Below are positions 1 to 36,244 of a stretch of 36,244 nucleotides of DNA, piece by piece. How positions within the stretch are numbered: the stretch's first letter is position 1; each line of letters opens with the position of its first letter. Made by a program: the position numbers and the translations under genes. Origin of the DNA: Rhodospirillales bacterium (lineage in GTDB: Bacteria > Pseudomonadota > Alphaproteobacteria > Acetobacterales > Acetobacteraceae); assembly GCA_947447625.1 (NCBI GenBank), contig CANFKS010000040.1, positions 1 to 36,244 of the forward strand, in the 5' to 3' direction. The notes under the pieces were generated by a model. The model had not been told where the DNA came from, did not search any database, and saw only the letters and a list, made by a program, of their open reading frames with translations.

Positions 1-82
1 CCGCTATGAGGCGGGCGGTTTCGGGCTGGGCGAGCATTTCGGACAGCCAGGCGCTGATCAGGCCGCCTTCGTGGCGCAGGGC
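1..82 (-). CDS. possible edge fragment of an unknown gene
   Basis: On the minus strand one frame stays open to the window edge and reads like ordinary protein (ALRHEGGLISAWLSEM, then LAQPETARLIA). No convincing start is visible: the only ATG is at 37-35 and lacks a Shine-Dalgarno sequence. The same frame runs back without a stop to the aapP stop codon. It could be the beginning of the next gene downstream of aapP, or a chance open frame in GC-rich DNA. I do not recognise the product. Confidence 0.25.
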
Positions 83-110
83 CGGGCGCGGTGGCTGGTG
101 ATGTGCCGGA

Positions 111-149
111 TGGGGGTGCCTTCGCCTATCAGAAGGCTTACTGCTCTAG
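111..149. repeat. degenerate copy of the AGAGC hairpin module
   Basis: The 21 bases at 117-137 are identical to the centre of the perfect hairpins at 22018-22059 and 36001-36046, including the 8-base loop GCCTATCA. The flank toward 149 matches the full copy at 8 of 11 bases and ends in GCTCTAG. The other arm is eroded. The element overlaps the stop codon of aapP, because the minus-strand TAGAGC end supplies its TAG. Confidence 0.8.
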
Positions 150-898
150 TGACCGCGGAGGATTTGGGAGAGGAAGAGTTTGAGCCGGTCGGTTTGGGGG
201 TTTTCGAACATTTCGACGGGTTTGCCGCTTTCGACGATTTCGCCGCGGTCCATGAAGACGACGCGGTCGGCCACCTGGCGGGCGAAACCCATTTCGTGGG
301 TCACGCAGACCATGGTCATGCCGGATTCGGCGAGTTCGATCATGACGTCGAGCACTTCCTTGATCATTTCGGGATCGAGCGCGGAGGTGGGTTCGTCGAA
401 GAGCATGATTTTGGGGCGCATGCACAGTGCGCGGGCGATAGCGACGCGCTGTTGTTGGCCGCCGGAGAGTTGGCCGGGGTATTTTTTGGCTTGTTCGGGG
501 ATTTTGACGCGGGTGAGGAAGCTCATGGCGAGTTCCTCGGCGTCGGCTTTGGGCATTTTGCGGACCCAGATCGGGGCCAGGGTGCAGTTTTCGAGGATGG
601 TGAGGTGCGGGAAGAGGTTGAAGGACTGGAAGACCATGCCGACTTCGCGGCGGATGGTGTCGAGCGCACGGAGGTCGTCGGTGAGTTCGGTGCCGTCGAC
701 GACGATGCGGCCTTCCTGGTGGGTTTCCAGGCGGTTGATGCAGCGGATCATGGTGGATTTGCCGGATCCGGAAGGCCCGCAGACGACGACGCGCTCGCCT
801 TCGGCGACGGTGAGTGTCACATCACGCAGCACGTGGAGGGCGCCGAACCACTTGTTGACCTTATCCAGGACGATGGCGGGGGGGGCGGTATCGCTCAT
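146..898 (-). CDS. aapP: amino-acid ABC transporter ATP-binding protein (AapP/GlnQ type)
   Basis: This 250-residue cytoplasmic ATPase would drive uptake of polar or general L-amino acids with AapQ and AapM. It shows Walker A GPSGSGKS, the Q-loop [10 protein letters not shown], the ABC signature LSGGQQQR, Walker [13 protein letters not shown] and the switch histidine in VTHEMGFA. This order and length are typical of the polar amino-acid ATPase family. The ATG at 898 follows aapM after an 11-nt gap. The coding frame ends in a TAG that belongs to a degenerate AGAGC hairpin module, so the last residues (RGH) may have been set by that repeat. The exact substrate is not shown by the sequence. Confidence 0.93.
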
Positions 899-909
899 GA
901 CGGGTTCCT

Positions 910-2049
910 TCAGCGACGGACGGAGCGGCTGAACTCGACTTCGAGTCCGCGGCTGTAACGGGACATGGAGTAGCAGAAGACGAAGTAGATGAGGGCGAGG
1001 ACGATATAGACTTCTGTGCTGTAGCCTTGCCAGATCGGTTCGGCGAGGGCGACTTTGCCGGTGGTCATCAGATCGAAGATGCCGATGATGAGGACGAGGG
1101 AGGTGTCCTTGAAGGAGCCGATGAAGGTGTTGACCATCGGCGGGATGACCAGGCGCAGCGCCTGGGGGAGGATGATTTGGCCGGTTTTTTGCCAATAGGT
1201 GAGGCCGAGCGCATCGGCGGCTTCGTATTGGCCTTTGGGCAGGGCTTGCAGGCCGCCGCGGATGACTTCGGCGAGGTAGGCGGCGCCGAAGAGGATGATG
1301 CCGAGCTGGGCGCGCAGCAGTTTGTCGGGGTTGAGGCCGACGGGCATGAACAGCGGGAACATGACGCTGGCCATGAACAGGACGGAGATCAGCGGCACGC
1401 CGCGGATGAGTTCGACATAGACGATGCAGAGCCAGCGGACGGCGGGCATGGTGGTGGCGCGGCGGCCGAGGGCCACGCAGACGGCGAGTGGAAAGGCCAG
1501 CGCGAGGCCGAAGGTGGCGAGAATAAGGGTCATCGGCAGGCCGCCCCAGGTGTCTTGTGGGACGAAGGGCAGGCCGAGGATGCCGCCCCACATCAGGACG
1601 CCGATGACGATGAGGGTGATGATCCAGATGTAGGCGAGTTCCTTGCGCCAGAAGCGGCGCATGGCGGAGACGACGAACAGGCCGATGAAGAGGGCAACGC
1701 AGATTGCGGGGCGCCATTGTTCGACATAGGTGTAGCGGCCGAAGAGGATGAAGCGCCATTTGTCGCCGATGACGGCCCAGCAGGCGCCGCCACCTTTGGC
1801 GTCCCGGCAGAGTTGCGGGTCGAGCTGGCCTTTGGTGTCGGCGGGGACGGTCCAGACGGCGTGCAGGATACCCCAGTCGATAAAGCCGAGGAGGGCTTTG
1901 GCGACGATGTAGAGCAGCGCCAGGGTGACGGCGGTGGACCACCAGGAGTTGAAGAGGTTGCGGCGGAGCCAGGCGACAGGGCCGGCGACAAGGAGGGGGG
2001 GGTGTTCGCGGGTGCTGGCAGGGGTGGAGACGGTGGTGGAGGCGGACAT
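910..2049 (-). CDS. aapM: amino-acid ABC transporter permease (AapM type)
   Basis: This 379-residue inner-membrane permease belongs to the His/Glu/Gln/Arg/opine family. After a charged N-terminus it has several hydrophobic helices and a long central loop. The EAA coupling motif is in the C-terminal half ([24 protein letters not shown]), followed by [18 protein letters not shown]. The length and two-part layout match AapM rather than the shorter GlnP/HisM proteins. Its start lies 3 nt from the end of aapQ, so the genes are co-transcribed, and aapP follows. Role and operon position are well supported; the substrate is inferred from family. Confidence 0.92.
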
Positions 2050-2052
2050 GTC

Positions 2053-3306
2053 TCAGCGCTCCACCAGCGCGATGCGCGCGTTGTACCAGTTCATGAACAG
2101 GCTGATGGAGAGGCTGATGGTAAGGTAGACGAGCATGATGACGGCGATGCCTTCGACGGCTTGTCCGGTTTGATTGAGGATGGTGCTGACGATGGAGACG
2201 ACATCCTGGTAGCCGATGGCGACGGCGAGGGAGGAGTTTTTGGCGAGGCTGAGATAGGTGCTGGTCATGGGCGGGATGATGACGCGCAGGGCCTGGGGGA
2301 GGACGATGAGGCGCATCGCGGACCAGGGATGCAGGCCGAGGGCGCCGGCGGCTTCCCACTGGCCGGTGGGGACGGCGAGGATGCCGGAGCGGACGATTTC
2401 GGCGATGTAGGCGGCGGTGTAGATGACGAGGCCGATTGTGAGGGCGCCGTATTCGGGGCTGAGCGTGAGGCCCCCCTGGAAGTTGAAGCCGCGCAGGACG
2501 GGCATCTCCAGGGCGAAGGGCGCGCCGAGGGAGGCCCAGACGGCCAGCGGGAAGGCGATCATCAGAGCGAGGCCGGCGGGCCAGACGGGGGGGCGGATAC
2601 CGCTGGCTTCCTGGCGGCGGCGTGCCATGCGGGCCCAGGAGGCGGTGCCGATCCAGCCGAGGACGAAGGCGGCCAGGGCCCAGCTATGGGCGGGTTGCCA
2701 TTCAAGGAGAGGGAGCTTGATGCCGCGGTTGGAGAGGATGACGCCTTCGATGGGGCGCAGCGCCTGTCGGGGGGCGGGAAGGGACTGGACGATGGCGTAC
2801 CAGAAGAAGAGCTGGAGCAGGACGGGGATGTCGCGGATGGTCTCCACGTAGATGGCGGCGAGGCGGGCGAGGAGCCAGTTTTTCGACAGGCGGGCGATGC
2901 CGATCAGGGTGCCGAGGAGGGTGGAGAGGATGATGCCGACGACGGAGACCTTGAGGGTGTTGAGCACGCCGACCCAGATGGCGCGGCCATAGCTGTGCAC
3001 GGCTGGGTCATAGTCGATCATGTGTTCGCCGATGGGGATGCCGGCGAGGTTGTCGAGGAAGCCGAAGCCGGTGGCGATGCGGCGGACTTCGAGGTTCCGC
3101 ATGGTGTTGGCGACGAGATACCAGATGATGGCGGCGATGCCGCCGATGATGGCGACCTGCCAGATCAGGGCGCGCAGGCGCGGGTCGGACCAGCTGAACC
3201 CGATGCGGCGCTGGGGGGCGGGGCGCGAGGTCAGGCGTGGATCGGTGGTCGCTCCTGACATGGTTGGCCTGGTGTCCTTGGTGAGCCGGCCAGAGCCGGG
3301 TTGCAT
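2053..3306 (-). CDS. aapQ: amino-acid ABC transporter permease (AapQ type)
   Basis: This 417-residue inner-membrane permease pairs with AapM. Hydrophobic helices alternate with a long insert, and the C-terminal half carries the EAA loop ([24 protein letters not shown]) and [19 protein letters not shown]. Two starts are possible. The ATG at 3306 has a GGAGG 7 nt upstream; the ATG at 3261 gives MSGATTDP with weaker spacing. I prefer 3306 because of the Shine-Dalgarno sequence, although that site lies in the arm of a perfect 14-bp inverted repeat. No aapJ-type binding-protein gene lies upstream, where one would usually be; moaA is there instead. Confidence 0.92.
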
Positions 3307-3310
3307 GCGT

Positions 3311-3343
3311 CAGCCTCCATGCTGCCATGCAGCATGGAGGCTG
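3311..3343 (-). promoter_or_regulatory. perfect 14-bp inverted repeat masking the aapQ ribosome binding site
   Basis: Arms 3311-3324 and 3330-3343 are exact reverse complements around a 5-base loop (CCATG). In the aapQ transcript the 3' arm contains the GGAGG that precedes the ATG at 3306, so the folded RNA would hide the ribosome binding site. The structure could also end moaA transcripts or be a protein-binding operator. There is no T tract, so a classic intrinsic terminator is less likely. Confidence 0.6.
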
Positions 3344-3391
3344 TCGACTCTGGAGGCGGAATGGCGTCGCGGGAGGGCGGCGCGCGGGGGA

Positions 3392-4378
3392 TCAACCGCC
3401 GGTGACGCTCATGTGGCGGGCGAGGGCGGGCTTTTGGCTGCGACGGTCGATCACGAAGTCATGGCCCTGGGGCTTGTGGGCGATGGCGGCGAGGATGGCG
3501 GCATCGAGGTCGGCGTCGGTGGCGCCGGCGCGCAGGATGCGGCGGAAATCGGCCTGGTCGTCCTGGCCGAGGCACATGTAGAGGGTGCCGGTGCAGGTGA
3601 GGCGGACGCGGTTGCAGGATTCGCAGAAATTATGGGTCATCGGGGTGATGAAGCCGATGCGGCTGCCGGTTTGGGCGACGGTAAAGTAGCGGGCGGGGCC
3701 GCCGGTTTTGTATTCGGTTTCGGTGAGGGTCCAGGTCTGGCGGAGGCGGCTGCGGACGGTGGAGAGGGGGAGGTATTGGTCGGTGCGGTCGCCTTCGATG
3801 TCACCGAGGGGCATGGTTTCGATGAGGCAGAGATCGAAGCCGTGTTCGCCGCACCAGGCGATCATGTCGTCGAATTCGTCCTCGTTGACGCCTTTCATGG
3901 CGACGGCGTTGATGCGCACGGCGAGGCCGGCGGCGCGGGCGGCGAAGATGCCGTCGAGGGTTTTTTCGATTTTGCCCCAGCGGGTCATGGCGGTGAAGCG
4001 AGCGGGGTCGAGGGTGTCGAGGCTGACGTTTACACGGCGGACGCCGGCGGCGTGAAGGTCAGCCGCATGGCGGGCGAGCTGGGTTCCGTTGGTGGTCACG
4101 GTCAGTTCATCGAGGCCGTTGCCGATGCGGGTGCCGAGGCTGCGGAACAGGGAGATCACGTCTTTGCGAACCAGGGGCTCGCCGCCGGTGATGCGGATTT
4201 TGTTGGTTCCGAGGCGGATAAACGCGGCGCAGAGGCGTTCCAGCTCCTCAAGGGAGAGGATTTCGGCCTTGGGCAGGAAGGTCATGTCCTCGGACATGCA
4301 GTAGACGCAGCGGAGGTCGCAACGGTCAGTGACCGACACGCGCAGGTAGGTTATCGGGCGGCCGAAGGGGTCGATCAT
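3392..4378 (-). CDS. moaA: GTP 3',8-cyclase, molybdenum cofactor biosynthesis
   Basis: MoaA is the radical SAM enzyme that starts molybdopterin synthesis by converting GTP to 3',8-cyclo-GTP. The 328-residue protein has the N-terminal cluster motif C20-x3-C24-x2-C27 and the [11 protein letters not shown] segment. Its second iron-sulfur site is [19 protein letters not shown] near the C-terminus. It ends in the conserved Gly-Gly tail (MSVTGG). Length and motif order are normal. It is transcribed divergently from the chpT-like gene. No other moa gene is in the window, and I saw no convincing molybdenum-cofactor riboswitch upstream. Confidence 0.97.
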
Positions 4379-4676
4379 GGCGGGCTATTCTCTCGCGTGA
4401 CTGACCTAATGTTGTCGCTGCTGGGCGGAAGCGCAAGGCGGGGTGGGTTGTCGGGATTTTATCGGGGCGGGGGTGATGGAGGGTATTTATCCGATTTGGT
4501 TCGCATGCGCGACGTTTTCGGGCGTTGTGGCGGTGTTGCGTTATTGGTTCGTTTACTGAAATAGCATATTGGTGCGGTGATCTCGACATAATGTGCCAAA
4601 AAAATGCGTTTTAACTGGCCATAGCAAGTGCGGCTTCCTGCAGGTGCTGACGGCCATCCGGTTGGGGATTCAGGGC
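4379..4676. promoter_or_regulatory. divergent moaA/chpT intergenic region
   Basis: This is about 300 bases between two divergent genes. The part from about 4530 to 4615 is clearly AT-richer than its surroundings (TTACTGAAATAGCATATTGG and nearby), as expected for a promoter. I could not place a -35/-10 pair with good spacing. The chpT frame is open back to a GTG at 4593, so part of this region may be coding if that start is used. Confidence 0.35.
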
Positions 4677-5315
4677 GTGAACGACAGGTTGCGTTTGGCT
4701 GAATTGCTGACTTATCGGCTCTGTCATGACATTTCAGGGCCGGTGGGTACGCTGATGGGTGCGCTGGGGATGGCGCGTGAAAACCCGGGAAGTGCCGGTG
4801 AGGCTTTGGGTTTGGCTGGGGATGTGGCGGTGTCGCTGGGGCAGCGGGTTCATTTGGTGCGAGCGGCTTGGGGGGCGGCGGTGTCGACGGTGTCGGTGGT
4901 TGCGTTCGCTGCGTTGTGTGAGGGGTTGCCGCAGGCGCGGCGGGTGAAGGTCAGTTTCGAGGATTTACGGCCGGGTGGCGCGCTGTGTCCGGAGATGACG
5001 CGGTTGTTGCTCAATGTGTTGATATTGGCTGGGGAAAGCATGCCGCGCGGTGGAGTTGTGATCGTGGCTGGGGACACAAGCGGGGCGATTACGGTGCGTC
5101 TTGTGGGGGTTGGGGCGGCGTGGCCGGCGGATTTTGCGGGTTGGTTGGCGGATGCAAGCCGGGCCTGGGCGGCTGTGGAGGGGATGACGCCCGAGATGGC
5201 GCGGGGGTTGCAAGGGCCGTTGACGGCGTTGATCGGGCATGCTGGCGGGATTCGGATGGGGTTTTTGATGGCGCGGGCGGCGGAAGAGGCGCCGCCGTTG
5301 ATTCTGACGCCGTGA
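4677..5315 (+). CDS. chpT: ChpT-like histidine phosphotransferase
   Basis: ChpT proteins relay phosphate from a hybrid kinase to response regulators, in Caulobacter from CckA to CtrA and CpdR. The motif is visible near the N-terminus: LAELLTYRLCHDISGPVG with a phosphorylatable His followed by Asp. A degenerate kinase-like C-terminal fold follows and ends near EEAPPLILTP. The GTG at 4677 gives 212 residues, close to the family size. Upstream in-frame GTG/TTG starts exist, the farthest at 4593, so the start is uncertain. The CheA-like gene follows on the same strand, suggesting a signalling pair. Whether it feeds CtrA is inferred only from family. Confidence 0.82.
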   Translation: MNDRLRLAELLTYRLCHDISGPVGTLMGALGMARENPGSAGEALGLAGDVAVSLGQRVHLVRAAWGAAVSTVSVVAFAALCEGLPQARRVKVSFEDLRPGGALCPEMTRLLLNVLILAGESMPRGGVVIVAGDTSGAITVRLVGVGAAWPADFAGWLADASRAWAAVEGMTPEMARGLQGPLTALIGHAGGIRMGFLMARAAEEAPPLILTP

Positions 5316-5337
5316 GGTCAAAATCATGCGGTTGTTT

Positions 5338-5357
5338 ACGATTTATTCGTAAATCGT
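5338..5357 (+). terminator. UUCG-loop hairpin between chpT and cheA
   Basis: ACGATTTA (5338-5345) and TAAATCGT (5350-5357) are exact reverse complements around the exceptionally stable tetraloop TTCG. The stem is AT-rich in a GC-rich genome and no T run follows, so it is not a standard intrinsic terminator. It may stabilise or separate the chpT and cheA messages. The pairing is seen directly; the role is inference. Confidence 0.45.
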
Positions 5358-5410
5358 GTCGAGACTGACGCCATCCCGCAGGCAATGCTGCGGCGGGGTG
5401 GAGAGCAGTG

Positions 5411-6883
5411 ATGGACCACCTTCTCGTCGAATTCCTGACCGAGACCAATGAGAACCTGGCTGCACTTGAGGTCGCGCTGGTGCGGTTGGAGCGGGACCCG
5501 CAGGACGGCTCGACCCTGTCCCAGATTTTCAGGCTGGTTCATACGATCAAGGGGACCTGCGGGTTTCTGGGCTTGCGCAGGCTCGAAAAGCTGGCGCATG
5601 CGGGGGAGACTGTGTTGGGCAAGCTGCGCGCTGGCGCGCTGGCGGTGACGCCGGAGCTGATGAGCACGGTGTTCGCAGCGATCGATCAGATCAAATTCAT
5701 CGTCACGCGGCTCGGTGTGACGGGCAGCGAGCCGGACGGCAGCGATGCGGGGTTGATCGGGCGGCTCGATGCGGTGAGTGAGGGCAAGACGGGCGGGCAG
5801 GGTGTGGGGCCGGTGCCGATGAAGGGCGGGATCGTCGATGGTGCGCCGGCGGCGGTGCAGAGCATCAGGGTGGGTGTTGATCTACTCGAGAGTCTGATGA
5901 TGCTGGTGAGCGAGCTTGCGTTGACGCGCGATCAGATTTTGCAAGTGGCGCGCTCGCAGGAGAGTGGACCCTTTGCTGTGCTGTTGCAGCGGCTGTCGCA
6001 TATCACGACGGATCTGCAGGAAGGCGTGATGAAGACGCGAATGCAGCCGATCGGCACTGCTTGGGCGAAGCTGCCGCGGCGGGTGCGCGATCTGGCGCAG
6101 GAACTCGACAAGCGGATCGAACTGGTGATGCGCGGGGCTGATACCGAGATTGATCGCGAGGTGTTGGCGCTGATCGAGGATCCACTGACCCATATGGTGC
6201 GGAATTCGGCCGATCATGGCCTTGAGTTGCCGGTCGAGCGGCGGGCGGCGGGGAAGAGCGAGACCGGCCATATCTTCCTCAATGCTTATCATGAGGGCGG
6301 GCATATCATCATCGAAATCCGTGACGATGGGCGCGGGGTGCCGGTGGACAAAATTCGCGCCAAGGCGGTTGCCGAGGGGATGGCGAGCGAGGCGGAACTG
6401 GCGGGGATGACGAACGGTCAGATTTTGCGCTTCATTTTCCGACCGGGATTTTCCACGGCGGCCACGGTGACGGCGGTGTCGGGCCGCGGGGTCGGGATGG
6501 ATGTGGTCAAGACGAATGTCGAGCGGATCGGGGGCACGATCGACCTGGAGAGTGTCGAGGGGCGGGGCACGATTTTCACGATCAAGGTCCCGTTGAGGTG
6601 TGCGATTGTTCCGGCGTTGATCGGCCAAGCGGGGGCGGAGCGGTTTGCCATTCCGCACCTGCGTGTTGTCGAGGCGGTGCGTGCCGGAGCGAAGGCGTCG
6701 GACGGGCAGGGCGGTGGCGAGGCGATCGGGCAGATGATTGACCAGACGCCGGTTTTGCGGGTGCGGGATCGGTTGGTGCCGTTGGTCGATCTCAACGCAA
6801 CGTCGAAGCTCGGTGCGGCGAAATGCGCGGCGCAAGGCCATAGCTGCACCACAGTGTTGCGGGCGGCTGTGGCGGTGGGGTGA
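5411..6883 (+). CDS. cheA: CheA-like histidine kinase with shortened CheW domain
   Basis: CheA autophosphorylates on an N-terminal histidine and passes phosphate to response regulators. An Hpt domain spans about residues 1-110 with the site LVHTIKGTCGFLG (His ~44). A dimerisation segment lies at ~150-215 and the ATPase domain at ~225-395, with N-box HMVRNSADHGLE, G1 DDGRGV and G2 GRGVGMDVV. The CheW-like domain starts at ~397 but stops after ~95 residues with a poorly matching tail, where ~130 or more is usual. There is no clear CheY-binding P2 domain. The ATG at 5411 has GGAG upstream. No cheW, cheY, cheB or cheR is nearby, so the gene may be a specialised or decaying remnant. Confidence 0.85.
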   Translation: MDHLLVEFLTETNENLAALEVALVRLERDPQDGSTLSQIFRLVHTIKGTCGFLGLRRLEKLAHAGETVLGKLRAGALAVTPELMSTVFAAIDQIKFIVTRLGVTGSEPDGSDAGLIGRLDAVSEGKTGGQGVGPVPMKGGIVDGAPAAVQSIRVGVDLLESLMMLVSELALTRDQILQVARSQESGPFAVLLQRLSHITTDLQEGVMKTRMQPIGTAWAKLPRRVRDLAQELDKRIELVMRGADTEIDREVLALIEDPLTHMVRNSADHGLELPVERRAAGKSETGHIFLNAYHEGGHIIIEIRDDGRGVPVDKIRAKAVAEGMASEAELAGMTNGQILRFIFRPGFSTAATVTAVSGRGVGMDVVKTNVERIGGTIDLESVEGRGTIFTIKVPLRCAIVPALIGQAGAERFAIPHLRVVEAVRAGAKASDGQGGGEAIGQMIDQTPVLRVRDRLVPLVDLNATSKLGAAKCAAQGHSCTTVLRAAVAVG

Positions 6884-6945
6884 GGCGGACTTGCTTCGTC
6901 TCCTTGGGGCGGGCAGGTTGTGGGGATCTGGATGAGGTGGGTGCT

Positions 6946-7872
6946 GTGACTGTGATTTTTGCGTCTCGACCGAATGTCTATACTGGCAGCCCGCTTGATC
7001 GGGCGGCGGAGAAGCGGGATGACGAGGCCTGGGTGGCCGCGGCACTGGCTGATTCGGGCTCGCTGTTCGCGCCGGTTTGGCGGGCGCGGAATTTGATGCG
7101 GGGGAAGGCGGAAGGGAAGCCTGAGGCGGTGTTCCTGACGCATGAGACGGCGGATGCGGTGCGGATGGCCGGTGGCGGGTGGGCATTGCTTGGGCTGCTC
7201 GGGGGCGTGCCGCTGTTTACGGTGGATGTCAGCGCGGCGGATGATCCGATGCCGTTGCTGCCGGAGGGGATGGGGGAATTCGTCGATCTTCGCGCGGTGC
7301 CGGGGCTGCTCGATGGCGAGGAAGCCTCGATCATGGCGCATGCGCGGGGGCTGATGCACTGGCGCAGCCGGCACCGGTTCTGCGGGGTTTGTGGCGCGGC
7401 GTGCGAGGCGCGCAGCGCGGGGCATGTGATGGTCTGCACCGGGTGCAACACGCAGCATTTTCCGCGGACCGATCCGGCGGTGATCATGTTGGTGTTCAAG
7501 GGCGATCGGGCGTTGCTCGGGCATTCCGCGCGGTTTCCGGGGTCGAACATGTATTCGACGTTGGCGGGATTCGTGGAACCGGGAGAAAGCCTGGAAGAGG
7601 CGGTGGCGCGCGAGGTGCTGGAGGAGTCCGGTGTTCGGGTGGGGCGGGTTCGGTACCATTCGAGCCAGCCTTGGCCGTTTCCGGCTTCGATCATGCTTGG
7701 GTTCTATGCCGAGGCGACCAGTGAAGAGATCACGATCGATCCCAAGGAACTCGTCGATGCGCGGTGGTTCACACGCGCGCAGCTCCGCAATCCGCGGGAC
7801 CATGGGTTTGCTCTGCCCCGCGGCGACAGCATTGCCAGCCGGCTGATTGCCGACTGGATTGCCGCAGGCTGA
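6946..7872 (+). CDS. nudC: NAD(H) pyrophosphatase, Nudix family
   Basis: NudC-type enzymes split NADH/NAD+ into nicotinamide mononucleotide and AMP, and in E. coli also remove NAD caps from RNA. The protein has a zinc ribbon (FCGVCGAACEA then VCTGCNTQHFPRTDP) and a complete Nudix box (GFVEPGES followed by REVLEESGV). The family signature SQPWPFPAS is also present. The frame is open back to 6880, overlapping cheA. I place the start at the GTG at 6946, which has GAGG 8 nt upstream and gives 308 residues. The upstream 22 codons look non-coding and may be a remnant of the lost cheA end. Confidence 0.94.
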   Translation: MTVIFASRPNVYTGSPLDRAAEKRDDEAWVAAALADSGSLFAPVWRARNLMRGKAEGKPEAVFLTHETADAVRMAGGGWALLGLLGGVPLFTVDVSAADDPMPLLPEGMGEFVDLRAVPGLLDGEEASIMAHARGLMHWRSRHRFCGVCGAACEARSAGHVMVCTGCNTQHFPRTDPAVIMLVFKGDRALLGHSARFPGSNMYSTLAGFVEPGESLEEAVAREVLEESGVRVGRVRYHSSQPWPFPASIMLGFYAEATSEEITIDPKELVDARWFTRAQLRNPRDHGFALPRGDSIASRLIADWIAAG

Positions 7873-7986
7873 GCCGCTTGCCCGGGTTTTTGGCGTGTCG
7901 TCGCTCGTCGGGGTTGAGGCCGGGGTCGATCTGGGCGGGGATGTGGGACAGAGTGCAACCGGGTCAAGAATGACAATGCCGTGGCT

Positions 7987-8014
7987 TTGCGTCTTTGCTC
8001 CGGGTTGCTATGGT
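7987..8014 (+). promoter_or_regulatory. weak candidate promoter for dnaN
   Basis: TTGCGT (7987-7992) and TATGGT (8009-8014) are separated by 16 bases, about 57 bases before the dnaN start. The hexamers match consensus only partly. The 198-base gap between nudC and dnaN must hold the promoter, but I saw no DnaA box in it. Confidence 0.25.
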
Positions 8015-8070
8015 GGGAGACTACGATTCGCGGGCAGGCTGCCCCGCTCTGCCCACCAGAGGATGTCGAG

Positions 8071-9195
8071 ATGAAGTTCACCGCGGACCGCGCAACGCTG
8101 CTCAAGGCGCTCGCCCATGTGCAGAGCGTGGTCGAGAAGCGCAACACCATTCCAATTCTCGCCAACGTGATGATCGCCGTGCGCGATGGGCATTTGACGC
8201 TCACGGCGACGGATATGGAAATCGCGGTGGTCGAGGAGGTTGCGGCGCAGTCGGTGCGCAACGGGGCGTGCACGGCGCCGGCTTCGACTTTGTATGAGAT
8301 CGTGCGGCGCTTGCCGGACGGGTCGGACGTGGAGTTCGATCATGCCGGCGGCGATGCGGCGCTGAAGGTACGGTCCGGGCGGTATGCGACGAGCCTGGTG
8401 GCGCTGCCGACGGATGATTTTCCGGCGATGACGGCGGGGACGTTGCAGCACAAATTCGCACTGCCGGCACAGACGCTGCGCGGGTTGATCGATCGGACGA
8501 AGTTTGCGATTTCGACAGAAGAGACGCGCTATTACCTGAACGGCATCTATGTGCATGCCGCGGATATCGGCGGCACCAAGGTGTTGCGCGCGGTGGCGAC
8601 GGATGGGCATCGCCTGGCGCGCGTCGAGGAGCCGATGCCGGCGGGGGCCGGCGGGATGCCCGGGGTGATCATTCCGCGCAAGACGGTCAACGAGTTGCGC
8701 AAGCTGCTTGACGAGGCGCAGGGCGACATCGATGTGGCGTTGTCGGATACGCGGATCCAGTTCCGGGTGGGGACGGTGATGCTGACGAGCAAGCTGATCG
8801 ACGGGACATTCCCGGAGTATGAGCGGGTCATCCCGCGCGACAACGACAAGGTGTTGCGGGTGAGTTCCGCCGATTTCGCGCAGGCAGTGGCGCGCGTGGC
8901 GGCGATTTCGTCGGAGCGGTCGCGCCCGGTGAAGATGTCGCTGGCGAAGGATCTGCTGGTGTTGAGTGCGGCGAGTGCGGAGCAGGGCTCGGCGAGCGAG
9001 GAATTGGATGCGGACCGGGTGAAGTATGATGCCGGGCCGCTCGAGATCGGGTTTCAGGCGCGGTATCTGAACGACATCACCGACCAGGTGAAGGGCGATG
9101 TCGAGTTCCGGTTCTCGGATGGTTCGGCGCCGACGATCGTGCAGGATGCGGGGGATGCTTCGGCCCTCTATGTGCTGATGCCGATGCGGGTGTGA
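8071..9195 (+). CDS. dnaN: DNA polymerase III beta sliding clamp
   Basis: DnaN forms the ring that tethers polymerase III and other partners to DNA. The 374-residue product has normal length and the typical beginning MKFTADRATLLKALAHVQSV. Conserved inner segments include IPILANVMI, ATDGHRLARVE, VIIPRKTVNEL and FPEYERVIPR. It ends with the family C-terminus YVLMPMRV, which contributes to the partner-binding pocket. The ATG at 8071 is preceded by AGAGGA at good spacing. recF overlaps its stop by 4 nt, so the two are translationally coupled. dnaA is not adjacent, unlike the classic dnaA-dnaN-recF order. Confidence 0.98.
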   Translation: MKFTADRATLLKALAHVQSVVEKRNTIPILANVMIAVRDGHLTLTATDMEIAVVEEVAAQSVRNGACTAPASTLYEIVRRLPDGSDVEFDHAGGDAALKVRSGRYATSLVALPTDDFPAMTAGTLQHKFALPAQTLRGLIDRTKFAISTEETRYYLNGIYVHAADIGGTKVLRAVATDGHRLARVEEPMPAGAGGMPGVIIPRKTVNELRKLLDEAQGDIDVALSDTRIQFRVGTVMLTSKLIDGTFPEYERVIPRDNDKVLRVSSADFAQAVARVAAISSERSRPVKMSLAKDLLVLSAASAEQGSASEELDADRVKYDAGPLEIGFQARYLNDITDQVKGDVEFRFSDGSAPTIVQDAGDASALYVLMPMRV

Positions 9196-10364
9196 CGGAG
9201 CCGGCGCTTCGTCTGACGCGGCTGACGCTATCCGATTTTCGGTCTTATGGGCAGTTCGTCTGGCGGCCGGCCGGTCGGGTGATGGTGGTGGCTGGGCCGA
9301 ACGGCAGCGGCAAGACCAATCTGCTGGAGGCGATATCGCTGTTGACGCCGGGGCGGGGGTTGCGGGGCGCGCGGGTGGTGGAGTTGCCGCGGCGAGGGGC
9401 TGCGGCCTGGGCGGTGGCGGGGCGGTTTGAGACGCCGGAGGGGGAGGTGGATATCGGCACCGGGTCCCCACCGGATGGGCCGTTGGAGCGGCGGGTGTTT
9501 CGGCTTGATGGGGCGGCGCCGCGGAGCCAGGCGGATATTGCGCAGCGTGTGGCGGCAGTGTGGCTGACGCCGCAGATGGATCGGCTGTTCCAGGAGGGAG
9601 TGTCGGGGCGGCGGCGGTTTCTCGATCGGTTGGTTTATGCGGTGGAGCCCGGCCATGCCCGGGAGGTTTCGGCGTACGAGACGGCGATGGCCAGCCGCAA
9701 TCGGTTGTTGGCGGAGCGGCGCGGCGAGGCGGTGTGGCTCGACGGGATCGAGGAGGCGATGGCGCGGCATGCGGTGGCGGCCACGGTGGCGCGGGCGGGG
9801 TTGGTGGCGCGGTTGAATGCGGCGCTTGCGGCGGGTGATGCTGGGGGGTTTCCGGCGGCGCGGATGTCGCTGTTGTGTGGGATCGCGGATCGGTTGGAGC
9901 GGGAGCCGGCGTTGGCGGTGGAGGATTGGTTGCGCGGCGCGCTTGCCGGGGGGCGGGGGCGCGATGCGGCGGCTGGGGGCGCGGTGCTGGGGGCGCATCG
10001 GGCGGATATGGGGCTGGCGGATGCGGTGAGCGGCCAGCCGGCGGGGCAGGCCAGCACGGGGCAGCAGAAGGCGCTGTTGATCGCGGTGATCCTTGGGCAT
10101 GCGGCGTTGTTGGCCCGGGCGCGGGGATTCGGGCCGTTGCTGCTGCTCGATGAACCGGCGGTGCATTTGGATGCGCAGCGGCGGGTGGCGTTGTTCGAGA
10201 CGCTGGCGGGGTTGCCGGCGCAGTCATTCCTGACAGGAACCGATGTGGAGACGTTTGCGCCGTTGCGGGGGCGGGCCGGGATTTGGTTGAGTGGGCAGGA
10301 TGTTTGTCCGAGCGCGACGGCGGATCATTCGAGGGATGGGGCTGAGGAGTGGCGATCGGAATGA
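9192..10364 (+). CDS. recF: DNA replication and repair protein RecF
   Basis: RecF is an SMC-like ATPase that helps load RecA at single-strand gaps. Visible motifs are LTLSDFRSYGQF at the N-terminus, Walker A GPNGSGKTN, the signature region ASTGQQKALL and Walker B LLLLDEPAVHLD. At 390 residues it is slightly longer than average, with an extra polar tail after GIWLSGQD. It starts with a GTG overlapping the dnaN stop (GTGA) and its own stop overlaps the ATG of dppD (ATGA). A repair gene and a peptide transporter therefore probably share a transcript. Confidence 0.97.
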   Translation: MTEPALRLTRLTLSDFRSYGQFVWRPAGRVMVVAGPNGSGKTNLLEAISLLTPGRGLRGARVVELPRRGAAAWAVAGRFETPEGEVDIGTGSPPDGPLERRVFRLDGAAPRSQADIAQRVAAVWLTPQMDRLFQEGVSGRRRFLDRLVYAVEPGHAREVSAYETAMASRNRLLAERRGEAVWLDGIEEAMARHAVAATVARAGLVARLNAALAAGDAGGFPAARMSLLCGIADRLEREPALAVEDWLRGALAGGRGRDAAAGGAVLGAHRADMGLADAVSGQPAGQASTGQQKALLIAVILGHAALLARARGFGPLLLLDEPAVHLDAQRRVALFETLAGLPAQSFLTGTDVETFAPLRGRAGIWLSGQDVCPSATADHSRDGAEEWRSE

Positions 10365-11323
10365 GCACGCTGTTGGAAGTGGAGGGGCTGCGCATCGGGT
10401 TTCCGCGCGCGGGGGGCGTGCGGGAGGTGGTGGCCGGGATCTCGTATCGGCTGGAGGCGGGGCGCACGCTGGGGGTGGTGGGCGAGAGCGGGTGCGGCAA
10501 GTCGGTGACGGCGTTGGCGCTGATGGGGCTGGTGCCGCCGCCGGGGGCAGTGTCGGGGTCGGTGCGGTTCGAGGGGCGGGAGGTGCTGGGGCAGCCGGCC
10601 GCGGCGTGGCGGGCGTTGCGGGGCGCACGGGTGGCGATGGTGTTCCAGGAGCCGATGACGGCGCTCAATCCGGTGATGACGGTGGGGCGGCAGATTGCCG
10701 AGGTGCAGGTGTTGCACAAGGGGATCGGGTGGGACGAGGCCGGCGCGAACGCGGTTTCGATGTTGGAGGCGGTGGGGATCAATGCGCCGGGCGAGCGGGC
10801 GCGGTCGTATCCGCATCAGTTGTCGGGCGGTATGCGGCAGCGCGCGATGATCGCGATGGCGTTGGCGTGCGAGCCGGCGTTGTTGATTGCGGATGAGCCG
10901 ACGACGGCGCTCGATGTGACGATTCAGGCGCAGATCCTGGACCTGATGCTGGAGTTGCAGGAGCGGATCGGGATGGCGATCCAGTTCATCAGCCATAATT
11001 TGGCTGTGGTGTCGGAGATCGCGCATGAGATCATCGTGATGTATGCCGGGCGGATTGTGGAGCGGGCGCCGGCGGAGGTGTTGTTTGCCAATCCGCTGCA
11101 TCCGTACACGCGGGGCTTGATCGCGACGTTGCCGGATCCCGGGCATCGGGTGGCGCGGTTGCCGGTGATCCCCGGGGGGGTGCCGGATATGGATAGTGGG
11201 GTGCATGGCTGTCGGTTCGCGGATCGGTGTGCGCTGGCGGATGCGGGGTGTCGCGTGGCGGAGCCGCCGGCGCGGACCGTGGCGAGTGGGCATCTTGTGG
11301 CCTGTTTCAAGGCAATGTCATGA
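10361..11323 (+). CDS. dppD: peptide ABC transporter ATP-binding protein (DppD/OppD type)
   Basis: This is one of two ATPases powering di- or oligopeptide import. The 320-residue protein has Walker A GESGCGKS, signature [16 protein letters not shown] and Walker [13 protein letters not shown]. It also has the C-terminal peptide-transporter extension ([14 protein letters not shown], then [14 protein letters not shown]), whose cysteines bind an iron-sulfur cluster in some relatives. The ATG at 10361 overlaps the recF stop; an in-frame GTG 12 nt earlier is less attractive. dppF overlaps its end by 4 nt. The substrate could be peptides, nickel or other small compounds, since the family cannot be separated by motif alone. 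Confidence 0.94.
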
Positions 11324-12279
11324 GCGAGTTGGTGGCTCTGGACGGGGTGAGCGTGCATTTTCCGGCCGGGGGCGGGGGATGGTTTGGCGGTCCGAAGCGG
11401 GTGTTGCGGGCAGCGGAGCGGGTGAGTTTCGCGGTGGCGGCGGGGGAGACGCTGGCGCTGGTGGGGGAGAGCGGGAGCGGGAAGAGCACGCTCGGCAATG
11501 TGGTGGCGGGGTTGCAGGTGCCGAGCGAGGGGACGATGCGGTTCCGCGGCAAGGTGCTGGACAAGGCGGGTTGGAAAGAGGCGCGGCGCGCGATCCAGAT
11601 CGTGTTTCAGGATCCGTTCGGGGCGCTTGATCCGCGGATGCCGGTGTCGGCGATCATTGCCGAGCCGTTGTTGATCCAGGGCAGCGCGGATGCGGCGGCG
11701 CGGCGGGCGCGGGCGGCGGAGCTGGTAGAGCAGGTTGGCTTGCCGATGGATGCGCTCAACCGGTATCCGCATGAGTTTTCCGGCGGGCAGCGGCAGCGTA
11801 TTGCGATAGCGCGAGCGCTGGCGCCGCGGCCGGAATTGATTGTGGCCGATGAGCCGCTGTCGGCGCTCGATGTTTCGATCCAGAGCCAGGTGTTGAACCT
11901 GATGAAGGAATTGCAGGAGCAGTATGGGCTTGCCTATCTGTTCATTTCGCATGATCTCGCGGTGGTGAACCATCTCGTGGATCGGGTGGCGGTGTTGTAT
12001 CTCGGGCGGCTTGTCGAGGTTGGGGCGCGGGAGGATTTGTTCGATCATCCGTCGCATCCCTACACGCAGGCGCTGCTGAACGCGGTGCCGCGGATTGGGC
12101 GGAAGCGGGCGCGGGGGCAGACGATCAAGGGGGAGATGCCGAGCCCGCTGCATCCGCCGGCGGGCTGCGTGTTTCATCCGCGTTGCCCGAAGGCCGCCGA
12201 TATCTGCCGCATCGATGTGCCGGCCCTGCTGCCCACGGGGCGGGGCGGGCATGACGCGGCCTGCCATTTTCGGGAATAG
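11320..12279 (+). CDS. dppF: peptide ABC transporter ATP-binding protein (DppF/OppF type)
   Basis: This is the partner ATPase of DppD, 319 residues long. It carries Walker A GESGSGKST, Q-loop FQDPFGALDPRM, signature FSGGQRQRIAIARAL and Walker B LIVADEPLSALD. The switch region is FISHDLAVV, and the C-terminal extension contains HPYTQALLNAVP and CVFHPRCPKAADIC. The ATG at 11320 overlaps the dppD stop (ATGA), and the end is 6 nt before dppB. Context and motifs make the assignment firm. There is no periplasmic binding protein in the cluster to tell the substrate. Confidence 0.95.
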   Translation: MSELVALDGVSVHFPAGGGGWFGGPKRVLRAAERVSFAVAAGETLALVGESGSGKSTLGNVVAGLQVPSEGTMRFRGKVLDKAGWKEARRAIQIVFQDPFGALDPRMPVSAIIAEPLLIQGSADAAARRARAAELVEQVGLPMDALNRYPHEFSGGQRQRIAIARALAPRPELIVADEPLSALDVSIQSQVLNLMKELQEQYGLAYLFISHDLAVVNHLVDRVAVLYLGRLVEVGAREDLFDHPSHPYTQALLNAVPRIGRKRARGQTIKGEMPSPLHPPAGCVFHPRCPKAADICRIDVPALLPTGRGGHDAACHFRE

Positions 12280-12285
12280 GGGACG

Positions 12286-13239
12286 ATGACGCGCTTTATC
12301 CTGCGCCGCGTGGTGCAGACGCTGCTCGTGCTGCTCGTGATGTCGTTTGTCATCTACAGTCTGATCGGGCTGATGCCGGGCGACCCGATCGACATCATGA
12401 TTGCCGGCAATCCCACGATCGCGCCCGATGTGGCGGCGGCGTTGCGCAAGCTCTACGGGCTCGACCAGCCGTTGCTGTTGCGCTACTGGCGGTGGTTGAT
12501 GGCCGCGCTGCAGGGGGATCTCGGGTATTCGCGGACCCATTCCCAGCCGGTGTTGACGATGCTGCTGCCGGCGCTGGGGCAGACATGCAAGCTGTTGATA
12601 TCGAGTTTCGTGATCAGCGTGATCCTGTCGTTCGTCTTGGGCATCCTGGCTGCGCGCAAGCCGGGGGGGCTGCTGGATGGGATCATCAGTTTGGCGGCGT
12701 TTGCGGGGATTTCGGTGCCCGTGTTTTGGCTGGCGCTGATGATGATCCTGGTGTTTGCGGTGGGGCTGCATTGGCTGCCGGCATCGGGGATCGCCACTGT
12801 GGGGGATGGGGGTTTCAAGGATCAGGTGGTCCATCTCGTGATGCCGGTTGCGACATTGGCGCTGGCGACGACGGGGGGGTTCACGCGGTTTGTGCGAGCC
12901 TCGATGATCGAGGTGCTGCGGCTTGATCTGGTGCGCACGGCGCGCGCCAAGGGGGCGGGAGAGGGGCGGGTGATCCTGATCCATGCGTTCCGCAATGCGC
13001 TGATCCCGGTGGTGACAATCATGGCGCTGAGTTTTGGCGTGCTGTTCAACGGGGCGCTGCTGACGGAGACGATGTTTGCGCAGCCCGGAATGGGGAAAAT
13101 GATCTACGACGCAATCCTGGGGAATGACTTCAACCTGGCGCTGTCCGGCCTGCTGTTTGCGACGCTGGTGACACTGCTGAGCAACCTGGCGGCGGATCTG
13201 GCCTATGGATGGCTGGACCCGCGGATCGGCCTGCAATGA
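12286..13239 (+). CDS. dppB: peptide ABC transporter permease (DppB type)
   Basis: This inner-membrane permease has 317 residues and six predicted hydrophobic segments. It starts with the family motif MTRFILRRVVQTLLVLLVMSF and has LMPGDPIDIM after the first helix. The EAA-type coupling loop follows about residue 205 (RTARAKGAGEGRV, then ALIPVVTIMALSFG). It ends at YGWLDPRIGLQ, a common DppB terminus. Its partner dppC does not follow directly: about 256 bases containing a palindromic MITE-like element separate them. Function as a transporter subunit is secure; the substrate is unknown. Confidence 0.95.
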   Translation: MTRFILRRVVQTLLVLLVMSFVIYSLIGLMPGDPIDIMIAGNPTIAPDVAAALRKLYGLDQPLLLRYWRWLMAALQGDLGYSRTHSQPVLTMLLPALGQTCKLLISSFVISVILSFVLGILAARKPGGLLDGIISLAAFAGISVPVFWLALMMILVFAVGLHWLPASGIATVGDGGFKDQVVHLVMPVATLALATTGGFTRFVRASMIEVLRLDLVRTARAKGAGEGRVILIHAFRNALIPVVTIMALSFGVLFNGALLTETMFAQPGMGKMIYDAILGNDFNLALSGLLFATLVTLLSNLAADLAYGWLDPRIGLQ

Positions 13240-13248
13240 TGGACCTGT

Positions 13249-13480
13249 TGGACGGCAAGCAAGGCGCGGGCTTTGCCCCTCGACCCTACCAAGGGCGGCG
13301 CCCTTGGAACCCCAGACTTGAAGAGAAGTATCTTGAAGAAGCGGGGGGCGACGCGGCGCTTGCCGACATTCCGATGGCCCCCTCTTCTTCAAGCTCCCTG
13401 CCTTTAGGCATAGAGATCCAGGGGCTCGGCCCCTGGCAGGGGTCGAGGGGGCAACACCCCCCGTCCTGCTTGCCGATCAA
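13249..13480. mobile_element. MITE-like nested palindromic element between dppB and dppC
   Basis: The outer ends are inverted: CGGCAAGCA (13253-13261) pairs with TGCTTGCCG (13467-13475). Inside, a CCTCGACCC-type segment near 13278 is mirrored by GGGTCGAGG near 13440. The two flanks align as imperfect inverted repeats over roughly 60 bases. The centre has a perfect 10-bp inverted repeat, CTTGAAGAAG (13332-13341) with CTTCTTCAAG (13384-13393). Just inside it, GGGGGC (13344-13349) pairs with GCCCCC (13377-13382). No transposase is encoded. From memory, similar intergenic palindromes are common in Acetobacteraceae; I did not search. Confidence 0.72.
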
Positions 13481-13495
13481 CGGGAGCATCATCGC

Positions 13496-14404
13496 GTGAG
13501 TCGTCTGGAGGGTGCGGTCAGTCCGTGGCGGTTGCGGCGGCGCAGGTTTTTGCGTCATCGGGCTGGGGTGGCGAGTCTTGGGGTGTTGGGGGTGTTGGTG
13601 ATGTTCGCCTTGGCGGCGATACCGATGCAGTGGTTTGGGTGGGACCCGGATGCGACGGATTTGTTTGCCCGGTTTGATCCGCCCTCGGCGAAGCATTGGC
13701 TGGGGACGGACGAGGCGGGGCGGGACGAGTTGATCCGGCTGATGGTTGGCGGGCAGATGTCTTTGCTGGTCGGGGTGTTGGCGACGGGGATCGGGGGGGT
13801 GGTTGGGGTGTTGATCGGGCTGTGTGCCGGGTATTTCGGCGGGCGGGTGGATGCGGTTTTGATGCGGTTTACGGATGGGATGATCGCCTTGCCGTTGTTG
13901 CCGCTGCTGATCGTGTTGGGGGCGGTGGATTTGACGAAGCTCGGGTTTTCGCGCGGGTTCGCGCATTCCGGGGCGGCGGGGTTTTGGCGGATTGTCGTGA
14001 TTATCGCGATCGTCGACTGGACCGCGATTGCGCGGTTGGTGCGTGCGGCGACGATTGCGCTCAAGGAGCGGGATTTCGTGCGGGCGGCGCGGGCTTCGGG
14101 TGCGGGGGCGGGGTATGTGATGACGTCGCATGTGCTGCCGAATGTGGCCACACCGATCATCGTGGCGTTCACATTGACGGTGGGGCGGGTGATTTTGTTC
14201 GAGAGCGTGTTGAGTTTCCTGGGGTTCGGGATTGTGCCGCCAACGCCGAGTTGGGGGAACATGCTGAACAATGCGCAGGAGTTGGTGATTTCGGCGCCGG
14301 CTTTGGCGATTTATCCGGGCTTGTTGATATTCGCGACGGTGATTGCGGTGAATTTCCTTGGCGATGGGTTGCAGCATGCGTTCGATCCGCGATCCGAGAC
14401 GTAG
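13496..14404 (+). CDS. dppC: peptide ABC transporter permease (DppC type)
   Basis: This second permease of the peptide transporter has 302 residues. It has a basic N-terminus (WRLRRRRFLRHRAG), then HWLGTDEAGRDELIRLMVGG, the typical DppC/OppC motif. The EAA loop follows (RAARASGAGAGYVM, then LPNVATPIIVAFT), and the C-terminal end is NFLGDGLQHAFDPR. It starts at a GTG with GGGAG about 10 nt upstream. That Shine-Dalgarno sequence lies just outside the palindromic element that separates it from dppB, so translation can continue although coupling to dppB is lost. Confidence 0.94.
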   Translation: MSRLEGAVSPWRLRRRRFLRHRAGVASLGVLGVLVMFALAAIPMQWFGWDPDATDLFARFDPPSAKHWLGTDEAGRDELIRLMVGGQMSLLVGVLATGIGGVVGVLIGLCAGYFGGRVDAVLMRFTDGMIALPLLPLLIVLGAVDLTKLGFSRGFAHSGAAGFWRIVVIIAIVDWTAIARLVRAATIALKERDFVRAARASGAGAGYVMTSHVLPNVATPIIVAFTLTVGRVILFESVLSFLGFGIVPPTPSWGNMLNNAQELVISAPALAIYPGLLIFATVIAVNFLGDGLQHAFDPRSET

Positions 14405-14460
14405 CGGGTGGGGCGGTTTGGGTTTAGGATGCGCACCGTGTTTTGACCGGAGGATCGTCC

Positions 14461-15675
14461 ATGCGCCGTCGTGATCTGTTGGCTGCAACGCTTGTTGCGG
14501 GACCGTTGGCTGGGAGTTTGGGGACGCCGGCGTTCGCGCAGGCGGGCAAGCCGGTGAAGCTGGCGTTGATCGCGGATCGGACGGGGCCGTTGGAGGCCTA
14601 TGCCAAGCAGATGTGGGTTGGTTTCCGCATGGGTCTCGAATATGCGACGAAGGGCACCAATACGGTGGCCGGGCGCAAGATCGAGATCGTCGAGAAGGAC
14701 AGCCAGACCAAGCCGGATGTCGGGCGCAGCCTGTTGGCCGAGGCGTATGGCGATGACAATGTGGATATCGCGATTGGTGGGACGTCATCCGCGGTGGCGC
14801 TGGCGATGTTGTCGGTGGCGGCCGAGTACAAGAAGGTTTTGATTGTCGATGGCGCGGTGGCGGACAGCATCACCGGCGACAAGTGGAACAAGTATATCTT
14901 TCGGGTCGATCGCAATTCGATGATGGATGCGATTTCGAACGCGCTGTCGATCGGCAAGCCGGGTGTGACGGTGGCGGTGCTGGCGCAGGATTATGCGTTC
15001 GGCCGCGATGGGGTGGCGGCGTTCAGGACGGCGCTGGCGGGGACGGGCGCGAAGCTGGTGCATGAGGAATATGCGCCGCCGACGGCAACCGATTTCACGG
15101 CGCCGGCGCAGCGGATTTTTGATGCGCTCGCCAAGGAGACCGGCGAGAAATACCTGTTCACGATCTGGGCGGGCGCGGATCCGATGGGCAAGTTGGCGGC
15201 GCTCAATCCGGAGCGGCTGGGCATCAAGTTGTCGACGGGGGGGAATATCCTGCCCGGGCTGAAGGCGTACAAGTCGATCCCGGGGCTGAACGGGATGCAG
15301 GGCGCGACGTATTATTATTACGAAATCCCGAAGAACGCGATCAATGACTGGTTCGTGGCCGAACACCAGAAGCGGTTCAACGAGCCGCCTGATTTCTTCA
15401 CCTGCAATGGCATGGTGACGGCGCTGGGGCTGGTGGCGGCGCTGGAGAAGACCAAGGGCGCGACGGAGGCGGATACGCTGATCGCGGCGATGGAGGGGCT
15501 GTCGTTCGATACGCCGAAGGGGCGGGTGATGTTCCGCCCGGAGGACCACCAGGCATTGCAGTCGATGTTCGGCTTCAAGCTCGACAACGCGACCGACAAG
15601 GCCTGGGCAGTGCCGGTGGGGACGCATGAGTTCACCATCGAGGAAATGAAGATTCCCATCGTCAACAAGCGCTGA
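14461..15675 (+). CDS. Liv-type ABC transporter substrate-binding protein
   Basis: This is a periplasmic binding protein of the Leu/Ile/Val receptor family, 404 residues including signal. The N-terminus MRRRDLLAATLVAGPLAGSLGTPAFAQA looks like a Tat-type signal (RRRDLL) with an AxA cleavage site. The mature part starts KPVKLALIADRTGPLEAYAKQ, as in the family, and includes IAIGGTSSAVALAM and VAVLAQDYAFGRDG. The ATG at 14461 has GGAGG at good spacing. It directly precedes its ATPases and permeases. The real ligand is unknown: such proteins bind amino acids, amides, urea or purines. The nucleoside hydrolase at the operon end hints at a nucleoside or base. Confidence 0.9.
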   Translation: MRRRDLLAATLVAGPLAGSLGTPAFAQAGKPVKLALIADRTGPLEAYAKQMWVGFRMGLEYATKGTNTVAGRKIEIVEKDSQTKPDVGRSLLAEAYGDDNVDIAIGGTSSAVALAMLSVAAEYKKVLIVDGAVADSITGDKWNKYIFRVDRNSMMDAISNALSIGKPGVTVAVLAQDYAFGRDGVAAFRTALAGTGAKLVHEEYAPPTATDFTAPAQRIFDALAKETGEKYLFTIWAGADPMGKLAALNPERLGIKLSTGGNILPGLKAYKSIPGLNGMQGATYYYYEIPKNAINDWFVAEHQKRFNEPPDFFTCNGMVTALGLVAALEKTKGATEADTLIAAMEGLSFDTPKGRVMFRPEDHQALQSMFGFKLDNATDKAWAVPVGTHEFTIEEMKIPIVNKR

Positions 15676-16439
15676 TGGGTTCGGCGGTTCTGGAGACGCG
15701 CGATCTGACCATCCGGTTTGGGGGTCAGGTCGCGGTGGATCGTGTGTCGTGCGCGTTCCATCCGGGGACGCTGACGGCGATTGTCGGGCCGAATGGGGCA
15801 GGCAAGACGACGTATTTCAATCTGATTTCGGGGCAGTTGCGGGCATCGTCCGGCAGCGTGGCGTTGCGGGGCCGGGATATCACGCGGATGGCGGCGCCGC
15901 TCAGGGCGCGGCTGGGGCTAGGGCGGGCGTTCCAGTTGACGAATTTGTTTCCGGATTTGTCGGTGCTGGAGAATGTGCGCCTCGCGGTGCAGGCGCGGGC
16001 GGGGGTGTTTCTCGATTTTCTGTCCCTGGCGGTGGATCGGACGGGGCTGACGGAGCAGGCGATCGGGCATTTGCGGCGGGTGCGGCTGCTGGATCGGGCG
16101 GGGGCGGCGGCGGCGGTGCTGAGCCATGGCGACCAGCGCAAGCTGGAGGTGGCGATGATGCTCGCGCTGGAGCCGGAGATTTTCATGTTCGACGAGCCGA
16201 CCGCGGGGATGAGCGTCGATGAGGTGCCGGTGATCCTGGACCTGATCGAGGCGATCAAGGCGGAGGGGGACAAGACGATCCTGCTGGTGGAGCACAAGAT
16301 GGATGTGGTGCGCCGGCTCGCGGATCGGGTGATCGTGTTGCACAACGGGGCGCTGGTGGCGGATGGGGAGCCGGCGGAGGTGGTGGCATCGGCGATCGTG
16401 CAGGAGGCCTATCTCGGGGTGCGGCCGGCCGATGGTTGA
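15675..16439 (+). CDS. livG: Liv-type ABC transporter ATPase (LivG)
   Basis: This cytoplasmic ATPase of 254 residues belongs to the LivG group. Motifs are Walker A GPNGAGKTT, Q-loop FQLTNLFPDL, signature LSHGDQRKLEVAMML, Walker B IFMFDEPTAGMS and the switch segment LLVEHKMDVV. The signature LSHGDQR is the usual LivG variant. The ATG shares a base with the stop of the binding-protein gene (TGATG), indicating translational coupling, and livF overlaps its 3' end by 8 nt. Confidence 0.95.
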   Translation: MGSAVLETRDLTIRFGGQVAVDRVSCAFHPGTLTAIVGPNGAGKTTYFNLISGQLRASSGSVALRGRDITRMAAPLRARLGLGRAFQLTNLFPDLSVLENVRLAVQARAGVFLDFLSLAVDRTGLTEQAIGHLRRVRLLDRAGAAAAVLSHGDQRKLEVAMMLALEPEIFMFDEPTAGMSVDEVPVILDLIEAIKAEGDKTILLVEHKMDVVRRLADRVIVLHNGALVADGEPAEVVASAIVQEAYLGVRPADG

Positions 16440-17160
16440 GAAGGTGTTGCTGCGGCTGGAGGGGGTGCAGACCCATATCGGGCGATACCACATCCTGCAT
16501 GGGGTGGATCTGGTGGTGCCGGAGGGGGAATTGACGGTGCTGCTGGGCCGCAATGGGGCGGGCAAGACGACGACGCTGCGCACCATCATGGGGCTGTGGC
16601 GGGCGAGTGCGGGGCGGATCGTGTTCGACGGGGCGGACATCACGAGGATGGCCACGCCGGATATCGCGCGGCTTGGCATCGCCTATGTGCCGGAGGCGAT
16701 GGGGATTTTCACCGGGCTGTCGGTGCGGGAAAACCTGGTGCTGGCGACGGCGACGGGGCGGTTCGATGCGGCGTTGCTTGATGGGGTGTTTGCGTTGTTT
16801 CCGGTGCTGAAGGTGAAGTGGAACGACGCTGCAGGGGGGTTGTCCGGCGGGCAGAAGCAGATGCTGGCGATCAGCCGGGCGATGGTGGAGCGGCGGCGCT
16901 TGATGATTGTGGATGAGCCGACCAAGGGGCTGGCGCCGGCGGTGATCGAGCATCTGATCGGGGGCTTCCGGACGTTGAAGGAGAGCCGGACGACGGTTTT
17001 GCTGGTGGAGCAGAATTTCCATATGGCGCGCTCGCTGGGCGATGGGGTGGCGGTGATGGATGACGGGCGGGTGGTGCATGCGGGGGGTATGGTTGAATTG
17101 GCGGGGGATGAGGCGTTGCAGGGGCGGTTGCTGGGGTTGAGTCTGGCGGCGCATCAATGA
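16432..17160 (+). CDS. livF: Liv-type ABC transporter ATPase (LivF)
   Basis: This second ATPase has 242 residues from the ATG at 16432. It shows Walker A GRNGAGKTTT, the segment IAYVPEAMGIFTGLSV, signature LSGGQKQMLAISRAM, Walker B LMIVDEPTKGLAP and switch LLVEQNFHMA, all characteristic of LivF. An upstream in-frame ATG at 16363 would add 23 arginine-rich residues and lies inside livG, so I reject it. Its stop overlaps the livH start (ATGA). Confidence 0.95.
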   Translation: MVEKVLLRLEGVQTHIGRYHILHGVDLVVPEGELTVLLGRNGAGKTTTLRTIMGLWRASAGRIVFDGADITRMATPDIARLGIAYVPEAMGIFTGLSVRENLVLATATGRFDAALLDGVFALFPVLKVKWNDAAGGLSGGQKQMLAISRAMVERRRLMIVDEPTKGLAPAVIEHLIGGFRTLKESRTTVLLVEQNFHMARSLGDGVAVMDDGRVVHAGGMVELAGDEALQGRLLGLSLAAHQ

Positions 17161-18134
17161 AGGCGCGGCGGGATGTGACGGCCTGGGTGTTGTTGCCGGT
17201 GGTGGCGCTGGCGATGCTGCCGTTGATGAGTTTTTCGACATGGGTGACGTTGACCATCGCCGGGGCGGCGATGGGGATGATGCTGTTTTTGATGGCGTCG
17301 GGGCTGACGTTGGTGTTCGGGTTGATGGATGTGATGAATTTTGCCCATGGGGCGTTCATCACGCTGGGTGCTTATCTGGCGGTTTCGGTGTTGGGGCGGA
17401 TGGCGGGGTGGGGCGGCTCGGAAAGCCTGTGGCTCAATCTGGCGGCGCTCGGGGTGGCGGTGACAGTGGGGGCGGTGGTGACGGGGGCGGTGGGGGCGGT
17501 GTTCGAGCGGATGATTGTTCGCCGGGTTTATGGGTCCCATTTGCAGCAGATCCTGATCACGATGGGGGGCCTGATCGTGGCGGGGCAGTTGGTGGTGGTG
17601 GTGTGGGGCGCGCAGCCGTTGCAGGTGGCGAAGCCGGCGCTGCTGCGGGGCAGTTTCCTGGTGGGGGGCGCGGCGATCGAGAGTTATCGGCTGGTGGCGG
17701 TGGCGCTGGGGCTGGTGGTGTTCGGGGTGGCGCACGCGGTGTTGAACCGGACGCGGATCGGGCTGCTGGTGCGGGCGGGGGTGGAGAACCGGGAGATGGT
17801 GGAGGCGCTCGGGTTTCGCATCGAGCGGCTGTTTGTCGGCGTGTTCGTGGCCGGGGCGGCGTTGGCGGGCGTGGGGGGCGTGATGTGGGGGGGGTATCAG
17901 GAGATCGTGACGGCGACGATCGGCGATGAGATGACGGTGTTGATCTTCATCGTCATCATCATCGGCGGCTTGGGATCGGTGACGGGGTGTTTCCAGGCGG
18001 CGGTGCTGGTGGGGCTGACGACGAACTATGTGGGGTATCTGACACCGAAACTGGCGCTGGGCTCGAACATCGCGCTCATGGTGCTGGTGCTGTTGTGGCG
18101 GCCGCGCGGGTTGTTTCCGGTGGCGAAGCCATGA
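17157..18134 (+). CDS. livH: Liv-type ABC transporter permease (LivH)
   Basis: This inner-membrane permease has 325 residues and about eight hydrophobic segments. The segment GLTLVFGLMDVMNFAHGAFITLGAY is diagnostic for LivH. The coupling loop is VENREMVEALGFRIERLFVGVF, and later VLIFIVIIIGGLGSVTGCFQAA is typical. It ends WRPRGLFPVAKP. Both neighbours overlap by 4 nt (ATGA), so the operon is translated as a tightly coupled series. Confidence 0.95.
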   Translation: MKARRDVTAWVLLPVVALAMLPLMSFSTWVTLTIAGAAMGMMLFLMASGLTLVFGLMDVMNFAHGAFITLGAYLAVSVLGRMAGWGGSESLWLNLAALGVAVTVGAVVTGAVGAVFERMIVRRVYGSHLQQILITMGGLIVAGQLVVVVWGAQPLQVAKPALLRGSFLVGGAAIESYRLVAVALGLVVFGVAHAVLNRTRIGLLVRAGVENREMVEALGFRIERLFVGVFVAGAALAGVGGVMWGGYQEIVTATIGDEMTVLIFIVIIIGGLGSVTGCFQAAVLVGLTTNYVGYLTPKLALGSNIALMVLVLLWRPRGLFPVAKP

Positions 18135-19189
18135 GGCGTTTGATTTCGGGGGATCGGCCGGGGCATCCGCTGGCCGATCTGTTGATGCTGGCGCTGCTGG
18201 TGGGGTTGGCGTTCGCGCCGTTCCTGTTTCCGGGCACGAAGTCGATGGCGGCGGCGTCGCGGATTTGCATCTTTATCGTGCTGGCGGCGAGTTACGATAT
18301 TTTGCTGGGCTATACGGGGATCGTCTCGTTTGCCCATACGATGTTTTTCGCGATCGGGGCTTACGCGGTGGCGATTCCGCTGGCGCAGGGCGGCCCGTCT
18401 TGGGGGGCGATTGTTGGCGGGGAGCTGGCGGGGGCGGCGATTGCGGCGGTTCTGGCCGGGCTGATCGCGCTGCTGTCCCTCAGGGTGCAGAAGATCTTTT
18501 TTTCGATGATCACGCTGGCGGTTGCATCCTTGGCGGGGATTGTCGCGGCGCAGTGGCGCGATGTGACGGGGGGGGAGGACGGGCTGACGTTCTCGCTGCC
18601 GGCGGCCCTGGGGCCGGGGTTTCGGATGGTGCAGGAGCCGTTTCTGGGCGTGCGGTTCGATGGGCGCCTGGTGACGTATTATCTGATTTTTGGGGTGTGC
18701 CTGGTGTTGTTCGGGCTGATGCTGCGGATTGTGAATTCGCCGTTCGGGCGGGTACTGATGGCGATCCGGGAGAATGAGTTCCGGGCGGAGGCGCTGGGGT
18801 ATCGGACGGTGATCTATCGGACGATCGCCTCGGCGCAGGCGGCGGCGATCGCGGCGGTGGCGGGGGGGTTGATGGCGATCCTGCTGCGCTATAACGGGCC
18901 GCAATCCACGCTGTCGTTCGAGATCATGGTCGATATTCTGCTGATGGTGGTGATTGGCGGGATGGGGACGCTGTATGGGCCGGCGCTGGGCGCGACGGTG
19001 ATTGTGTTGGCGCAGTACTATTTGCAGCCGGGGTTGCAGGCGGCGTCGGACGCGGTGACGGGGTGGCCGGTGTTGCCGCAGTTGTTTCATCCGGATCGGT
19101 GGCTGTTGTGGCTTGGGGTGTTGTTCATCCTGATCGTATATTTCCTGCCGGCGGGAATCATAGGAACGTTGCGGAGGAGGGTACGATGA
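18131..19189 (+). CDS. livM: Liv-type ABC transporter permease (LivM)
   Basis: This partner permease of LivH has 352 residues from the ATG at 18131. Typical LivM segments are ILLGYTGIVSFAHTMFFAIGAYAV, LRVQKIFFSMITLAVASL and GGEDGLTF. The coupling loop is MAIRENEFRAEALGYRT, and the late motif is VVIGGMGTLYGPALGA. It ends in LPAGIIGTLRRRVR, a usual LivM terminus. The next gene, a nucleoside hydrolase, overlaps its stop by 4 nt and has a strong GGAGGAGG inside the livM end, so the enzyme is part of the transporter operon. Confidence 0.95.
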   Translation: MRRLISGDRPGHPLADLLMLALLVGLAFAPFLFPGTKSMAAASRICIFIVLAASYDILLGYTGIVSFAHTMFFAIGAYAVAIPLAQGGPSWGAIVGGELAGAAIAAVLAGLIALLSLRVQKIFFSMITLAVASLAGIVAAQWRDVTGGEDGLTFSLPAALGPGFRMVQEPFLGVRFDGRLVTYYLIFGVCLVLFGLMLRIVNSPFGRVLMAIRENEFRAEALGYRTVIYRTIASAQAAAIAAVAGGLMAILLRYNGPQSTLSFEIMVDILLMVVIGGMGTLYGPALGATVIVLAQYYLQPGLQAASDAVTGWPVLPQLFHPDRWLLWLGVLFILIVYFLPAGIIGTLRRRVR

Positions 19190-20106
19190 GGACGGTGATT
19201 ATCGATTGCGATCCGGGGACGGATGATGCGATTGCGTTGTTTCTGGCGCTGGGGAGCCCGGAACTCGATGTGGTGCTGGTGACGGCGGTGGGGGGGAATG
19301 TCGGGCTCGATCATACGGTGCGCAATGCGCGGGCGCTGGTCGGGTTGAGCGGGAAGGATGTGCCGGTGGTGGCGGGAGCGGATCGGCCGATGCTGGGCAG
19401 TTTCGTCGCGGAACCGCGGGTGCATGGGCGCAACGGGGTGGGGGGCGTGGTCTTGCCGGAGGGGCCGCCGGCCGCGCCGGGGGTGGCGGCGGATGCGATC
19501 CGCGCGGTGTTGCGCGCGGCCGGGCCGGGGGAGATCACGCTGGTGGGGATTGGGCCTGCAACCAATCTGGGGCTGGCGCTGGCGAGCGAGCCGGCGTTGC
19601 TCGATCGGGTGGCGGAGATCGTGTTGATGACGGGCGCGTGGGCGGAGGGGAATGTCACGCCGGCGGCGGAGTTCAATGCATGGAATGACCCGGAGGCGCT
19701 GTCGATCGTGCTGTCGTGCGGGCGGCCGGTGACGGTGGCGACGCTGGAGGTGACGGCGCAGGCAGTGGCGACCACGGCGTGGATTGCGGCGCAGCGGGGG
19801 CAAGGCGGGGCCTGCATGGCGGCGGCATGCGACATTTTGGCGAGCGTGCCGCCTTCGGCGCGGCTGGGGGGGCGGGGATCGCCGCAGCATGATGCCTGCG
19901 CGATCATGTGGCTGGTGGCGCCCGATATGTTCACGCATCGGGCGGTGCATGCGAGCGTCGATCTGACGCATGGCCCGGGGCGGGGGCGGACGGTGATCGA
20001 CCGGTGGGGAAAGGTGCCGGGTGCGCGGAATGCGTCCGTGCTTGAGACGGTGGATGCGGAGCGGTTTTTTGCGTTGCTGGGGGAGCGGATTGCGGGGCTG
20101 CCGTGA
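19186..20106 (+). CDS. inosine/uridine-preferring-type nucleoside hydrolase
   Basis: This family cleaves the N-glycosidic bond of ribonucleosides to give base and ribose. The 306-residue protein has the calcium-binding aspartate motif DCDPGTDDAIAL (residues 7-18). Further family segments are HGRNGVGG, LVGIGPATNLGLAL, VLMTGAW, and AEFNAWNDPEA. A histidine/aspartate pair (QHDACAIMWL) lies near the C-terminus. There is no signal peptide, so it acts in the cytoplasm, after import. Overlap with livM ties it to the Liv-type transporter and suggests the imported compound may be a nucleoside. That link is inference; base preference cannot be read from the sequence. Confidence 0.92.
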   Translation: MRTVIIDCDPGTDDAIALFLALGSPELDVVLVTAVGGNVGLDHTVRNARALVGLSGKDVPVVAGADRPMLGSFVAEPRVHGRNGVGGVVLPEGPPAAPGVAADAIRAVLRAAGPGEITLVGIGPATNLGLALASEPALLDRVAEIVLMTGAWAEGNVTPAAEFNAWNDPEALSIVLSCGRPVTVATLEVTAQAVATTAWIAAQRGQGGACMAAACDILASVPPSARLGGRGSPQHDACAIMWLVAPDMFTHRAVHASVDLTHGPGRGRTVIDRWGKVPGARNASVLETVDAERFFALLGERIAGLP

Positions 20107-20173
20107 GTCGGGTGGGGTTTCGGGGCGGCTGAGGTCGTGTCAGGCTGGCGAAATCAGATGGGGAGAGCGAGCG

Positions 20174-21874
20174 ATGAACGAGAGCGCGATGCGTGCGAAC
20201 AGCACCAAGTTCGTCACCGAGAAGGCACCGGCCGTGGGCAGCCGGGGGATGGTGGTGACCAACCATCCGCTGGCTTCGGCGGCGGGGGCCGAGATGTTGG
20301 CGGCGGGGGGCAATGCGATCGACGCCGCGGTGGCGGCGCAGTTTACGCTGACGGTGGTGGAGCCGATGATGATCGGGCTCATCGGCGGGGGAACCGCGCA
20401 TATCCGCACGGCGGACGGGGCGCATCGGATCATCGATGGCATGAGCGCGGTGCCGGTCGCGGGGCGGGGAGATATGTATCGGCCGGTGCCGGACGGAGCG
20501 GCGGAGAATTATCAGACCTTGGATCGGGAGAACGAGGTCGGGCCGAAATCGGTGGCGGCGCCCGGGTCGTTGCTGGCCTGGTGCATGGCGCTGGAGCGGT
20601 TCGGCACGATGCCGCTGGCCGATGTGATGGAGCCGGCGATCCGGCACGCCTCGCGCGGCTTCCGGGTGACGCCGTATCTGCATGATTGCATCGAGACGGC
20701 TGCGGGGGATTTCGCGAGGGATCCTCTGATTTCAGCGCGCTATTTGCCCGGCGGCGTGGCGCTGAAGCCGGGCGAGCGGCTGGTGCAGGGGGATTATGCC
20801 GATGCGTTGCGGCTGATATCGCAGGAGGGGGCGAAGGCGCTGCATGGCGGGGCGCTGGGCGATGCGGTGGCGGCGCATATGAAGGCGACCGGCGGGTTTG
20901 TCGGGATGGAGGATCTGACCGGGTATGCGCCGCGGGTGCGCGAGCCGATCCGGACCACCTATCGCGGCTGGGAGATCCTGGGCCCGCCGCCGCCGGCGGC
21001 TTCGGGGATTCATATCGCGCAGATGCTGGCGATCCTGGAAGGGTTCGACATCGGCGGCATGGGGTTTGGCACGACGGATACGTGCCATTTGATTGCCGAG
21101 GTGTTGCGCATCGCGTTCGCGGATCGGGCGGCGGGAACGGGGGATCCGGAGTTCGTCAAGGTGCCGGTCGGGAAGATCGTGTCGCGCGACTATGCGGCCC
21201 TGCGCCGCGCGGCGATCGATATGGCGCGCTCGCAGGTCTGGGGCGCCGGGGTGATGCCGGGCGAGGGTGCAAACACGACGCATCTGACGACGGCGGATGC
21301 GGCGGGCAATGTGGTGGCGAGCACGCAGACGATCAACAACCTGTTCGGCGCGCGCTACATCGTGCCGGGGACGGGGATGATCCCGAACAACTACATGTAT
21401 AATTTCGATCCGCGGCCGGGCCGGGCGCTGTCGATCGCGCCGGGCAAGCGGGTGACGACGTCGATGTCGCCGATGATGGCGTTGCAGGACGGCAAGGTGC
21501 GGTTCGCATTGGGGTTGCCGGGTGGCAAAAAGATTTTCCCGAGCGCGATGCAGGCGATCATCAATGTGATCGATCACGGTATGTCGTTGCAGGAGGCGGT
21601 GGAAGCGCCGCGGATCTGGACCGAGGGCGTGGCGCTCGAGGTGGAGCAGGGGATCCCGCCGGCGGTGCGCGAAGGGCTCGCGGCGCGGGGCCACGATGTG
21701 CAGGTGATGCCGACGGTGGCGGGTGGCATGGGGGCAATCGGGTTCAATGCCGATGGCAGCATGACGGGGTCGTCCTGCTGGCGGGCCGATGGCACGCCGG
21801 TGGGCGTGTCGGGCGGGCTGGCGCGGGCCGGGGTGCGGTTTGTGCTGGAGAGTGCGAAGCCGAAGGAGGCGTGA
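20174..21874 (+). CDS. ggt: gamma-glutamyltransferase family protein, cytoplasmic form
   Basis: Family members are self-cleaving Ntn hydrolases acting on gamma-glutamyl compounds or related acyl amides. The 566-residue protein has MVVTNHPLASAAGAEML and GGNAIDAAVAAQFTL at the start. The autoprocessing site is NTTHLTTADAAGNVVA, with the nucleophile at about Thr368, and SMSPMMALQDGKVRFALGLPGG is in the small subunit. No signal peptide is seen, unlike periplasmic Ggt. The ATG at 20174 follows a GGGGAGAG. It lies 67 nt after the nucleoside hydrolase on the same strand and may be co-transcribed. Specificity could be glutathione, a beta-lactam-like acylase substrate, or something else. Confidence 0.9.
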   Translation: MNESAMRANSTKFVTEKAPAVGSRGMVVTNHPLASAAGAEMLAAGGNAIDAAVAAQFTLTVVEPMMIGLIGGGTAHIRTADGAHRIIDGMSAVPVAGRGDMYRPVPDGAAENYQTLDRENEVGPKSVAAPGSLLAWCMALERFGTMPLADVMEPAIRHASRGFRVTPYLHDCIETAAGDFARDPLISARYLPGGVALKPGERLVQGDYADALRLISQEGAKALHGGALGDAVAAHMKATGGFVGMEDLTGYAPRVREPIRTTYRGWEILGPPPPAASGIHIAQMLAILEGFDIGGMGFGTTDTCHLIAEVLRIAFADRAAGTGDPEFVKVPVGKIVSRDYAALRRAAIDMARSQVWGAGVMPGEGANTTHLTTADAAGNVVASTQTINNLFGARYIVPGTGMIPNNYMYNFDPRPGRALSIAPGKRVTTSMSPMMALQDGKVRFALGLPGGKKIFPSAMQAIINVIDHGMSLQEAVEAPRIWTEGVALEVEQGIPPAVREGLAARGHDVQVMPTVAGGMGAIGFNADGSMTGSSCWRADGTPVGVSGGLARAGVRFVLESAKPKEA

Positions 21875-21926
21875 TTGCGCGATGCTTGACGGGGATCGGG
21901 CGGACATGCTCCGATCTTTGTCTGCG

Positions 21927-22003
21927 TGATGATTTCGCCAAAAATCATCAGGTTCTAGAGCGTGATCGCCAAAGGTGGAATCACACGGCGCGTGAATCAC
22001 GCG
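21927..22003. repeat. cluster of small hairpins of the AGAGC module family
   Basis: TGATGATTT (21927-21935) and AAATCATCA (21942-21950) form a perfect 9-bp hairpin. CTAGAGC follows at 21955-21961. GCGTGAT (21960-21966) can pair with ATCACGC (21996-22002), and CGCGTG AAT CACGCG (21989-22003) is another small hairpin. The words match those in the tandem units at 35893-35991 (GATGATTT, GGAATCAC, CCAAAAATC). Confidence 0.7.
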
Positions 22004-22017
22004 ACCAAACAAGGGCT

Positions 22018-22059
22018 TAGAGCGGGATGCCTTCGCCTATCAGAAGGCATCCCGCTCTA
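22018..22059. repeat. perfect 17-bp hairpin module (REP-like)
   Basis: TAGAGCGGGATGCCTTC (22018-22034) and its exact reverse complement (22043-22059) flank the loop GCCTATCA. The same hairpin occurs at 36001-36046, and a decayed form at 111-149. It lies 143 bases after ggt and 74 bases before the next gene. It may act as a terminator-like structure, although no T tract follows. Confidence 0.9.
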
Positions 22060-22133
22060 GGTGAAAGACCGGGGGTCGGCTTGATCATTTCCCGCCGTTT
22101 GAATGCCTGCATAGCGGTGAAGACCGGTCCGGC

Positions 22134-22421
22134 ATGAACGAGGTCGTCAGCCTGCCGCGCGCTTCCTCTGACGATACGCTTTGGGGTGTCGTGGCCTCGA
22201 TGGGGCGCAGTTCGCGCGTGGCCGAGGTGTTTTCCAGCCGGAGCGCGGCGCTGGCGGATCGGGCTTGGCGCGAGCAGCAGGTGCAGGCCTATGCAAATTT
22301 CATTCGCATGGCGCGCCAGCCGGTGCCGAACTACAGCGTACAGCCGGTGCGCCGGGCGGATCTGCCGCGGGGGTGGAAGCCGCTTCCCGCGCTGGGGTTT
22401 TTGCGCGGGAAGTTTATCTGA
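22134..22421 (+). CDS. small protein of unknown function
   Basis: This is a 95-residue product with no family I recognise. It is neither membrane-bound nor secreted. The central part is basic and aromatic (REQQVQAYANFIRMARQ), and the end is rich in proline, tryptophan and basic residues (DLPRGWKPLPALGFLRGKF). The amino-acid mix looks like real protein. The frame ends 12 nt before the convergent decarboxylase-like gene. The ATG at 22134 has only a weak ribosome binding site. It sits directly after the AGAGC hairpin cluster. Confidence 0.6.
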   Translation: MNEVVSLPRASSDDTLWGVVASMGRSSRVAEVFSSRSAALADRAWREQQVQAYANFIRMARQPVPNYSVQPVRRADLPRGWKPLPALGFLRGKFI

Positions 22422-22433
22422 ACAGCGCGGGCG

Positions 22434-23006
22434 TTATTTTTTCGGGGCCGCGATCGGCACTTTGGCGCCTTCGGGCGGCAGGACTTCGCCGATGTTGAGC
22501 GTCATCGAAACGGCGTCGTAGTAGCCGCTGACGGCGATGAGATCGACGACCCCGCGTTCGCCCCAGGCGGCGACGGCGGCAGCGTAGGTGGCATCGCTCA
22601 CGGTGCGGTCGCGGCGCAGCTGGGTACAGAAATCCCATATGATGGCTTCATCGGGTTTCATGGTGGTGGGGCGTTCGCCCTTGGCGAGAGCGGCCGCGGT
22701 TTCGGGGGCGAGGCCGGCGTCGATGGCCATGGGGGCGTGGGCATACCATTCGAAGGGGCTTTGCCAGTGCGCGGCCGTCATCAGGATTGCCATTTCGTTG
22801 AGGCGCTTGTCGAGCGAGGAGTTGAAGCGGAGGTATTCGCCGACTTTCTGCAGGCGATCGGCCAGTTCCGGGCTGCGGAGCCAGACGTTGAAGGGGCCGC
22901 GCAGGCCCTTGCGGGGGCCGGACATGATGGCGTCGGCGACGCTGCGCTGTTCGGGGGTCATGGCCTCGAGGGCGAGGGGCGCCATGCGTTTGGCGGTGTC
23001 GGTCAT
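22434..23006 (-). CDS. carboxymuconolactone decarboxylase-like protein
   Basis: This 190-residue protein has the AhpD-like helical fold pattern: FNVWLRSPELADRLQKVGEYLRF, then LNEMAILMTAAHWQSPFEWYAHAP, then WDFCTQLRRDRTVSD. The CxxC redox pair of AhpD is absent, so it is closer to the gamma-carboxymuconolactone decarboxylase branch. Its reaction is unknown. The ATG at 23006 follows AGGAAACCAGGA on the minus strand. It lies 64 nt after the SIR2 gene on the same strand, so the two may be co-transcribed. No protocatechuate-pathway genes are nearby. Confidence 0.85.
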   Translation of the reverse strand: MTDTAKRMAPLALEAMTPEQRSVADAIMSGPRKGLRGPFNVWLRSPELADRLQKVGEYLRFNSSLDKRLNEMAILMTAAHWQSPFEWYAHAPMAIDAGLAPETAAALAKGERPTTMKPDEAIIWDFCTQLRRDRTVSDATYAAAVAAWGERGVVDLIAVSGYYDAVSMTLNIGEVLPPEGAKVPIAAPKK

Positions 23007-23070
23007 TCCTGGTTTCCTTCGTGGGATGCGGCATTCAGGCCTGGGATGGGCCGCAGCGCAAGGGAGGGGT

Positions 23071-23826
23071 CTATGCCGCGCCGACGGCGGCGCCGAGGAT
23101 GTCGCTGATGCTGTCGTGGATGACGAGGTCGGCCACGCCGTCCATGTCGGTTGCTTCGCGGTTGAGGATGACGAGGCGGGCGCCGTTGCGTTTGGCGAGG
23201 ATGGGCAGGCCCGCGGCGGGATAGACGACGAGGGAACTGCCGAGGACGACGAAGCAGTCGGCCGCCAGAGCCTCGGTTTCGGCGCGGCGCATTTCCGCCT
23301 GTGGCATCGCCTGGCCGAAGGAGATGGTGGCGGTTTTGACGATGCCGTTGCACCAGCGGCAATGCGGCAGGGTGCCGTTGCTTTCGAAGGGGGCGCGGAT
23401 GGCCTCAAGTTCGTAGCGGGTCTTGCAGTCCAGGCAATGCGCATAGGTGGCGTTGCCGTGGACTTCGATGACGCTGTCGTCGGGGATGCCGGAGGCCTGG
23501 TGAAGCCCGTCGATGTTCTGGGTGATGAGGGCGCCGGCGCGGCCCGTGGCGACGAGGTGGGCGCAGGCGCGGTGGCCGCGATTGGGGCGGGCGGCGCGCA
23601 TGGTGGGGTCGGAGGCGAATTTGCGGCGCCAGGCCTCGCGGCGCATGTCCTCGGAGGCGATGAAGTCACGGAAATCGATCGGTTTCATCTGAGTCCAGAT
23701 GCCGCCGGGGCTTCGGAAATCGGGGATTCCCGATTCGGTGGAGATGCCAGCGCCGGTGAAAAGGGCGATGCGGGTGGCGGCGGCAAGTTCGCCGGCGAGC
23801 GCGGCGACGGCGTCTGGGCCCTGCAT
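23071..23826 (-). CDS. SIR2-family NAD-dependent protein deacylase
   Basis: Sirtuins remove acyl groups from protein lysines using NAD+. The protein has the Rossmann motif LFTGAGISTESGIPDFRSPGG, the active segment TQNIDGLHQ and the catalytic histidine in IEVHGN. Zinc cysteines are HCLDC and HCRWC, followed by ISFGQAMP and VVLGSSLVVYPAAGLP. The ATG at 23826 has AGGGAG 6 nt upstream and gives 251 residues. An upstream ATG at 23856 has no ribosome binding site. It shares a strand with the decarboxylase-like gene and is divergent from the sulfotransferase-like gene. Acyl preference cannot be told. Confidence 0.93.
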   Translation of the reverse strand: MQGPDAVAALAGELAAATRIALFTGAGISTESGIPDFRSPGGIWTQMKPIDFRDFIASEDMRREAWRRKFASDPTMRAARPNRGHRACAHLVATGRAGALITQNIDGLHQASGIPDDSVIEVHGNATYAHCLDCKTRYELEAIRAPFESNGTLPHCRWCNGIVKTATISFGQAMPQAEMRRAETEALAADCFVVLGSSLVVYPAAGLPILAKRNGARLVILNREATDMDGVADLVIHDSISDILGAAVGAA

Positions 23827-23898
23827 GGGCGGCTCCCTGGCTGTTGCATCCATCATGGCGCGGGTGGGTTGCTGGTGGAAGCCTGGGGGTTGTACATC

Positions 23899-23927
23899 TT
23901 GACGGCACGTTGGGGTAAAGTTACGAA
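23899..23927 (+). promoter_or_regulatory. candidate promoter for the sulfotransferase-like gene
   Basis: TTGACG (23899-23904) and TACGAA (23922-23927) are spaced by exactly 17 bases in an AT-rich stretch (to about 23950), 34 bases before the ATG at 23961. The -35 is a near-perfect match and the -10 is weak. The region also separates this gene from the divergent SIR2 gene. Confidence 0.45.
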
Positions 23928-23960
23928 TATTCTCAAATGTTAGATATGGCGTGATGGAAA

Positions 23961-25340
23961 ATGAGGCTGATCGGGCATCTGGATCGGGCCGAATCTTCGA
24001 TGATTACGGGTTGGGCAGTGGATCTCGATGAGCCGGAGAAGCGGATTGCGCTTGGGGTCTACGTTGGCTGCGAGACGCTGGGGCGGGTCGTGGCGGACCG
24101 GTTTCGGTGGGATCTGCCTGGGGCCGGAATCTTGGATGGATGCTGTTCCTTCGCGTTCGAACCGCCGCGGCCGCTGAACGAAGAGGATAGGGCCGCGCTG
24201 ACTTTGCGGGTGGAAGGATATCCGTTTCTGTTCACCGCGATGAGCCCGCATCCGGTGCAGCGGGATTTGCCGCGGCCGGAGGGGCGGGGGGGGCGGTGGC
24301 GCTGCGTGTTGCATATCGGTACCGAGAAGACGGGCACGAAGACGTTGCAGGGGTTTCTGGCCAAGAACCGGACGGCATTGGCAGAGCGCGGCTATTTCGT
24401 CCCGTTGAGCCTGGGTAGCGGGCTTGATCCCATGGTGATGAATTCTGACCTGCTCGCGCCGTATGCGCGGGCGGATCATGCGCCTGATCCGGCGGCGGGA
24501 GGCGGGCGGCGGGGGGCGGACCTGGCGGGATTCCGGGCGCGGATCCGCGAAGCGTTGGCAGCGGAGTTAGCGCGGGCGCCGGAGGCGTGTCACACGGTGC
24601 TGCTGTCGGCTGAGCATTGCCACAGCTGGTTGGGGGCGGGGTTCGAGGTGGAGGGGGTGTGGTCTTTGCTGGCTCCGTTCTGCTCGGATTTCCGGGTCTT
24701 GGTTTATCTGCGGCCGCAGCATGAGTTGGCGTTGAGCTGGTACGGCATGATGTTGCGGCAGGGGCGGGCCGACATGGTGGCATTGCCGCATTTCGAGGGG
24801 CGGGTGGGGGCGCCGGGTGACGTGCGGTTCGGGTATTTCGACTATGCCGGGTTGCTGGCGCGGTGGGGGGCGGTGTTCGGGCGGGCAGCGCTGGTGCCGC
24901 GGCGCTTCACCCGCGATGCGCTGGTGGCGGGGGATGTTGTGCGTGACGTGCTGGCGGTGTTGGGGATTGAGGATGTCGGGTTCGAGCGGCCGGAGCGGCT
25001 GAATACCAATTTCTCGGCGCCGGCGCAGCGGGTTCTGATGGGCTTGAACCGGGTGCTGGCGGGGTGGCCAGCGGCGGAGGCGGCAGAGATGCGGGGCTGG
25101 GTCATGCCGAGGCTTGAGGCTGGGGGCGGAATCCGGCCGGCGCGGGAGGCGATCCGCGCGTTCATGGCGCAGTTCGAGGCGAGCAACGAGGCGGTGCGCG
25201 CGGCGTGGTTTCATGAGCGGGCACGGCTGTTCGATGACGGCTACGCGGATTATCCGGAGGAGGAGGAAGCAGGGGACGAGGGCGAGATCTACGCGGTCAT
25301 CGCGCGGGTGTTGCAAGGGCGGATCAGGCCCGACGGCTGA
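23961..25340 (+). CDS. sulfotransferase-like protein with N-terminal accessory domain
   Basis: This is a two-part protein of 459 residues. Residues 1-100 form a small beta-rich domain with GWAVDLDEPEKRIALGVYVG and FRWDLPGAGILDGCCSFAFEP. I recall such domains on glycan-modifying enzymes. Residues ~115-320 begin with VLHIGTEKTGTKTLQGFL, the phosphosulfate-binding pattern (HIGxxKTGTxxLQ) of P-loop sulfotransferases. Later comes RVLVYLRPQHELALSWYG, resembling the 3'-phosphate-binding part. It probably transfers sulfate from PAPS to a surface glycan or lipid, but no PAPS or polysaccharide genes are nearby. The ATG at 23961 has GATGGA upstream. Its end overlaps the convergent MFS gene by 17 nt. Confidence 0.72.
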   Translation: MRLIGHLDRAESSMITGWAVDLDEPEKRIALGVYVGCETLGRVVADRFRWDLPGAGILDGCCSFAFEPPRPLNEEDRAALTLRVEGYPFLFTAMSPHPVQRDLPRPEGRGGRWRCVLHIGTEKTGTKTLQGFLAKNRTALAERGYFVPLSLGSGLDPMVMNSDLLAPYARADHAPDPAAGGGRRGADLAGFRARIREALAAELARAPEACHTVLLSAEHCHSWLGAGFEVEGVWSLLAPFCSDFRVLVYLRPQHELALSWYGMMLRQGRADMVALPHFEGRVGAPGDVRFGYFDYAGLLARWGAVFGRAALVPRRFTRDALVAGDVVRDVLAVLGIEDVGFERPERLNTNFSAPAQRVLMGLNRVLAGWPAAEAAEMRGWVMPRLEAGGGIRPAREAIRAFMAQFEASNEAVRAAWFHERARLFDDGYADYPEEEEAGDEGEIYAVIARVLQGRIRPDG

Positions 25341-26469
25341 GGAGGGCGAGCACCGCGGATGCGACGGCGAAGGCGGCGGTCAGGGGGCCGAAGCCGGTAA
25401 AACCGCTGGTTGCCACCATCATACCGCCAAGAGTTGCGGCACCGAGCCAGCCGATGCTGGCGCCGGTGACATTGAGGCCCAGTACGGTGCCGCGCACGGC
25501 CTCAGGCACGGCGGCCAGCATCGCCATCAAAGCGGGGCGGGCTAGGGCGTTGAACAAAACGTAGAGGAAGCCGAGGGCGAGGGAGGCGGGCAGGTTCGGG
25601 GTCCAGCCGTAGAGGGCGATGGCGGCGGCGGCGGAGCAGGCCATGCCGCAGGCGAAGGTCAGCCTTCGGTCGGGCAGACGGTCAGCGAGTTGGCCGCCGA
25701 GAACGGTGCCGAGGATATTGCCGAGGGCGAAAATAGCCAGCGGGATGGCGACGTCGGCGATGCCCAGGCTGTAGGTGGTTTGCAGGAAGGTTGCGAAATA
25801 CACCGCGGTGAGGCCGTAGCAGACCCGCTCGCCGATCCCCATGCCGAGCAGGCGCATGACGGGCAAGGTGAGGGCGGCGCGCAGGCCGCCGGCGCTGCCG
25901 GTGTGGCGGCGATGAGCGTCGGGCGGGTTGCGGCTGACGATCAGCAGGAACAGTGCGGCCATTGCGCCCAGGCCGGCGACGCTGATGTTGACGCCCCGCC
26001 AACCCACCGCGGCGCCGAGCATGGCGGCGAGCGGGACGCCGAGCACCAGGGTGAGGGATTGTCCGGCCATCACCCAGCCCAGCGCGCGGCCGCGCTGGCG
26101 GTCCGGCACGCGGGCGGAGATTTCGGCGTAGATCACCCCGGTGAACAACCCGGAGCAGGCACCGCCAAGGGTGGCCCACAGCGTGACGCCCAGGATGGTG
26201 TTGGACAGCGCGACGCCGATCATGCCGACAGCAAGTGCGAGCGGGCCGCCGATCAGGAAAGGGCGCCTGCCCCAGCGGTCGGAGCCGGCGCCGGCGAGCA
26301 TGGAGGCGACGCCCCAGGCGATCGAGGTCGCTGCCATGATGTTCGCGACCATGGGCACGCTGACCGCCAGGTCCCGCGCCATGTCGATCAGGAAGGGCGC
26401 CCGGGTGCTGCCGCTGCAGGAGGCCGCAAAGACGCCGAAACACCCGGCCGCGAGCAGCAGCCAGGGCAT
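25324..26469 (-). CDS. major facilitator superfamily transporter
   Basis: This 381-residue inner-membrane protein has about 12 hydrophobic segments. The loop after the second helix holds the MFS signature GAGSDRWGRRPF, and the middle loop is hydrophilic (SRNPPDAHRRHTG). The second-half counterpart is GGQLADRLPDRRL. It resembles drug/metabolite exporters in overall layout. The start at 26469 (MPWLLLAAGCFG) fits the first helix; no strong ribosome binding site is seen. The substrate is unknown. It lies 23 nt after the small gene 26493-26771 on the same strand, and converges on the sulfotransferase-like gene. Confidence 0.9.
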   Translation of the reverse strand: MPWLLLAAGCFGVFAASCSGSTRAPFLIDMARDLAVSVPMVANIMAATSIAWGVASMLAGAGSDRWGRRPFLIGGPLALAVGMIGVALSNTILGVTLWATLGGACSGLFTGVIYAEISARVPDRQRGRALGWVMAGQSLTLVLGVPLAAMLGAAVGWRGVNISVAGLGAMAALFLLIVSRNPPDAHRRHTGSAGGLRAALTLPVMRLLGMGIGERVCYGLTAVYFATFLQTTYSLGIADVAIPLAIFALGNILGTVLGGQLADRLPDRRLTFACGMACSAAAAIALYGWTPNLPASLALGFLYVLFNALARPALMAMLAAVPEAVRGTVLGLNVTGASIGWLGAATLGGMMVATSGFTGFGPLTAAFAVASAVLALLSRRA

Positions 26470-26492
26470 ACGGTCTGTGGTGGTGGGCTTGG

Positions 26493-26771
26493 TCAGTGTT
26501 GCGGCTTCTGGGGCGTCGCTCCGGCATCGCTCGGGCGGGTAGGCTGGCGCAACTGGCCGGAGCGAACGCCGTTGATGGCATTGTTGAGGACGCGGATGAC
26601 CTGTTCGTCGCCGAGCGAGGCGGAGAGGAAATGCAGCGTGGCGCCAAGCAGGGCGGAGGCGATGGATTGCGGGTTGACGCCGTCCTTGATCATGTCCTCG
26701 ACATAGGTTTCGAGCGCACGGCCCGCTTTGTCGAGGTCGGGCGGTGGGTTGTTGGGGTCGGGGTTCGACAT
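26493..26771 (-). CDS. small protein of unknown function
   Basis: This 92-residue product has a proline/asparagine-rich N-terminus (MSNPDPNNPPPDLDKAG) and a predicted helical core (ALETYVEDMIKDGVNPQSIA, then LGATLHFLSASLGDEQVIRVL). A Pro/Gln-rich tail follows. There is no signal peptide or membrane segment. I do not recognise a family. It lies between the Atm1-type exporter (30 nt upstream on the same strand) and the MFS gene, so the three are probably one transcript. The balanced amino-acid pattern suggests a real gene. Confidence 0.7.
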   Translation of the reverse strand: MSNPDPNNPPPDLDKAGRALETYVEDMIKDGVNPQSIASALLGATLHFLSASLGDEQVIRVLNNAINGVRSGQLRQPTRPSDAGATPQKPQH

Positions 26772-26801
26772 CGGGGTGGTCTTTCGGTTGCTGAGGGAGG
26801 C

Positions 26802-28646
26802 TCAGGCGGTGATGGGTTCGGACTGGTCGGCCTGCTCGGCTTGCATCGCCCACATCCGGGCGTAGAGCCCGTCTTGGGCGAGAAGGTCAGCATGGGTGCC
26901 GCGCTCGGCGATCATACCCTGGTCGAGCACGATGATCTCGTCGGCATCGACCACGGTGGAGAGGCGGTGGGCGATGGTGAGGGTGGTGCGGTGTTCTGCG
27001 AGTTCGCGAAGTGCGGCCTGGATGTCCTGCTCGGTGCGGGTGTCCAGCGCGGAGGTGGCTTCGTCGAGGACGAGGATGGGCGGGTTTTTCAGGATGGTGC
27101 GGGCGATGGCGACGCGCTGTTTTTCGCCGCCGGAGAGCTTGAGGCCGCGTTCGCCAACGCGGGTGTCGTAGCCGTCGGGCAGGCGCAGGACGAAATCATG
27201 GACCTGGGCGAGCCGCGCGGCCTGCTCGATTTCGGTTTGGGTGGCGCCGGGGCGGCCATAGGCGATGTTGTAGCGGATGGTGTCGTTGAACAGCACGGTG
27301 TCCTGCGGCACGACGCCGATGCAGCCGCGCAGGCTGTCCTGGCTGATGTCGCGGACGTCATGCCCGTCGATGGAGACGCTGCCGCCGGTGACGTCATAGA
27401 AGCGGAACAGCAGGCGGGAGATGGTGGATTTGCCGGCGCCGGTGGAGCCGACGATGGCGAGCGAGCGGCCCCGCGGGATGCGGAAGGAGATGCCCTTGAG
27501 GATGCCGCGATCCGGCCGGTAGCCGAATTCGACGGTCTCGAACACCACCTCGCCTTGGACGTTGGTGAGCGTCGTGGCATTGGGCTTGTCGGCGACCTCT
27601 TGTTCGAGGGCCATGAGGCGGAACATCTGCTCCATGTCGACCAGGCCTTGCTTGATTTCGCGATAGACGAAGCCGAGCATGTTGAGGGGCTGGTAGAGCT
27701 GCATCAGATAGGTGTTGACCAGGACGAATTTGCCGACGCTCATCGAGCCGTCCTGCACGCCCTGGGCTGCGAGCAGCATCACCAAAGTCAGTCCGATGGC
27801 GATGATGGCGGCCTGGCCGAGGTTGAGCATGTTGAGCGAGACCTGGCTTTTGACGGCGGCCTTCTCGTAGCGGGCGAGGGCGGCGTCGAAGCGGGCGGTC
27901 TCCAGTGTCTCGTTGCCGAAATATTTGACGGTTTCGAAATTGAGCAGGCTGTCGATCGCCTTGGTCTGCGCTTCGCTGTCGCTCTCGTTCATGGAGCGGC
28001 GGATGCGCACGCGGTAGCCGGAGTAGGAGACGGTGAAGCCGAGATAAAGCGCGATGGCGACGCCGGTGATCAGGGCGAAGCGCCAGTCGAACACCGTCCA
28101 GATGATGGCGGTGACGAGGATGACCTCGAGGAGGGTGGGCAGGACGTTGAAGACGGCGAGGCGCAAGACGTTCTGGACGCCCTGGGTGCCGCGCTCGATG
28201 GCGCGGGACATGCCGCCGGTCTGCCGGTCGAGATGGAAGCGCAGCGAGAGGCGGTGAAGGTGGCGGAATGTTTCGAGCGCCACGGTGCGGGCGGCACGCT
28301 GCTGCACGGCGGCGAAGATTGCGTCGCGGAATTCGCCGAAGAAGGAGGCGGAGACGCGGAGCAGCCCGTAGCCGAGGATCAGGGCGGCAGGGATGACGAT
28401 GAGGACGGTCCGGCCGGGGAGGTTGGCGGGGGTCAGCGCGTCAACGGCTGCGGCGTAGGCGAGCGGGACCAGCACATTGGCGCCCTTGGCGGCCACCAGG
28501 AACAGCGAGGAGATGATGACGCGGATATGGGAGGCGATGTCGCCCTGTGGCCAGAGGTAGGGCAGCAGGTCGCGGATGGTCTGCAGACCGGAGCGCGTGT
28601 CCGCGGGGGCTGACTGGGTGTTCGATTGTGCGGCCGTGCTTCTCAT
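26802..28646 (-). CDS. Atm1/HMT1-type ABC exporter, fused permease and ATPase
   Basis: This is a half-transporter of 614 residues that works as a homodimer. The membrane part (about 1-330) has six helices, with SLRFHLDRQTGGMSRAIERGT and LLNFETVKYFGNE, segments characteristic of the Atm1 group. The ATPase part has Walker A GSTGAGKST, signature LSGGEKQRVAIAR, Walker B ILVLDEATSALD and the switch IAHRLSTVVDAD. Relatives export glutathione-bound metal, persulfide or heavy-metal conjugates. The ATG at 28646 gives the usual N-terminus; in-frame starts further upstream are possible, and none has a clear ribosome binding site. It is divergent from the Nudix gene. Confidence 0.93.
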   Translation of the reverse strand: MRSTAAQSNTQSAPADTRSGLQTIRDLLPYLWPQGDIASHIRVIISSLFLVAAKGANVLVPLAYAAAVDALTPANLPGRTVLIVIPAALILGYGLLRVSASFFGEFRDAIFAAVQQRAARTVALETFRHLHRLSLRFHLDRQTGGMSRAIERGTQGVQNVLRLAVFNVLPTLLEVILVTAIIWTVFDWRFALITGVAIALYLGFTVSYSGYRVRIRRSMNESDSEAQTKAIDSLLNFETVKYFGNETLETARFDAALARYEKAAVKSQVSLNMLNLGQAAIIAIGLTLVMLLAAQGVQDGSMSVGKFVLVNTYLMQLYQPLNMLGFVYREIKQGLVDMEQMFRLMALEQEVADKPNATTLTNVQGEVVFETVEFGYRPDRGILKGISFRIPRGRSLAIVGSTGAGKSTISRLLFRFYDVTGGSVSIDGHDVRDISQDSLRGCIGVVPQDTVLFNDTIRYNIAYGRPGATQTEIEQAARLAQVHDFVLRLPDGYDTRVGERGLKLSGGEKQRVAIARTILKNPPILVLDEATSALDTRTEQDIQAALRELAEHRTTLTIAHRLSTVVDADEIIVLDQGMIAERGTHADLLAQDGLYARMWAMQAEQADQSEPITA

Positions 28647-28665
28647 GATGAGCGATGTGGCACGC

Positions 28666-28689
28666 GCCCGGCTGCAATGAAAGCCGGGC
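28666..28689. promoter_or_regulatory. perfect 8-bp GC-rich hairpin between divergent genes
   Basis: GCCCGGCT (28666-28673) and AGCCGGGC (28682-28689) flank an 8-base loop in the 80-base gap between the Atm1-type exporter and the Nudix gene. It could be an operator for the divergent promoters or a 5'-leader hairpin. No partner protein is evident. Confidence 0.35.
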
Positions 28690-28726
28690 ATTGGGAAGGA
28701 TGGCTGATCCGCGCTAGGTGCAGGGC

Positions 28727-29542
28727 ATGTCAAAGTTTTTGAGCCACATCCAGGCCTGCAATACGGCGGTCCTGCCGGGCAACCGCTTGCAGTTTCGTCT
28801 TGGAACGACACGGGTCGGATGGGTTCGGCCGGAACTGGCGGATGTACTGGAAAAATTCGACGGTATCGACCGCAACCGGGAGGCTGTGAGCCTGCATGAT
28901 CCGGCGGCGCTGCCGGGTGTGGCGCGGGAGGTGGCGCGGCTTGGGTTGGTGCGCCATCGGGGCGAGGCGTTCGACGTGCGGGCGGAGCCGGGGCGGCCGG
29001 TGTTGTCGACGATCGACCGGGGGGCGTTGCCGGCGTTCGGCATCCAGGCGCAGGGCGTGCATGTCAACGGCTTGGTGCGCCGGGCGGATGGGCTGCATGT
29101 CTGGGTGGCCAAGCGGGCGGCCAACAAGGCGCTTGATCCGGGCAAGTATGATCACATCGTGGCTGGCGGCACGCCGGCCGGACATTCTGCGTGGCAGACG
29201 CTGATCAAGGAAGCCGCCGAGGAGGCGGCGATTCCGCAGGCGATCGCGATCGAGGCGCGCCTGGTGTGCACGATCAACTATGCGATGGAGCGGCCGGAAG
29301 GGCTGCGGCGGGATCTGCTGCAGTGCTATGATCTGGAGGTGCCGGAGGATTTCACGCCAGTGCCGGATGACGGGGAGGTCGAGCGGTTCGAGCTGTGGCC
29401 GATCGGGCGGGTGTTCGAGACGGTGCGCGACACGGACCTGTTCAAATTCAATGTGAGCGTGGTGCTGATCGATCTGTTCCTGCGCGAGGGGCTGATCGAG
29501 GGCGAGGCGGCGGTCAAAGTGCGACAGGCGCTCGGGGGGTGA
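28727..29542 (+). CDS. Nudix hydrolase with DUF4743-type N-terminal domain
   Basis: This 271-residue protein starts with a domain of about 115 residues (MSKFLSHIQACNTAVLPGN onward). It then has a Nudix domain with HVNGLVRRADGLHVWVAKRA and the box region GGTPAGHSAWQTLIKEAAEEAAIP. The catalytic EAAEEA helix is kept, but the usual upstream Glu of the box is His. This layout matches the family related to thiamine-pyrophosphokinase-associated Nudix proteins, and the substrate may be a thiamine-type pyrophosphate. I use the ATG at 28727; a GTG at 28718 is also in frame. Confidence 0.88.
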   Translation: MSKFLSHIQACNTAVLPGNRLQFRLGTTRVGWVRPELADVLEKFDGIDRNREAVSLHDPAALPGVAREVARLGLVRHRGEAFDVRAEPGRPVLSTIDRGALPAFGIQAQGVHVNGLVRRADGLHVWVAKRAANKALDPGKYDHIVAGGTPAGHSAWQTLIKEAAEEAAIPQAIAIEARLVCTINYAMERPEGLRRDLLQCYDLEVPEDFTPVPDDGEVERFELWPIGRVFETVRDTDLFKFNVSVVLIDLFLREGLIEGEAAVKVRQALGG

Positions 29543-29606
29543 CGGGCCCATGGACACTCCCCGATTTTGGGACGAGCATGCGGCCTGAATAGAGGGGAAA
29601 CAGCCA

Positions 29607-30665
29607 ATGCGCGTCACCACAGCCCTGCCTTACACCGATTGGCGGACCTGTGGCCCGGCGGCTGCACAGGCCGAGGCGGACGGGTTCGATGGTGTGACGG
29701 TGCCGGAACTCGCGCATGATCCGTTCATCCCGCTTGCCATGGGGGCCCTGGGGTCAAGCCGGCTCGAACTGGCAAGCTCGGTCGCGATTGCGTTTCCGCG
29801 CAGCCCCATGATCGTCGCCAATCTGGCGTGGGATCTTGCGGTGAATTCGGGAGGGCGCTTCACGCTTGGATTGGGCACGCAGGTCAAGCCGCATAACGAG
29901 CGGCGGTTTTCGGTGCCGTGGATTTCGCCGGCGCCGCGGATGGCGGAATACGTGCAGGCGCTGCGGGCGATATGGCGCTGCTGGGAGAAGGGAGAGAAGC
30001 TTGATTTCAAAGGGAAATTCTTCACCTTCAACCTGATGACGCCGGAGTTTTCGCCCAAGCCGTCGGGCCTGCCGATGGTGCCGGTGATGATCGCGGCGGT
30101 CGGCCCGGAGATGCAGAAGGCGGCGGCGCGGCACTGCGACGGCGTGCGGCTGCATGGGTTCGCCACGCGGGACTATGTGGAGAAAGTGGTGCGTCCGCTG
30201 CTCGCAGCCGAACTGGAGAAGGGCGGACGGAATTTCGATCATTTCGAGGTGACCGGCGGCGGGTTCATCGCCACGGGGCCGGACGAGGCCACGGTGAAGG
30301 CGGCGGCGGAGAAGATTCGCTATCGGGTGGCGTTCTATGGTTCGACGCCGGCTTATCGCGGGGTGTTCGACATTCATGGCGTCACGGATCTGGGCGTGAA
30401 GCTGCATGAGGCGTCACGCCGCGGGGAGTGGAGCACCATGGCGTCGCTGGTGCCCGATGATGTGTTGGAGCTGTTCTGCGCGCGGGCGACCTACGACACG
30501 CTGCCCGAGGCGATCGGCCGGCGCTTCGGCGGCATCGCGGATGCGGTGGGCATCGAGTTCCAGCCGGGCGATGACGCGCGGACGCGCCGCAAGGTGCTGG
30601 ATGGGCTGAAGGAGATCCCCTCGACGTTCCAGGGCTTCAAAACCAGTTGGACAACGCCGACCTGA
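29607..30665 (+). CDS. luciferase-like flavin monooxygenase/oxidoreductase
   Basis: This 352-residue TIM-barrel protein belongs to the bacterial-luciferase superfamily, with FDGVTVPELAHDPFIPLAMG, LELASSVAIAFPRSPMIVANLAWDLA and GGRFTLGLGTQVKPHNERRF. C-terminal segments include LVPDDVLELFCARATYDTLPEAIGRRFGG. Its layout resembles the TIGR03617 group of F420-dependent LLM-class proteins. F420 synthesis is rare in proteobacteria and no such gene is here, so FMN is equally possible. A good Shine-Dalgarno sequence (GAGGGGAAAC) precedes the ATG at 29607. The substrate is unknown. Confidence 0.85.
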   Translation: MRVTTALPYTDWRTCGPAAAQAEADGFDGVTVPELAHDPFIPLAMGALGSSRLELASSVAIAFPRSPMIVANLAWDLAVNSGGRFTLGLGTQVKPHNERRFSVPWISPAPRMAEYVQALRAIWRCWEKGEKLDFKGKFFTFNLMTPEFSPKPSGLPMVPVMIAAVGPEMQKAAARHCDGVRLHGFATRDYVEKVVRPLLAAELEKGGRNFDHFEVTGGGFIATGPDEATVKAAAEKIRYRVAFYGSTPAYRGVFDIHGVTDLGVKLHEASRRGEWSTMASLVPDDVLELFCARATYDTLPEAIGRRFGGIADAVGIEFQPGDDARTRRKVLDGLKEIPSTFQGFKTSWTTPT

Positions 30666-30742
30666 CGCATCCGTCGGTTGCAAGCGCAGCCGGCGGGCCG
30701 CATATGGCATTCCGCAACCTTTGAACGGCCGCACGCACCGCC

Positions 30743-31876
30743 ATGGACACAGCGCAGCCCGATATCCAGCATCAGCACGTCAGCTTCGATGACGGGCTGA
30801 TGCTTGAGTGTGGCCAGACGCTGGCCGGGTTGATCGTGGCGTATCGGACCTATGGCGCCCTCAATGCCGAGAAGTCCAACGCGATCCTGATCTGCCATGC
30901 GCTGACCGGCGACCAGTATGTCGCCGAGACCCATCCGGTGACGGGCAAGGGCGGCTGGTGGGACCTGGTGGTGGGGCCGGGGTTGCCGATCGACACCACG
31001 CGGTTTTTCGTGATCTGCACCAATGTGCTGGGCGGCTGCATGGGCTCGACCGGGCCGCGCGAGGCCCGCGATGGGACCGTGGGGCTGTGGGGGACGGATT
31101 TTCCGCCGGTCACCATCAAGGACATGGTGAGCGCGCAGAAGCGTCTGATTGACCATTTCGGCATTGCCCGGCTGTTCGCCGTGGTGGGCGGCTCGATGGG
31201 CGGGATGCAGGTTCTGCAATGGGCGTCGTCGTATCCCGACATGGTCTTCGCCGCCGTGCCGATCGCGACGGCGGCCTATCATTCGGCACAGAACATCGCG
31301 TTCAACGAGGTCGGCCGCCAGTCGATCTTCTCCGACCCCGATTACGCCGCGGGGCGGTACTGGGAACATGACCGGATTCCGGCGCGTGGCCTCGCCGTCG
31401 CCCGCATGGTGGCGCACATCACGTATTTGTCCGAGGAGGCACTGACCCGCAAGTTCGGGCGGCGGGTGCGCGGCGCGCAGTCGATCGCCGGGTTTGCCGA
31501 TATGTTTGAGGTCGAGAGCTATCTGCGCCATCAGGGCAGCACGTTCGTGCGCCGGTTCGACGCCAATTCCTACCTCACGATCACCCGCGCAACCGATTAT
31601 TTCGACCTGGCCGAGGAGCATGGCGGTGATCTTGCGGCAGCGTTCAAGGGGACGCGGACGCGGTTCTGCCTGATCTCGTTCTCGTCGGACTGGCTCTACC
31701 CGACGGCCGAGAGCCGGGCGATCGCGCGGGCGCTCAACGGGGCGGCGGCCAATGTGAGCTTCGTCGAGATCGCCTCGGACAAGGGACATGACGCATTCCT
31801 GCTCGATGAGCCGGATTTCCATCGGGCGCTGCAGGGCTTCCTGTCCGGCTGTGCCGAACATGCGGGGCTGCCTTGA
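30743..31876 (+). CDS. metX: homoserine O-acetyltransferase
   Basis: MetX activates homoserine with acetyl-CoA, the first step toward methionine. The 377-residue alpha/beta-hydrolase has the nucleophile elbow GGSMGGMQ (Ser151). Asp316 lies in SDWLYPT and His349 in GHDAFL, completing the catalytic triad. [12 protein letters not shown] and [12 protein letters not shown] are conserved family segments. It is followed by metW with a 1-nt overlap, the usual alphaproteobacterial pair. I looked for a SAM-II riboswitch in the 77 bases upstream and did not see one. Some relatives use succinyl-CoA, which the motifs here do not exclude. Confidence 0.97.
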
Positions 31877-32517
31877 TGGATGCGCGGGCTGAACCGGTTC
31901 GGTATGTGGCCAAGAACATGCGGCTCGATCTGCGGCTGATCGCAGAGATGATCGAACCGGGCACGCGGGTGCTGGATATCGGCTCGGGCGATGGCACGCT
32001 GATCGACCATCTCTATCGCACCAAGGGATGCGATGCGCGCGGCATCGAGATCGACATGGCCGAAGTCACCCGATCCGTGGTGCATGGGCTGCCGGTGATG
32101 CATGGCGATGCCGATTCCGACCTTGCCCAGTATCCGGACGGGGCCTTCGATTATGTCGTGCTGTCCCGCACGTTGCAGGCGGTCGAGCGGCCGCGCCAGG
32201 TGTTGGCGCAGATGCTGCGGATCGGCACGCGCGCGCTGGTGAGTTTTCCCAATTTCGGCCATTGGCAGGTGCGCTGGCAGTTGCTGTGGAGCGGGCGCAT
32301 GCCGATGACGTCGGTGTGGGCCAAGCCCTGGCACGAGACGCCGAACATCCACCCCTGCACCATCCGCGACTTCTTCGTGCTGTGCGCCGAAGAGGGGTAT
32401 GTGGTCGAGAAATGGCTTGCGGTTGACGAGGAGGGGCGCCGCGCGCCGCGCCGCCGGTCGGCGGCGCTGGCCAATCTGTTCGGCGAGCAGGCGCTGTTCC
32501 AGCTGCGCCGCGGCTGA
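31876..32517 (+). CDS. metW: methionine biosynthesis protein MetW
   Basis: MetW is a methyltransferase-like partner of MetX needed for full homoserine acetylation in several proteobacteria. The 213-residue product has the SAM-type motif RVLDIGSGDGTLIDHL, then ARGIEIDMAEV and FDYVVLSRTLQAVERP, and SFPNFGHWQVRWQLLWSGRMP. The latter is a family hallmark, as is KPWHETPNIHPCTIRDF. The ATG at 31876 overlaps the metX stop (TGATG). It ends 77 nt before the chorismate mutase gene, so a single transcript from metX to tyrC is possible. Confidence 0.96.
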   Translation: MDARAEPVRYVAKNMRLDLRLIAEMIEPGTRVLDIGSGDGTLIDHLYRTKGCDARGIEIDMAEVTRSVVHGLPVMHGDADSDLAQYPDGAFDYVVLSRTLQAVERPRQVLAQMLRIGTRALVSFPNFGHWQVRWQLLWSGRMPMTSVWAKPWHETPNIHPCTIRDFFVLCAEEGYVVEKWLAVDEEGRRAPRRRSAALANLFGEQALFQLRRG

Positions 32518-32594
32518 CTTCGACCGGTTTCGTGTCCACGTCTTTGCAGGGCGGGGGGCATCGGCTATTGCAGAACGCCACAGATGAAGCGCCC

Positions 32595-33470
32595 ATGACC
32601 GACACGCAAACCGAGACCCAGAGCCCCGCCGAACAGCTGGCCGCCTTGCGCGCCGAGCTCGACCGGATCGACAACCAGATGCATGACCTGCTGATGCAGC
32701 GGGCCGGGGTCGTGGAGCGCGTCGGCGCGCTCGGCGCCAAGGGGCGCGTGCCGCTGCGGCCGGGGCGCGAGGCCGATATCGTGCGCCGCCTGCTCGATCG
32801 CCATGAGGGCCGTCTGCCGCGCCGCACCATCGCGCGGATGTGGCGGGAACTTCTGGCCGGCACGACGGGGATGCAGGGCAACTACACCATCGCGGTGTGC
32901 CAGGCTGATCCGACGGGTGGATTCACGGCATGTGCGCGGGAGCATTTCGGCGCATCGACGCCGATGCGGGCGCATCGCACCGCGGCCCAGGCATTGGGCG
33001 AAGTGAGCGCGGGAACCGCGGTTGCCGCCGTGCTGCCGATGCCGTCCGAGGAAGAGACCCAGGGCGAGGCGTGGTGGACGGCGCTGCTGCACCGCGACGA
33101 ACCGCGCATCCATGTCGTCGCGCGCCTGCCGTTCTGGCGGCCGCGCAGCGAGGGGGCGCCGCGGGTGCAGGCGCTGGTGGTATCGGCTGCGGCACCCGAT
33201 CCGAGCCGGGACGATCGTTCGCTGATCGGGCTCGAAGTGTCGGACAGCATGAGCCGGGCCCGGCTGTCCACAATCCTGACCGCGGCCGGGCTTGCCGCGT
33301 CCAACACGATCCTGCGCCGGGTGCCTGGCTCGCCGGTTGCCCATGCGCTGGTCGATGTCGCGGGGTTCATCATCGAGAGCGATCCACGCCTCGCCGCATT
33401 GCCCGATCTGCTGCGCCCGGCCGTCGTGCTGGGTGCCTATGCCGTACCTGTTGACGGAGACACCGCATGA
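32595..33470 (+). CDS. chorismate mutase (AroQ type) with P-protein-like C-terminal region
   Basis: The N-terminal ~90 residues match AroQ chorismate mutase: [30 protein letters not shown], then [18 protein letters not shown]. This activity makes prephenate from chorismate. The remaining ~200 residues do not carry a clear dehydratase active site but have an ACT-like end ([20 protein letters not shown], then [15 protein letters not shown]). The layout resembles a P-protein whose dehydratase part has diverged. The start at 32595 (MTDTQTETQ) fits; upstream in-frame codons to 32532 look non-coding. hisC overlaps its stop by 4 nt. Confidence 0.85.
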
Positions 33471-34576
33471 CCGCTCCCGCCGCGAATCCCCCGCGCCCCC
33501 GCCCCGAAGTGATGGCCATCGCCGCCTATGTCGGCGGTGAGCACAAGCTGCCCGGCGTCAACCGCGTCATCACGCTGTCGGCCAATGAGGGGCCGTTCGG
33601 CCCGCCGCCTTCGGCGCGCGAGGCCGCGGTGAAGGTGGCAGGGGAGATGCATCATTATCCCGATGGCGGCTCGATCGAGTTGCGCAAGGCGATCGGTGCC
33701 CGCTTCGGGCTTGATCCGGCGCGCATCGTGTGCGGCACCGGGTCGGACGAGTTGATCCAGCATATCTGCCACATCTACGGCGGCCCCGGCACCGATGTCA
33801 TCATGTCGATGCACGGGTTCACGATGTACCAGATTGCCGGGACCTATGCCGGCAGCCGGGTGTTGAAGGCGCCGGAGCACAATTTCACGACCTCGGTCGA
33901 TGAGATGCTGGCGGCGGTGACACCGGAGACAACGGTGATGTTCGTGGCCAACCCCAACAACCCCACCGGCTCGCTGCTGCCGGAGAGCGAAATGTTGCGG
34001 CTGCGCGCGGGGCTGCGCGAGGACATCCTGCTGGTGCTCGATTCGGCCTATGCCGAATATGTCGAGGCTGCGGATTACGATGCCGGCAGCCGGATGGTCG
34101 ATGCTGGCGAAAACACGATCATGCTGCGCACGTTCTCCAAGATTTTCGGCCTTGGCGGCATGCGGGTGGGCTGGGGTTACGGGCCGCCGATGGTGATCGA
34201 TGCGATCAATCGGGTGCGTGGCGTCTTCAACGTCAACAAGATCGCCCAGGCCGCCGCCGTGGCCGCATTGGCCGAGCCGGGCTGGGTCGAGCGGTGCAAG
34301 GCACACAATACGGTGTGGCGGGCGAAGCTTTCGGCGATCATGACCAGGCTCGGCATCGTTGCGCATCCAACCGAGGGCAACTTCATCCTCTCCGATTTCG
34401 GCACCGCCGAGCGAGCCAAGGGGGCGGATGCGTTCCTGAGAACGCGCGGCATCATCGTGCGTGGCATGACTGCGTATGACCTGCCGCATTGCCTGCGCAT
34501 CACCGTCGGAACCGAGGAGGAGTGCGGCCTGGTGGCCGATGCGCTGACGGGTTTCATGGCGACGCAGCATGGCTGA
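33467..34576 (+). CDS. hisC: histidinol-phosphate/aromatic aminotransferase
   Basis: This PLP enzyme has 369 residues. The PLP lysine is in [11 protein letters not shown] (Lys225). Other fold marks are [41 protein letters not shown] and [12 protein letters not shown]. Between chorismate mutase and the prephenate dehydrogenase-type gene, it most likely makes histidinol phosphate and also transaminates prephenate or phenylpyruvate, as in other bacteria with this order. Its start overlaps the previous stop (ATGA) and its end overlaps the next start by 8 nt. Confidence 0.93.
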
Positions 34577-35456
34577 GCCTGTCTTCAAGCGGCTGGCGTT
34601 GCTGGGCGTGGGGCTGATCGGCAGTTCGGTGGCGCGGATCGCCATGGAGCGGGGCGACATCGCAGGCGAGATCGTCGCCAATGCGCGCACCCAGGCGACG
34701 CTGGATCGGGTGATGGAACTCGGTATCGCCCATCGCGTGGAACTCGATCCGGCCAAGGCGGTCGAGGGTGCGGATTGCGTCATGCTGTGTGCGCCGGTGG
34801 GTGCCTATGCGGCGCTGGCGGAGGCGATTGCGCCCTATTTGATGCCGGGGGCGGTGTTGACCGATGTGGGCTCGACCAAGCAGTCGGTCATCCGCGATGT
34901 GGGGCCGCTGGTGCCGGAGGGGGTGCATTTCGTGCCGGCGCATCCCATGGCGGGCACCGAGCATTCGGGGCCGGATGCCGGGTTCTCGACCCTGTTTCAG
35001 GGGCGCTGGACCCTGGTTGTACCAATTCCCGGAACGGATGAGGCAGCGAACGAGAAGGTTTGCGAGTTATGGCGGCGCTGCGGGTCGATGATCGAGATCA
35101 TGGAACCGGCCCATCATGACCGGGTGGTGGCCATCGTCAGTCATCTGCCGCACCTGATTGCGTTCACCATTTGCGGGACCGCCGATGATCTGGAGGACGA
35201 GAGCCGCCAGCAGGTGCTGCGCTTCGCCGCCGCGGGATTTCGGGATTTCACCCGCATTGCGGCGTCTGACCCGGCGATGTGGCGCGATGTATTCCTCAAC
35301 AACCGCGAGGCGCTGCTGGAAATGCTGGCCCGCTTCATGGAGGACGCCCAGGCGATGGCGCGCGCGGTGCGGTGGGGCGATCCGTCCTACATCGAGGAAA
35401 GCATCAAACGGGGACGCAAAATCCGCCGCAGCCTGATCGAACTGAAGCAGGCCTGA
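34569..35456 (+). CDS. tyrC: prephenate/arogenate (cyclohexadienyl) dehydrogenase
   Basis: The enzyme oxidises prephenate or arogenate with NAD(P) toward tyrosine. The 295-residue product has the dinucleotide fold [21 protein letters not shown]. It also has [14 protein letters not shown], and [21 protein letters not shown] with the substrate-binding His. Further conserved parts are [14 protein letters not shown] and [23 protein letters not shown]. It overlaps hisC by 8 nt and completes the chorismate-to-tyrosine branch here. Preference between prephenate and arogenate cannot be read. It ends 10 nt before the convergent zinc-ribbon gene, with no clear terminator between. Confidence 0.95.
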
Positions 35457-35466
35457 CCCAGCCGGT

Positions 35467-35880
35467 TCAGCCGAGACCGAGCCAGAGGAAAACCCGCTCA
35501 GCCGGCGGAAAGATGTCGATCAGGGCAGCGCGCCAGACCATCATGGCAGCACACAAACCGGCTAGCACCAGGATACTTGCGCCGAGCGCGATCGATACCG
35601 CCAGCGTGTGCGCCATCCGCCGCCCGGCCGGCCGGTGCCGTGTTTCGCGCGTCACGTCGGCTGGACGCGCGGTGCGCGGGGCAACGGCGGGGGCCGGTGG
35701 CGTCGCAATGACGGGTGCTGGAACGACTTGGGGCGTCGGGGGAAGTGGCGCGGACGGTGCGCCGGCGGGTTGCGGCACCCATTCCCCCGCACAGCGGGCG
35801 CAGCGCGTGCGCTTGCCGTCTGCCAGCAGCGCGTCTGGCACCTCGTAGATGGCGGAACAGGTCGGGCAGACGATGCGCAT
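35467..35880 (-). CDS. MJ0042-type zinc-ribbon membrane protein
   Basis: This 137-residue protein has an N-terminal zinc ribbon (C5PTC8 and C27ARC30). A proline/alanine-rich linker (SAPLPPTPQVVPAPVIATPP) follows. One C-terminal membrane segment spans AVSIALGASILVLAGLCAAMMVW, followed by FPPAERVFLWLGLG. Such proteins commonly sit beside ftsE-ftsX in alphaproteobacteria, and this one is divergent from ftsE. Its function is unknown; a role at the envelope is inference. The ATG at 35880 has AGGGA 6 nt upstream. The frame stays open upstream through two 51-nt hairpin units, which would read as 17-residue repeats, but I regard that as non-coding. Confidence 0.88.
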   Translation of the reverse strand: MRIVCPTCSAIYEVPDALLADGKRTRCARCAGEWVPQPAGAPSAPLPPTPQVVPAPVIATPPAPAVAPRTARPADVTRETRHRPAGRRMAHTLAVSIALGASILVLAGLCAAMMVWRAALIDIFPPAERVFLWLGLG

Positions 35881-35892
35881 GCGGATCCCTGG

Positions 35893-35991
35893 AGCCTCAT
35901 AATTTTTGGCGGAATCACCAAAAACCTGAATCAGGCGCTCTAGAGCCTGATGATTTTTGGTGGAATCACCAAAAATCTGAATCAGGCGATC
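35893..35991. repeat. two tandem hairpin units, 51-nt period
   Basis: Units at 35893-35940 and 35944-35991 agree at 43 of 48 positions. The second folds as a long nested hairpin: GCCTGAT pairs with ATCAGGC outside, and ATTTTTGGTG pairs with CACCAAAAAT around a GAAT loop. The units meet at the palindrome GCTCTAGAGC (35937-35946). They begin 13 bases upstream of the zinc-ribbon start and lie in the zinc-ribbon/ftsE divergent region. Confidence 0.85.
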
Positions 35992-36000
35992 AACCACAGA

Positions 36001-36046
36001 GTTAGAGCGGGATGCCTTCGCCTATCAGAAGGCATCCCGCTCTAAC
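36001..36046. repeat. perfect 19-bp hairpin module (REP-like)
   Basis: GTTAGAGCGGGATGCCTTC (36001-36019) pairs exactly with 36028-36046 around the loop GCCTATCA. It is the same module as at 22018-22059, identical over the shared 17-bp arms and loop. It lies 9 bases after the tandem hairpin units and about 120 bases before ftsE. Confidence 0.9.
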
Positions 36047-36168
36047 GGTTGGGCGCGATCCTGCCCGGCACTGCAAGCCAGCGCAACGGGGATCATGAAA
36101 GTGCAGTACCTTCCTTCGCGCTCGGCTATCATGGCACAAAGCGAACAGGAAAAGGACCGAGTCGCGGG

Positions 36169-36244
36169 ATGATCCGTCTGGAAGCTGTCGGGCTGCATTA
36201 CGTCCAGGGCGCGAGCTCCGGGCACGAGGTGCTGCGCGATCTTA
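36169..36244 (+). CDS. ftsE: cell-division ATP-binding protein FtsE, partial
   Basis: Only the first ~25 codons are in the window: MIRLEAVGLHYVQGASSGHE, then VLRDL. This matches the FtsE beginning (MIRxENVxLRY ... VLxDLSF), the ATPase that with FtsX controls cell-wall hydrolases at the septum. The ATG at 36169 has only a modest upstream AGGA at longer spacing. The Walker motifs lie beyond the window. The divergent zinc-ribbon gene supports the identification. The 120 bases between the hairpin module and the start must hold its promoter; I could not identify it with confidence. Confidence 0.75.
   Translation, partial: MIRLEAVGLHYVQGASSGHEVLRDL

Follow-up and report, generated by a model that had tools for sequence, protein, structure and literature searches.

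The analysed stretch of DNA, hereafter the window, is 36,244 nt long and corresponds to contig C40 of the 4.28-Mb draft genome of a Rhodospirillales bacterium (197 contigs, 96% complete). It carries two copies of a composite repeat, each adjoined by a hairpin remnant, and one decayed hairpin (Table 1). The repeat unit is the composite, a 102-bp element made up of hairpin A (AGAGCGGGATGCCTTC-loop-GAAGGCATCCCGCTCT), a 16-nt linker and a second hairpin. A sequence-only reading of the window had noted hairpins with shared TAGAGC/GCTCTA ends at three places, and all three were recovered, two as exact A hairpins and one as a decayed A hairpin. Two hairpin types had also been seen side by side in the same order at two loci. 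The order was the same at both, but the types turned out to be modules of one composite, and the second hairpin is not equal between the loci (subtype C in copy 1, the common subtype B in copy 2).

Table 1. Positions of repeat-related features in the window
Feature	Position	Strand	Basis
Composite copy 1	21957-22058	minus	covariance-model match, 79.6 bits, E 3.1e-16; sequence; fold z -7.3
Copy 1, hairpin A (exact)	22019-22058		
Copy 1, linker	22003-22018		
Copy 1, C-type second hairpin	~21957-22002		
B-type hairpin remnant	21922-21956	plus	ungapped match in module map (cluster C40:21922); sequence
Composite copy 2 (hairpin A, linker, B-type second hairpin)	35942-36043	minus	covariance-model match, 118.4 bits, E 5.9e-25; sequence; fold z -10.2
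Copy 2, hairpin A (exact)	36004-36043		
Further second-hairpin remnant	35891-35941	minus	covariance-model match 35896-35940, E 0.00041, model positions 53-97; sequence
Decayed A hairpin	~108-148	.	sequence; covariance model E 2.8 only
GCTCTA end of decayed A hairpin	143-148		
ABC-transporter frame	146-2359	minus	PF00005 at residues 511-659
Stop codon of ABC-transporter frame	146-148	minus	

Copy 1 is flanked, in minus-strand reading, by CT|A...T|AG, and copy 2 lies in the gap between the start of a minus-strand zinc-ribbon frame and a plus-strand frame starting near 36168. The remnant beside copy 1 is inverted relative to it and that beside copy 2 stands head-to-tail with it; the junction is CTAG in both cases. 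Both composites fold as DNA far better than shuffled sequences, and three tested folds lay 7.3, 7.5 and 10.2 standard deviations below the shuffles. The GCTCTA end of the decayed A hairpin contains the stop codon of the ABC-transporter frame, and the stop-at-border test was positive for this right end (C40:108 R). The composite as the repeated unit, the occurrence of solo B hairpins and the supply of the ABC-transporter stop by the end of the decayed copy are points that the sequence-only reading did not contain. A search of the whole window against Rfam at gathering thresholds gave no match. Counts of intergenic positions are approximate, since the simple gene caller used here called a wrong frame near 180-932 of the window.

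For one protein encoded in the window, the closest named relatives come from uncultured Rhodospirillales (identities of 83 and 85%). A protein 65% identical to the query is encoded in a record titled Mycobacterium sp. KBS0706 (L036), and the Inquilinus limosus protein is 66% identical; the title may be wrong.

Copies, modules and distribution

We searched the whole assembly for the modules of the composite. Allowing up to 3 mismatches, we found 99 copies of hairpin A, divided 48 to 51 between the strands, and none with a reversed-pattern control; the B core gave 88 copies against 0, and TAGAGC-N28..58-GCTCTA occurred at 99 sites against 31. Further copies thus exist genome-wide, and they are not the product of one recent duplication. 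A module map of 244,783 bases around known copies contained 140 A, 148 B and 5 C hairpins, falling into 146 clusters: 86 single A-B units, 17 solo B, 16 solo A and 27 arrays or odd orders (A orientation in clusters was assigned by the loop, the A arms being palindromic). The gap from A to B was nearly constant (27 bases in 88 cases, 24 in 14 and 28 in 12). Where units abut without a gap, 18 joints were head-to-tail (16 B to A and 2 C to A) and 1 was inverted. Roughly 100 or more dispersed copies with a fixed module order, and the lack of a terminator call on the A hairpins, bear out the earlier proposal of a mosaic repeat family rather than independent terminators.

A length of 102 bp was found in 74 of 119 composites, and 22 of the 74 are identical to the consensus, which indicates that the family expanded recently. 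The outer hairpin arms constitute the terminal inverted repeats of the element, which are short and imperfect and read GAGCNKGATG in this genome.

Next to these elements lie at least two further palindromic repeats that lack TAGAGC ends, with the pairs CTGTGATCGCG...CGCGATCACAG and CATACCAAGG...CCTTGGTATG; they occur at L131 (contig C81) ~195-245 and in the right flank of L016, and at L005, L012 and L131 ~280-335. A stretch of ~600 bp beside one element on contig C5 (L231, 6131-6773) has ~71-85% matches at several places in the same genome among the matches listed.

Outside this genome, the A hairpin was found in one of 119 other genomes of a family sample, among the matches listed, and a search of the genus, with the same scope, returned related composites in genomes G121 (91%) and G120 (82%). 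The consensus also matched elements on Rhizobiaceae plasmids, in six records, at 75-80% over 66-73 nt. In the alignment the plasmid elements share both palindromes and the asymmetric TCA with the composite, and their linker is related. Employing a covariance model built from 11 copies of this genome and 5 rhizobial copies, we obtained full-length matches in 10 of 190 class-sampled genomes including this one, the nine others belonging to nine other families; the number is a lower bound, because only 19 candidates per genome were scored. The element of G263 had 825 matches in 114 plasmid records, 113 of them from Sinorhizobium or Ensifer; plasmid searches with the elements of G199, G148 and G171, and a search of viral contigs with the A arms, gave no match.

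Target site and stop codons at element borders

Based on the 55 composites with intact ends, the flanks follow the pattern YTA...TAR, i.e. Y-T|A-GAGC ... GCTC-T|A-R: T was present at -1 in 49, Y at -2 in 53, A at +1 in 53 and R at +2 in 53, with no consensus further out. In 13 single copies that equal the consensus, the outer bases vary and hence belong to the target, not to the element. At 23 of the loci with full-length matches to the covariance model, YT preceded the element in 20 and AR followed it in 20.

Filled and empty sites were compared in relatives. Sinorhizobium meliloti GR4 has the filled site AAAC-TA-[GAGC...GATC]-TA-GGCG; the same site is empty in 5 strains among the matches listed, 4 of which (2011, Rm41, LMB1 and RCAM1115) have a single CTAG. 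In Rhizobium brockwellii CC275e the filled site reads CC-C-TA-[GAGC...GTTC]-TA-C, and the matching R. leguminosarum site is a single CTAC, a sequence outside YTAR, in both strains read. Comparisons in S. fredii and R. tropici were compatible with TA duplication but not clean (non-homologous right flanks in the former, CA on the left in the latter). Insertion of the element in these Rhizobiaceae relatives is therefore accompanied by duplication of TA, both within S. meliloti and between two Rhizobium species. For the species of the window, its own flanks and the orthologous genes suggest the same duplication.

The empty site of the fifth S. meliloti strain, B399 (L339), has one extra base, possibly an excision footprint and possibly a simple mutation. 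A strict search for TAGAGC...GCTCTA palindromes at 80 named loci (L032-L111) found nothing. In L033 the site that follows the gamma-glutamyltranspeptidase gene is shorter by ~120 bases, with flanks too diverged for a base-level comparison.

Many element borders coincide with gene ends. An open gene-like frame has its TAG stop exactly at 64 of 186 intact ends in this genome, and the first base of the element completes the stop; these 64 ends fall into 62 of 130 clusters (the test required at least 250 bp of flank). Free non-coding YTAR sites under the same rule were stops in 5 of 39 cases (Fisher p 6.7e-5), and in 8 of 40 under another gene rule; because both controls leave out occupied sites, the enrichment is overstated. 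YTAR is rare outside stops and harmful insertions are lost, and both effects must account for part of the enrichment. On contig C5 the border of the element is a gene end at three sites (of what we take to be smpB-like, agmatinase-like and moaD-like genes), and same-genus relatives have a stop exactly at the border in 4 of 4, 1 of 4 and 4 of 4 cases, the stop lying within YTAG in 1, 1 and 2 of them. In the other families, gene stops were found at 13 of the 40 ends that could be tested, representing 12 of 23 loci. Here 6 of 46 ends had been set aside for want of a border TAG or of sufficient flank, L306 was left out, and L301 and L307, which have identical flanks, were both counted. The empty CTAG of S. 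meliloti RCAM1115 holds the stop of an annotated CDS (L343, 399-734 minus). Since G follows TA at both ends of the element, a hit on either TAG or TAA leaves TAG.

Dispersed near-identical copies, YTA...TAR flanks, TA duplication in the Rhizobiaceae relatives and borders at stops that orthologs also have are what we observe of this element. They fit best a MITE that inserts at YTAR with duplication of TA and is probably moved by an IS630-type DDE transposase, an interpretation that we consider likely and in which the enzyme stands as a candidate class. The non-autonomous body, GAGC...GCTC, would consist of two inverted hairpins and the linker. A DDE transposase of IS630 (Tc1/mariner-like) type would act on it in trans and cut at TA|GAGC, and insertion at a YTAR target would duplicate TA. 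A hit on a TAG or TAA stop would leave TAG and the protein unchanged, so that the insertion would be tolerated in a compact, GC-rich genome. Solo hairpins, and head-to-tail arrays whose units share one TA, would have arisen secondarily, by recombination or because a copy inserted next to an older one.

Hairpin structure and candidate transposases

The hairpins themselves could be the functional units, as immobile terminators, mRNA-stabilising structures or sites for CcrM, the GANTC methyltransferase. They are strong and often stand at gene 3' ends; of 73 pairs changed in the A stem, 12 have changed on both sides and stay complementary, and the consensus has two GANTC sites, one of them (GATTC at 77-81) at the loop of hairpin 2. 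The double changes may reflect either selection or copying from arm to arm. On the other side, the terminator scan called neither A hairpin of the window, and no T-run follows A. Of 33 diverged copies, 25 retain the loop GANTC, a count at the median for 5-mers, and 29 retain the bulge GANTC, which ranks sixth of 98. Consensus-identical copies and polymorphic insertions, moreover, point to mobility. We regard immobile hairpins as very improbable; a side function besides mobility is possible.

With the loop GANTC at the 5-mer median and no excess conservation, selection by CcrM on GANTC was rejected. The terminator scan does mark AT-rich stretches at the B-type remnant, 35924-35951. In several listed copies (e.g. 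C2:113282, C6:39129 and C37:24699) the A stem stays perfect through double changes.

Several families have a 3-nt bulge on the inner arm of each hairpin, which marks the composite as an inverted pair. This architecture resembles REPINs, which are doublets of REP sequences in which two inverted hairpins move as one unit, accompanied by solo hairpins and arrays, with a GTAG-type tag, and associated with RAYT transposases. Movement of the composite as single-stranded DNA by a RAYT (Y1 tyrosine transposase) would account for the inverted doublet with its inner-arm bulge, the solo hairpins and the tandem arrays, and Y1_Tnp (PF01797) was above the cut-off in 2 of the 10 genomes with composites, G243 and G268. 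It was below the cut-off in the 8 others, including the single-contig genome G148. The RAYT-type transposase whose search the sequence-only reading had recommended did not turn up in the draft genome of the window, an absence that is not final at 96% completeness. The TA duplication in relatives and the GAGC ends in place of a GTAG-type tag also set the composite apart from REPINs, and we consider a REPIN-like origin quite improbable.

The MITE interpretation calls for a transposase with matching ends. IS630-family elements with the ends TA|GAGC...GCTC|TA were found in four genomes, that of the window and G111, G148 and G171. Ends of the type YTA|GAG(C)...GCTC|TA(R) were read in 8 copies of G148 (in two groups), 2 compared copies of G171 and 1 of G111, with GAGT at the left end of one G171 copy and GCTT at the right end of one G148 copy. 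The comparison covered 2 of 6 copies of G171, the other 4 lacking a shared anchor, and excluded G121, G199, G255 and G268. In the genome of the window, IS630 right ends at three contig edges read GCTC|TA; the draft assembly contains no intact IS630 copy, and the fragments at contig edges suggest a multi-copy element lost in assembly. Agreement between the IS630 ends and the terminal repeat of the composite, GAGCNNGATG, is confined to GAGC. Neither TAGAGC nor GCTCTA occurs in 4 of the 7 DDE_3 loci of this genome, GCTCTA is missing near the end of a truncated IS630 copy in G120, and DDE_3 had no match in 4 of the 9 other genomes with composites (G200, G243, G263 and G304).

The breaks at the edges of three contigs (C81:1-195, C88:16870-16985 and C93:1-140; L131, L027 and L270) fall within near-identical C-terminal ends of an IS630-family gene.

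A MITE of the same kind could also be moved by an IS5-type (IS427-like) transposase, which likewise duplicates TA at YTAR. IS711 of Brucella is presumably an IS5-type element. Its TA duplication at YTAR is canonical, and it inserts into Bru-RS1, according to the available part of one report (PMC3163539). IS5-type elements in G148 and G304 are flanked by CTA...TAG, and PF13340 is present in 7 of the 10 genomes with composites, including that of the window. It is absent from G243, G255 and G263, and the ends of IS5-type elements, readable at 13 of 27 loci, all of them in other genomes than that of the window, begin with GG in every case and never with GAGC. We favour a candidate IS630-type enzyme, whose ends share GAGC with the composite, and consider an IS5-type mover unlikely.

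Relation to known repeats and implications

Chen and Shapiro reportedly described in 2003 the CIR, CcrM-associated intergenic repeats of Caulobacter and other Alphaproteobacteria. As excerpted in a 2007 review, CIR are ~100-110 bp long, with two arms and a linker, GANTC partly in the terminal loop and TA termini; repeats of this kind are abundant in Alphaproteobacteria, in many copies, and their duplication was listed as unknown and their mobility mechanism as open (PMC2229807). The composite is like CIR, by description, in length, in its two arms and linker, in the loop GANTC and in the TA termini. To these it adds the TA duplication (in relatives), the YTAR target and the stop-codon sites. 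The CIR are called strictly intergenic; in the present genome 62 of 130 clusters touch a gene stop, gene positions being approximate. Judged from their descriptions, the CIR appear to be the best-documented architectural match.

RIME (Rhizobium-specific intergenic mosaic elements) are ~108 bp long and have two large palindromes; they occur in rhizobia. The sequence-only reading had likened the ends of the hairpins to RIME and Bru-RS, and the comparison was well aimed, in that two-palindrome elements on Rhizobiaceae plasmids are detectably similar in sequence to the composite, also in the linker and in the asymmetric TCA. The plasmid records do not name RIME, and the similarity suggests that these elements are RIME; the name itself is used in the accessible part of another paper (PMC2573895). 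Unlike RIME, elements of the present kind are not restricted to rhizobia. Bru-RS1 and Bru-RS2 of Brucella, of 103 and 106 bp at one locus in the section available (PMC10800456), are alike by description alone, in size, palindromic structure and occurrence in Alphaproteobacteria, and Bru-RS has YTAR sites used by IS711 (PMC3163539, in part). RUP of pneumococcus resembles the composite in size (~107 bp), TA target and a proposed IS630-type mobiliser, IS630-Spn1 (PMC2229807, as excerpted), but RUP ends closely resemble those of its IS630, whereas the composite shares GAGC only. With related composites on Rhizobiaceae plasmids and in nine other families of the class, the repeat would belong with the CIR/RIME kind, and what is added is evidence on mechanism.

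In its available part, a 2024 review of MITEs names CIR as intergenic and mentions neither stop codons nor IS630. The open-licence literature, judged by its listings, contained no report of TA duplication or stop-codon landing for such repeats.

We tentatively propose, as a possibility short of an even chance, that CIR, RIME, probably Bru-RS and the present repeat form one ancient IS630-type MITE superfamily across Alphaproteobacteria. GAGC ends at YTAR would always rebuild TAG, on either strand and in either orientation, and the stop codon would be a safe landing site that aids persistence at high copy number. The empty sites of relatives provide the duplication (TA) and, for the most part, the target (YTAR), which bears on the question left open in the 2007 review as excerpted (PMC2229807). 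The shared IS630 ends name a testable class of enzyme. The coincidence of borders with stop codons provides a simple explanation of how insertions come to be tolerated, and predicts at which places they should be sought; for annotators, it means that the ends of such elements can supply the stop codons of genes.
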